DNA of 64,000 bases from Topomyia yanbarensis (Eukaryota; Arthropoda; Insecta; Diptera; Culicidae): the NCBI RefSeq assembly GCF_030247195.1, contig NC_080671.1, forward strand, positions 214,562,943-214,626,942, read 5' to 3'. Positions within the stretch are counted from its first letter, which is position 1; the number at the start of each line of letters is the position of its first letter. Positions 1 to 64,000 of this stretch are shown in pieces. Made by a program: the position numbers and the translations under genes. The notes below the pieces were generated by a model. That model did no database searches and was not told the DNA's origin. It saw only the letters and a program-made list of their open reading frames with translations.

Positions 1-420
1 AAATCCGGCAACGGAAAATCACTAAATGACCCACTGATGGTAGGACCAACTCTGCAGCCAGGTCTAATCGATACACTACTTCGCTTCCGAACGTACAAAG
101 TTGCTGTTACTTCAGATGTATCGAAAATGTTTAGACAAATTTCGGTACGTAAGGAAGATCGTCGATTCCATCAGATTCTGTGGAGGTCCAGTATCGATGA
201 CGAAATCAACGTTTACCAGCTTACAACGGTTACATATGGTACGGCAAGCGCACCGTTTCTGGCTACTCGAACCTTAATGCAGATGTGCGACGATGAAGCA
301 GAAGGATTCCCGCTTGCAGCAAAATTTGGCAAGAAACCGGTGTACGTGGATGATGCGCTATTTGGCGCGGACACTGTCGACGAAGCGCTCGAGATAAAGA
401 AACAACTAAAGAAACAACTA
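1..420 (+). pseudogene. BEL/Pao reverse transcriptase, N-terminal part
   Basis: The frame is open from base 1. It shows the Pao-type finger motif LNDPLMVGPTLQPGL near residues 8-22, the palm motif VTSDVSKMFRQI (first catalytic Asp) near residues 39-50, and the polymerase motif YVDDALFGAD near residues 115-124, with the YVDD catalytic pair. The reading ends at 420, where the inserted LINE begins, and resumes after 4499 in the expected register of the family. Together the two halves form a normal RT/connection region. No start codon should be assigned; the ATG at 37 is internal. Confidence 0.9.
397..420 (+). repeat. Tandem copies of the LINE target-site duplication
   Basis: The 12-mer aagaaacaacta occurs twice head to tail here and once more at 4488-4499 after the poly(A). 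One of the two left copies is extra relative to a simple target-site duplication. Confidence 0.85.
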
Positions 421-421
421 T

Positions 422-601
422 GAATGCAAAGGCTTAGACAGGAGTAAGCTATGTCGTCGATGCGGCGAGGAGGGGCATAAAGAGCGGGGGTGCACTAAGG
501 CATATAAGTGCCTTATCTGCACCTCTAAGAAGCAAGCCCATAAACATGCTATGGGCGGACCTTCGTGTCCCTTCGGCGAGTTAAATAAGAAGAAGCCGTG
601 A
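422..601 (+). pseudogene. R1-type LINE ORF1, C-terminal zinc-knuckle end (5'-truncated)
   Basis: The frame is open from the truncation point to a TGA at 599-601. It encodes CRRCGEEGHKERGC, a CX2CX4HX4C knuckle, followed by a second cluster with CLIC, an HKH pair and a final C, then a lysine-rich end. Such paired knuckles at the end of ORF1 are typical of R1-clade nucleic-acid-binding ORF1 proteins. The stop overlaps the beginning of ORF2 (codon 598-600), the usual stop/start overlap in this clade. Everything upstream of this end of ORF1 is missing because of 5' truncation. Confidence 0.85.
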
Positions 602-3573
602 GAGTCACACAGCTAAATCTTAACCATTGTGCAGCAGCCCAACAGCTGCTGTGGCAGTCGGTCTCGGAGTCGAGGACAGATGTCGCCCTCTTATCAGACC
701 CGTACAGCATCCCTGCCGGCAACGGCAATTGGGTGTCGGACGGGTCTGGAATGGTGGCAATCTGTACAACGGGAAGGTTCCCGGTTCAAGAGGTAATACA
801 CCCCTCCGCCGAGGGTGTGGCGATTGCCAAGATCAATGGTGTGTTCTATTGCAGCTGCTACGCCCCACCAAGGTGGCCAATAGAACAGTTCTACCAGATG
901 ATCGACAGGCTCTCGTCGGACCTCGTGGGCCGGAAACCGGTAGTAATAGCGGGAGACTTCAACGCTTGGGCAGTGGAGTGGGGCAGCCGCTGTACAAATA
1001 GCAGGGGTCAAGCGCTAATGGAAGCGTTTGCGAAACTCGATACTGTGCTAGCTAATGATGGCTCCGCTAGTACATTCCGTAGAAACGGAGTGGAGGCGTG
1101 GATTGATTTGACCTTTGCCAGCCCGAGTCTGGCTCCAGGCATGGAATGGAGGGTAGACGAAGGCTACACCCATAGTGATCATTTAGCAATCCGCTTTAAG
1201 CTCAACTATGGTGTGCAGCATCCGAGGGCGGGAGATCCCTGTCAGGTACGCGGGTGGAAGTCCAATCACTTCGACAGCGAAGCTTTCACCGCGGCCCTGG
1301 GACTGGAGGCCAACACCGACAGTCTAAGCGGGGATGCGCTGGTAGCTGTTCTATCACGCGCGTGCGACGCCACTATGCCGAGAAAAACACTGCCAAGAAA
1401 CGGTAGATGCCCGGTATACTGGTGGAGTGCCGAGATTGCAGCTCTACGGTCAGTCTGTCTCAGAGCTAGACGTAGGATGCAAAGAGCTCGCACCGAGGAT
1501 GCAAGAGAGAACCGCCGTGAAGTGTTTCGAGCTGCGAAATTAGCCCTTAACAAGGCTATTAAAAGCAGCAAGAGAGCGTGTTTCGACAACCTGTGTGAGA
1601 GTGCCAACGCGAATCCGTGGGGTGACGCCTACCGGATTGTGATGGCCAAGACCAAAGGGGGCTCCTCACCCCCAGAACGGTCTCCGGACCGGTTGGCAAC
1701 GATTATCGAAGTACTCTTCCCGTCTCGAGCCACAAGCCCCTGGCCACCTGCACTACGAGACAGTGCGGGCACGGTCGAAATGGTGGCTCCAGTGACGAAC
1801 GAAGAACTACTCGCAGTGGCTAAATCCCTAGCAATGAATAAAGCTCCAGGGCCGGATGGAGTCCCGAACAACGCTCTCAAGGCAGCGATCATAGCGAACC
1901 CGAACATGTTCAGGCTAGCTATGCAGAGATGCCTTGACGAGTGCCGTTTCCCCGATAGATGGAAAAGGCAGAAACTGGTGCTGTTGCCGAAGCCCGGGAA
2001 GCCGCCAGGCGACCCATCGGCGTACAGACCAATCTGTCTGATAGACACGACTGGCAAACTGCTTGAGAGGATCATCCTCAACAGGCTCACCCCGTACGCG
2101 GAAGGTACGGACGGTCTGTCAAGCAACCAGTTTGGCTTTCGGAAGGGTAAGTCCACAGTGGACGCTCTCAACTCAGTGATAAATACTGCCGAGATAGCGA
2201 TCCAACGAAAAAGGCGAGGTATTCGATACTGTGCGTTAGTGACACTTGACGTGAAGAATGCATTCAACAGCGCAAGCTGGGATGCCATCGCGCTCTCGTT
2301 ACACCGGTTTAGCCTACCGGTGGGTCTGTACCGGATCCTGGAAAGTTACTTCCAAAACCGCGTACTGCTATACGAGACCGATGCCGGTCAGAAAAGGGTT
2401 CCGATTACCGCCGGAGTCCCGCAGGGCTCGATCCTAGGCCCGGTGCTATGGAACCTCATGTATGACGGGGTTCTGAGACTGAAGTTCCCTCCTGGGGTCA
2501 AGATCGTCGGCTTTGCCGACGACGTAACCTTGGAGGTCTACGGGGAGTCAATTCCTGAGGTAGAACTAACCGCAGAACACGCGATTAGCACGGTGGAGGA
2601 ATGGATGAGCGCGAGAGGCCTGGAGCTCGCTCATCATAAGACGGAGGTAGTTATCGTCAACAACCGCAAGTCGGCACAACATGCAGTTATCCATGTGGGA
2701 GAAGTCGCGATCACTTCACAGCGAAGTCTGAAGTCTCTCGGAGTCATTATAGACGACAAGCTGACCTTCGGCAGCCATGTCGACTATACGTGCAAGAGAG
2801 CGTCGACTGCTGTTGCGGCACTATCGAGAATGATGTCCAACAGCTCAAAGGTGTGCGCCAGTAGACGTAGGTTACTGGCAGGCGTTGCCGTATCTATCCT
2901 CAGGTACGGCGGCCCGTCATGGTCAAGAGCACTGAGGGTAACCAGTTACCTACAGAAACTGGAGAGCACCTACCGCGTGATGTGCCTCAGAGTGATATCT
3001 GCCTACCGCACGGTATCACACGATGCATCCTGCGTGATAGCGAGCATGATGCCAGTCGGGCTGGTCATTCGGGAAGATGAGGAGTGCTTTGAGCTACGTG
3101 GAAATAGGGGAGCCCGCGAGCGCACCAGGGTGACCTCGGTCGCCAGATGGCAGCGTGAGTGGGACAACTCCTCGAAAGGTAGGTGGACCCACCGGCTGAT
3201 ACCTAGCATATCGAGCTGGGTGGGAAGACCCCATGGGGAAGTTCACTTCCACCTGACACAATTCCTGTCAGGCCATGGCTGTTTCCGTCAGTACCTCCAC
3301 AGGTTCGGACACGCGGAGGTCCCAGTCTGCCCGGACTGCCCAGGTGTAGATGAAACTGCCGAGCACATACTGTTCGTATGTCATCGGTTCGACGTCGAAA
3401 GAAGAGCAATGCTTGACGTCTGTGGCTGGGACACAACCCCGGATACCCTTATCCAGCGGATGTGTCAAACGGTGGAGAAGTGGAACGCAGTCTCGGCTGC
3501 TACCATCCAGATTGCCAGTAGGCTACAGGTAATCTGGCGAACCGAGCAGCAGACGGCGGGCACGGCTAACTAG
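598..3573 (+). CDS. R1-type LINE ORF2: endonuclease / reverse transcriptase, 991 codons, no internal stop
   Basis: ORF2 makes the enzyme that nicks the target and copies the LINE RNA into it. An apurinic-like endonuclease covers about residues 1-205: QLNLNHCAAAQ at the start, AGDFNAWAVEWGS at 118-130 and SDHLAI near 193. The reverse transcriptase starts around the KAPGPDG box at 415, continues through SNQFGFRKGKST near 508 and AGVPQGSILGP near 606, and has the catalytic FADD at 639-642. A C-terminal zinc cluster CPDCPG...HILFVCH lies near 911-928. The first codon is GTG (598) where related elements have ATG, so initiation may be damaged even though the frame is intact. The R1 clade call rests on the endonuclease start, FADD and the C-terminal cluster. 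Confidence 0.93.
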   Translation: MRVTQLNLNHCAAAQQLLWQSVSESRTDVALLSDPYSIPAGNGNWVSDGSGMVAICTTGRFPVQEVIHPSAEGVAIAKINGVFYCSCYAPPRWPIEQFYQMIDRLSSDLVGRKPVVIAGDFNAWAVEWGSRCTNSRGQALMEAFAKLDTVLANDGSASTFRRNGVEAWIDLTFASPSLAPGMEWRVDEGYTHSDHLAIRFKLNYGVQHPRAGDPCQVRGWKSNHFDSEAFTAALGLEANTDSLSGDALVAVLSRACDATMPRKTLPRNGRCPVYWWSAEIAALRSVCLRARRRMQRARTEDARENRREVFRAAKLALNKAIKSSKRACFDNLCESANANPWGDAYRIVMAKTKGGSSPPERSPDRLATIIEVLFPSRATSPWPPALRDSAGTVEMVAPVTNEELLAVAKSLAMNKAPGPDGVPNNALKAAIIANPNMFRLAMQRCLDECRFPDRWKRQKLVLLPKPGKPPGDPSAYRPICLIDTTGKLLERIILNRLTPYAEGTDGLSSNQFGFRKGKSTVDALNSVINTAEIAIQRKRRGIRYCALVTLDVKNAFNSASWDAIALSLHRFSLPVGLYRILESYFQNRVLLYETDAGQKRVPITAGVPQGSILGPVLWNLMYDGVLRLKFPPGVKIVGFADDVTLEVYGESIPEVELTAEHAISTVEEWMSARGLELAHHKTEVVIVNNRKSAQHAVIHVGEVAITSQRSLKSLGVIIDDKLTFGSHVDYTCKRASTAVAALSRMMSNSSKVCASRRRLLAGVAVSILRYGGPSWSRALRVTSYLQKLESTYRVMCLRVISAYRTVSHDASCVIASMMPVGLVIREDEECFELRGNRGARERTRVTSVARWQREWDNSSKGRWTHRLIPSISSWVGRPHGEVHFHLTQFLSGHGCFRQYLHRFGHAEVPVCPDCPGVDETAEHILFVCHRFDVERRAMLDVCGWDTTPDTLIQRMCQTVEKWNAVSAATIQIASRLQVIWRTEQQTAGTAN

Positions 3574-4472
3574 TGATTGGTTAGTTGGAGCGAAAAAGGC
3601 CAAGCGCAAAATAAGAGAGTGAATGGTCTGTTCATGCCGAGGTAGGTTGGCGCAGCGAATGGCAACCGCGTAAGGGGTAAACCCAGCCACCCCGAAGCAA
3701 GACAGAAGAGTGAGTGTATAGGCGTATAAGTGGACTGCCTCATGCCAAGACGGGAGGGTCGTAGCGTAGTATGTTGGGACTTAGCTATCGATGCCTCATG
3801 GCGTGGCAGAGGAGTGAAAGGGTGAGCATCCAAGTCAGTCTCACACTGCATGTTAAGGGTGAGCATAAAAGTCAGCCTCACAGGTTGGTTGCAAGCAAGG
3901 AATGAAAAAGGTGAGCACAAAAGTCAGCCTCGCATGGTATGTCAGAAGTGGGGCCTAAGAAAAATGTCCCACATGGGATGCCAGAGGGAGTGACAAAGGT
4001 ACAATAGAGTGGCACGATTGAGAGTGAATCAGGTGATAGGGTGAGCACCCAAGTCAGCCTCACATGTATGGGTAGGGCGAGCACAAAAGTAAGCCTAGCA
4101 AGGAATGAGTAAGGTGAGCACACAAGTCAGCCTCGCATGGAACGTAAAAGGTGAGCACAAAAGTCAGCCTCATGTGGGAGTGTTTGAGAGCGAATCAAAG
4201 TGTGATTGAGAGAGCACCCAAGTAAGCCTCATACAGGATGTATGATCGCGTGAGTGAGAGTGAATGAGTACACTTAGTACAGCCATCCCCCCAGAAGTAA
4301 TACCGAGAGGTAGTTCCTGGGAGGAATGATGGCGGAGCCCAATGGAGTTTAGTCGGTATTAATGGCTGGTCACCATTCGAGCCCGACACGCCCCCAGTGC
4401 ACCCCGTGTGGTAGATTGGACCCTACCGTTAGCACGTGTACTGGGCTAGGACATAAAGGTCTTCTCCATTGT
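3574..4472 (+). repeat. LINE 3' UTR with ~8 degenerate copies of a short motif
   Basis: The 3' UTR contains irregularly spaced copies of the motif gtgagcacaaaagtcagcct, beginning near 3831, 3859, 3911, 4041, 4077, 4113, 4151 and 4211. Spacing runs from about 28 to 130 bp. Blocks of agtgaatgagt lie between them. No reading frame is conserved through the array, so it is read as noncoding 3' UTR structure. Confidence 0.75.
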
Positions 4473-4499
4473 AAAAAAAAAAAAAAAAAGAAACAACTA

Positions 4500-5363
4500 G
4501 TGGGAATGTTTGGAAAGGCAGGCTTCGAGTTGCACAAGTGGTGTTCAAATCGTAAAGAAGTGCTGGCTGATTTGTCGGAAGAGAAGCTGGAAAAGAAGGT
4601 GCTATTCAGCGATGAAGGTCGTACCAAAACTCTCGGGTTAACTTGGCAACCCAGCGAGGACGTTTTCAGTTTCGACGTATTGTCTTTTGCTTCCAACGAA
4701 CGAGTATCGACCAAACGCACAGTTCTGTCGGATATATCAAAATTATTTGACCCTCTAGGACTAGCAGGGCCAGTCGTTATGACTGGAAAACTAATTATGC
4801 AAGAACTATGGCAAACAAAACGGAAGTGGGACGAGCCACTTGAACCACAGTTGGAAAAATCGTTGAACGAGTATCGACGTCAGCTGCAGGAAATGAAAAC
4901 CATTCGAATAAGCAGGTGTGTGCTTCCTCTTCCAGATACAGTATTTGTCGAATTGGTGGGGTTCTGCGATGCATCACAAAAGGGTTACGGGGCATGTGTG
5001 TATTTAAGGTCTCGAAATACGCAAGGTCAAATTTCAATTCGTTTGTTGTGCTCCAAATCTCGTGTCGCACCCCTAAAGGCAAATCGAGCCACGATTCCGC
5101 GCCTAGAACTGTGTGGAGCACTTTTGCTCGCTCAATTAGTAGAAAGTGTCAAACGATCACTAGCAAACATCGACCGTGCTTTACTTTGGTCCGACTCTAC
5201 TATCGCGCTCAGTTGGATCAACACTTGTCCCAGTAAGCTGGATGTTTTCGTTTCGAATCGTGTTGCAAAGATCCAGAGATTGACCAGTTCTGGAGATTGG
5301 TCTCACGTCGGCACGCACGATAATCCAGCGGATTATTATGCCAATCGAACTAGGGTCATCTAA
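4500..5363 (+). pseudogene. BEL/Pao RT connection and RNase H
   Basis: The frame resumes after the LINE with VGMFGKAGFELHKWCSN, the expected end of the RT palm. KRTVLSDISKLFDPLGL, the hallmark connection motif of Pao elements, follows near 4710-4765. RNase H motifs follow: VGFCDASQKGYGACVY (first Asp), LELCGALLLAQL (Glu) and LLWSDSTIALSWI (Asp), then HVGTHDNPAD. In the family the last motif runs on into the linker to integrase; here it changes frame at about 5330-5340 and stops at 5361-5363. Confidence 0.9.
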
Positions 5364-6621
5364 ACTATGGTGGCAAGGAGCACAATTCCTGCGGGACGGG
5401 AATAGTACTTGGCCAAAGGGAGTCCAATTGATTGCCCCAGAAGAATTGCCTGAACTGATCACAGTAACTGCCATGTCGGTGGTAGTGGAGAAGCTCCAAC
5501 TGTTCGACAACTGCAGCAAGTACAATACCATGCTTCGGGTCATCGCGCGCATCAAGCGCTTGTTCCAGAATCGTCGTCGTGGTCCACTTAATCAGTATCA
5601 AGGAGAACTAACAGCGGAAGAGATCCGACATGCAAGGCTCACCATCGTTCGATTCGTCCAGGAGGAGAGCTTTCCGGAAGCATTCTCCCAACTACGAAAG
5701 CAAGTAAAGTTGAAGAACCATTCGCTAATGCCACTCTCTCCATTCGTAGACAATCATGGCGTGCTTAGGGTGGGAGGTCGCCTGTCGAAGTCGTCATGCT
5801 CATTCGACACGAAACACCAGATGATCCTACCGAAGAATCATCCCTTCACAACCGCAGTCATCCGATCTGTGCACGAGTCCAATATGCACGCCGGGATTCA
5901 AATCACGTTAACAGCAACTAGAAGAGAGTTTTGGATAATCAGAGGTAGAAGCACGGTGAAGAAAATTCTGAAGGATTGTGTTGTCTGCTTCAAGAGCAAT
6001 CCCCGCCCTATTCAGCAGTATATGGGGGATTTGCCGGCTTGCCGCTTGGAAGGCCAATATCCGTTTTACCGAATCGGAATCGATCTTTGTGGACCAGTGT
6101 ACTTGAAGCAGCGAAACAAACGATCGACCGCAGCCTTTTTAGCGTCGTTCGATCGTTTCACCGGCTGCCGTGGAAGACCGCTTACAGTTTGGACCGATAA
6201 CGGTACGAACTTCGTCGGAGCTGCTAATCTGTTGTCTGAATGGGATAAATTCTTCGCTTGTGCCGACATCCAAGACGGTATTCGACGAACCTACAGTAAC
6301 GAGATCGAGTGGCGCTTCAACCCCCCAGAGGCACCGCATTTCGGCGGTATCTGGGAATCGAATATCCGTCAAACAAAGATTTTGTTGGTTAAATACACGG
6401 CAGGGGCATCGCTGAGTTACGAAGAAATGTCGACCGTTCTGTGTCGAATCGAAGCTATTTTGAATTCGAGGCCATTGTCGGACGATCCAGAGGACCCCAT
6501 TGTCGGACGATCCAGAGGACTTCGAACCATTAACTCCGGGTCATTTTCTAATCTTCAGACCCCTAAATGCTGTTGCTCGTCCCGAAGTTTCGGAAAATCG
6601 CAAACACCCAAGGCAACGTAA
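5338..6621 (+). pseudogene. BEL/Pao integrase with a gap in the catalytic core
   Basis: After the frameshift the linker SSKLWWQGAQFLRD is recognisable. The HHCC zinc domain follows (HESNMHAG ... DCVVCF), then the integrase core with GIDLCGPVY (first Asp) and VWTDNGTNFVG (second Asp), and WESNIRQ carrying the likely Glu. Between LKQRNKRSTAAFLASF and RFTGCRGRP some two dozen residues normally present, including the VHLE-type strand, are absent. The core fold cannot be complete. The reading then leaves frame at a 25 bp duplication (6472-6521). Confidence 0.87.
6472..6521 (+). repeat. 25 bp tandem duplication causing a frameshift
   Basis: The unit beginning ccattgtcggacgatccaga occurs twice (6472-6496, 6497-6521) with one mismatch. 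Twenty-five is not a multiple of three, so the integrase frame is lost and the rest of the protein continues in another frame. Confidence 0.95.
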
Positions 6622-6952
6622 CGAGCACATTAACGTGATAATACAACACTTCTGGAATGGTTGGCAATCCGAATATATATCATCGCTACAAGAGAGGTAC
6701 AAATGGCACAAAAAGGTTAATGTCGAAGTTGGGCAACTCGCATTGATTAAAAAGGACAACATGCCTGTTCAAAAATGGTTACTCGGCCATATCGTCGAAG
6801 TCGTTCCAGGTTCCAGAGGCGTAGTGAGAGTTGCTGATGTAAAAACACAGAAAGGAATTTGTCGCCGTCCAGTATCGAAGTTGTGTTTTCTTCCCATAGC
6901 TCCAGAACAGTGTATCGAAAGGCAAGCCTTTCAACGGCGGGAGGATGATTGA
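6497..6952 (+). pseudogene. BEL/Pao polyprotein C-terminal domain (DUF5641-like)
   Basis: From the second repeat unit the frame encodes FEPLTPGHFLI, then HFWNGWQSEYISSLQERYKW, and VGQLALIKKDNMPVQKWLLG. This order is characteristic of the C-terminal domain of BEL/Pao polyproteins. It ends RPVSKLCFLPIA plus a short tail at the TGA 6950-6952, just before the probable LTR. Confidence 0.9.
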
Positions 6953-7328
6953 GACAGATCGATCGAATCGGCACCACTGCAGTAACGAGCATAAATCCGA
7001 ACGCAGCCGCCAGCGTTATCGTATCATCGTTTTCGAATAGCCCATAGTGGAGATCGCTTTCGTTTAATATCTTTGTACCGAGTGCACACACGCACACTGC
7101 TGCAGCATCAGTTACGAAGACTTTATATGTTATTGTTACTTTTGTAAATATTAGTGTTTATATATGGCCACTGGTAGTATTTAGTAAGTCAGTTCCATAG
7201 CGATCGTGGAAGAATGAAGATAGTCCGCAAAATTTTCCCCGTTTAATTTGTACCGCGTGTTCCGCGTTTGAACCAGCCGTATTCAGTTTTATACAGTCGG
7301 CGAATCGGACAGTGTCGAGTCTTGCACA
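6950..7328 (+). repeat. Probable 3' LTR of the first BEL element
   Basis: A purine-rich stretch (ggcgggaggatgat) ends at 6949 and could be the polypurine tract. The following ~379 bp begin TGAGAC and end GCACA, just where a repeat also present at 8546 starts. No second LTR lies in the window, so both borders are inferred. Confidence 0.45.
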
Positions 7329-8880
7329 CTGCGTGTTCGTACTCATCACCCTGTAATTCCGGAACCGGAAGTCGGGTCCATTAGAAATTCAATAGCAGCC
7401 TATGGGAACGTTGCACCTTTCATTTGAGACTAAGTTTGTCAAAATTGGTTCAGCCATCTCTGAGAAAAATGAGTGACATATTTGGTCACATACACACACA
7501 TACGCACATACACACACATTCATACATACACACACATTCATATATACACACATACATACACACAGACATTTGCCGAACTCGACGAACTGAATCGAATGGT
7601 ACATGTCACTCGGCCCTCCGGGCCTCCGTTAACAAGTCGGTTTTCAGAGCAATTGCAATACCTTTCTATTGAGAAAGGCAAAAAGGTGCGAAATCGGCAG
7701 TCCCAAAAAGTCGATTTTTATAAAAAAAAAATTTTTCGAGATAACATAAAATCTCGACGTTTCATGCATTTTAAAGATGTTTGGCATCAAAAATACGAAT
7801 TCGATTTCTGAAATTTCATGAGGTCCCCCTTTGAAAAAAAAAATTGAGTTCCGGCTTATATGGGAATTTCATATGTGACCGGACGATTTAGTCTATATTT
7901 CCGGACCCATATAAGCGATCCGTACGAAATTTTATAGACATCTATGAGGATATTATAGCTATCATTTGGGACTAAGTTTGTGAAAATCGGCCCAACCATT
8001 TCCGGGAAACTGATGTGAGTTCGTAAATTTTGAAAGATGACCGCTTTTCCCGGGCACTTCCGGAACCGTCTATGGTAGTCAATGTAGTCAACGAAAGTTT
8101 GGTTGGCCGTCGGTGAGCTAGAACAGCAAATTTAAGTTGTTTGAGAGACATTTTAGCGAATTTTTTACCTTTTTTGCTTTCATCGGAGTATCGGTTTGAA
8201 TCACAATTTGCTATGTGATCGCACGCCACAACCTGTAACTCCGGAACCGGAAGTTGGATCGGGATGAAATTAAATAGCTATTTATGGGGACGCAATACCT
8301 TTCATTTGAGGCCAAGCTTAGTCGAATCGGTTTAGCCATCTCCGAGAAACCGATGTGACTGTTATTCTGAATTTAGATACTTCCGCCGGGGCTTCCGGAA
8401 CCGATGATGGTGGCCAATGTGGCCAAATAGACTTTGAATGGATGTTAGTGACCTAATACTACAAATCGAAGCAGTTGTGGTCATATTTTGGAAAAATTTT
8501 CACCTTTATACATTCATTGCAGAATTTATTAAAATCAACATTTTCTGCGTGTTCGTACTCATCACCCTGTAATTCCGGAACCGGAAGTCGGATCCATTAG
8601 AAATTCAATAGCAGTCTATGGGAACGTTGCACCTTTCATTTGAGACTAAGTTTGTCAAAATCGGTTCAGCCATCTCTGAGAAAAATGAGTGACATTTTTG
8701 GTCACATACACACATACGCACATACACACACATACATACATACACACATACATACACACACAGACATTTGCCGAACTCGACGAACCAAATCGAATGGTAC
8801 ATGTCACTCGGCCCTCCGGGCCTCCGTTAAAAAGTCGGTTTTCAGAGCAATTGCAATACCTTTCTATTGAGAAAGGCAAA
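7329..8880 (+). repeat. Array of degenerate ~300 bp repeat modules with CA/TACA microsatellites
   Basis: Two closely similar modules (7329-7680 and 8546-8880) begin ctgcgtgttcgtactcatca, pass through ccggaaccggaagtcgg, tttgagactaagtttgtcaa and a CA/TACA microsatellite, and end with ctttctattgagaaaggcaa. Between them lie two more diverged partial modules (about 7850-8030 and 8228-8370) with the same ccggaaccggaag / gccatctccgagaaa landmarks. From memory such modules are frequent in mosquito genomes. I see no coding capacity; ORFs over the CA tracts are artefacts. Confidence 0.75.
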
Positions 8881-10142
<1,262 letters not shown>

Positions 10143-13100
10143 TAGCTATATGTACTAGCTGTAACCCGGTGCGCTTCGCTACACCCATCAGGACTAAACG
10201 AAATATTTTAAAAATTCTAAAAATACTAAATATTTTTGCTTTGCTCACTAAATATAGACAATGTTCTTAGTTTGACCACCTGGAGCACAATTAAATTAAT
10301 TGCTCTGTTTTCCTATACACAATCGTTTGAAATCCATTGATATCATTCGAATTCGAGGTACATCTGCTCCTTTATATTTTCTAGCTACAATGGTCGCTTA
10401 AATGAAATTTTTCAACCAAAGCACAGTTGTGGTGGGTCGATATAGCGCAGTAACTAATATAATAGGCACACAAAGTTTCAATTGCAACACATGCGGTGCA
10501 CAGTGTTGCAAAACGACGTTTTCACGATCAAAATTTAATAACTCCTGATCCATTGGTTTTGGAGAATGGATTTTTTCGAAGAATTTTCTAGATATAAATA
10601 GATGCATGTTTTGATATAATAAATTGAGTGAAATCCCCTAAAAGTGAGATAGAAAATTTATTTCCCCAAATAATTTAGCTAGAAGAACACTGTCTTCAGT
10701 AAAGTTCTAGAAAATATTATTGTGAAAATCTTTACTGAAGATACTAAAGCTCTATATAGTAACAGTAGCGAGATATGTAGGTTTGCTTGGGATAGACCCC
10801 TTCAAAACATTTTTCGAATATAACTTTTTACGATTACTTTTTATTATTAAGTGTCTTCTACAAAGTTGTTAAAAGCGATAAAATACACATTTTTATAACA
10901 ACGATAAATCTGTAGCTCTCGAAACAACAAAGTTATTGTAAATTTTCGAATATTTTTTTATCAATTTACACCTTAAGCAACTTCCTTAATCGCAAAATTT
11001 CGTAGAAAGAACTTTATTTTTTCGATTAAATATAAAAACCTTCGTCTGACGGAGACTGCTGGGTTGGTAACGTATAAAACCAATACTCCTGAAAGCATGG
11101 TGGATCGACTGAATTAAATAATTCAATACTATTATCCATAGAATTATATGCGTAACAGAATTACCATCGATTTTATTTTGGATGGAGTAGTGTATGAAAT
11201 TGAAGTCAATTTACGCAATCGATTAATTCTTCAACAGATTGTATTATGTTACAAAATCATGTGGAAATGTGGTGCAAGTTATTGTTGCATCGATTAACAT
11301 TTTCCCAACCCATATATCTAACTTTTTTGGCGAATTAACCTGCGAAGGTGACTATAAGAATCATTCAATAAAAGTATGCACATATAGTGAAAAATTCTGT
11401 TTTCGAAACATATTTCCAATGATACGAAGACATAACGGAGTGTTGGTGGACGTGGGTAAAGTTAATTCATAAAAAATGGTGCATTTAAAAAAATATTTTG
11501 GCGATACAGAGAGTGTTAGTATATTCATTCACTTTTCGTTGCGTTGCGTTGCGTTGCGTTGTGACGATGATTTTGGCGGATTGCACACTGACTTCATCAT
11601 GTTTGACTGCTGATTATCTAATAAGAGTTGCTTAGGAAGTGGTAAGTAGGAATTCATACCAATCCGACCCATATTAAAACCTCAACAGCATGATAGCCAT
11701 CATTGCCGGCCGCCCCCATCTCCATCGTTCACGGGGAAGGATAAAGGATAAGGTAGACAGGAAGTGTTGATGCTCCACCTACTTAACGGAAGGACGACGA
11801 TTCATCAGACTCTTCCATAGGTGTCGCGGAGTTGGTGGTTTGGAAGGGTATCAGGTCTAGGATTCGCTCCAAGCAAACGATGCGACCTGTAAAGCATATT
11901 TTATTAGGTAGTTGTTTAGTTAGTCTTCGAGTGCACGATCACTCGAAAAAGAGATGATCTTGGTTAGTTTTTGGTTATTTTTAAACTCTGGGCAGCCGGC
12001 TACCGAGAGTATACTATGTTCCCTAAACAAAAACAATTTGAACTCCACACAGCCGATCGTGGGAGTATTGCCTGGAAAAGCTAATCTTATCTGCGTAATG
12101 GGCCGGATCACTATTTATTGCAACAGTATTTGGACAGAACTCGCTACTTCTTCTCTACGATATATTTATTGGCTTGAAAACTACCAAGTGACAGCATATT
12201 ATACTGGCAAAAATAGCGCGAGATGTTATAAATCAAGGAAAGTATTTCTTATTTTCCATATCGGATTGTTTGTGGAATACAAGTATACGAGCGATAATAC
12301 CGAACACTGAAGGGAAATATAAAGGATTGTTAATCTGATGCACGGGCTTGTTAGCAATAACGGAGCTTTAAATTAGGTTCATAAAAACAGACGCGGCGAA
12401 TTTTCAATACGTATTGAGCCGTGTTCATAGATACTAGTCAGATTAGTCGTATTGGGGCTAATTTCCGATTAACTATTCATTTTTACGGCAATGTTTTCTC
12501 GACTAGATCTGTTCGCACCCTCTCATTCTGTTCGCACCCTCTCATTCTGCGGTCTAAGGACCAAATGTCATCAATAGACTTAGAATCGCGTGGAGGCATG
12601 AGATAGGAAACTTGTAAGAATTTTGCTATCCCACCGTTTGACTACCAGAATGGATGGGAGAACAGTAATACTAGCAAATACCGACTACCATAAGAGCGGT
12701 GCAAATTTGAACGAGTGACGTAGAGTACTGCACTGAAAAAAGGACCAGGAGTGCGATTTTACGAAGTTTTAACTTCCGATGGCCCTACATTTTCTGACAA
12801 AGTGAAGTTCTTGAATGTTGAGATTTTTATTACTGTTTAGAAAAGCAAAAGTATCATAAAGCTAGTATCAGGCCTTCATGAGACCTCAAGAAGTCACTTT
12901 TGGAGGTATTCGTAAATGTAGATTTGTCGGTAGACGGTTCCAAATATAATAGAAAAATACCTAATTTAACACAACTACAGATCACTTGCAACATAAAAAG
13001 CTTTTTGTGAAATTCGACAGCTCCATCTTAGGCCAATTCAATAAATTTCCTGCATGAAAGTTTCCATTTTTTAAAAACGGTTTTTAAGCCAAAGCTTTGG

Positions 13101-13700
13101 AAGTTAAACCTTGGCGTGGAAGTGCCGGTATATTAATATATTCTGTTACTTAGTGTAGAATTAGATTTCGTCATTTATGGCTAATATACAACCGCCAGAA
13201 GAAACTTAAAACGTTGGTACACAATCAAGAAAGGCGAATCAGAAAAGGTATATGTCAGTGATTCACTAAATACAGACTGGAAAGAGGGTAATATGGAAAA
13301 CCTTAAGGTCCGCCCAGATTAAGTCTTCGGTACGGAACAAAACCTCGGCCTAGGAACTCCTAGCATGTTGTTAGTCGCCTCTTACGACATGGGAGCAGTT
13401 CCCAGAGGTTCTATTCTTGGTTGAAATAGTGCAAAAAGATTTCAGCCCGCCGGACACCACACGGCTTCGCAATAACAAACAATGTCTATCTGTAAAAAGT
13501 TGAATTTCTTTCGATTTTGACGCATTTACCTCCCAGTGTGCGTTCAAAATGTCTAAAACTATTGATTTTCAACACCTCTAAACCGCAATAACAAACAATA
13601 TTTATTTGTGAAATGTTGAAAGAAATACAATTATCTCATTTTCTATATTTCCAATTATCCGCCAAAGTACGGTATCCAATATTTTACCCATTTTCAATAC
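10143..13700. other. Unclassified AT-rich DNA with short repeat landmarks
   Basis: No coding region is recognised. 10153-10190 (actagctgtaacccggtgcg) is a relic like the one near 27945. 11498-11530 carries the end motif of a repeat family seen at 26138 (gagtgttagtatattcattc), followed by five gcgtt units (11538-11562). 11690-11910 (GC-richer, ending near gcgacctgtaaagcat) and 13350-13460 (ttagtcgcctcttacgacat) look like pieces of old LINE or SINE ends, but I cannot name them. Confidence 0.4.
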
Positions 13701-13713
13701 CGGTTCATTGTCG

Positions 13714-13980
13714 ACATGTCACATAACAAGCAAACCTGTTTTTCTATTGTCGCGACCGTTCGCAAACGAACATACATGTCACAGTTCAGTAAATGTACAG
13801 CCGCTTGACAAACCAGTTTTGTTTTGAAACATGTACAAATTTTATGACATGTCACGGGGAAAATGTATCGTGTCATAGTACACGCGCTTGTGTCACATGT
13901 CGCAAGAATCCGCAACTTGTACATGTCACGAGCAAACATGCGACCAGTCACCAGATGACTGGTCACAACCATGACATTTT
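13714..13980. repeat. Cluster of acatgtca motifs
   Basis: The motif acatgtca, or its complement tgacatgt, occurs near 13714, 13774, 13849, 13893 and 13921, with related tggtcac and tgtcac variants between. The spacing is irregular. It is either a decayed tandem repeat or a cluster of binding sites; nothing else supports a regulatory reading. Confidence 0.4.
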
Positions 13981-14032
13981 CCAGCTATGTCTATCCGTTA
14001 TATCATCTCCATTATCCTCCACTAGGTTGATG

Positions 14033-14374
14033 CAAGGTACCCGAAATGCTTTTAATTACGCTCGTTCCCCGTCGTCTAGTACTTCTGCTGATGTATCTCT
14101 GTGTTGGCTGTTCTTCACACGTATCAAAAACACCGTGACCGAAAAAGAGCTCTCCGATATGGTCACTGCTTCACTCGGGCCTACCACAGTGGTTGTGAAA
14201 AAATCGGTGCCTGGATAGAAGGACGCATCTACGATGCCTTTTATTTCATACAAAGTGGGAGTAGATGCAAAACTGAAACAAATCGCTTTATGCCCATCGT
14301 CCTGGCCATGGGGGATTTGTTTCCGGAAATTCCACGATGAATTTAGAGTTTGGGAGCCGCACGTTGAACGTTAA
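14033..14374 (+). pseudogene. Jockey-type LINE ORF1, C-terminal part with an in-frame stop
   Basis: The frame encodes LCWLFFTRIKNTVTEKELSDM, then VVVKKSVPG, a TAG (14216-14218), and continues in the same frame with KDASTMPFISYKVGVDAKL and a WPWGICFRKFHDEF ending, to TAA at 14372-14374. This is the RNA-binding C-terminal region of the ORF1 proteins of Jockey/CR1-type LINEs. The TAG replaces a codon between Gly and Lys. No ORF2 follows: ~160 bp of 3' UTR lead directly into an A-rich tail (14532-14554, aaataaataaat type), so this copy lacks the polymerase gene. Confidence 0.75.
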
Positions 14375-14554
14375 AGAAATGTGGCAGTGCAAATTGTAAT
14401 TAATAATTTTGTTATCTGTTGTGATGAGTGAACTATTATGTTTTTATGTTTGTCGAATGTTATTAGACTTTAGGAATTGGTATGTGTGGCTTAATATAGG
14501 TTAAGCAGTAATCTATATGCGCTTGCCGCAAAGATGAAATAAATAAATAAAAAA
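14375..14554 (+). other. 3' UTR and A-rich tail of the ORF1-only LINE copy
   Basis: Noncoding sequence ends in gatgaaataaataaataaaa, the tail type of Jockey/CR1-related elements. It places the 3' end of the copy at about 14554. Confidence 0.6.
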
Positions 14555-14555
14555 C

Positions 14556-15130
14556 CCTCTGGTTCGGGAGGACCAGTCGAGCGATTTATAGGTAAGATTA
14601 TCGCTACTTGTTGGTTCGGGAGGATCGGTATTGCGTTTGATCTAGATGATCTCGTTTGTATCTCGTCGAGCGATTTTTGAGACGATTATCGCTAGTTTGC
14701 CGGTACGGGATGACCAGTAATTCGTTTGGGTGGAACGATTTTGTTTGAATCCACCAGTTCGGAATGACCAATCGTGCGGGACAAGTATCACTAGGATATT
14801 GTCTAGAAATGACCAATATTGCGTTTACACCGGATTCTGTTTTTGCACGCAATTTTTTTGCACGGTTTTTTGCACGACTTTTTTTGCACGGTTTTGCAAA
14901 ATAACACGATTTTTATGTACAAAATACCTATTTCGATATACCAGTTCAATGATTTGATCATCGCGTGAAAAAAAACCGTGCAAAAAAAATCCATGCTATT
15001 TCGAGAAACCGTCTAAAAAAAAATCCGTGTTATTTCGAGAAACCGTGCAAAAAAAATCCGTGTTATTTTGAGAAACCGTGCAAAAAAAATCCGTGTTATT
15101 TCGAGAAACGGTGCAAAAAAAAATTTTGAT
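14556..15130. repeat. Repeat block with tandem ccgtgcaaaaaaaatccgtg units
   Basis: The left part (14570-14850) holds several ggttcgggaggaccagt / gcgattt...attatcgct variants. The right part (about 14965-15125) has four copies of a ~36 bp unit containing ccgtgcaaaaaaaatccgtg and ttatttcgagaaa. The same two components recur at 19733-20140, where the short unit lies on the opposite strand. Confidence 0.75.
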
Positions 15131-16382
15131 AGGCATTTAGTAACGGCAGCTGAAAATAAATGGCATTGGATATTTGCAATGCAAATGGGCATGATCTGCC
15201 AATGTGTAAAAATCGCGTATTTTTCTATTTTAGGAAATGAGTTGTTATTCAAAATTCAAGTTATGGTAGTTGAAAATCAATAATGTTGGGCAATGGTTTT
15301 TATAGGATTGTATGCTTTTTAGATATCATCAAATAATATTCCGGTTCATATATTACATCGCATTGGCAATGGAGCAATTGCTATATGGCCAAGTTCCCCC
15401 GGGTAGTGCCACTACACAAAGTATATTAATTTTGCTTGTTCAGTTTGATAAGCTAGAAACTGATAGCGGAGATTTTAATATGCAGGGATACGCAATACGT
15501 ATTGTTTGGTCTGAGTAGATAACGACTGATGTTTCTTTTTATCAACCAATTAGTGATCTCTGATTAAATAGAGCTTTCAAAGAGTTAGGGACAGGCACAA
15601 GTCTATTTTTTTAACTGAGATGGGACAAGTTGGTGCTAGACCTGTGGCCTTCGTCTGGTATGATCCATTCTCGTTGGTACGGATGTGTTCATGACTGGTT
15701 TGTGGATGAGTGGTCCTACTTACAAGTGAATTGATCACTTCGCTTGGGTGGAGATATACGTGACTTCTTCTAGCTGTCGAGCTTGGATATGTTAGCTGGT
15801 TCCAATAAGATATGCAGGACTGGCACCAACGAGAATGTTGATTGTTTCACTCGAGCTTTGGTTCTTGGAAATAACAAATCGCTTCCTCGGTGTGATATGT
15901 TCGAATTGAATGCTCAGTGGTTGAAATGTCCATTCGGTTCGAGAAGATTGAGTCGCTTGGAGGATTGGTGGTCTCCGAGAGCAGATGCGAATAACTCTGA
16001 AGTATCCAATAAAGGGAGATTGTATCTGTGGAACTGAAAAATATTGTCACTACTCTAGCATATTTTCCTAATGTATTGTACATCATAACAACTACCAATA
16101 TCGACTATTTAGAACAGAGATTTTCAAATTCTGTTATAAGATCGAGAAGAAATATAGCACAGTTGTAGTGAATAAAGTATTTGCGAATAAGGGCCAATAC
16201 TGCTGGCATCTTTTATCATAGAAAGAATTTTTAATCAAAGTGCAGTTTTAGAAATTTTAAATGCAAAGAAGAGGTCTGTCAACATTGCAAAATGGCAAAT
16301 GCTGCCTCTTTTCAGGAAAGAGTATTAAATTAAGTAAAAGCCAATCAATAGGCCGTTGAAAATTGACAATTTCTGACCTTTT
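15131..16382. other. Unclassified noncoding DNA
   Basis: AT-rich sequence without a recognisable gene. Short ORFs are not supported by any motif. It ends at a 13 bp direct repeat that flanks the next insertion. Confidence 0.5.
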
Positions 16383-16395
16383 AATTGCGCAAGAG

Positions 16396-19135
16396 TCTTT
16401 TTTTATCCCTTTATGGGCAGCTAGGGCCGAGGGTGGTGGCTAGCGGGTTTCATACATCCTTGACCTGACGGACAAAGCTATGGTGCCTTGAACACAGGCA
16501 ACGCAGATCCAAGGCCATCATTGAAATGATAAGTTCTGCGTTTGAGATGTACTTCCCCCGGTTGCCAGACGAATACCTGCAATTATTACTTGTTGCTTTG
16601 TGTGTATGAATCTAATGTTCAGTCCTGGGTGGTGTATGCGATGATGTATGTGTGAAGGTGTGGTTTTTAGCGTTCGAGTCCAGGAGTGCATATCTGTCTG
16701 GGTTAGCGTGGGCGTTTACTAATTGTGTAATAGTGTGATCGCCAAAGGCTCGAGTATTTGAATGCTAGCGTGTCTCTAACTTTGCGTGCATAAATTCGAT
16801 TTTAGATTCGTGTGGCCATTCGCATATTCACGTGTATTCTTGAACGATCGCGCGCGGACCGTGAATATGATAATTAATTTTTAGTGTATGGTAGAGGAAC
16901 GTGTTGTTTGGTGAATATGCATCATTCATTGCATCATTCTTGATTGGTCCAACTGAAGGCATGAGTCGAGAGTAGAGAATTCCGAACGTAGCTGGTCTAT
17001 GATCGCGCGAATGGTGGGTTAATGCTTGAGACCGCGGTTGTAAAGTTATAGGTGCTGAAAAGTTCACTTAAGAAAGGGGTGTTTTAATGTTGGCGAAATT
17101 GCGAGCGTAGGTGTGTGTGGATGATTGAAATTGTAATGTAAATTCGCGTTTTTGACCAGGTTTGTGTTATCGCGAAAGTTAGGGGCGTTTGTGCGCTTTG
17201 GATGTGAGTGTATATGGGAGAATATGCTATTGATTGTGTTAGTGAGTATGAGTATGAACCTAACTTAAGATATAGTAATAAAAGGAAAAATAACATGCCG
17301 AATGTTTCTTTTTTTAGGTCACTAACCGTGCATTGCAGAATGCCCGAAAACTCTGAACTAGGCCTCGTCGAGTCCAGTCTGTCAGTCTCGTCCTGTCGTG
17401 TCTGGGGTTTCCAGGTTACATGCATTCACCAGATGAGACTAGCTTATGTCAGCTTACTTGTGCACTGGTTTCGTAGAATCGAGGCGATCATCGAAATGAT
17501 AGATCCTACGAGTGAATGCATTTGGCCTAGTCACCTGTCAAGCATTTGTGTATTTGTGTATGTTGAGATATGTGTGGAGCCTGTAAATAATATTCTAATA
17601 CGAATAATAATTTATACGTTAAAATAAGAAATTTGTTATATACTACTTGCAGTTTGTTGATCGTTCCTACTTATCTGATTCCATCAAGTATTATTCTCAT
17701 ACTCATCTCCATTGTTCTAAAACCTGGCGACGTCTGATGGCAGAGAAGAATCATTGTTGGCAGCAATGTTGCTCCTCTTGGATGTATGAGCTCGAAAAGG
17801 TCATCACAAGAATAAAACGCATGAGACCGAAAATAAATAAAAATAAAATAAAGAGAAGAGTTAGTATTGTTATTGAGTATTAATAATATTCCGATTTTTT
17901 TTTCAAGAATTGTCCTACTGGAGCTGTGGAGTTATTTGATTCAATTAAGGCGTGGACCTAGACTTCTGGGATGGAGGATAGAGACTTCCGGACGTGAACG
18001 ATTCATGAATGCGCGAGTGCGGGGGACTGTAGGTTCACGCTTGAGACTGCGTTTGAGTGATTACAAGTGCTGAGACGTTCATATTATCACCGGGATGTTA
18101 TAATGTCTGGAAGAGTGCGAGTATAGGTTGCGTGGATGGTCGCGAAGGGCTCAAGCATTTTTATATTTGTTTGTCGCGTGTATGTGACTTTGTGTGTATA
18201 CATTCGATTTTATGTAGTTTAGTGGATATGAGCATTATATTTTTGATTGGTCCACCTGAAAGCATTGGACTTATGCTACTAGGGCCGAGAATAGGGGATT
18301 CCGGACGAAACCGATTCATGATCGCGTGAACACGGGCATTTGGAGGTTCACTCTCGAGACCGGGATTGTTAATTTATAAGTGCTAAACCATTCACTTAGT
18401 CACCGGGGTGTTATACTTTTTATGAGATCGTGGGTGTGGTCGTGCGTGGATGATCGCGAAGGACTCGAGCGTTTGTATGTGGACGTTTTTGTCGCGTGTG
18501 CTAGTATGTATGTAACTTCTCGTGGACACATTATTTTTATAAGCGTGTGGCCATTCGCATGTTCGCGTTTTCTTCAATGATCGCGCGTGGACGTCTTGTC
18601 TAGTTTTATTTCTATCCAACTAAAGGCATGAATTTGGGCTGCTAGGATCAAGGGCGGAGACTTCCGGAGGTGACCGATTCATGATTGCGTGAGCTTAGGT
18701 TCTTAGGTTCCAACGTTCACCTAATCAATCGGGGTGTGTGAATATTGGCGAGATCGCGAGCGTTCGTATTTGTGACCAGGTTTGTGTTATCGCGTAGGCC
18801 ACGTTTGTACGTTTGGAATGAGAGATTGTTAGTGTATATGAGAGAATAAGCAATTTGTGTTAGTGAGTGTTAGCATGGATCTAATTGAAAATATAGCAAC
18901 AAAAGAAGGGTGCCTGCAGAGAGAATAGGGCCCTAAACCCACATTGTATATTATTTGACCATGGCAGTGGATAATAAAGGTCGCCAAGTTAAGTACTAAA
19001 ATTGATCACAATGTAGCTTAACTAAAAAGAAATTAATCGTATCCCAAGTTTCTGTGATATAATCGCTGTAATACTGCTTTGGTGGAAAAGCCCCCGGACC
19101 ACATCAAGGTACAGTATCATGCCGAGGGACATTTC
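16396..19135 (-). mobile_element. LINE-like insertion of 2.7 kb with internal ~365 bp repeat units
   Basis: The 13-mer aattgcgcaagag stands at 16383-16395 and 19136-19148, flanking the block as a target duplication would. The left end begins with a T-rich run (tctttttttatccc), so the 3' end is on the minus strand. Inside, a unit marked by gattggtccacctgaa, accgattcatgatcgcgtga, ccggggtgttata and tggatgatcgcgaagg recurs: partial at 16640-17280, then at about 17930-18240, 18240-18605 and 18605-18960. No polymerase domain is visible. An internal A-rich tail (17835-17855) suggests another insertion around 17290-17860. Confidence 0.55.
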
Positions 19136-19148
19136 AATTGCGCAAGAG

Positions 19149-19732
19149 AGTCTTTGTATCAAAATGATTTTTTTTACTTTTCATGAAAATTCTTTTAATG
19201 AGAAGAAAACCATTTACATGAAAAAATCGCAAAAAATTACAATTTTGTCCCAGAATCGAAAAGTGTTTCTTACCAAACTGTATATTACCGCATACTGTTC
19301 GAAAGGTCTAGTTTTCTTCGTTCAAAAAATGTTACAAAACCAAAAATCGGCTGAAAATGACAACGTAGATAATTTTGTTGTGGCAAAGGTCCCAAAAAAT
19401 GTTTTTTTGCTTCAAAATTTCGTGTGTACATTACTTTGTATCGCATTTGCTATACTAGTTCATTTTAAAAGTTTAAAATCACTGTAGCACAGTGTAATCT
19501 ACAAAAAGTTAACAAACTCTAAATAGTTGAAACGTTTTACCATTTTAACTATTGCTTTTCAACGGACAATAACTTCTTTTAACGAATAAAAAAACTTACA
19601 TTTTTCTAAAAAAACCTCCTCGAAAAATTAAAAAACTTCTACTGGGCACATTGACAGCCCCCTTGTGCATTTAAAATGTCCAACAGTATTCATTGTTAAA
19701 TACCATAAGCAAATAGCTGTTAATAAAAAAAT
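19149..19732. other. Unclassified AT-rich DNA
   Basis: A 122-codon ORF (19119-19487) spans low-complexity sequence and shows no motif. Nothing else is seen. Confidence 0.5.
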
Positions 19733-20140
19733 TCACATTTTTTTACACGGTTTCTCAAAATAGCACGGATTTTTTTGCACGGTTTCTCAAAGTAGCACTG
19801 ATTTTTTTTGCACGGTTTCTCGAAATAACACGATTTTTTTTTGCACGGTTTCTCAAAATAACACGGATTTTTTTGCACGGTTTCTCGAAATAGCACGGAT
19901 TTTTCTACACGGTTTTTTTTTTTGCACGGAACGCATCCCCCGTGCAAAAAAAGAATTTGGTGTATTTGGTGCAACCTTTTTGAAGCAACTGGTTCGAGAT
20001 GATCAGTTAAGCGATTTATCGGAACCATTATCGCTAGTTTACCGGTCTGGGCTGACCAGTAGTTCGTTTGTACGAAACGATTTTATTTGTATTCACTGGT
20101 GCGGGATGACCAGTCGAACGGTTCATGCGAACGTTTACCA
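19733..20140. repeat. Second tandem block of the gcacggtttctc unit
   Basis: Six to seven units of about 31-37 bp containing tttgcacggtttctcaaaat and agcacggattttt run from 19739 to about 19940. They are followed by a gcgattt...attatcgctagtt / ggatgaccagt segment homologous to 14690-14780. The tandem unit is inverted relative to 14965-15125 while the flanking segment is direct. Confidence 0.75.
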
Positions 20141-20274
20141 CGGAGAAATCTGATATCTAACGCCCGTCAGTTGTTGAAAGAGATAATTCGGTTAAACACC
20201 TATGGAATTATTAGATCGACACAACATATTTTTATGAAAATCAAAATAGTCTGGCTTGACGCAACCAAGGAGGT

Positions 20275-20990
20275 AATGAATCAGAATGACCATCTATTGA
20301 GTATATTGACTCGGAATAACTAGCTATCAGCGGTGGCTGCACAACAAATAGAACAATCGATTTGATTCTCTGGTTCTATTTCGTATGCCAGGAGAATGAG
20401 AACAAGGAATGAATATACGTTTGCGCTGTGCTTTTAACTCGAAAATATAGAGAAATTTGTCTCTAATTAAATGTAATTAATTGATAGTTTTATTGTAAGC
20501 CTTCTTTTTATATAGATGATATATTAAATTAAATACGTGTTTCTAGGAAATTCTTAAAAGATTCACGAGCCTTTACACTGCTCAGAGATTCGAACGCTAG
20601 TGAAATGATTTTGTTCCTTTCCTCTGGATCAAAAATATCTGTAGAGATGTCAGACGCCATTCCAGCTTTCAGGAAGTCACGAAAAGAATTTATAAATCGA
20701 ACGAATTACACACTTTACAGATATTGGTGGGAACCAAGTGCAATCCTCTCCTCACGACAGCTCAGAAAATAGCAGTCCTCGAGAAAACCACAAATGTCCG
20801 GTTGAGGGACCTTCCTGAGGATACTATGTTGGGGAGAACTTTATCATCCAATTATAAACCAGCGGATTTAACAAACGTGACAGTGAAACAGGCTCGATCT
20901 TTCCCTAAAGGTAACCCAGCAAACCGGCTCTGGAAAAAAGCAGATATATTGAGCATTTTAAAATCGCAATCTCATTAAGGTTACAGAATA
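20275..20990 (+). repeat. Copy 1 of a duplicated block (second copy 24257-25095)
   Basis: From aatgaatcagaatgaccatc to about 20840 this block matches 24257-25095, apart from a 248 bp MITE present only in the second copy. It includes a short open frame (20724-20978) encoding LLTTAQKIAVLEKTTNVRL; the frame is preserved in both copies over the shared part, and both lose similarity after NVRLRDLPEDTMLGRTL plus a few residues. I do not recognise the protein. An AG (atattggtggg preceded by actttacag) could be a splice acceptor at 20720. Confidence 0.7.
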
Positions 20991-21148
20991 AAGTCGATCG
21001 GCTAAAACGTCATTTCTTGACCAAAGAGATAAAAATAATATCATTCGAGTGAAACGGTTGCGACCGAGTTTGGAAGGCCTCGACTGCTATAAAACTTTTG
21101 TTAATAATATTTATGTGCTTTTACAGTCAATGTCTGATTCTACTGCCA

Positions 21149-21936
21149 GGGATGGGAATTATCATTCATTCGCATGATTCTTGGCGAATCCGCTCATTGC
21201 TTTGACAGCAGCCAGTCGTTCATTCACGATCCGACTAAAACTCTCCAAAAGAACACAACTGAACGTAGGTAGAAATGAACTTCCGAAGATGTGAGCCAAG
21301 TAAAAGAATGACACGTACTATGTTGAATGAAGAAGATCGTGTTCTTCATTCGCGGATTGAAGCGGAAGATTGTACTGTAAACATTCACAAGTGAATCAAC
21401 TTTTAGTTCACAAATGAATGTGACATTGTATTCTCTGGTTGGGTTAGGTCAACTTTATAGTGCAAATGTACACTATAATCAATGTTGAGAAGTAGATTGC
21501 ACTACAATCCACTTGAAATTGATATTGTGATATGCACGGAATCGTTTTAAGTTATTTTTTTTCCACCAGCACATTGCAAACTACTTACTCAACAATAAGA
21601 GATCACCAAGTGAAAATTTCATAGGTCTATAAACAAGAACGACAAGTTTTTTTTTATTAGAACGATCCGGTGAATGTTTTGAAATGAATCTTTGTGAATG
21701 AAAGAATGCATTCATTTGCGATCCTTTCTGCTTTCATTCAAAACACTACGTATGCGATGGAGAATGAATCAAAGCCGGGCGCTGTCACTTTTATCAGTTT
21801 TGTGTTTTGTTTCTAGCTTTCTCATGAACGCGTAACTCTGCACAAGAAGGGTTGCCGAGATCGGGTTTCACAGTAAGTGCATGTTGGTGAATGATTTCAA
21901 ATTGATCGTTTCGTGAAATGATTTTTCCCATGCCTG
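21149..21936. mobile_element. hAT-like nonautonomous transposon, 788 bp, perfect 8 bp target duplication
   Basis: The left end cagggatgggaattatcatt and the inverted right end (caggcatgggaaaaatcatt read on the other strand) form a terminal inverted repeat of about 20 bp with a few mismatches. The octamer tctactgc flanks both sides exactly (21141-21148 and 21937-21944). The short CAGGG-type end and the 8 bp duplication identify the hAT superfamily mode of insertion. The interior repeats cattcattcgc-type motifs and has no transposase frame. Confidence 0.9.
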
Positions 21937-21944
21937 TCTACTGC

Positions 21945-22411
21945 AGAACACGATGCACTGTGTATCAAGATGTCGGTGAGACAGCTGTATCTTTAGGCCC
22001 GGTTAGTGAAAAGTGTTAGGGAGTGGGTTTACAATTGCTTAGATGAGGATCGCATTGTGTGGTCATAGTCTCAAACAAAGAGCTAGCCAGGTCTGCTTAT
22101 CTGATCATTTATGTAACAAACGGAGAGGAGTTAAAACCGAACAACCAGTGAAACTAAATGTTTTCGAGGCTCTACAGAGCTGTGTTGCGGACAATCCGAT
22201 AGTTCAATTCTGGGATCATCAACGCCGACCGCACCGGTTGGACGTCGATCAGTTTGATGACGGCGGATGGCTAGAGAAATGCTGCGGGTTGGTTTTTCAC
22301 TACATGCTTGTATAGTAGTCTGCTCGGAAACGTCTTCATGAAATGAAAGCACAGACAATAATTGAGCGGGTTCGCTGAAAAACGAAAATAGATAATTATT
22401 GACTGAGAATT
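21945..22411. other. Unclassified DNA with an unsupported 90-codon ORF
   Basis: The ORF at 22043-22315 (+) shows no recognisable domain and has a competing ORF on the other strand. No other feature is seen. Confidence 0.4.
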
Positions 22412-22423
22412 AAGTTCTTAATG

Positions 22424-22595
22424 AGGGGGTGGGCGTAGCGTAGTTGGTAAAGTTGGTAAATCGATTGCCTTGTACGCAGCGCACCTGGGTTCGAGGCCCG
22501 ACCCCGCACATAGGGTTAGAAATTTTTCATGAGACCTTGTAACCCGAAGAGGCGAATGACCTTAAGGTTAAAACCTCTATAATCGAAATAAAAAA
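22424..22595 (+). mobile_element. tRNA-derived SINE, 172 bp, with RNA polymerase III boxes and target duplication
   Basis: An A-box-like segment (tagcgtagttggtaaa) near 22435 and a B-box (gggttcgaggcccgaccc) near 22487 have the spacing and order of a tRNA gene promoter. They are followed by a non-tRNA body and an A-rich end at about 22586-22597. The 12-mer aagttcttaatg flanks the insert (22412-22423 and 22596-22607). The head is tRNA-like but cannot fold into a full tRNA with a normal acceptor end, so this is a SINE and not a tRNA gene. Confidence 0.88.
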
Positions 22596-22607
22596 AAGTT
22601 CTTAATG

Positions 22608-24136
22608 GAACAGTAAGAGATAGGTTATTCAGTCCCTGGAAAACTCATATCGGTTGATGACTATGAGAGTAAATCGAAACCACCACCGTAGACCAAATAG
22701 GTTCAAGATCAGAACCAAAGGATTCAAACCAAAGTGAGCAATCAAACTAAGAAAATGAAGCGATACAAAACTACTTTGGAACCTCGAATAAACACTTAAG
22801 GACGTCCCGTCAAAGAGAAGATGATTACACGACTACGCATACTTGGTAGACATTGAGCAGAGCGACATTAAACAGTAGCGATCAGTTACTTATTTGTTCA
22901 GGTATAATGTGAACAGGTCTAATCAATTTATCGTTTATTTTCGTTAAGGAGAAGAGGGAAAATGTGAGTGAGAGAATGAGCTGTCCTTCCCCTGGGCTAA
23001 TATATTGTTTCCTAACCTTCGAGCATTAAGCTCACTTTGACAGATACGAGGCTAGATTGAGCACCAACTCGAACGCTGGTAGGTACACACATCTTGCCCA
23101 TCGACCGTCCTCTTTCGTGTGCTAGCTGTGACAGTGGTAGGTTGAGTTCTCGTTCCCGTTGATATAGCAACTAGCGAAACTCCACAATAAGGATAGTTAT
23201 ACAACCGATCAGAGAAAATAGGGAGAGAGACGAATAATGAAAATCACTCCCTTTGGGATGATTGCTGCCTCAGGCAGCACTTTAATTGACTCCTATTATA
23301 TTTACAAAACAGATCGTATCACTGGATTTGTTTTAAGAGTGGTGCCCATTTCGAATTGTGAAGCTTGTTTTACTAATACATATACTCTATAATGCACCTT
23401 ACAATCACGATTTGACTAAATTCTGATAAAAATCTCAGTTTATTTTTTGATGTATATACATTACTTATCCCCTCCAACTCAGGCATGAGTAATGTTCATT
23501 TACTTTGCACGATTGGTCTGCTCAATAGGGTATTTTTGGCTTCACACTATTCGTCTCTCTCCCCATTCTCTCTGCAACCTATAGCATTATGAAAGGTAGA
23601 AATCAAAGACGATGTTTTAAATATAACGACACGCGGAGAGAAAAACCGTGAATTTGGCTGCACGGTTTACCAAGTTATTTTATCTGTTAGTTTTGGCAAC
23701 CAGGAGTTTTGTGCAAACAGCGAATGACTTGTAGTTTTAATGAATGTTTGACGAATTTCTTTTTTGAAATATTTCGCAAAATACTCCATTATACAACTCG
23801 GAAACGCATTGATTTACGTTACTGAGGCTGTGTACATGTTTTTCGTTGCACTAAAGAAGATATACCGAGAATGCAGTTGATGACTAATGTAGGGTATGAG
23901 CCAGTATAAATAAAATAAATCAATATTGAACTTTTGGAGTAACAAATAGTTGTATTCGATATTCGTACAAATCTACTCAACCTCTATCCCGTTAATTGTT
24001 TTGATGCAATAAAATCAAACGGAAGAACGATTTTAGGTAAGCAGGCCTTGGTTGTTGGGACAGATAATCTAGCTTCAGTTTTTGGAAGGAAATAGATGAG
24101 AGCAGACGCAAAAGCTCCAGTCACGACAACTAATAG
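22608..24136. other. Unclassified noncoding DNA
   Basis: No ORF of note and no clear terminal repeats. The stretch is mildly AT-rich, ending at the first copy of a ~110 bp direct repeat. Confidence 0.45.
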
Positions 24137-25215
24137 TAATATTGCCTGGATTGTCGGCTACTTTACTGATATCATTTAAAATCAATATTTATGACGAAGG
24201 CCAGTCGATAAGTTCATTATGTTCAGGATTTGCATTTTCCAGCTAAATAAAATTAGGGATTAATGAATCAGAATGACCATCTATTGAGTAAATTGACTCG
24301 GAATAACTAGCTATCAGCGGTGGCTGCACAACAAATAGAACAATCGATTTGATTCTCTGGTTCTATTTCGTATGCCAGGAGAATGAGAACAAGGAATGAA
24401 TATACGTTTGCGCAGTGCTTTTAACTCGAAAATATAGAGAAATTTGTCTCTAATTAAATGTAATTAATTGATAGTTTTATGGTAAGCCTTCTTTTTATAT
24501 AGATGATATGGTCGGTGTTAAGTCAGACCGGACTAAGTGACAATATATTGATTTCGAGAAAAACGAGTTTAAAGTTTCGATCTCAGCATCCTCTACGTTA
24601 TAATTGGAAATTAATTTTTGTCATAATTCTTGTTTATTGTTATATATTTTAAATCTGGCAAGAGTCTAATGTAGCTGAAGAAATTCTTTATCCAGTGCTA
24701 CCATTATCTCACTTTTTGATGTTTTGCGACTTAGTCCGGTCTGACTTAACACCGACCATATATTAAATTAAATACGTGTTTCTCGGAAATTCTTAAAAGA
24801 TTCACGAGCCTTTACACTGCTCAGAGATTCGAACGCTAGTGAAATGATTTTGTTCCTTTCCTCTGGATCGAAAAATATCTGTAGAGATGTCAGACGCCAT
24901 TCCAACTTTCAGGAAGTCACGAAAAGAATTTATAAATCGAGCGAATTACACACTTTACAGATATTGGTGGGAACCAAGTGCAATCCTCTCCTCACGACAG
25001 CTCAGAAAATAGCAGTCCTCGAGAAAACCACAAATGTCCGGTTGAGGGACCTTCCTGAGGATACTATGTTGGGGAGAACTTTAGCATCCAATTATATATC
25101 GAGAATTGCCTGGATTGTCGGCTACTTTACTGATGTCATTTAAAATCAATATATATGACGAAGGCCAGTCGAAAAGTTCATTATGTTCAGGATTTGCATT
25201 TTCCAGCTAAATATT
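24137..25215 (+). repeat. Duplicated block copy 2 framed by ~110 bp direct repeats
   Basis: A ~110 bp sequence starting attgcctggattgtcggcta occurs at 24140-24247 and again at 25107-25215. Between them lies the second copy of the block found at 20275-20840. The short frame at 24844-25143 repeats the frame of the first copy as far as the divergence point. The arrangement is repeat A, block B, repeat A, with a MITE (24510-24757) inside B. Confidence 0.75.
24510..24757. mobile_element. 248 bp MITE with perfect 29 bp terminal inverted repeats
   Basis: Both ends begin ggtcggtgttaagtcagacc (the right end on the complementary strand) and are identical for 29 bp. The empty site is preserved in the paralogous block near 20512-20522; comparison shows a 2 bp duplication (at) at insertion. 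There is no coding capacity. A left-end fragment of the same family lies at 26087-26138. Confidence 0.95.
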
Positions 25216-25235
25216 ATTATTTAGCTGGAAAATGC
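25196..25235. repeat. Perfect 18 bp hairpin with 4 nt loop
   Basis: gcattttccagctaaata, then ttat, then the exact reverse complement. It begins at the end of the second ~110 bp direct repeat; the first copy has only the left half. It may mark a rearrangement junction or an inverted-repeat end. Confidence 0.9.
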
Positions 25236-25240
25236 AGGGA

Positions 25241-26086
25241 TTGATTAGTTGATCAATGGTTTTGTAATTTTTGATGTGTTTAAATTTACTCGTATTTTAT
25301 TTTTAAAGTTATTTAGTATGCATGTATAAAAAGATTATACTTTTCGTATGTAAACAAGATTGCATGCATTTCTTTTTATTCCAATCTCAATACACCCCAC
25401 GCGTTACTTCCTTAATACGCCATATTTGTTTACATTGCTCGTTTGGAACCGCTGTTTTGGGTTCGATTGGAACTTTTGACTTCCGTCTTCGCACATCTCT
25501 ATAAGCATCATCTCTGGTAGAAATGAGAACGGAATTGACTAATCCATATGCAGTTATGTAAGTGGGAGATCATGAGGTCAAATCGGGTGGAATTTTTGCC
25601 AAATGAGGTTAAATCAGATGGAGAACTGTAAACATCGCGTAGGGGAAACCGAGGAGATTTGAAATAGCACCCATTACTAGCGAAACAGTAGCGTTCCGGA
25701 TAAAACAATAATGCATTTGTTTTATTTGTATCGTGCCCACAAATACTCCAATACACTCCAACTACGTTAAAAGAGTGGTTGAGTATTTACGGTAACCATT
25801 CTACAAAAAAAGAGCAAAAGTAAGTTTTCATTATTTTCTTGAAATTGGTTTAGGATATTAAGCGGTGTTCGATCACCGACGAACCGACGTGTCACATGGG
25901 ACAAAAAATCGTTCTGTAATATCAATATACTCATCGAGAAACCTGTCCAGATTCAAACATGGCGAAGCGATCTGTCGTACTTTTACAGTAGTTTTCAAAA
26001 CAATCGTTATTTTGTATGGGACACTTCAAATGCCTATGTCATGTCGGTTCGTCGGTGGTTCGATCATGAAAATATCACTATTATGT
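25241..26086. other. Unclassified noncoding DNA
   Basis: No gene or clear element recognised. ORFs of 60-82 codons on both strands carry no motif. Confidence 0.45.
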
Positions 26087-26138
26087 GGTCGGTGTTAAGT
26101 CAGACCGAACTAAGTGACAAAATAATAATTTCGAGAAA
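26087..26138 (+). mobile_element. Left-end fragment of the ggtcggtgttaag MITE
   Basis: The first ~50 bp match the left end of the 24510-24757 element. The match stops abruptly at gtgttagtatattcattcac, the start of another repeat family, so the second element probably interrupted or truncated this MITE. Confidence 0.85.
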
Positions 26139-26668
26139 GTGTTAGTATATTCATTCACTTTTCATATATTTACTGCACAATTGAACAGTATTTCTTCAAA
26201 TATCATAGCAGAATACTACAAATTGAGCCAGTGACAGAAAATCTCTGGAAGTATCTCGTTTAAAACTTGCTTAGTGGTGTAAATCATAAATCAAGATATA
26301 TTGGACCAATCGTTTTCAAGGTTTGTACAGTTCTGCTACATATTCCCAGGTATTGATCGAAGCTTTTACTTTTTTCTTAATATTTGAATTTTTTATAGCA
26401 TTCTGCAGCTAAAAATGCAATTTTCGCTAAAAAAAATCATGAAACTTATTTTTGTGAACAAAGTTATGATCTTTAATGATGTTATGATATGAAGGAGAAC
26501 TGTGCAAAATTTCAAACAATTTGGTTCAGTAGATTTAAAGTTATTCTGTACATCGCATTTAATCGTGGTGCCTTCTGAAGATTTTCAGTATTATGCGGTG
26601 AACATTAAGGAAAATATTGCTTAAATGTTGCATTATTGTCTGAATAGACTAACACTCTCGGTATCGCC
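26138..26668 (+). mobile_element. TIR-bearing noncoding element (family seen also near 11498, 56530 and 58440)
   Basis: It begins gtgttagtatattcattcac and ends gactaacactctcggtatcg, so the ends are inverted copies of agtgttagt. Internal landmarks ggaccaatcg, gaatttttcata-type and ggtgccttctgaagattt recur in the same order at 58440-58830. aatgttgcattattgtctga recurs with changes near 56920-56950. The left end alone is at 11498-11530. No coding frame. Confidence 0.7.
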
Positions 26669-26673
26669 AATTT

Positions 26674-27572
26674 TTTTTAAGCACGATATTTTTTCAACAA
26701 TAATCCTACCCCCTTAAGCAAGAACTGATTTCATCAGTAGGTGTCGACTAACGGATAAAATTTGACGAAGATCGCGGACCACGCTACCAAATATTCGATT
26801 AGTTCCTTTTATGGGTCATCGTGAATTCGTCCTATATAACAGTGTTGCATTCTTTCAGCATTTTGCTTACATCCGAATTTTGATTGATATTGTAAGTAAC
26901 GTTTTCCGCAAGCGCAAGATTTATTTGCTGTTTTAGGGCAGAGCTGTTCGTCCATAATCTAGCAATGTTGATTTAACTTCAGATGAAGCGATCGCAGGTG
27001 CAATTTTCAATTTAATTTTCGACCAATTCATGCAATTCATCAGCATTATATTGTCATTCGCGTAATAGATCTCTATCAAATAAATTCTTGCGATTTTATT
27101 TATGTGCTGGTAAACATACATGCAACAAAATTTTAGATTTTTGAAGTAATTGATAGATATTGCATCAGAAACCCTCCCTCTCCTTCAGATTCCGAAACCA
27201 ACAATCATGTCCACCGTTTTGGTGCCAGATCATATATAATATATATAGCTAAAAAAAGTTCTTCAGTACGCCCCCCCCCCCCTCCCTCAACCCTTTCTTC
27301 GGATTAGGTACTTCTCACCCTTCCCATCGTTCACAAAAATCACCCCATGACCATCTCCTTAGTGGAAGGAATACTTATGTCAAAATTGAATTCATCGCTA
27401 ATAATCACATTGAATGAATAGATAAGGATTACTTCAGAACCCTCCCCCCCTTTCTTGGTCCACTCCCATCATCCATCGGCTCAGTGGGAGAAATACATAT
27501 GTCAAATATTAATAAATATGGAGATATAAATAATTCTTTGCCTAAAAAACAACCCCCCCCCCCCAAAGGTAA
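26674..27572 (+). repeat. Duplicated ~900 bp block, copy 1 (copy 2 at 30643-31543)
   Basis: From ttaagcacgatattttttca to the C-run before aaaggtaa, this block matches 30643-31543 at high identity, with length differences only in C-runs and one small insertion. It contains runs of 8-15 C (near 27270, 27445, 27555) that read as G-runs on the other strand. No gene is seen. Confidence 0.9.
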
Positions 27573-28512
27573 TGTATATATATACATATTGGGCGCAGTT
27601 GTCAGCTCGAGCGGTGGAATCTTGTAATAAACCGGACAAAATATTAAAAAATCTTTCGGAAACATCATCAATCGAAGTAAATATATGTTAAGATGTTCAA
27701 ATTGAATCAATTAAATTAGTAATTATATCATGCATGGTGGAAGTCCATTTGGCATAACGTCATTAGTAAATAGTAGCTCATAAAGGTTATGTGGCGAAGC
27801 TAGTGTGATACGGTTTTGCCACAATTACCGAGGTCGAGAAACCGAAGCGGAGGTCCTGCCTCAGCAAACCTGTCATCCATTGGTATCCATTGAAACATAA
27901 GGGTTGATTACTTCTTTAAATATAAGCAGTTCATTGCATAGTAAACTAGCTAATACCCACCGCGCGTGGCTGCGACACTCTGCGAAATAGGAGGAAAACA
28001 CAATTTGTTCCAAAGCGCCATCTGGCGGGCAGATAATCTCCAACTAATAGCACACAAACACGCCCCATACCAAATACCTACTGTGTGCAAATTTTTACGG
28101 AAATCGGTTAAGCCGTTTGGGAGTCTATAAATCATATACATACAAACATTGACTTTTCTATATATAGATAGATAGCCCTCGCAATCCAACTGGTGATCCA
28201 CTCGTTTGCCCGGTTTGCTCACACTTAGGGATTGATTCCTTCTTTTAAACATGAGCAGCTCTTTTCCCACAATTAGGGGTTGATTGCTTCTTTCAAACAT
28301 GAACAAATCCTTGGATTTGCATTCCAAATAAGTTTGCAAGGAAACTGTTGATCCACTCGCCTGGTTTACTCAAACATAATGGTTGATTCTTGGATCTATG
28401 TACCGAAATTTCTTGAATCCACATACCAAATAGCTCTCAACATAATAGTGGATTTCGAGACAGCTGTGATAAACGTTGCTAGAACAGTTTTTTTTCGTGC
28501 TGCCCTTCACGG
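27573..28512. repeat. Old LINE/SINE-tail-like repeats
   Basis: 27785-27860 (gtgtgatacggttttgccac ... ccgaagcgg) resembles 9495-9575. 27945-28180 runs from actagctaatacccaccgcg through ggaaatcggttaagccgttt to acatacaaacattgactttt and a TATA/GATA end, a layout also seen just upstream of the (TA)n tract at 31565. Short tandem gattgattccttctt / aacatgagc variants fill 28240-28400. Confidence 0.5.
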
Positions 28513-28997
28513 ATGATTCTTCCATCTAAACCAAAGCTTTTCAGAAAACTAATACAACTTGGTCATCAGACAAAATATTCGGAAGTTCACCGAATACAAC
28601 TCATTTACAAACAAGTTGTTGCCTTGGCTTTCTTGGCCCATCAAAGATTCTCAATGACCGCTCTCCTTCCCCCTCCGCTTCGTGGTCAGTTTTCCAAAAT
28701 GTATCGAAAAAGATTCCTAGGACCACCAATAATGTGGAAGGCTGGCACAATAAATGCAACGGTTTGTTAAGCCGTGGAAATCCTACATTCTATGGTGTGT
28801 TGCAGCAATTGCAGCTTGAAGAGAAAAACCCTAGTACGGATGTTTTACGTACACTACAAGCCGTACCAACAGCTAAAAAGTCTCAAAAGAACTCGCGAAA
28901 GGACCTAAAACTGGAAACCCTAGTTAAATCATACAAGCCAGGCAGGCTTGTTATTTGCTCACACAATGAGCTACAAAGAGCGAAATACACCGATTGA
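28513..28997 (+). pseudogene. MULE transposase relic, C-terminal part, frameshifted
   Basis: Two frames together give a recognisable C-terminal segment of Mutator-like transposases. Frame one has LIQLGHQTKYSEVHRIQL and VVALAFL; after a shift near 28640-28690, frame two has PRTTNNVEGWHNKCNGLLS (starting upstream of the ATG at 28734), then NPTFYGVLQQLQ. The RTNNxVEGWH motif followed by a short helix-rich stretch is the family signature. The zinc finger and the catalytic DDE core are absent. The ending LVKSYKPG leads to a stop at 28995-28997. Confidence 0.7.
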
Positions 28998-29554
28998 AAA
29001 TAGAGCAGCACAAAGACACTGCGATGTGCAGAACGACCGCACAAAGAGACACTTGAAAGAGTAAGATTTGTGCACCAAAAGCTGCACAATTTCGTTCAAA
29101 GAGTCACCTTGAAGAGCCACTTTTTTGTGCCTCCCCTCACTGGAAAGCAGGTAAGAAGGCGAATCAAACTACAATTCAGATAAAGTTTGACCGGAAGAAC
29201 GTTTTAAAAATGTTTTTTGGTTGCCTTCTCTACTTACGTGCGCGTGTGACCAAGATACACACTAAAGAGCCTCTTTATTTCTACTCTTTGTGGCGTGCAG
29301 CCATGGAGTAGAATACACGTGTGGGAGCAACACGCATCGGAGTGAAGAGGTTTATTGTGAAAGAGAAGAGCGGTGGTTCGCACGAAAAGTGCAAAGAGCG
29401 TTTGTTTTTTCTCTTTATTTTCTCTGAGGTGCATAACATCCCTGAAGCCAGGTGATTGTATTAACTATGTGACTGGTATAGTTTTAGTGTTAATTTCTTC
29501 ATAGCATTAAATGTAATAAAATTTGTATTTCAGCTTATTAAACTTTTCAATCGA
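28998..29554. other. Noncoding stretch rich in gcacaaagag motifs
   Basis: 28975-29115 contains gcacaaagag-type words several times in irregular spacing, possibly the decayed end of the MULE. No other feature is recognised. Confidence 0.4.
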
Positions 29555-29576
29555 CATTTCGATGTTTTTTGGGTAT

Positions 29577-29727
29577 ATGGAATTCGGGCGAATGGCATTC
29601 GGGTGAATATCTTTCGGGTACTCGTGACATTCGGATGAATGACATTCGGGTTTGTTTGACATTCGGGTTTGTTTGACATTCGGGCAAATGTCATTCGGGT
29701 AAATGGCTTTCGGGCGAATGTCATTTA
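29577..29727. repeat. Tandem array of an attcgggcgaatg-type unit
   Basis: About nine degenerate copies of a 15-18 bp unit (gacattcgggtgaat variants). The minus-strand ORF across it (29530-29724) is only a translation of the array. The related plus-strand array is at 9208-9320. Confidence 0.85.
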
Positions 29728-29797
29728 TTTTTTTGTTTCTTAAGGAGTTTTTCTAATAAATATTTCCCAGGTAAATATGATTGTTTGGTTGTATCAC

Positions 29798-30161
29798 ACT
29801 AGTTCGGAATTCAGTCGCTAGGGTGGCGCTGCTATCAATTTTTTAATGAAGCTAGATAGATATGTGGTGTCTTCGGGAAAGTTTTAGGTCCTATCATTTC
29901 AAACATATCTTCTGAAGATACAAACTTTGTAGGTCCTGTTTGTTTCGAGATAGAGATGGTTTTAGTTCAAACATTTACTTACAGATTATGTATTCAAAAA
30001 TGCGGCAAATTTCAAAACCTGTAAGACCTACAAAGTTTGTGTCTTTAGAAGATATACTTATAATTACCTGACATACAACTTTGCCATAGACATCATCTTT
30101 CTACCTCGTTCCATTAAAAATTGATAACAGCGCTTCCCTAGCGACTGTATTCCGAACTAGT
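29798..30161. mobile_element. 364 bp foldback/MITE element with ~50 bp inverted ends
   Basis: Left end actagttcggaattcagtcg, continuing ctagggtggcgctgctatca, is inverted at the right end (ttgataacagcgcttcccta ... ccgaactagt). The interior also pairs partly around acctacaaagtttgt (29920 and 30035). No clean target duplication was found. No coding capacity. Confidence 0.8.
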
Positions 30162-30642
30162 ATGAAATGATCAAATAAAGCGCTAGATGTCACACAACAA
30201 CTTCGCCAAAGACACCATAACTCTAAAACGAAAGATAAGGAAAGGATGTGTGAATTGTGGGTTAGCCCTTTTTGGACGCTAGGTGTCCCCGGGATTAACT
30301 CCCCGATTTACGAAAACGCTCCTGAATTGAAAAGTAGTACATGTAATGATATTATTTTTTCTAGACAACATGGGTGAATTAATTACTAATAAAATTATGT
30401 AGTTTTACGCTAATAATAATGTTAATTTGGTAATGCGGAAGTTTTTTCCATTTCCTGTAAAACATGCAAAATGTGGGTTAGCCTCTTTTGGACGCCAGGC
30501 ATTCATTACATCATTTTTTATTCATTAAAATTCGATAAATTGGAACCACCCTAGCTAATCGTTACTAAGGACTACCCTAGGAAATCAAAATGTTTCTGTT
30601 CACTTATACGAAATTTGTTTTGAAAAGTTAAAAAAATTCACT
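30162..30642. other. Noncoding DNA with a direct repeat
   Basis: tgtgggttagcc...ttttggacgc occurs near 30256 and 30474. Nothing coding. Confidence 0.45.
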
Positions 30643-31543
30643 TTTTTTTAAGCACGATATTTTTTCAACAATAATCCTACCCCCTTAAGCAAGAACTGAT
30701 TTCATCAGTAGGTGTCGACTAACGGATAAAATTTGACGAAGATCGCGGACTACGCTACCAAATATTCGATTAGTTCCTTTTATGGGTCATCGTGAATTCG
30801 TCCTATATAACAGTGTTGCATTCTTTCAGCATTTTGCTTACATCCGAATTTTGATTGATATTGTAAGTAACGTTTTCCGCAAGCGCAAGATTTAGTGGCT
30901 GTTTTAGGGCAGAGCTGTTCGTCCATAATCTAGCAATGTTGATTTAACTTCAGATGAAGCGATTGCAGGTGCAATTTTCAATTTAATTTTCGACAAATTC
31001 ATGCAATTCATCAGTATTATATTGTCATTCGCGTAATAGATCTCTATCAAATAAATTCTTGCCATTTCATTTATGTGCTGGTAAACATACATGCAATAAA
31101 ATTTTAGATTTTTGAAGTAATTGATAGATATTGCATCAGAAACCCTCCCTCTCCTTCAGATTCCGAAACCAACAATCATGTCCACCGTTTTGGTGCCAAA
31201 TCATATATAATATATATAGCTAAAAAAAGTTCTTCAGTACACCCCCCCCCCCCTCTCCCTTTCCTCGGATTAGGTACTTCTCACCCTTCCCATCGTTCAC
31301 AAAAACCACCCCATGACCATCTCCTTAGTGGAAGGACGACTTATGTCAAAATTGAATTGAATTCATCGCTAATAATCACATTGAATGAATAGATAAGGAT
31401 TACTTCAGAACCCTCCCCCCCCCTTTCTTGGTCAACTCCCATCATCCATCGGCTCAGTGGGAGAAATACATATATCAAATATTAATAAGTATGGAGATAT
31501 AAATAATTCTTTGCCTAAAAAACAACCCCCCCCCAAAAGGTAA
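30643..31543 (+). repeat. Duplicated ~900 bp block, copy 2
   Basis: Matches 26674-27572, with both ends of the similarity abrupt. The intervening ~3 kb contains unrelated elements. The two copies may be dispersed copies of one element or a local duplication. Confidence 0.9.
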
Positions 31544-31564
31544 GTGTACCCCCCCCCAAAAAAA

Positions 31565-31917
<353 letters not shown>

Positions 31918-32394
31918 ATCATTATTTAAGTTATATTGCATTGTATTATGTGATATTATATTGTATTGTTATGTATTATATTGTATTATATTCTGTTTTG
32001 TTACACCTAGGTTTTTTTACGCGGGGGATACGTACCGCGTAAAAAACCGCGTTAATTGGAAAATCCGCCTAAAAAATATCGCGTTAATTTGAAAATCCGC
32101 GTAAAAAAACTCTCAGCAAAGGACTTAGAATATTTCTGGAAGTTTTTTTTTTGCACGGATTTCGCAATCAACATGGTTTTGGCAAAAATATTCTAGGTCC
32201 TTTTGAATGCAAAAGACTTAGACTTTTTCCTGAAAAAAATTCTAAGCCCTTTTAAATACAAAGAACTTAGAAGAATTTTGGCAGTTTTTTTGCACGGATT
32301 TCGCAATTAACACGGTTTTTGCAAAAAATATTCTAATTGGTTTTGAATGCAAAAGACTTACTAGATTTTCGGAAAGATGGAAGAGACGGGTCTG
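31918..32394. repeat. Degenerate repeats of gcacggatttcgcaat / cgcgtaaaaaac units
   Basis: 32020-32115 has three ccgcgtaaaaaac / cgcgttaatttg units. 32140-32360 has two copies of a ~130 bp unit with ttttgcacggatttcgcaat and ttttgaatgcaaaagactta. Confidence 0.65.
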
Positions 32395-33135
32395 GACTCT
32401 TTATGGCCCGCACCTCAATAATATGGGTATTTTCGGAATGGTCTTGAAGAGTAGGTGCCAGAAATTGATTTTTAACGCCATTTTGAAATCCAAGATGGCG
32501 ACTTCCGGTTTAGCGAAATTCGCTATAACTCCATCAATATGAATGTTTTCGAAATGGTCTTGAAGAGTAGGTGCCAGATATTGATTTTAGATGCTATTTT
32601 GAAATCAAAGATGGCAACTTCCGGTTTAGCGAAATTCGGTATAACCCAATCAATATGGGTATATTCGGAATGGTCTTGACGAGTAGGTGCTAGAAAATTA
32701 TGTTTGACGCTATTTTGAAATCAAAGATGGTGAATTCCCGTTTAGCGAAATACGCTATAACCCATGCGACATGGATATTTTCGAAATGGTCTCAACGAGT
32801 AGGTGCCAGAAATTTATGTTTGATGCCATGTTGAAATCCAAGATGGCGACTTCCGGTTTACTGAAATTCGCTTTAACCCAATCAATATGGGTATTTTTGG
32901 AATGGTCGAGTAGGTGCCAGAAAAAAAATAAACAAATAAATCTGCACCTTCCTCGCAAGGTTTTCCATGAAAAATTGATTTTTGACGCCATTTTCAAATC
33001 CAAGATGGAGACTTCCGGCTTAGCGAGATTCTCTACAACTCAATCAATATAAGTATTTTCGGAATGATTTTGACGAATAGGAGACAAATGGCGATGTTTG
33101 GCGTCATTTTCTAGTTGGCGACTTCCGGTTCACCG
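32395..33135 (+). repeat. Satellite of ~115 bp units, about 6-7 copies
   Basis: Each unit contains aatatgggtattttcggaat, gagtaggtgccagaaattga, and caagatggcgacttccggtt followed by tagcgaaattcgctataac. Starts fall near 32420, 32530, 32650, 32765, 32880 and 33040. Later units are more diverged. A short inverted piece (gtcgccatcttggatttc) is at 33397-33416. Confidence 0.9.
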
Positions 33136-33440
33136 AAATTCCCGCATAAAAATCCGGGCAATCATCCAAAACATCCTTGAATATAAGATCTAATCATAAA
33201 CTAGCGAAATGCAAAATATGTTTATGTGTTCATCCAGAAGAGTGCGGAATGGAAGTGAGAAAAGAAAGAGACGTATGTGGTGTGACTTAAAGGTTTGAAT
33301 TTATTTAAATTGAACACATTGCTTAAATTCAAGTAAATTCAATTGTTTAATAAAACAACTTCAACTTCCAAAAATACCCATATTAATTAAAACCAGAAGT
33401 CGCCATCTTGGATTTCAAAATGGCGCTGCCTCTCAAAACA
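33136..33440. other. Noncoding DNA between satellite and LINE relic
   Basis: Contains the inverted satellite piece at 33397-33416. No gene seen. Confidence 0.4.
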
Positions 33441-33808
33441 GCACCCACAGCTAGTAGTGGTACCAGACGCCCAGCCAAAATTTTGGCTTTATCTGTCGCG
33501 TATTGTCAAAGACGTCACGGCTGAACAAGTTTGTGCACTAGCCAAAAAACGTTTAGGAACGGATGACGTACATGTGGTTCGACTAGTTGCTAAAGGAAGG
33601 GACATTGTCATTTGTTTCATTCAAAATCGGCGTTAGAGCCGAGTTGAAAGCTAAATCGCTATCCACTTCCACGTGGCCGAAAGGGATGGTATTTCGAGAG
33701 TTCTCGGACAACAGATCGAGTGAAAATTTTTGGCGTCCAACTGTTCCTCCGACAAACAACAATCCGCAAATTTTTTCGTCAGGGTCGGAAATGGTAGCAA
33801 TGGAATAA
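33440..33808 (+). pseudogene. Jockey-type LINE ORF1, C-terminal part
   Basis: Two frames together encode VTAEQVCALAKKRLGTDDVH and VVRLVAKGRD, then, after a shift near 33600, LSFVSFKIGVRAELKAKSL and WPKGMVFREFSDNR. This is the same ORF1 C-terminal domain as at 14033-14374 but from a different family, with FKIG and WPxG landmarks. The TAA at 33806-33808 closes the frame. It belongs with the endonuclease that follows and the RT at 42938-43905. Confidence 0.8.
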
Positions 33809-34019
33809 ACAACTGTGATATCAACTTCTCAACTCGGACACCGGAACGCATATTTGCCGCAAGCTTTAAGAAAGCCTCCAATCCTCCAAGCACAGTCGAG
33901 CCCTTCCTGCCAGCGACCTGCAGCCGTCCCGGTCCTGTGCTTAGGTCTGGAAAGGAGGTGGTCCGAAATTGTTTCACAGGCAAGTACGATGTTAATTTCG
34001 ACAAACCCTGAAATTTCTG

Positions 34020-34658
34020 TTGCTTCCAGCCGACCCCCAACCTTCGGCCCCCGCCATCGCTTTTCGAACGCAGCTGCCGGACAGCAAATGTTTACCTGAC
34101 AGTCTGATGCTCTATTACCAGAACATCGACGGAATTAACTCTTGCCTTAATGACTTAAAGTTAGCTGCTACTGATCGCTGCTACGATGTGATCACGCTGT
34201 TCGAGACATGGCTTGACTGCCGCACATTATCCTCTCAGATATTTGGGTCGGAATATGAGGTTTTTCGCTGCGACAGCAACCCATGGAACAGTCAAAAACT
34301 ATCCGACGGAGGCGTCGCTGTCGCTGTGGACAAACAACTGAAAGCTAGAGTTGTCGAGGACGATGCATGGAAATGTGTTGAACAAATCTGGGTTGCTATT
34401 GAGCTTGGTGATCGAACCGTTTTTCTGTGTGCAGTTTTTTTCCCTCCGGATCGTATTCGCGACAATACGTTGATCGATGCTCACATCCAGTCGATTTCGC
34501 ATATAATGGCAAGTATGACTCCAGTCGACGAGACCTTATATTAGGCGACTTCAACCTACCTGGACTGTCGTGGCAGCCATCTCACAGTGGGTTCCTGTAT
34601 CGCGACCCTGATAACTCCGTGTTTCACGCAAGCTGCATCAATCTCATCGACAGCTATA
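34020..34658 (+). pseudogene. Jockey-type LINE ORF2, endonuclease domain (first part)
   Basis: LMLYYQNIDGINSCLNDLK starts an apurinic-like endonuclease. VITLFETWLD carries the catalytic Glu (family ETWL), followed by GGVAVAVDKQL. After a frameshift near 34500, LILGDFNLPGLSW carries the Asp/Asn pair. The open frame ends where a TIR element is inserted (34659) and resumes at 35795. Confidence 0.88.
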
Positions 34659-35790
34659 CTGCCCTTGTATGCAAAAGTGACGTAAGCGCCACTTTGGTCA
34701 AATTTCATTTTTTCATATTTCTGAATTCTCCACAAAAATCTACGTCTTTGAGTGTAATTGTCTTTAAAAAATTATGCAAAATGGCCTTTTAAAACGAGAA
34801 AAACAAAGTGACGTAGACGCCATTTTTTTACCAAAGTGACGTTCCGGTGTAATATAGTATTGAGGGTATATTTAACAAGGCAAAACAATTTATTCTTAAG
34901 CTGTTGTAGTAGTAAGGTTGGGAGCTAGATAAGCACCATTTTGTGATGTAAATGGCTAGGGTGGTGTTATATTTATGCTAGGGTGGTATTCAAATTAGTT
35001 CTTTTAGCACGATAATTTTGTTAGCCATTTATATTTTATAAAGAAGTCTCCTGTGTAAGTTCGAATGCTTCTTTAAGCAGCAAGCTTAGTCTTTTTCAAC
35101 ATGTATTTTTCATACCACAATAATGTACGAATGGTGAAAACTTTTGTTCAAAACCTTGACCGCTGATGTTCTATATTTCATCATTGTAGAGCGCAATTGG
35201 TACCCAACCCATTAATTTCAAAACCAATTCCAACCAAAACACCTGCAAATGAAATGGAATTTATTCAAGTCTCATAAACCGTGAGTTGAACTGTTCACGT
35301 ATCCGGCTCCAAATTTATACGAAAATTTCAGCTTGCAGATAAACTTTGGAAAATTAATGAAAATGTACTGAATGGCCCTCGGACATAACCCACGGAACAT
35401 CCGTATAGATCCAAAACCGACCATCTGACCACACCACCACATATAGCCTCGGAAACTTGAAGGAAGTAATAATCATTTGCAGATAATTCAATTGAAACGG
35501 TTGATGATATACGACACGTTTTACCCGGTACATTTGGTTTGTATACGTACGTCAGAATTGCATAAAAACAGTGAAATGAAATCGCTATTTTTTTGCAAAA
35601 TTTACAAGGTTTTTGCCAAAAATTGAAAATTTAAGCGATTGGCTATTATCTACGATGGATTGTACACATTTTGTACAGAACAGATAGTTGAAACATTATT
35701 CGTCCTTTTGAAAACACCACGAAACACAAAAATTGGTTTCCTGAAAAATATTCCTATTGGCGCTAACGTCAGAATTGCATAAAAGGGCAG
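34659..35790. mobile_element. 1132 bp TIR element inserted in the LINE endonuclease
   Basis: Ends are inverted: ctgcccttgtatgcaaaag at the left, ctgcccttttatgcaattct read on the other strand at the right. tata flanks both sides (34655-34658, 35791-35794). Removing the element plus one tata joins the LINE frame as DSYNAVTPFQ. A second internal copy of the right-end sequence (cgtcagaattgcataaaa) lies at 35550. No transposase frame is seen, so it was moved in trans. Confidence 0.85.
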
Positions 35791-35794
35791 TATA

Positions 35795-36154
35795 ACGCAG
35801 TCACACCTTTTCAAATCAACGACGTGGTTAACGAAAACGGCCGCAATTTGGATATTTGCTTTGTTAGTGCCCAGGACGTTGCTCCAACTATCTCTATCGC
35901 ACCAGCTCCATTGGTGAAAACTGTACCTTATCACAAATCTCTTGTTGTCTCGCTTACTTCACTTACTCGATAGCAATGATTTTGATCAAGCAGCACAGAC
36001 CTTCACTCATATCATGGCGTATGCCATCGATAGATTCGTCCCGAAGAAAGTAAACCGGAATGATAGAAAATTCCCACGGCAAAGTCGAGTTACCGCAACT
36101 TAAAACAGTAAAGCGAGCCGCCTTGAGGAAATTCACAAAATACCGAACTCTGTC
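35795..36154 (+). pseudogene. Jockey-type LINE ORF2, endonuclease end and linker
   Basis: The frame resumes with AVTPFQINDVVNENG and LDICFVSAQDVAPTI, then VKTVPYHKSLVVSLTS, where the conserved H lies near the end of the endonuclease. FVPKKVNRND follows, then decayed linker sequence, up to the BEL insertion at 36155. The reading in the last 100 bp needs frame changes. Confidence 0.8.
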
Positions 36155-36949
36155 TATCGTTCCGCCGAACGATCTTACGCCGCAGAAGGGGGTGCTGGGT
36201 CTAGTTAGAAGCGTCCTGCGGTACAAGCCACTTCTAATTCTAGACTAAGTATAGTTTGTGGCACCTGCGTTACAAATACCACACGCTATAGCTTAATAAG
36301 CCGGGAATTCCTCGTCCAGTTAGTATCGTTCTGCGTAACAATCCAATACTAATTTTGGTCGTAAGACAATTTGCTTCCCCGCTTGCGTTACAAACATGAA
36401 AGTAATTTGACTTTGGATTTAACAAGGTGGAAAACCAACGAAGAGCTCCAGGGTCTGGACACGAAGTAAAGGATTTTCGCCTGAGTGGAGTGGTACTTTC
36501 GATTGCTCGATTTCAACTTGATTTTATTATACAATTTTTTGGTTTATATACCTACTTTCCTAAAGCTAGCTATTTACAAATAATCGATTTTTGAATCGAT
36601 TTTATTTGGATTTGTTTTGGTACAGAATGTTAACAACGAATATTATTGTCAACTCTGTAAAAATGTTTTATTATCCTAGCCACCGCGCGAAGGCAAATAT
36701 CGATATAATTACCGTCTTCGAATGCGCTGTGACCGGCAGTGGCACCGAGAATGCCGACGAAGCATATATGACCCCTGCGTGAGCGCGCATTGACTTTTCG
36801 TTGGGCGCACTCGAATGTAATTTGATTTTCCTTCTGCCTCTTTAGGTCAGAACGAACTGTTCTATGTTGCGGCGGTTTGTTTTGATTCTGCCGAACGGTT
36901 TTTTTTGTGCTCGCTGCGAACAGCTGTTTGTGATTTTGCGTCGGCGACA
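36155..36949 (-). repeat. 3' LTR of the BEL provirus (795 bp)
   Basis: On the minus strand the LTR begins TGTCGCCGACGC and ends GAACGATA. Against the other LTR, without its insertion, I count about seven substitutions and one 2 bp run-length difference by eye, roughly 1%. Confidence 0.93.
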
Positions 36950-36950
36950 T

Positions 36951-36964
36951 ATTGCCCCCCGTAA
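36951..36964 (-). promoter_or_regulatory. Candidate polypurine tract of the BEL provirus
   Basis: The minus strand reads acggggggcaat immediately before the 3' LTR start. A purine run at this place primes plus-strand DNA synthesis in LTR retroelements. Confidence 0.65.
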
Positions 36965-37187
36965 GTCTATCCCATAGATCTTACAAAAAACTAGCCGACG
37001 CGCCGATGGTCATCTTTGCTTGTCGAGATTCTCGATGTTTATCTGATTATAAAGGTTCATTTAATATTTGCTTTTGTTACCTACTAATGATTTATGTTTT
37101 GGAGCCTAATTCAATTTTTGATAAATGATAATGTTCCTATCTTTTAAGTTATTTTTAATATTTGTTTAAGTTATTAATGCACTTGCT

Positions 37188-39863
37188 TTAAATTTGTGTA
37201 ACACTATTTGCAGCTGTTGTTCGTGGAATTATTCTCGGTGGTCGTCTTGGAAGTGGAGTTGGTCTGCTCGATGTTCTAATGGTGTAACGTCGACTGCCTT
37301 TCTTATAGTAAAGGGCGCTGATTATCGTGGCCACAACAAGTACTGATGATACCGCTGCTACTATGACCGGAACATGATGATTTATCGCCTTTGTTTCAGG
37401 ATCGGTATGATAGGATGAATGGGTTGCAGCTATCGGTTCAGGTTCTGTTATTTCCCAAGTGTCTTCTGACGCATTGAAATTTGTTGTTTTCCATTGAGGT
37501 ATTTGATCGTGGCGTTTGAAGTATATTTTTTGTTGCTTTGAGGTTCCGCCGATGCTAGCGTACGTTACGCTGTGCTTGGTTCGTAGTTCACAGCCAGGAT
37601 CTAATTTTACAACCGCTATGGTGTATGAGGTGAAATTCAATTCCTTATTGCAGAGTATCGTAATTGTATTTGGATCTTTTGCGTAGTATAGCAGTGTGTT
37701 CGGTTGTGACAATATGATTACTTCCGCGTAATCGGTGGGTAGGCTATCGAAAGTTGTGATATTGCAGTTTCTTACGGGATGCTTGTGAAATATTGCTGGT
37801 GGCACGCATGACATTTCCATCTGTATTGTTGGCTTGAAGGAGAGGAAGTGTGTTTCGTTTAGTTTCCTTGCCTCATTAGAGGGATAGAAATACTGGTTGT
37901 GCTGATTGATGGCGATTCTCGGTTGATCAACATGAATTTTTGTTCTGTTTTCAAAGTCTGGTATAGCTATAACCTTGAAATTTTCGAATGATTCTCTTAG
38001 TTTCACAATAGATCTCATCGCGATTTGATACGAATCATTCTTTATTTTGAGTTTGTAATGGGTTGCAAACTCATCTTCGGGTATGTAATGATTTTCAGGA
38101 AGTCGTAGGTTCGCTTGTTGGATGAATTCGTTTCTTTCTTCTATGGTGACGGGTATATGTTTCAATTTTCTGTGACGTGTGAGAATACTCTCGATCAGTT
38201 GTTTAGCCATCATTATTGTGTCCATCAGATGGTTGGCTAAAGTTTCTGCATAGTTCATCGCGAACTGTTTGTTCAAAAGTTTGATTCCATCTAATGCGTG
38301 GTGAATCCGTTGTTCAAATTGATTGTTTTGTTGCAGGGTTCTTTCCCTTAGCTGATTCATGCTATGTGTGACGTCATGAATTTTTTGTTCTTCGTTCATT
38401 CGGATAGCCTCGATTTGGTCTGTCAGATCATCGCCTCCGAATAGTATGTCTTTAAGGAATCCAAAAATTCCCTTTCCTCTTTTTACTCGGGCTGGTTCCA
38501 AAATTTCCTGCTTCGCGGCGTAACACTGTTGTTCAATCGAGGTAGCCAAGTCGACGAGTGTTGGATTTTTTATTTTCTGCTTTAGTCCATTTATAGCGTC
38601 TTCGATGTTTCTGTGTATCTTGTCAATGAGTTTTACATCGTCGGTGGGAGATATGTTTGTAGTAATTTGTGTGTCCCAAATTCCGGTTTGTATTAAATAG
38701 GTAGCTTCGTGATTGAATAAAAGTCCCGTATTTGGTACGGGTTCGAGGGTCATACTGGACGTTGTATTTAAAGGTAGTACTGCTGCTGTAGTGACGAGCA
38801 TTTTTGCCCACATGTTTGGCCTACCTCGGATAGTTTTCTTTTTCGGTTTGGTTGGATGAGCGGCTTTGTGCTTTTCTGCTAGTTGTTTTACTAGCTCTAT
38901 GTCGATTTTTTGCCGCTTACCCCAATCTGTCATATTTGCCTTTGCATATGAGCTACTGTATTGCGGGAAGACCTCTTTTCGTTTTGGTGATATTTCCTGT
39001 ATGTGACCGGTGAATACCGTATCTGCCTTTACGTCTAATTTGGCCAATTTTACAGTTGGCCTAACTAATTTATAGTTTTCAGTGCGAACGACCGCAGACC
39101 TTGTTTGGCCATCCTGCGCCTTCCTTACTTCGGTAATAATTCCCTTATGAAACTTCCCTTTCCGTTGTTCGTCTGGAAAAACAACGACATCATCAGGCTG
39201 GAGTGGTTCTGCGTTCTGTTTCCATCTTTCTCGTTTGTTCAGTTTAGGAAGGTATTCTGCACTCCACCGATCCAAAAATTTAGTAGTTGCCATTTGAGCC
39301 TTTTTCCAGTGTTCTCTTGTTGCCTCGGCTCGAAATGTGTCGTCGAGTGAAGGATACGTTCCTCCTGCGAATCCAATCATTTCTTCTCGTAGTGAGACTT
39401 GCTCCTCTACTATACAGGAATATATTTCTTCTTGATGTCGAGAGTGGGTCCTTCCGTAAATGACCCATCCGATCGGTGTTTTAGCGGCAACCGGACCGAC
39501 CTTGCTTGCTCTCTGTTTTGTTACTGTTAAAAGTCGGGAATGATCAAGTCCAATAAGTAATGTCGGCTCAGCATTCTCGTATCCTTGTATAGGAAGGTTT
39601 TTAAGATGGTTGTAATTTTCATAAAGATCCTTGTAGTCGAGTGTCTGTCGTGGTAAGGATAATTTATTTACTGTGCGTACACTTTCCATTAGGTATCGAA
39701 TTTTGTTGCTGCCCGATATTTTGAAGCATACGGTTTGGCTTTCGTTATCTTCTTGTACGGAGTCATTTGTCCATTTTATGCATAATGGTGATACTGGCCC
39801 TTGCAATCCTAAATCTTTGGCCACGTCGTCGAGGATTAGACTGTTCGATGAGCCGTGATCCAA
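37188..39863 (-). CDS. Fused protease / pol C-terminus / envelope-like glycoprotein, 891 codons open
   Basis: Residues 1-165: aspartic protease region with the DHGSS active-site motif at 2-6 and IGWVIYGR at 131-138. Around 165 the frame passes directly to the pol C-terminal domain (FLDRWSAEYLPKL at 197-209, DDVVVF at 224-229). From about 345 an envelope-like protein follows: a hydrophobic stretch after MWAKM (351-366) that could be a signal sequence, a furin-type RVKR at 459-462, then a Gly/Phe-rich stretch (464-477) like the fusion peptide of baculovirus F and errantivirus Env proteins. A heptad-like helical region (about 480-570), Asn-X-Ser/Thr sites, a transmembrane segment (829-852) and a short basic, proline-rich tail follow. 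The frame continues upstream of the ATG to a TAA at 39969-39971. Function of the protein is inferred from layout. Confidence 0.88.
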   Translation of the reverse strand: MDHGSSNSLILDDVAKDLGLQGPVSPLCIKWTNDSVQEDNESQTVCFKISGSNKIRYLMESVRTVNKLSLPRQTLDYKDLYENYNHLKNLPIQGYENAEPTLLIGLDHSRLLTVTKQRASKVGPVAAKTPIGWVIYGRTHSRHQEEIYSCIVEEQVSLREEMIGFAGGTYPSLDDTFRAEATREHWKKAQMATTKFLDRWSAEYLPKLNKRERWKQNAEPLQPDDVVVFPDEQRKGKFHKGIITEVRKAQDGQTRSAVVRTENYKLVRPTVKLAKLDVKADTVFTGHIQEISPKRKEVFPQYSSSYAKANMTDWGKRQKIDIELVKQLAEKHKAAHPTKPKKKTIRGRPNMWAKMLVTTAAVLPLNTTSSMTLEPVPNTGLLFNHEATYLIQTGIWDTQITTNISPTDDVKLIDKIHRNIEDAINGLKQKIKNPTLVDLATSIEQQCYAAKQEILEPARVKRGKGIFGFLKDILFGGDDLTDQIEAIRMNEEQKIHDVTHSMNQLRERTLQQNNQFEQRIHHALDGIKLLNKQFAMNYAETLANHLMDTIMMAKQLIESILTRHRKLKHIPVTIEERNEFIQQANLRLPENHYIPEDEFATHYKLKIKNDSYQIAMRSIVKLRESFENFKVIAIPDFENRTKIHVDQPRIAINQHNQYFYPSNEARKLNETHFLSFKPTIQMEMSCVPPAIFHKHPVRNCNITTFDSLPTDYAEVIILSQPNTLLYYAKDPNTITILCNKELNFTSYTIAVVKLDPGCELRTKHSVTYASIGGTSKQQKIYFKRHDQIPQWKTTNFNASEDTWEITEPEPIAATHSSYHTDPETKAINHHVPVIVAAVSSVLVVATIISALYYKKGSRRYTIRTSSRPTPLPRRPPRIIPRTTAANSVTQI

Positions 39864-39968
39864 AAATGCGAAGGTTTCTAATTGTCTTCCTTGCGCATAA
39901 AGTGTAACCGGCAGTATTTGGTAGTTGACTTTATTTCTTTTGGTAGTGTGTATGTTAGTGCGTACAGC

Positions 39969-40358
39969 TTAATCTTCTTGTTCCTTCGAGGTGGACGATG
40001 TTGGAGCTTGTGCATCTATTTCTTTCACTTCCTTTTTATCTGAATTCTTCTTGTTGTCTTTTGAATGTCCTGAAGATTTCTTAATTTTTTGTTTTGTTTC
40101 CTCCTTTTGGGAGGCTGGTTTTTCATCATTTGTTTTTGGTTTGACGTGAAGAAAGGTGTGATGATGTGCTGTACATCCTTCTGTTCTACAGTTTGGTCTC
40201 ATTTGGCAGTTTCTAAAGGAGTGTCCTTGGCGTAAACAGTTAAAGCACATGCGTTTCTCTAGTACCAGTTCTCGTCTTTTTTCCACACTCATCTTTTTAA
40301 AGACTGGGCATGCTACTATCCAATGTTGTTGGTTACAACAGGAACATTTCGCTTGGGA
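39969..40358 (-). pseudogene. BEL Gag, zinc-knuckle end
   Basis: Same frame as the protease/envelope ORF. A CX2CX4HX4C-like cluster starts just after the TGA (CSCCNQQHWIVAC), then SVEKRRELVLEKRMCFNCLRQGHSFRNC, the classic BEL second knuckle, and HHHTFLH. The tail is lysine-rich and low complexity, ending EQED at TAA 39969-39971. The TGA at 40359-40361 separates it from the Gag body without a frame change. Confidence 0.88.
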
Positions 40359-41051
40359 TCAGGGTGTTTTTTCGGCGTGCATATTGATTCTTGATTGGCG
40401 CTCATTTTTCGGGTTTTCCTTTTCAGATTGACACACCTTTTGTGCAATAAGAAGTGTTGCTCTTTGCTGTTGAGGTTTCAAAAACTCGTGTAATTCCTTT
40501 AGTGTGAGTTTTTGCCGTGGTCGTCCTTCTTGCGGAATCATTGCTTCTGCTTCCTTGTCCGCCCATTGTTCTCTTAAGTTCAGTGGTAAGCGGCAAACAA
40601 GTTCAGCCATCTGCAACGGATTAGTTAAATAATCCTCGCACTGTATCATGGACATGTTGGATACCAAATTTCCGAGAGTCACTACGAAATCCACCATGCT
40701 TTGAGGGTATTCCATGCGTGGGTTCCGTAACTTTGCCAAATCCTTCCATAGTTCGTTGTATATAGCCAACGGTTGTCCGTAAATACTATCCAGAGTTTCT
40801 ACTACATGTTTCTCGTTTCCTGGATCCATCAGCAAGGCACTTACGTGTAACTTTGCTGCTTTGCCTAGACTTGCCATAAGTCTGTTTATGTTATCGGTAT
40901 CGCTGAATTGACCTTCTCGTTTGCTTTGTTCGTAAAGCCGTTTGAAATTTAGCCATTCCTTGTAATTTCCGTTGAAAGCTGGGAGGGGTGTTGCTGTTTG
41001 CCTCCTCAGTAAGTTTGTAATTTCATCCGGCAATTTGATTGTCGGAGCCAT
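40359..41051 (-). pseudogene. BEL Gag body (DUF1759-like)
   Basis: 230 codons from MAPTIKLPDEI to a TGA. LPAFNGNYKEWLNFKRLYEQ and VVETLDSIYGQPLAIYNELW are the hallmarks of BEL/Pao Gag, which builds the particle. Upstream, the same frame runs on through a TAA (41055-41057) to QMESQKLRDEAF and a further TAA (41166-41168), so the ATG at 41051 may be internal to the ancestral protein. Confidence 0.9.
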
Positions 41052-41160
41052 TTGTTATCCCGCTTCGGGGTCCACTTTTACTTGGTGCATTTTAGTTGCC
41101 ATCTCAATCATGGCTTTTTGAAATGCCTCATCACGTAATTTTTGGCTTTCCATTTGTGCC

Positions 41161-41460
41161 TCAAATTAGCGTCTTAGCAGCTCTACAGTGTCTGCTGGTC
41201 CGCGTTCTTTGGACACACTCCTGGTAGTCTTCTTCTTTTGATCCTCCAGCTCCTTCCTTAGTTGCTGGAGCTCCATTATTTCCTCTTTGCACTTTGGGCA
41301 GTGCCAGTGGAGTGGAGGGTCTTTTCTCAAGTTTGGTGCAGGTCATGTGGAACCAGTTCCAACACTTTGAGCACTCGACCATCCATTCGTCCGCGCTGTC
41401 CTTGTCCTTGCACAGGCGGCAGTTCCCATTCGGGTTGTGCGCGTATCCTCCAGATGCCAT
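41161..41460 (-). pseudogene. PHD-finger N-terminus of the BEL Gag, frameshifted
   Basis: The ORF starts MASGGYAHNPNGNCRLCKD and shows CRLC...DEWMVECSKCWNWFHMTC, the first six ligands and central His of a PHD-type zinc finger. The last ligand pair (HWHCPKC) lies in the next frame at about 41295-41315, so a 1 bp shift has separated it; after the shift a coiled-coil-like stretch leads in frame towards Gag. PHD fingers bind histone tails in cellular proteins; in a Gag this could help chromatin targeting, which is inference. Confidence 0.82.
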
Positions 41461-41807
41461 CCTTTAGATCCGCTTTCTCTTTCGGCTTGTTTTAGGTTCA
41501 CTAGTGATATATCGCACGGTGTGATATATATTGTGATATTTTATTCAAGCACTGTTTGTTTTCACCGGATCTGCTATTGGCTGCGGATACGCCTTATTAA
41601 CGATTTTGTAAGTGACGCGTATTGCAATGCGTATTACTGTCCGTTATAAGCTACGGACACGCTGTGTTTCTAGCGTTTTTCCACCACAGTTTGTAGGTGT
41701 TCGCTTAATGTTTATGCCCTTTTTCACTACCGTAGCTTGGTCAGTGTAGGACTTAGTATTTTTTCTTTACTTCGTGACTTCTGTGGCGAGAATTATGTGA
41801 GGATAAA

Positions 41808-41825
41808 TCCTCTCTGGAGCCACCA
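41808..41825 (-). promoter_or_regulatory. tRNA primer-binding site of the BEL provirus
   Basis: The plus strand reads tcctctctggagccacca, which has the form of a tRNA 3' end with CCA. It is 2 nt from the LTR, the usual place for the primer that starts reverse transcription. I do not assign the tRNA species. Confidence 0.8.
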
Positions 41826-41827
41826 TA

Positions 41828-42937
41828 TATCGTTCCGCCGAACGATCTCACGCCGCAGAAGGGGGTGCTGGGTCTAGTTAGAAGCGTCCTGCGGTACAAG
41901 CCACTTCTAATTCTAGACTAAGTATAGTTTGTGGCACCTGCGTTACAAATACCACACGCTATAGCTTAATAAGCCGGGAATTCCTCGTCCAGTTAGTATC
42001 GTTCTGCGTAACAAACCAATACTAATTTTGGTCGTAAGACAATTTGCTTCCCTGCTTGCGTTACAAACAAGGAAGTAATTTGACTTTGTATTTAACAAGG
42101 TGGAAAACCAACGAAGAGCTCCAGGGTCTGGACACGAAGTAAAGGATTTTCGCCTGAGTGGAGTGGTACTTTCGATTGCTCGATTTCAACTTGATTTTAT
42201 TATACAATTTTTTGGTTTATATACCTACTTTCCTAAAGCTAGCTATTTACAAATAATCGCTATGCTATATTTCACCCTAAGGAGGAAAATTTGGTAAAAA
42301 AACCAAAATTTTTTCTCGCTAGGGTATAGCATAGTGCTTTCGCATAGGCCTGCTAAGCCAAGACAAGTTTCGGTTTCACTGTGTCTCATCGGCATAAACA
42401 GAACTTCTGCTCGAACGGGACATCACGTCTGATCAGTCGTTCGATTGAAACACAAAGTGTGTTTTAGTTTTAAGGGATTTGCGTTAAGCCGGCGCTAATC
42501 TATTCCGACAATAAGTTAGTGTTGGTTTCTGATGAGGCGAAGCCGAAACGCAACACAGTATACAAATAATCGATTTTTGAATCGATTTTATTTGGATTTG
42601 TTTTGGTACAGAATGTTAACAACGAATATTATTGTCAACTCTGCAAAAATGTTTTATTATCCTAGCCACCGCGCGAAGGCAAATATCGATATAATTACCG
42701 TCTTCGAATGCGCTGTGACCGGCAGTGGCACCGAGAATGCCGACGAAGCATATATGACCCCTGCGTGAGCGCGCATTGACTTTTCGTTGGGCGCACTCGA
42801 ATGTAATTTGATTTTCCTTCTGCCTCTTTAGGTCAGAACGAACTGTTCTATGTTGCGGCGGTTTGTTTTGATTCTGCCGAACGGTTTTTTTTTTGTGCTC
42901 GCTGCGAACAGCTGTTTGTGATTTTGCGTCGGCGACA
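41828..42937 (-). repeat. 5' LTR of the BEL provirus (1110 bp including a 301 bp insertion)
   Basis: Matches the 3' LTR over its whole length except for an insertion at 42260-42560 with its 12 bp target duplication. Subtracting these gives 797 bp, against 795 in the other LTR. Confidence 0.93.
42260..42560. mobile_element. SINE-like 301 bp insertion in the LTR, with a 75 bp terminal hairpin
   Basis: The 12-mer tacaaataatcg flanks the insert (42248-42259 and 42561-42572); the other LTR has it once. 42260-42334 folds on itself: ctatgctata pairs with tatagcatag and the inner arms gaaaattt...aaattttttc also pair. No coding capacity and no clear poly(A). No tRNA-type B box was found, so the class is uncertain. 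Confidence 0.82.
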
Positions 42938-43905
42938 CTGTCACTTTGGAACCACTATGTGAGGCTGAGGCGCCTCGTCTCTTTTCCATTAAGATTGCCA
43001 GTGTTTTTAAAGCAGAAGTATTAACTCCCGAGCATGTTTTCGCCGCCGCCAGAAATGTCCCTTTGCAAACACAGACTTTTGGTCAAATGGACGTGGATGA
43101 TACGATGATTACGAGAGCAGCCCGCCAACTGAAGTCAACTCACAAACCAAGACCAGATTGAATACCGTCCGTTTTTTAAAGCATCATATCGCCTACTTGC
43201 TGTCTCCACTCCGTCACCTTTTCCAACTGTCCTTATCCAAGGGGGGTTTCCCTTCGTGCTGGAAATATGCGCATATGTTTCCTGTATATAAAAAAGAGAA
43301 AAGAAATAGACATCGAAAACTACCGCGGCATCACATCACTATGTGCTGTTTCAAAACTGTTTGAACTTGTCGTCATGGAGCCTCTTTTCACCCACTGCAA
43401 GCAATACCTCAGCGATGACCAACACGGTTTCATGCCCGGACGGTCGACCACTACGAATTTGCTATGTCTTACATCATACATCACTGCGCGCATGGCGGAA
43501 CGAAATCAAACGAACGTTATTTACACTGATCTATCGGCAGCATTCGATAAGATTAATATGTATATGCAGATTCGTTCGATGGCTGATGCCCATTTCCTGC
43601 AAAATCAACTGGACAGTTTCGCAGCTTCGTGCGATTTAAATCCAATAATCATCAACCCGAGTAAATGTTCGGTGATTTCCTTCACATGGAAAAAGCAACC
43701 GATTCGTTTCAAATATACCTTGGGATGTTGAAATCGATCGTGTCACACACGTTAAAGATCTTGGAGTCATACTGGATAACCAACTCACTTTCAAGCAACA
43801 CGTCTCGTTCATCGTCGGTAAAGCATCACAAACACTGGGCCTCATCATGCGTATAGCTTCACTTCACCGACGTATATTGCCTAAAGTCGTTATACTGCGC
43901 ACATT
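42938..43905 (+). pseudogene. Jockey-type LINE ORF2, reverse transcriptase part, internally deleted
   Basis: Continuation of the LINE broken at 36154. ARQLKSTHKPRPD (RT box 1, with Gly replaced by a stop), SKGGFPSCWKYAHMFPVYKK, IENYRGITSLCAVSKLFE, DQHGFMPGRSTTTNLL and YTDLSAAFDKI (first catalytic Asp) follow in three frames. After the last, sequence jumps to the thumb-side motif LNPSKC-like NPSKCSVISF, so the block with the FADD pair is deleted near 43554. KDLGVILDNQLTFKQHV follows in another frame. It decays before 43905. Confidence 0.88.
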
Positions 43906-43952
43906 TATGCCCAATCATCGAGTTGCAAGACCATCTAAAATCGCTGTTCAAG

Positions 43953-44052
43953 GTATATTATCGAAAATATGACATGATTGCTTTTTAAATAATTTCAATT
44001 CTTTTCTTCAAACTACTAACACGAACTCTTGTTCTTTAAAACCTTTTTTCAG
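43953..44052 (+). other. Intron of the TE-like gene
   Basis: caag|gtatat at 43952/43953 and a T-rich tract with ttttttcag|ag ending at 44052. The joined codon is phase 1. Confidence 0.7.
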
Positions 44053-44115
44053 AGTCCTTCGAAACATTAACCGTCATTGCAGTACCTTCCAAATTCGTTC
44101 CATTTTTCTACCAAG

Positions 44116-44183
44116 GTAAATAATAAAAAAGAAATCATTTGTATGATTTTTTCTGATAATCAATCTATCATATGTATTTTCAG
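44116..44183 (+). other. Intron of the TE-like gene
   Basis: caag|gtaaat at 44115/44116 and gtattttcag|ag ending at 44183. Length 68 bp, typical for short dipteran introns; it joins codons in phase 1. Confidence 0.8.
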
Positions 44184-44666
44184 AGTCGATAGAAGCACCC
44201 ATTTCTGAAACGATCGTTACCACTTACAACGCACCTTTGTCAGACGATAATGAAATTCTTACACAACTTAAGGAGAAATATAAAGAAACAAGAGACAGCA
44301 ATGAGCGATACAGGATTTTAACCACACTTCCCAAAAGTAGGACTACATATAGAATAATGCAGATGTTCAATGTTTCTCAATATATGGCCAACAAGGCAAA
44401 AGCATTGCAGAAAGAGAAAGGAATAATGGTGGTGTCTGAAAAGAGTTTAAGCTCTGCGGCAATAGGAAAAGAAACGGTAACATGTGTTACGAATTTTTAT
44501 AATAGTGACGATGTGAGCCGCGTCTGTGCAGGGAAAAGGGATTATTTAATATCTAACAATGAAGAAGGTAAAATTTACGTACAGAGAAGATTAGTTTTGT
44601 GTAATTTGCAGGAGGCGTATTCTATCTTCAAAAATACTTATCCTGATATTAAAATAGGATTTTCCA

Positions 44667-45125
44667 GGGGGTGAGTCGCTTAGCACAAATCGAATTGTGC
44701 TCACAAACAAACAGCGTGGTAGCTTGTGCCGCAATGTGCCACGATGTGCCACGCTGTGCCATGGTGTTCAGTAAAACAAAAGCAATGGTTACTATGATTA
44801 TTCAACAACACTTTGTTGACAGTTTTTGAGTTGTCAAAAGTGTGCCACATTGTGCCACACATTGTGGTAACGAGTGAAATGATCGTGTATTACTGTGAAT
44901 CGCAATTTTATACCGTGTTCTTTCACTAGATAGACTCACACTTGCGCGGATATGCGTAGCGCAGTTCACTCCGAAATTCTTTCGGTGTATTTTCGGTGTA
45001 ACTTTACCAGACTTTTCACTAGCAGGTAGCCCACGGCTACCGCCACGAGAACACATAGGGCGGTAAGCTTGAAGCTAGTTAGGTGATACAGTGTGTATGG
45101 CACACTGTTCTAAGCGACTCACCCC
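44667..45125. mobile_element. 459 bp MITE inserted in the TE-like gene
   Basis: Ends ggggtgagtcgcttag (44667) and its inverse ctaagcgactcacccc (45110-45125) match exactly over 16 bp. ggattttcca flanks the insert (44657-44666 and 45129-45138), with three extra bases (ttg) before the right copy that may extend an imperfect duplication to ~12 bp. The left interior has several gtgccac words. 44917-45080 is a separate repeat. The length of the duplication fits Mutator-type insertion better than hAT, but this is inference. Confidence 0.88.
44917..45080. repeat. 164 bp repeat, copy 1 (copy 2 at 48846-49009)
   Basis: Starts gttctttcactagatagact and ends ggtaagcttgaagctagtt, with about half a dozen differences from the second copy. 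In this copy it is part of the MITE interior; the second copy stands outside any recognised MITE. Confidence 0.92.
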
Positions 45126-46157
45126 TTGGGATTTTCCATGTTCGCTAATAATCGTCCAAAACACTGCATTTTGGCAAGGACAAGTGGCACGCATACCGTA
45201 TGCGTATGTATATATCATCAAAACATTAAACTTATTTTCAAAACATTACAAAGCAGTAAATCACTTCCAGATGGTGTTAACTCCTATCATGATTTGTTTC
45301 CAAAAATAATTTGTGAAAATTCGAGCGAACAATGTTGGTTGCAGTGTTGCGGAAACTGCCCTGGAACGCAAATTTTAGCGACAGAACTAATGAGTATTCT
45401 TAGTAACGGAAATATTGAATCACTAAAATTCAAACAATGGCGTCCATTAGAAAGATGCATTATGGAGTTAGTTGAAACGGACACACAAGAATTTATTGAT
45501 ACTTTTCTAGAAAAATTATTCAATATATTGCCGCATAACTTTATAGCTGAGCAACAAGCAAACTACTTGAAACACATCAAAAGCAATTTGAAAGCTACAG
45601 AATGCATCATTATATGTGATTTTTCGGACAATTATTCTTTCGTTGTGCAGGATGCAGTTCAAGGCTTCTATTGGGTAAACACTCAATGTACTATTCACCC
45701 TTGTGCTATTTATTTTAAAGACGAAGAATCGGACGATTTGAAGTTTACTAGTTTTATTGCAATTGCGGACTTCACTAAAAATAATCATGTCGCAGCTCGT
45801 TTATCTTTGACTCATTGTTTAGCGTTCATAAAAGTTAAATTGCCAGGCTTACAACAGATTTACTTTTTCTCAGATGGATCCGGAAGCCAATACAAAAATA
45901 AAATGACGGCATCTAATTTGTGCAATACGCAAATAGATTTTGGCATTGATGCCGAATGGAATTTTTTCGCAACTTGTCATGGAAAGGGTCCTTGTGATGC
46001 TTTGGGAGGAGTATTGAATCGAAATGCTACGAAAGCGAATTTGCAAGGCTATCATATAACAACAGCCCAAGATCTTTATTCATGGGCTATTTCTAAGCCA
46101 GATTCAAAAATACACTATCAGCTTTTTTTCGAATACAATAAAATGGAAAAATGTTAA

Positions 46158-47233
46158 AAAATCGTTATACACGCGTAAAGCAAATTTCGGGAACACAGTC
46201 ATTCCATAGTTTTAAGTCTCAAAATGAAAACTATATTATTGTCAAACGGTATTCATTTTCGACGGAAGAAATATATGTTAAATTGTAGCTAAAGAAATGA
46301 AATGCCTTGTGAAAAATAAAACGAATAAAGTTATAAAAATGATTTACTTATTTCGCTTCATGCTTCTTCTGAATTTTTGATACAAAGATAGATAATGCCG
46401 AAATATGACCCTTTTAAAACCACCAGGGTTTTAATTGAAGTGGAATTTTTAACCAAAGCTGACGCTCGGTAAAAACATTTTGAAGCAAGCATCGAGGGTC
46501 GAGGGTCTGCAATGTCTAAACTTTTTTCTAAGTGGTTAATGGACAGCCCCCAGGTTGAAACGCATGTTGCACCCAGCTTGTAAGTAAATCATATCTTTCT
46601 TTATTCACAGTTGCTGTGACTCGCTGGAAGTGTATGGTGAACTACCATGCGGTTACATCGTTTCCATGCATGTGGGTGTATACATAGATAAATATAAATA
46701 TAAAAGTATGGAGTATTCAAGGACCCTCGCAGTGAAAATCAAGAAAAACCATTTAATGCGTATTTTGTTCATATAAAACTCAATATTTTTTAAAGTTAAT
46801 ATTTTTTCTTGAAACTACATTTATATACCTTTCATTTGACCTATAATCCATGAAAATCGGTTCAGTGGTTCAAAAGTTATGAATTTTTAAAAAAATAAAC
46901 TTTTGAAAAATCACGATTTTTTTAACCCGTCTAACGTGAAAAGGGACACCCTAATGACGAAATACAAAAAATATTGACAATTTTCGCGAAATTCGTTATT
47001 CAATCCGTTGGATCATATTGTTGGAAGGAGACTCTATGATTCCCGCGGATACTGAGTAAGTGTGATTGCCTACGGGTCCGCCACCTCCCTTTTGGCCTTT
47101 TATACAGCAATATGCTGAATGTAGAATAGTTACGAAATTTGAGCGCACGTTAAGTGGAGCCGTACGCAGAGCAAGACTCAAGCTAGGATGGTGGCTATCC
47201 ACATACATACATACATACAACTGTACACACTGC
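46158..47233. other. 3' UTR of the TE-like gene and unclassified repeats
   Basis: 46158-46340 is 3' UTR with aaaaataaaacgaataaag near 46310. Beyond it, 46780-46940 resembles common insect repeat text (cctttcatttgacctataat, aaaatcggttcagtggttca). 47195-47218 is a short cata microsatellite. No gene seen. Confidence 0.5.
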
Positions 47234-47241
47234 ACGTACAT

Positions 47242-48397
47242 TAGAGTGACAGAAAAAAAATGACCCCCATCGGCCCACCCCTGAGTCGATTCCTAGTCCC
47301 ACCAGGAGTGTCTGCTCCAAATTTGAGCCAAATCGAACAAGTCTAGCTACCGGACCAACGTGCTTGAAGTTTGTATGGGATTTTTCGACAATTTACATGG
47401 AGAAAACCCACTTGCTCACATTTTCGCCGCTAGGTGGCACTGTATACATCAGATTATCACCAAAAGTGAAACTTAAGAAGATAATTTTATTATCTACAAC
47501 TTTGTTGAAGACTGCAAAGCGATCCGACTCCAATAGGAAAAGTTATTAAACTTTTAACGAAGTGATGTCTGAGTCAGTTTTGCATGGGGCCTAGCAGTGC
47601 ATGGTAGTGTATCAGTACTAGGTTCTAAAAAACTAAACATTTTTATGGAATAATGGTTAGATCTAGCTGAATAGTATGTTCGGAAGAATTGCAGTACATA
47701 ATACGAGTTATGTTTTGGTTAGAAAATTGTAGTTCCACATCTGACCGCATAGATGGCGCCAACACTAACTTTTCAACGAAGAGAGATAGAAATTAGGTGT
47801 CTTCTACAAAGTTGTAGAACAAGAATATTGCAGTAATATTTCCAAACATTTCGATATTCTATCTCTCTCCGTTGAAAAGTTAGTGATGGCGCCATCTATG
47901 TGATCACAGATTGAACTAAAATTTTCTAACCAAAACATAACTCGTATTATGTACTGCAATTCTTCCGAACATACTATTCAGCTAATTCTAACCATTAATC
48001 CACAAAAATGTTTAGTTTGTTAGAACCTAGTACTGATACACTATCATGCACTGCTAGGCCCCATTCAAAACTGACTCAGACATCACTTCGTTAAAAGTTT
48101 AATAACTTTTCCTATTGAAGTCGGATCGCTTGGCAGTCTTCAACAAAGTTGTAGACAATAGAATTATCTTCTTAAGTTTCACTTTTGGTGATAATCTGAT
48201 GTATACAGTGCCACCTAGCGGCGAAAATGTGAGCAAGAGGGTTTTCTCCATGTAAATTGTCGAAAAATCCCATACAAACTTCAAGCACTTCAAGATTTGC
48301 TTCAAATTTGGAGCAAGTACTCCTGGTGGGACTAGGAATCGACTCAGGGGTGGGCCGATTGTGTTTTCAAAAATTCATTATTTTTCTGGGCAGTCTA
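47242..48397. mobile_element. 1156 bp foldback element with ~540 bp arms and perfect 8 bp target duplication
   Basis: The arms are inverted copies of each other: agtcgattcctagtcccacc, cgccgctaggtggcactgta, ggcctagcagtgcatg and ataatacgagttatgttttg in the left arm reappear inverted in the right arm, meeting near 47820. Outer ends are tagagtgacagaaaa and the inverse of tagactgcccagaaaa. acgtacat flanks both sides exactly (47234-47241 and 48398-48405), pointing to a hAT-type transposase acting in trans. No protein is encoded. A transcript would fold into a long hairpin. Confidence 0.93.
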
Positions 48398-48405
48398 ACG
48401 TACAT

Positions 48406-49689
48406 AAATCTTAAAATAATTACCATAAAACATTTTTTCATTCACTGTACAAAGATTTACTAAAAATATTTACTCGCACAAATAACATTATCATCCGGTG
48501 TATCCAGTTCTTGAAATGGGATCAGTCCGTCTTACTTGTGTCGATATTCTGCTTCACATCATCCTGGTTTATCGTATTACAATGGTCCACATTTTTCGTC
48601 TCTTAACTTTTGTATTGATTCCGTTTTTCTGCTCCACCTCGTCTTATCCATTGTCCACCAAATTCGGCATCCATTCTTCTAACAAAGCCACATTGAGCTT
48701 CCACATGATGTCCCAACTAATTTATTCAGTTGTTACCACCAATTGGGATTCCCACTGTCCATCAACAATAATAATTAGATATTCAACGTGGTTTTTTTTA
48801 TTTCGGCGCAAGCTAAGGGAAATATTCGAAAAAACTGTCACTGATGTTCTTTCACTAGATAGACTCACACTTGCGCGGATATGCGTAGCGCAGTTCGCTC
48901 CGAAATTCTTTCGGTGTATTTCCGGTGTAACTTTACCAGACTTTTCACTAGCGGGTTGCCCACGGCTACCGCCACGAGAACACATAGGGCGGTAAGCTTG
49001 AAGCTAGTTGGTACCGCAACACTGTACTATCTTTGATTTTAGGCAGGAGTTTAGTCCGGTCTAAGACGTTAGTACCTATCATTGCAAAAATGGCTGCATC
49101 CTCAAGCCAAACGAAAACAGTGTAAAAGGCCGCCATGTTCCTCTTGCATACATTTCAATAATTTGAATCAACTTTTCGACCTTCATGTGCAAAATTATGG
49201 CCCATGTTGCACACAAACCATATGAGGGCAAGTATGCAAGTTTTATCCCGTACGAAAAACAGGTATAATCGAGTTTTAAATAACATTTTTGATATTCTTT
49301 ATCGTCATTTCAAAACGCCACGTCGAAGTTATATTGCAGGTTAGCAGAAATCGAGTCATTTTGAAACAAACAACAAAATTTCGAAAAAAAAAATTATAAT
49401 TGGATGCAGAGCTACATTAAGCAAAAATTGTTTTCCTTTGTTAGTTTACTCATTGCTATCAACATGAGTGAAGCTGTTTAATTTGCCAACATTTTTTTAG
49501 TTATTTTAACAAGAGGGAAAGAAAAGAAAATATTACATCTCAATTTGTACCCTTTTCTAGTTATATCTTCTCACAAAGAACACAATAAGCAAGTGGAAGT
49601 TTACTTATACTGTTACTGCTTTCGAATGAGTTCAAACTAAGATTAAATAAAAGATTGTAAATAAAATCATGTCATACCACCTAATGCCG
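48406..49689. other. Unclassified DNA carrying the second 164 bp repeat
   Basis: A 165-codon ORF (48498-48995) runs into the repeat at 48846-49009 and has no family motifs, so it is not called. 49010-49680 holds AT-rich sequence without features. Confidence 0.5.
48846..49009. repeat. 164 bp repeat, copy 2
   Basis: Same borders as copy 1 (44917-45080), abrupt on both sides, same orientation. Confidence 0.92.
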
Positions 49690-49736
49690 TTTTCATGGAA
49701 AAGCACCAGGGCAGTAGATTGCACTGGCTTTGCACT

Positions 49737-49913
49737 GGCCATCATATAACAACAGCCCAAGATCTTTATTCATGGGCTATTTCTAAGCCAGATTCAAAAA
49801 TACACTATCAGCTTTTTTCAGAATCCGAATACAATAAAATGGAAAAAAGTTAAAAAAATCGTTATACACGTGTAAAGCAAATTTCGGGAACACAGTCATT
49901 CCATAGTTTTAAG
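49737..49913 (+). pseudogene. 177 bp copy of the 3' end of the TE-like gene
   Basis: Matches 46050-46214 (last ~36 codons, stop and start of the 3' UTR) with few differences, including a small insertion that alters the end of the frame. It is flanked by ctggctttgcact (49724-49736) and ctggctttgcgct (49914-49926), which resemble a 13 bp target duplication. There is no poly(A), and both gene ends are missing. It lies in the left arm of the foldback and is absent from the right arm, so it was added afterwards. Confidence 0.88.
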
Positions 49914-51770
49914 CTGGCTTTGCGCTTTCTAGCAGAAGTGAGAATGAAACACGTCTAGTGGTCTGCTCTTCTGCACACCACACAGTGGTCAAAATGAGCA
50001 AATTTATGCCTTTAATTATTTTGTGGCTCAACTATAGGGTTTTGAGTTTTGATGATTTCAGACAAGTTTTTGGAGTTATTAAGGCGGATTTTTTGAAGTA
50101 GACGGTCATGTTCCAAAATGAAGCGTCAAGGCATTTCTGAAATATAACTTTTTACTGAAAGGAGATAGGCGGTTTGAGTCTTCAGTTGTAAAAAATGGAT
50201 TTTTTAATAATTTACCTGAAGATATTAACTCTCTATCTACAGCTGTTTCGTTGTTATGAGAAGTTTTCCAATGAACCTCATAAAAATCAGTTTATTTAAA
50301 ATAACTTTTGTCGTATTCATTTCTCTACAACCATGTTTTTCACAATGTTTTAGATATTGTAAAAACCCACAACTTTGTTGAATATTTTAAGACGATCCGA
50401 TGTTTATAAAAAGAGTTAGAGCTGTTTCTTTGATTAAAATGTCATATTTCTTAACAAGTTTTCTAAAAAAGTTGCAAAAATATGCAAATGAAATAATGTT
50501 ATCTTGAAAGCATAGGCGTGCGCAGCCTTTTCCATTAGGGGGGCTAACAGCTTAAAAAATTTCAGTTATGTCAAGCCTTCATTATCAGTTGGATTTCTGG
50601 TAGAGATTCGATTGTAAAACAGTTATTTTATTTTGTAATTGAATTTTACGTTGTTTCATTTATTTCCTAAATTTAGAAGAAATTAACATCAAACATTTTC
50701 AACTTCCTTGAAAAAAAAATTCTCGTGGTCTTTAGCGTAAAATAATATTCACGTTTTTTGCAATATTATTTTTTTTGAAGTTTATAAAATTGAACATTTT
50801 TCAATCACAGATAACATTTGAACTATTGATGCAAGGAATTTTTCTACAAATAATTAAAGTTTTGTTTTGGTATGAGCAGTCTGAAAAAAATTATAAAACA
50901 TTTTTTTATCATTTGACTTATGTATCCTGCACTAAGCAAGGCTAATTTAAAATCTAAAAGGGTAGCGATTTTTGGAAGTATGATTTATCATAATACGTTA
51001 TCAGAAAAAAATGATGCGTATTTATTGTGGTTTAAAGACACAATGTGGGTTATTGCGGTTTTTATTCCTCTCGAATGAAAATTTGAACTTTGAGCACGAT
51101 ACCTGCCTTTAATTTCTGCACAAGCTCCTGATCAACATCGCCGGCTGCTTTTTTCCAGCATCTAGTCACTGAAATAACATCGTTAGCCATGTTTCCATTC
51201 TATATATTTAGAGTACATAGACTTGGTTTGGGTGGAATTCCTATATACTTCGATTGTGTGGAATTCCGGGAGGTTAGGGGGTTCAACCCATTCTCATGTA
51301 CGTCTACGTCATTATCCCGGTACAGCTATTGAACATTCTTACTGTAGTGGTTACTCGTCAAATCTGACAAAAACCTAATTAGCCGCTAGACGCTTTTCAG
51401 ACCATCATTCATGTATAACTCGTTGTTGGTTGTGATGAAAATTGGAGTCATGTGGTTATAAATGCAAATTCACTGCCAGATGATACACTTTTTCCGGCAA
51501 ACTTGTCCGCAACAACAATTTTATACTTCTTGGGAACATCTCAGTGACAGGGGCGGCGAAACAATTTACGCCCGAGTGGGTAGAAAGCATAGGGTGAGGG
51601 GTCCATTAGTAAGGATTTTTTCCCTTTTCGCAATGCACACGCTTACATTACATTCACATTAAATCACGTTCGTTTATGCAATTGGAATTATGGTACATCG
51701 ATGTTTTCAAATGTGTGTAGTGCGAGATACATGCGTTGCACATCTAAATCTTTTGAAATGGTTCAAAATT

Positions 51771-51792
51771 TCGAGTGGGTAATTACCCACTC
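51771..51792. repeat. 22 bp perfect palindrome with related copies
   Basis: cgagtgggtaattacccact followed by cg. The half-site cgagtgggta recurs near 51810 and 51572, and its inverse tacccacg near 51825. Significance unknown. Confidence 0.8.
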
Positions 51793-52754
51793 GGTTATTT
51801 TCGAGTGGGTAGTACTACTTATACTACCCACGCTTTCCACCGGCCCTTTTCAGTGATCTTTGGCAACATTAAACTTATGTCCCGGAAGCTGTTTAAAGTC
51901 AAATTTGACATACGTTTCATCAGCCTTTTATTGCATTTATTGAATTTGTTCAGATCATGATCATACGTCATTCAGACCCGCGATTTTGGCCATAATATTT
52001 TGCTTTACGGTCCAGTTTGATTGCTTGATAGCGCTATACTTGAAAAATAGTTCCCACATCCATGCCCTAAATTCCTGGATTAGCTTTGAAAACCTTCATG
52101 AGTCCTGGCGCAGTTTCTGGTACCGCTTCGACGACACCACTTCGACGATACGATGGCATCTTCTGAACAGCAGACAAACATTACTTGAAATCTGTTTGTA
52201 ATGAACATATAGAGATGGAGGTGAAGTAAGAAGTATCGTTATTCTACATTCGTTAGCTTCAAATGTTTCCAACTTCGACTTTTTTTGTAAATTTTAAGAA
52301 TTATGTTGGGAAAATTTGGTTAAAAAATCAGAGTGATTCTCAACACACGAGCTATTTCAATTTTAATTTTTCTTGAAGATACAAAACTCAACAATGTGAA
52401 AAGTTTTATAACTGTACAAAAAACCAAAAATAAGCAAAATCAATAAAAAGTACTATTAACTAGAGGAAAAATCCATAAAAAATTCATTTGGGATATAAAA
52501 AACAACAAAAATTCGTATCTCTTTTGAATTTACGTAATCAGATCAAAATATTTACGAAATATAATATTTCTCTTTCTATCTCGCCAGGATTCGGTAGTGG
52601 GTTTTGGTTCTGACGACGTAAATTATAGTGCATTCCAAAAAAATGTATGACCTTTGTTAATCTATTAATTGTGATATATTATCTCCACTCTAGGATTTAT
52701 GCTTAGAAATAATTTTTATCTAGCTTTTAATTTTTTTTAATTTTGTTTTATGAT

Positions 52755-52842
52755 GGGCCCTATTCTCATAGTTACGTCACTCAGTGACTAGAAGGAATTT
52801 TTCTTCAATTCACTAGGTGACGTGATTGTGAGAATAGAGCCC
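52755..52842. mobile_element. 88 bp palindromic MITE
   Basis: gggccctattctcatagtta at the left pairs with the inverse of cgtgattgtgagaatagagccc at the right; only ~22 bp lie between the arms. gat flanks both sides (3 bp duplication). Too small to encode anything. Confidence 0.85.
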
Positions 52843-53504
52843 GATATCTATTTTTTCAGGACCTTATATTGAATGAATTCTGACCTCACCTCAATTCTCA
52901 CCTATATTTGCACCAAAAATTACTTTTTTAATTTATAAAAAAATCTCTATCTGTAGTATTGGGTGAATCTCTAATCGGTTTATAACAAAAATGAAGACAG
53001 ACAATATCTTCTGAGCAACTCCAAGAATCAAGAAAAAATAGAAAATCCTCTTTCTATAGGAAAAAAATATTATTAGGAAAGGAATCAATTTTTTTCGAAA
53101 ACATTGCTATTTGTAGCGACCGAACAATCCGGATATTTGATGCAAAGCATGGTCAAATGCATTATAGATATTCTGGAAGCCACTCTCCAATCACACTCCA
53201 CACACATATATTCTTCGATTGCATCCCTTTAGCGAGAGCAACGCTTTCCCCAAAAGTCGACGACGCCTTGCAGATTGTGTACCTACGTGTTACATTCCCA
53301 AAAGCCTCCCGACGTAACCCTGCTTGTATAATCAGCTCGTTGCTCATGCTACAGGGTCATTATTAGGTTGGTAGAACTTATGTTTAGTCATTTAGTCGCT
53401 GATCGATGCCAATTCCGTAGTCTTTCATGAAACCAAGAAGCATGTGATTATGGTTTCGTTTCTTCATACACTGTATCGTATCGTATTTTCGAGTGCATCT
53501 CATT

Positions 53505-54830
53505 CAATTTATTTTTTTTATTCAATTCATTTATTTGATAAGGCACGTTGCGTTAGCTTAAAGGTGCCAATTTTGTTTTGTTTTACATTTTAAATTACTT
53601 AAAACTAGAGGATTACATATTGATTTTTTTAAATGAAACTAATGCGATTTTATAACTATAGCTACACAAGGGGATAATATGATTTTCGTAAGATTTAGTT
53701 TTTTTGGCAATATATAGGTCATTTAGTTTTTTTTTGGCAATATGGTTTGACATTTTTATCAGTGAGATTATTGGAGCAAATAATGTTTAACTAAGGGGGA
53801 CAATTTTTTACGACTATCTTAAAAGTAGGAATAACTAGAGGGCATGAATGAATTTTGTTAAGATTTGTAATTAGAGTTATTTTTTGTGGGTAGTAGAGTT
53901 GGGCATTTTCAACGAGATTATATAATATAATAGTTAAAACTAGAAGAGACAGAAAGAGCTAAATGCTTCGTGAGGATAATTGGGGGGGATGGTGGGGTTG
54001 GGGTGTTACTTCTGGGTATAAGAGTCAGGGGAGGGAGGGTAGACAAAGATGGCAGGAAGAGAAAATTATTTCAGTTTCAGACACCGGGAGATCAACGGAT
54101 GGATTACAAACTCTGGTGGCCTTCATCAGGAGGAATCATGCACTGGGACGCCGGGTGGTCCTCCTCAAGATGGCAGGGGTTTTTCCAGACGATTTCAGCT
54201 CAGATGTGGATCGGCTACATTTCGAGTTGAGCGTGTTATGTTCGTGCTGTAGGTCCCATGTTTGTTGGCTCATTCGATACAGATGCTTTGATACAGGTGG
54301 AAGAGGGTTCTGAGAATGATAAGGAAAATAAGAAGGGGTGGTTAGACTTGTATATTGATGGTTTTCACAAAGGTGTATATAAGGGACATATAGAGGACAT
54401 CGCGGCTTGCCAGCACATCTCGAACCGGGACGTTGGTTGGTCTTCCTCGGGCCCGCAGGGTATCCATTAGCCGAGACCTGGCGGAACTGTACTCGGTGCA
54501 CGCCCAGACAATGTGCTCGATGTCGTGGTAGCCGTCGCCACAAGCGCAGATACCACTATCCACAAGCCCAATACACCGGAGATGTGCATCTAGCGTGTAA
54601 TGGTTTGCCATGAATCGGGACATCACACGAATGAAGTCACGACCCACATCCATCCCCTTGAACCAAGGTTTCGTCGATACCTTAGGGATTATCGAATGTA
54701 ACCACCTTCCTAGCTCCTCCTTCAATTTATCTTTTAATCTGATCAGCAGCCCGCAAGTAGTATTGTCATAAGGCAATGGTCCGTAGTTTGTCTTCTGGTA
54801 ACCCGCTGTGGTAATCACTGATAAAATATT
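53505..54830 (-). mobile_element. I/LOA-type LINE, 3' fragment
   Basis: The minus strand shows the C-terminal end of ORF2 (54818-54342), a GC-richer 3' UTR, and an end near 53505-53560 with aataaatgaattgaataaa-type repeats. The 5' part is missing (5' truncation, usual for LINEs). It is nested in the hAT-like element. Confidence 0.7.
54342..54818 (-). pseudogene. LINE ORF2 C-terminal end
   Basis: 158 codons without a polymerase core. RFMANHYTLDAHLRCIGL, then GICACGDGYHDIEHIVWACTEY (CxCG...H...C zinc-type cluster), is the end of ORF2 proteins of the I/LOA group, lying after RNase H. It ends at 54342 with VKTINIQV. The start codon shown is incidental. Confidence 0.8.
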
Positions 54831-56517
54831 CTGTCAATAAGCGCTGTTTGCTAAACAGAACACGTGAGAGTAGCTTATAAGCGATATTGAGGCACTTTAT
54901 GTCTCGATAGTTATCACAGCCGAGTCAGTAGATTCCAAACCATTCCGAATGCAGTTTTTTCCGTTTTAAAACTCCTGAATATTTTTTTACACTGCCTCTA
55001 GCATACTAGTCCATAATTCTCAAGCCTTATGCATCCCTGTCATGATTGTCTTTTTCAGCGGCGTTCAGTACACTACACTGTTCTAACATAAAACCAGTTT
55101 GAGCAATAAGCTCCTAGTCTGATTTTTCTCATCTGTTGCTCGTTGGTACTCCACATCGAACCAGTTTCCTCGTGTGTCATCCGATAGTTATGTGACTGCT
55201 GAACTGGTCGCCCTATGAACGTGCTGCTACGTTGCGATCAGGTGATCTCTTATTGGTCATTCCTCAAAACTTTTTGTCCTAAAGCCGGAGTTATATATCT
55301 CAGGCTTTCCATGAAATAAGAAATTTAAACGTATATTTTTTGGTATTCACTATTAAACTATGTTTATTAATATATTTTTTCAATTTGCCAAAGTGATCTT
55401 TTCATATGTTTTATAAGCATTTTTTCTGTAAATAAAACTTCCAACTTCAATATATGGGTTTCATTCTAGGGAAAATAACCCATTAATTATGGTAGCAGAT
55501 ACCATCATGATGCATTGCTTTTTCAGTAGGTCACACTCAAAAAAAAAATATAACAAATTAACATAAAAACTACAAAATGAGTAAACCGTTTTGGAACATG
55601 CATCCCAAAAACCTATTTTCATATTTCTCATTCGTGTAATGAAGAGTTCTTGCACAGTTTCTTTTTTCCGTTTTAAATTTAGAGCCATAGTACTCAAGTG
55701 AGAGCAAGGATTTAAAATATACAGATCGAAAAACTAGAAGTGATAGGGTCATTAGGAACAGGCTTAAAATCTTCTGGACAAATCATTTATCTTCTGTTGG
55801 TAGGAGTTGAGCTTAGGCAGAGTTACTACGAATTGGTCAAATCTACCAACATGTCTCACGGCAACAGCAGAGTTGTTCCTCTTTAGCATGAGAACCGACA
55901 GATTTCCTATCTATATATTCCGAATCCTTTCATAACTAGAATTTTTATAACTTTTGCTACATAGTAATCTCTAGCTAATTTAATGCGTTTAAAGGAAAAA
56001 AATAGAAGTAGAATACGTTGTTATCCAAACAAATAACATCTATATAATTCCAAAAGTTCATCTATTATTACATTTTATATTACTGTTAAGTTTTAGAAGA
56101 AAATTGAATGTTTCTCTTGTTATCGTTTTCCATCTAATACCTCATGGAATCGCCATATATGCCTTTGTAATAAAAAGTTTAAATTTTTAGTTAATGCAAA
56201 AAATGAAATTGATCATGAGTACTCTTATATTTTTAAGTCAGTAACCGAATTTTTGCTGCAATTACCGCTTTTTCTCAGAAAACATATCTTGTTATCGATA
56301 GAGATTCCTGATTTCAACGAACTTGCGCCAACTGTTGATTTTAACGAGGCGTTCTAAGATTACACGGCTTGTTTAAACAAAATGAGTTATGCAGTAAGAT
56401 TCACATGTTTCTCGTATGTCTTCAACAATATAATCATACTTACAAAAGTTTTTAAATTTCCAGAACATTAGGGGGGGGGGCTATAGACCCCCCTAGCCCC
56501 CCTTGAGCACGCCAATG
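54831..56517. other. Right part of the hAT-like element, no recognisable gene
   Basis: AT-rich, ORFs up to ~80 codons only, none with transposase motifs. The last 60 bp are the terminal repeat region. Confidence 0.5.
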
Positions 56518-56529
56518 CTTAAAAGTACT

Positions 56530-56960
56530 AACAATCTACTACAAAATCCTAAAGGAGTGGTTAGTATCTGTTAGTATCCAAGAATGTTATAAAAGAATGA
56601 AACGGCGAGCATTTGAGTTTTTTCTTCAGCACTATCTGGCTTCCTTATATTCAACCATTTTATATGTACTGTATTCAAAATTATTTTAGTTATTATAATC
56701 AATTAATGAGTTATTGTAAAAGTAATACCATAATTTAACAAAAAGTACTCGTAGTTCCATTGGAAATTGTGGGAAGAAGTACTGTACAAAATTTTGAAAA
56801 AATTGGTCCAGAAGATTCTGAGTTATGATGCACACCTATTTTCTTAAAGTCTCCTCCACAGATTAACTCTCAATTATTTTCAATATTTTGCCACGAAAAT
56901 TAGAAAAATTAAGTTCAAATGTTGCATTATTATATGAAAATTGACTAACGCTTTGTGTAT
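56530..56960 (+). repeat. Diverged relative of the 26138 element within the foldback centre
   Basis: ggtccagaagattctgagtt and aatgttgcattattatatga, then gactaacgctttgtgtatca, match the order at 26500-26660 with many changes. Confidence 0.6.
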
Positions 56961-58095
56961 CATCAAAATCTATTAAAAGCAATTTTCACCGAATGAACCT
57001 AATCTCTTACCCCCTCGTCGATATTTACATGAATATTTGCTTGGTATATTGTAAACCGGGTATAAGTGTAAAATTGAAATAAAGCAACTTCGATATTCAT
57101 TGTTCGTCGGATGCTTCTATTCTATTTGATCTATATATTACTGACAATAAATTTTATGTGAGGCATTCCAGTATGCTTTCATTTTTTCAAGCATTTTCAT
57201 GTAGCTGTTTATTAGTTAGCGATTTTGTTTGTCGTCGCAATTGGTAAACGTAAGTTGTTGCAGTTTTCGAGTAAAACCGAGGACGCTCCAAATAAAAATT
57301 TGCATAACAACGCAGACAACAGTTCATCGAAAGAGGATAGGATATCTAGATCATCATCATTCTATTATAGACCTTTGCTACTTTCCCATTATTTAAGATT
57401 GAATAGAATATAAACACTGTTAGAACTCAAATACTCCCCATTTTATTTGTGCGCAACATTCTTGGATATAAACGGATACTTGCCATTCCTTCATGACTTT
57501 GCAGTAGATTGACAGTACTTTCAACATAACATTATTTCATTTGCATATTTTTGCAACTTTTTTAGAAAACTGGCTAAGAAATATGACATTTTTAATCAAA
57601 GAAACATCTCTCTTTATATAAGCATCGGATCGTTTTAAAATGTCAACAAAGTTGTGACGTTTTATAATATCTAAAACATTGCAGAGAACACTGTTGTGGA
57701 GAAATAAATATGACAAAAGTTATTTCCAAAAAACAGATTTTTAAAGGGTGCTAACGAAAACTACTCATAACAACGAATCCGCTGTAGATAGATAGTTAGT
57801 ATCTTCAGATAAATTACTTAAAATAGCATTTTCTACAACTTTGCTGAAGACTCAAACCGCCTATCTCCTTTCAGTAAAAAGTTATATTTCAGAAATGTCT
57901 TTACACTTCATTTTGGAACATGACCGTCTACTTCAAAAAATCCGCCTTAATAACTCCAAAAACTTGTCTGAAATCACCAAAACTCAAAACCCTATAGTTT
58001 AGCCACAAAATAATTAAAGGCATGAATTTGCTCATTTGGTCCACTGTGCACCAGTGCAATCCACTGGCCCGGGGTTTTTCAATGAAAAACCCCAT

Positions 58096-60470
58096 AAGAA
58101 ACACTTTTAGATATGACGGCAAACAATCCGTTCCAAATACTCTCATTCCGATCGTTATTTAAATGATATCGAAGCATGCTTATTTTGTTTCACTATCTCT
58201 AATTTTCCATCACATCTTGGACGATTAGTATTTCCGCTGTAGAAAAAAATGTCGTTTAATTTTCAGAGGTAGAACAGATACGCGCTGGGTATGAAAGAGT
58301 TGTGAAAGTTAAGACTGGACAGATGATTTGGCGAAATGGCGCAAAAAGTTGAATACGGAAGAATCGCCTAAATCGTGTCGGAACTTAAGAAGGTTTGTGT
58401 AAGGTATTATCGCAAAAAAATTGGAATCCTTTATTTTTTTTCGATACAAAGATAGTTTGTCTATTCAGTCAGGTGCCACGTCGAAAACTTGTTTTGCGGT
58501 GTACATCATAATTCAAAATCTACTGGACCAATCGTTGAGACATTTGCACAGTTGTTTTTCGCATCATTCCATAAGTAACTAATGGAGCTTTTATTTTTTG
58601 GTCAATGCTCGAATTTTTCATACCACTTTGAAGCCAAAGTCCGATTATTGCTAAAAAAGATTAACATGTCATTATAAAATAATAATATTAAGCATTTTGC
58701 AAAACGCTCTTGTAGTTACCTGGACAATAATGTGAAGAAAAAAGACTGTGTAAAATTCAGAACGATTGGGCCAGGAAATTTTGAGTTATGGCTTACACCG
58801 CATTTTATCGAGGTGCCTTCTGAAGATTCACTGTCTGCATCCAGTGTCAGGTTCAATTTGTAAAGTTATAATTGTCAATTCATTATTAGACAGATGGCAG
58901 ACTATAGGAAGTAATTAATTGTAATTTGTTATTTTGTAACCGGGATTTGAAGCGTTCTCAATTTTTGCATGACGTCAACAAACATTCGTTGGACTGAACG
59001 TTTGACCAATCCAAGATGATGAAAACTCTGCAATATGGATTCAATCCATTTGACAGATTTATTTCGCTGAAAATCAGTTTTTGAAATTGTCAAATTCTCA
59101 GCTCAATTGCTGAACTTTTGGTATTTAGGCTTGATTAGGTAATTGTGCGAATAATTTGAATTACTTCATTTTCAGCAAAGCAAATTCTGTATACAGGGTT
59201 AGTGGAGTAGTTGGGTAGGATGGTATAATAAGCCCCACCAGGCAAAAATGTCAGATTTCTATTCCAAGGACCACATAATTATCTAAAGCAAATAAATAAT
59301 TGTATTTGGCATTTTTCATGTGCAGCAACTAATACAAACGTTTCCAAAAAGGTAAGCTTCCACTATTTTTCTATAAGCATTTGATTTAATTTGAAAGTCA
59401 GATTTGGCTGAATTGTCTGACTACTAAATATAATGTTAGAGAATCTCTCTCAGTCCTTGGAGTGGCTAGCGACTAACAATACAACTTCATAACATTCTCG
59501 ATAGCAGTGGTGCAAATTTTCATTTTCAAATGCCAAATTTCAGTTCAATCATGCCGAACCAGGATTCAAATTCAAAGCCTCCCTTAATCATTCACTTTCA
59601 AGTTGGCGGGATTTTCATAACTAAACCGTACGTCTTTATTTCAAATTGATGCTTTTTAATTACCAACCAAAGTTATCATCTGCACTGTAGAGGCCAGTTT
59701 AGGTTAAATGTTGACATGTTTTGCATTTTTAGGCGTACATGAACAGCAAGATGTATATTCAGAGTAGTATTGCTTGAAAAACATGGTCAATACCCCAGTA
59801 GAAAGATATTCACAGGACCAATGAAATTGAAAATGAATGAAAAACGATTGAGCAACTGAGGTTGTTTGAATGAATGATGCAAACGAACAGCTGCTAAGTG
59901 AACATAGCAGGGCATGATTTGAGATTAGTTCCAACTTCATGTTCAAATCAACCAGTTGAAAATTTGCAGCTCTGCTCGATACTATGCACCATTAATAGTA
60001 AAATAGCAAAATAAAGTTTAAGCCTATTATGAATCTTAAATAATTCTAATGTTACTTTGTTAAAGCTAAATCGAAGATTCCAAAATTGTTTTAAAAAAAT
60101 AAATACATCACACTATTAAATGACATCAACAGTGAATTTTCAATTTACTTCATTGTACGGTTTTTTTTTAACATTGCCGTGTATTGCCGATCAGAACGCA
60201 GTAGAGCAAATGGCAGTATCATGTTACCAGAAGACAAAAATATGCAAAAAATTGTCATGCCCTTCTGCGCACATTTCGTTATTTTCAATCCTCTCTTCGG
60301 CTTTCTTCTGGATAAATATGGCTCTCTTTGCTCGCAATACAGATGACAATAAATAAGCCAGTTTTATCAGGTAGGAAAGACAAGCACCGTCAAACTATTT
60401 CTACCCGCATTTATGATTTCCTCGTTCTTTCCTTCTCTCTACATGCTTGATTCCAATTGCACATCAAAGG
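58096..60470. other. Unclassified DNA with one old repeat copy
   Basis: 58440-58830 is a relative of the 26138 element (ggaccaatcg, gaatttttcata, gaggtgccttctgaagattc in order). The rest (58850-60470) shows no gene or clear ends; small ORFs lack motifs. Confidence 0.5.
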
Positions 60471-62273
60471 TAGGGTGACCATATGAGTCGAGTAAAAAAC
60501 CAGGACAGTCGAAAGGGGACTGCCTCCCCCGTTACCTATCAATCGACTGTGCTTTCTCCACAGGTTTTCGGCAGTTACAAAGATCTTGGGTCGGGCAGGC
60601 AGAGCTTCGGCAGTAAAAAAGTTCTGTGGGTTTGAAAGGAAGAGCTCTACCAGAATTTTTTTTATGGGAATTCGATCACCGTGCTATTTAGGATTTATAC
60701 ACACACACACGCGAAGTTCTTGCTACACCACCACCAGCGAAAGTTTCATGCTGTTGTTGGAGAAATTGGAAATCCTGAATTGAGCAAATGAGACGAATTA
60801 TTATGAGATCGTCTGTGCAGGAACAGGCGAGAAGTTTTCAGCACAAAATACACGTCATTGAAGCAAAGCAGAAACATCAACGGTCGCAAGTAGCTTCCCT
60901 GCAGGCAATCTCGAATGACAACCATTGGTAAGCAGTATCACAATGATCGGACACGCTGTGCGTAGATTCTGTTATTCCAGCATTCGTTGGTGGCTGAGTT
61001 GCAACTCCGGTTGTTGTTGATTTAGTTAATGTTGTTGGGTTTGCTCGCAGTTGATGTTGTTTCGATAGAGGCTTTCACACATGGTTTGGCACATAGGGAT
61101 CTGTCCTTCAAATGTGCGCAGCGTGATTTGAGATTTGCTTCTCACGATACGAATACCATTGGATATACCTGGAAAAAAAGTTTCTCCAGGTTTCAAACTT
61201 TCACAGTTACGTACTTCGACATCAATAGTGAATTTATTGGTTGTACGCGGGGATAGATCGAGCAGACTCACACCAGTCTTATCTTCGTCAATCTAAACGG
61301 GTATCTTGATTCTAACATGGACATGCGCAACGACGTGTTGCATGTTGTTTCCCATAGCCAAACTTTTCGCCATGGCCAAAGTTTTAAATGCTATCAGTAC
61401 CGCATTACGAGTATGCCCCTTTATTAATTGTTCCACTTCGTGCACACAAGGGCGGATTGGACAAACGACCATTGTATTGGATCGAAGATGGTTCAAATTT
61501 TGCTGCTGAGTTTCAATCATTTTTAAATAAACGATCAATACCGCATCAATGAAAGTAACGGTGCATTATTTTCCACAGTGGCTTGGGACAACTGTTATTT
61601 TTCGATTGCTTTGCTGGCGCGGTACATATAGACGGCAGACTGTATGTTGAAACGTTCGTTTGATTCACTGCACTGTTACCAAGCAGCGCGATTATAGCTT
61701 CCGATCCGATTGAGATGGAAAAGTAGACTGATTAGGAACTGGTATTGATCCTAAAGGGATTCCATAATTACCAGCTCGAGAGAGCGCTCAATAAGGTTAT
61801 TCCACGACAGTTATTGTTGTTTCGCCATTTTCCTTTTTATGAAATGGATTTACAGTAAAACGAAAAACAGCCACTTGCAAGAGGACTCTAGAAGAAGCAG
61901 AATCGCAAAAACTTCGATGTGTCTTCTTAGAGGTGGGCACTAGACGAAATTTTTCGGATACCGGAATCATTGTTTCATCGACATTGCTAGCGGCCAGAGT
62001 TTAGTCCACAACTGGAATCGGTTCGATTTGTTCGATTGCCAAATGTTGTTGCAAACAGACTACAGCTCATCCATATGGCACGTACATACGAACGCCTCTT
62101 TCTCTTTTCAATTTCCATGTAAAAAGTAAGATGGAAAAAGAAATAACGAGGTACTATCGAGAGATTAAAAAATGCATCGGATGATACAATTGAGAGATTC
62201 GAGTGTATTAAGTTTTGTTTGTCGTACTCTGGAGCAGAGTGAATAAAGCGAAAACTCAATAATTAGAAATATA

Positions 62274-63513
62274 ACGAGTGTTCAATAAAAAATGAGAATT
62301 ATTTCAATACCTTTCTGTAATTAAAGAAAAGAGCGTAATTTTTTTTCTCTCCAAGACAATTGCTCTCTGAACTTCGTATAAATGGGAGACATGGTTCATT
62401 TCGCTCGGGTGCTGTCAGTTCAATCAAAGATGGCGTCGAAACAGCAAGTACTCCGCGAGCGTGTTGTGCGGTTTACACTTGGCCATTGTGGAAAAAAGTT
62501 TACGGTAGACCACTTTCGAGACAAAAACGTGCCCGTGAGCACAGTTTACCGAATCCTGGCATCCCTGAGCGTGGAGCGGAAGGCCGGTATCGGCCGCCGA
62601 CGAAGATAATGACGAAGAAAAAGAAGGAAGCGTTGAAAAAGCTGTTCGACAACAAGGACGAAACGAGTTTGCGTGATGCCGACCTTGATTCACTAAGTCC
62701 TCAAAATGAAGGACATCATCTGTCGGAAGAAGACTCGGTCCCCCGACGACATGGACGAGCAGATAGCGATCGGGAAATCGCAGTGCTGGTGGATGACGAA
62801 CAACTACCGCGAGACATTGCTGCTCTCGAACACCCACATTCCAGGAAATGACAGCTACTATTCCAGCGACAAGTCGGCCACACACCCCGAAATAAAATAT
62901 TAGTTTAAGCATAAATTTAAAAGAAATGTTATGCTGTACATCGCCATATCGGACAGAGGAATTTCAAAACCGTGGTTCAAGCCGAGCGGTCTGGCCATCA
63001 ATCAACAAGTGTACCAGGAGGAGTGTCTTGAGTGTATTCTTCTGCCGTTCTTAAAGGAGCATTATGTGGTTGGGAAGTACGTCTTCTGGCCGGACAAGAC
63101 GTCTTCCCATTACGCCAAGAAGACGCTGTAGTATCTTGAGCAGAAAAAGATACCGTACGTGCCGAAAGAAAGAAACCCCAGTGCCCCAGTGCCGTCCCAT
63201 TGGGGTTTTTTCGGCTCCCTCAGTGCTTTAGTGTATAAAAATAATTGGCGAGTCAAGGATACGAAGCAGTTGACTACCAGGATCCGGAATTGTATCCGGA
63301 AGAAGGACGTCAGTGCCGTGCAGTGCTCTTGTGAGAACATCGCGACTAAGTTGCGTCGTACTGCTGACCAGGGCCCCTTCTCTAATATTCATTGACATTT
63401 TTTTGAAGAATAAACATTACGTTTTATAATAAAAAATACTGAATTCATCGAAGATTTTTTTTTGTTTTTCAACTACATGACTGAAAAAACTCTCATTTTT
63501 ATTGAACACCTGT
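62274..63513 (+). mobile_element. mariner-type transposon (1240 bp), inactive
   Basis: Terminal inverted repeats of about 30 bp: left acgagtgttcaataaaaaat, right inverse acaggtgttcaataaaaatg, with a few differences. The left flank is ta as expected; the right flank is ca, a decayed copy. It encloses one transposase gene in several frames. Length and gene size are normal for a mariner. Confidence 0.92.
62382..63395 (+). pseudogene. mariner transposase (DD37E-like), catalytic residues lost
   Basis: The N-terminal helix-turn-helix (RERVVRFTLGHCGKKFTVDHF, VPVSTVYRILASL) is in one frame to a stop at 62609. ALKKLFDNKDETSLRDAD is in a second frame, CRKKTRSPDDMDEQIAIGKS to HIPGNDSYYSSDKSAT in a third. 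LYIAISDRGISKPWFKPSGL to FWPDKTSSHYAKKTL ends in TAG (63129-63131), and the frame runs on with YVPKERNP. The block that holds the first catalytic Asp, between NYRE and NTHIPG, is missing. The second Asp (WPD) is kept. The place of the last acidic residue reads VPSHWGFF. The enzyme cannot be active. Confidence 0.93.
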
Positions 63514-63643
63514 CATTAGGCTTACAGGAGAAAAACCAGGACAAATCAAGCTTTTTCCTCGACTTCCCAGGACACCAGGACAGTCATTAAAAAACCAGGA
63601 CATGTCCTGGGAAACCAGGACGTATGGTCACCCTAACCAAAGG

Positions 63644-64000
63644 TTACAGTAAAGCACATTTGGATAAATTGAACCGATTCGCATTCATATTCCACTAAAG
63701 TTGTTTTTGCGAATTAGAAACAGAACTGCAATAAGAATTGTTTTGATTCTTTTCTTTTTGCATATCGCTATGAGACCAAGTAACATATTTTCACAAATTA
63801 TTGCCTATATATCCATTGTATCACACATCAAAGAAAGTAAATAACGAAAGAAAATTAATTTTTCTAATAAAATAAAAATAAATGATAATCGGATAAGAAT
63901 CGTAAAAAGCAGTATTTTATGAATTTTCTTATTTACACTCGTGGTTAACAAATCGAATCAGAATGTCAACAACTTATAAACTGGCTCCGTAAATGTCCTA
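63644..64000. other. Unclassified AT-rich DNA
   Basis: No ORF, repeat or terminal structure recognised after the right flank of the hAT-like element. Confidence 0.5.

What the first reader, a model, noticed from the sequence alone, without database searches (positions are those of the whole stretch)
37188..41460. Envelope-bearing BEL/Pao provirus lacking reverse transcriptase and integrase in one fused frame
The 891-codon frame runs from aspartic protease straight into the pol C-terminal domain and then a full envelope-like protein with furin-type site, fusion-peptide-like stretch and transmembrane anchor. The ~700 residues of RT, RNase H and integrase expected between them are absent, yet the junction near residue 165 keeps frame. 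LTRs, target duplication, primer site and polypurine tract all look functional. This is the layout of a nonautonomous element moved in trans, or a step towards envelope capture.
Basis: partly seen in the sequence, partly recalled or inferred. Interest (0 to 1): 0.88.

Follow-up and report, generated by a model that had tools for sequence, protein, structure and literature searches.

The report
Polymerase-less mosquito envelope retroelement
This is a shortened copy of a mosquito jumping element that lost its own copying enzymes, shares that exact loss with one older copy, and so was most likely moved by intact sister elements in the same genome; the result is well supported but fairly ordinary.

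Summary
The element is real: minus strand, window 36155-42937, 795-bp LTRs (7/795 mismatches), 5-bp target duplication CTGTC, 18-nt primer site. The host assembly is Topomyia yanbarensis (contig length shared with P0001's contig). Protease runs in frame into DUF5641 and envelope; 965 codons (2895 bp) are missing, not ~700, with 3-bp microhomology TGA. The "ORF" lacks a usable start; gag carries four premature stops and an indel absent from 6 of 6 relatives compared.

The junction is not unique: of 40 matches to 121 bp across it, 2 span it (this copy and an older one at C2:212.18 Mb) and 36 stop at its 5' edge. Relatives with 96-97% identical LTRs are abundant; 22 of 82 envelope matches lie in frames of at least 2382 codons. 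This copy inserted well after the junction arose, so movement in trans is best supported. Envelope capture is not: the envelope belongs to the intact family, and protease-to-envelope changes look neutral here (7 synonymous, 26 nonsynonymous) but constrained in the family (30, 24; p 0.002), though envelope alone is too small to decide. New member of a known kind.

The parts
36150..36154 (.). target-site duplication CTGTC, left copy
36155..36949 (-). 3' LTR, 795 bp
   Evidence: 40 of 40 scored genome matches (of 174 candidates) cover all 795 bases, the 39 others at 96-97% identity
36955..36960 (-). G-run of the presumed polypurine tract (GGGGGG, then CAATA to the LTR)
37191..39968 (-). open frame of 926 codons: linker, protease, DUF5641, envelope; first ATG is its 94th codon
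39378..39863 (-). aspartic protease region (residues 1-162 of the listed ORF)
   Evidence: 90% identical to P0001 residues 535-696
39377..39379 (-). deletion junction, 3-bp microhomology TGA; 2895 bp (RT, RNase H, integrase) absent here
39036..39311 (-). DUF5641 domain (PF18701)
   Evidence: 92% identical to P0002
37191..38813 (-). envelope-like protein; RVKR site at 38478-38489, TM about 37311-37367
39969..41460 (-). gag (PHD finger, DUF1759, weak CCHC knuckle), broken by premature stops with codon ends at 41168, 41057, 40361, 39971 and by an indel at 41310
41808..41825 (-). primer binding site, 18 nt, complementary to the 3' end (with CCA) of host tRNA-Ile(AAT)
41828..42937 (-). 5' LTR, 1110 bp including later insert
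42260..42560 (.). 301-bp later insert in the 5' LTR, flanked by TACAAATAATCG (42248-42259 and 42561-42572)
42938..42942 (.). target-site duplication CTGTC, right copy

Best explanation
A non-autonomous internal-deletion derivative of a young, envelope-bearing BEL/Pao (Belpaoviridae-type) element family of the mosquito Topomyia yanbarensis. In an ancestor, 2895 bp coding for RT, RNase H and integrase were lost in one step between two TGA triplets, most simply by template switching during reverse transcription (inferred). LTRs, primer site, leader and G-tract stayed, so its RNA could still be packaged, copied and integrated by proteins from intact sister elements (inferred). Shown: two separate insertions 2.4 Mb apart share the exact junction; sisters with an uninterrupted polymerase region, 96-97% identical LTRs and the same primer site and G-tract exist; this copy integrated with a target duplication well after the lineages split. 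Since then it has decayed.
For: The junction joins the same bases in the window and in L002 (C2:212.18 Mb); the 3,024 bp fetched before L002's 5' LTR have no match in the window at E 1e-10, so it is not a copied segment. 57 protease rows (fused rows apart): 52 pair with a DUF5641 row, 44 at 3.34-3.38 kb (46 after allowing for two partial hits), 6 shorter, 5 unpaired. 10 of 10 loci read at the 5' edge run on past the junction into other sequence. LTR pairs of 2 of 2 dated parents are identical, 0/794. Window LTRs differ by 7/795, L002's by about 26/783 counted from overlapping pieces, the two copies by 59/1403 in gag-protease. 26 window-only changes in 2028 sites against 8.9 expected since insertion, P 0.004. 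Primer site and G-tract kept.
Against: Point substitutions do not group the two deleted copies: 2 sites join window+L002, against 3 and 5 for the other pairings, so their kinship rests on the junction itself. L002 is rearranged (further gag and env deletions, duplicated 3' end, last bases of its 3' LTR missing) and its target duplication could not be read. It lacks the two window stops that could be compared. Only two junction copies among scored matches, a poor yield for a mobile form. No RNA or mobilisation data.
Confidence: 0.83

Rival explanations
1. Post-insertion deletion: a full-length element inserted here and later lost the polymerase by local deletion; the L002 junction is an independent coincidence.
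For: Internal deletions are common in this family (6 of 52 paired rows have short spacing, after correction for two partial hits); substitutions do not group the window copy with L002.
Against: Same breakpoints to the base at both loci; 20,451 three-base matches exist between just 901 and 1101 bp of the two edge regions of one parental copy, so a repeat hit is improbable unless there is a hot spot. Whether there is one was not tested.
Confidence: 0.1
2. Envelope capture: the fused protease-DUF5641-envelope frame is kept by the host or element for an envelope function.
For: 926 codons without a stop while gag has four stops; chance that all four fall in gag is 0.02. For the envelope alone the contrast with the intact family is not significant (3 synonymous and 11 nonsynonymous against 13 and 14, p 0.18).
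Against: No ATG at the start of the frame; pooled protease-to-envelope window changes are 26 nonsynonymous to 7 synonymous, as neutral (p 0.69), unlike the intact family (p 5e-6); the envelope is ordinary for the family.
Confidence: 0.04
3. Spliced RNA retro-copy: the missing piece is an intron used to make envelope mRNA, reverse transcribed after splicing.
For: One clean in-frame gap shared by two copies would fit a fixed splice event.
Against: At none of the four possible alignments of the breakpoints does the removed piece begin GT and end AG (edges ..AAATGAGGAAATAC.. and ..TTTTTGATTGG..).
Confidence: 0.02
4. Assembly error.
For: Repeat family with near-identical copies.
Against: Two loci 2.4 Mb apart, 4.2% different, share the junction; the window copy has substitutions of its own on both sides of it (8 and 11 in the two regions next to it).
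Confidence: 0.01

Closest known systems
Roo (BEL/Pao, Drosophila)
   Same: gag, pol and env in a single open frame (7083 nt; passages of PMC3087523); intact T. yanbarensis relatives have frames of about 2389 codons holding protease, DUF5641 and envelope
   Different: the window copy lacks the polymerase; kinship of the envelopes was not tested
Anakin elements (mosquito Pao elements with chuvirus-type glycoprotein)
   Same: mosquito BEL/Pao with captured envelope; defective copies with LTRs common (50 of 263 in Table 1; passages of PMC7642597)
   Different: the envelope here was not compared with chuvirus glycoproteins; it has no Pfam or PDB match
TRIMs and other internal-deletion derivatives of LTR elements
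   Same: non-autonomous, derived by internal deletion, LTRs shared with a putative autonomous partner (passages of PMC4717578)
   Different: this one keeps protease, DUF5641 and envelope; it is 6.8 kb, not miniature
Insect endogenous retroviruses with Env-F (gypsy group)
   Same: furin-type site, fusion-peptide-like stretch, TM in the same order (passages of PMC12992720)
   Different: Metaviridae with env as a third, spliced ORF; here BEL/Pao with env in the pol frame; no sequence match found

Membership tests
BEL/Pao (Belpaoviridae) | LTRs 0.2-1.2 kb, genome 4.2-10 kb (PMC8742986, whole text) | tested here: met
   LTR 795 bp, element 6783 bp; one relative spans 9359 bp from LTR to LTR
BEL/Pao (Belpaoviridae) | Pao-type domains: DUF1759 gag, Pao polymerase, DUF5641 at pol end (domain set recalled) | tested here: met
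   DUF1759 and DUF5641 in the window; Peptidase_A17 (Pao) in P0001 and P0002; absent from the window copy; no RT tree was built
BEL/Pao (Belpaoviridae) | 18-nt primer site complementary to a host tRNA | tested here: met
   perfect 18-nt match, but to tRNA-Ile(AAT), whereas the ICTV profile names tRNA-Arg or tRNA-Gly
BEL/Pao (Belpaoviridae) | polypurine tract of about 10 nt before the 3' LTR | tested here: inconclusive
   GGGGGG then CAATA; short, but the same in 28 of 29 relatives looked at
Non-autonomous LTR element | lacks polymerase genes but keeps LTRs, primer site and polypurine tract | tested here: met
Non-autonomous LTR element | same defective form present at more than one insertion site | tested here: met
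   2 of 40 matches (112 candidates, 40 scored) span the junction
Non-autonomous LTR element | mobilised by helper proteins | not testable with these tools
   inferred from timing only
F-type (baculovirus F / Env-F) envelope | sequence homology to Env-F / Baculo_F | tested here: inconclusive
   architecture fits but no Pfam match for four 31-32% relatives, only a sub-threshold DUF6479 match for this envelope, and no meaningful PDB match; single-sequence model too poor, pLDDT 39.5

The most novel reading that the evidence does not exclude
The deletion ancestor was a specialised parasite of its own family: a Gag-protease-DUF5641-Env polyprotein (2389 minus 965 codons) that could still make particles and envelope but borrowed polymerase, lasting long enough to leave copies at least twice, in the manner of a defective interfering retroelement.
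Probability: 0.15. Interest if true: 0.5.

Novelty: new member of a known kind. Interest (0 to 1): 0.3.

Why it matters
It documents, with a base-exact shared junction and dated insertions, that an envelope-bearing BEL/Pao element without polymerase was probably copied in a mosquito genome that holds many intact sisters. T. yanbarensis, with 22 envelope-holding frames of at least 2382 codons and identical LTR pairs in 2 of 2 tested, looks a good natural system for asking whether envelope-bearing BEL/Pao elements are still mobile. The window copy itself is an ordinary relic.

Tried and rejected
Single-sequence structure model of the envelope: pLDDT 39.5, unusable, so no fold search was run. A fold with the envelope relatives from the genome was not tried because the tool's stated list of accepted sources does not name loci of the genome search. 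Viral-contig scans with the protease-DUF5641 region, the envelope and the alignment A1: 1, 6 and 59 stretches matched a pattern, none was confirmed as a relative. Protein search with 310 residues across the junction (lengths 170-542) found only an Anopheles DUF5641 fragment; with residues 1-300 (lengths 490-1559) 5 proteins, none covering more than 55% of the query; with residues 340-891 only P0002. Full polyproteins above 1559 residues were outside these searches. I first thought that four stops against 0.86 expected since insertion (P 0.012-0.021) proved lesions older than the insertion; L002 lacks the two stops that could be checked, so they are not shared lesions, and the branch count is the better argument. 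I first thought that no stop in 926 codons meant selection; searches do not bear that out. Against a simple neutral story: in the gag piece compared (40018-40778) the window branch has 6 synonymous, 4 nonsynonymous and 1 stop change, fewer nonsynonymous than neutral (p 0.02). With gag added, window 13/30 against family 37/31, p 0.018; envelope alone p 0.18. Paper searches: one search listed 3 papers naming this mosquito, none about retroelements by title; some searches were on related subjects and one search gave nothing. The Iris/Kanga paper that I recall as a precedent for envelope domestication is not held and is not used. The 301-bp insert could not be searched in the genome.
Full report
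What is there. The element lies on the minus strand, 36155-42937 (6783 bp). Its flanks look like the halves of a decayed LINE (by eye; no family search); joined, they give an 89-residue open run through the site. LTRs are 795 bp (3') and 1110 bp (5'), differing by 7 of 795 aligned bases (K2P 0.0089), a 2-base run-length change and a later insert. The insert (42260-42560) is flanked by a 12-bp duplication. CTGTC stands on both sides; the flanks of two parental copies also fit 5-bp duplications.

Genes. Gag (PHD finger, DUF1759, weak CCHC match) is 95-97% identical to the T. yanbarensis protein P0001 in the two pieces compared but broken: four premature stops in frame and an indel at 41310, absent from 6 of 6 relatives compared. 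The next frame, 926 codons without stop, holds protease, DUF5641 and envelope; its first ATG is codon 94, and TTG at 39863 is only the lister's start. The envelope has an RVKR site at residues 459-462, a glycine-rich stretch behind it, eight NxS/T sites from residue 346 on, and one strong TM near residue 833.

The junction. P0001 runs through protease into polymerase; P0002 runs from polymerase through integrase and DUF5641 into the envelope. In the genome (1.168 Gb; contig C3 has the same length as P0001's contig), 10 of 10 loci read at the 5' edge have GAAGAAATGAGGAAATAC (six, four, among them the C2:436.87 Mb relative), and 9 of 9 matches at the 3' edge have TTTTTGATTGGATGC (one has a T fewer before it; one further fetched region, L020, gave no match). 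The window reads GAAGAAATGATTGGATTC, L002 GAAGAAATGATTGGATGT. The shared TGA is the microhomology; 2895 bp, 965 codons, are gone in frame (positions in the copy at C2:187.14 Mb). No alignment of the breakpoints gives GT-AG ends, so it is not a retro-copied GT-AG splice.

Other copies. A protein search of the whole genome gave 125 matches (4687 candidates, 124 scored): two span the junction. A 121-bp DNA search gave 40 (112 candidates, 40 scored): 2 span, 36 stop at the 5' edge, 2 begin at the 3' edge. Of 57 protease rows (two of them pieces of one locus), 52 pair with a DUF5641 row, 44 at full spacing; the 8 other values include 2 that are full once partial hits are allowed for; 5 are unpaired. 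Dropped before this count: the two fused rows and 13 rows at 36-47% identity (from the table). Of 82 envelope matches, 22 lie in a frame of at least 2382 codons with no stop in the match. LTR search: 40 of 40 scored matches (174 candidates) cover all 795 bases, the 39 others at 96-97%.

Timing. Window versus L002: 59/1403; window versus six parents 61-65 per 1398-1404; parents among themselves 1-11. Own LTRs: window 7/795; L002 about 26/783, counted from overlapping pieces; 2 of 2 parents 0/794. On 2028 four-way sites the tree is a star: window-only 26, L002-only 32, C2:436.87-only 38, parents-only 38, shared pairs 2, 3 and 5, other 4. The 26 window-only changes exceed the 8.9 expected since insertion (P 0.004). 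So the window lineage was separate from L002 before it inserted, and both carry the junction: the deleted form most likely existed first and was then copied and integrated at least once without its own polymerase. The weak point: substitutions do not group window and L002, so the argument rests on the improbability of hitting the same bases twice.

Selection. In protease-DUF5641-envelope, window-branch changes are 7 synonymous and 26 nonsynonymous (plus one stop), as neutral (p 0.69); parents' branch 30 and 24 (p 5e-6 against neutral); Fisher p 0.0019. L002 (12, 32) and C2:436.87 (13, 27) also look relaxed. Limits: envelope alone 3/11 against 13/14, p 0.18; the gag piece compared has 6/4 on the window branch, fewer nonsynonymous than neutral (p 0.02); all regions 13/30 against 37/31, p 0.018. 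The open envelope frame is thus best read as luck and youth, although all four stops falling in gag has a chance of 0.02.

Signals kept. The 18 bases from 41825 downward match the 3' end plus CCA of tRNA-Ile(AAT) genes of this genome: the 15-base core has 134 places; of 28 fetched, 5 are tRNA-Ile(AAT) genes by ARAGORN, and 4 of 4 given to Rfam are tRNAs. The same site follows the 5' LTR in 2 of 2 parents. The ICTV profile names tRNA-Arg or tRNA-Gly for this family, a small departure. The 22 bases before the 3' LTR are identical in window, L002 and 28 of 29 other copies looked at.

Verdict. A non-autonomous, most likely trans-mobilised deletion derivative of an active-looking envelope-bearing BEL/Pao family. 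Envelope-bearing BEL/Pao elements, single-frame gag-pol-env and defective copies with LTRs are known. It is a new member of a known kind, of modest interest.

Noticed in passing
41808-41825 and parents L071, L072: Primer site matches tRNA-Ile(AAT), not the tRNA-Arg or tRNA-Gly that the ICTV profile gives for Belpaoviridae.
   Followed up: yes
42260-42560: 301-bp insert with a 12-bp target duplication and a hairpin-like start (by eye), inside the 5' LTR; probably a short mobile element.
   Followed up: partly
L010 (C2:212181800-212185600): The 3' end of the second deleted copy is duplicated, with sequence between that is related to window 7329-8882.
   Followed up: partly
L074 (C3:295.23 Mb), L075 (C2:256.38 Mb): Two further pol-deleted relatives with about 490 and 430 bp left between protease and DUF5641: other internal deletions of the same family.
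   Followed up: partly
41161-41460: The gag of this family begins with a PHD finger (also in P0001 and P0003), unusual for a gag gene as far as I recall.
   Followed up: no
4362-6952: Remains of another BEL/Pao-like polymerase in several frames (by eye).
   Followed up: no
598-3573: 991-codon frame that looks like a non-LTR retrotransposon endonuclease-RT (by eye).
   Followed up: no
C2:214524398-214525552 (outside the window): An envelope relative at 32% identity lies about 38 kb before the window starts; more at 30-37% elsewhere, one in a frame of 2130 codons.
   Followed up: no
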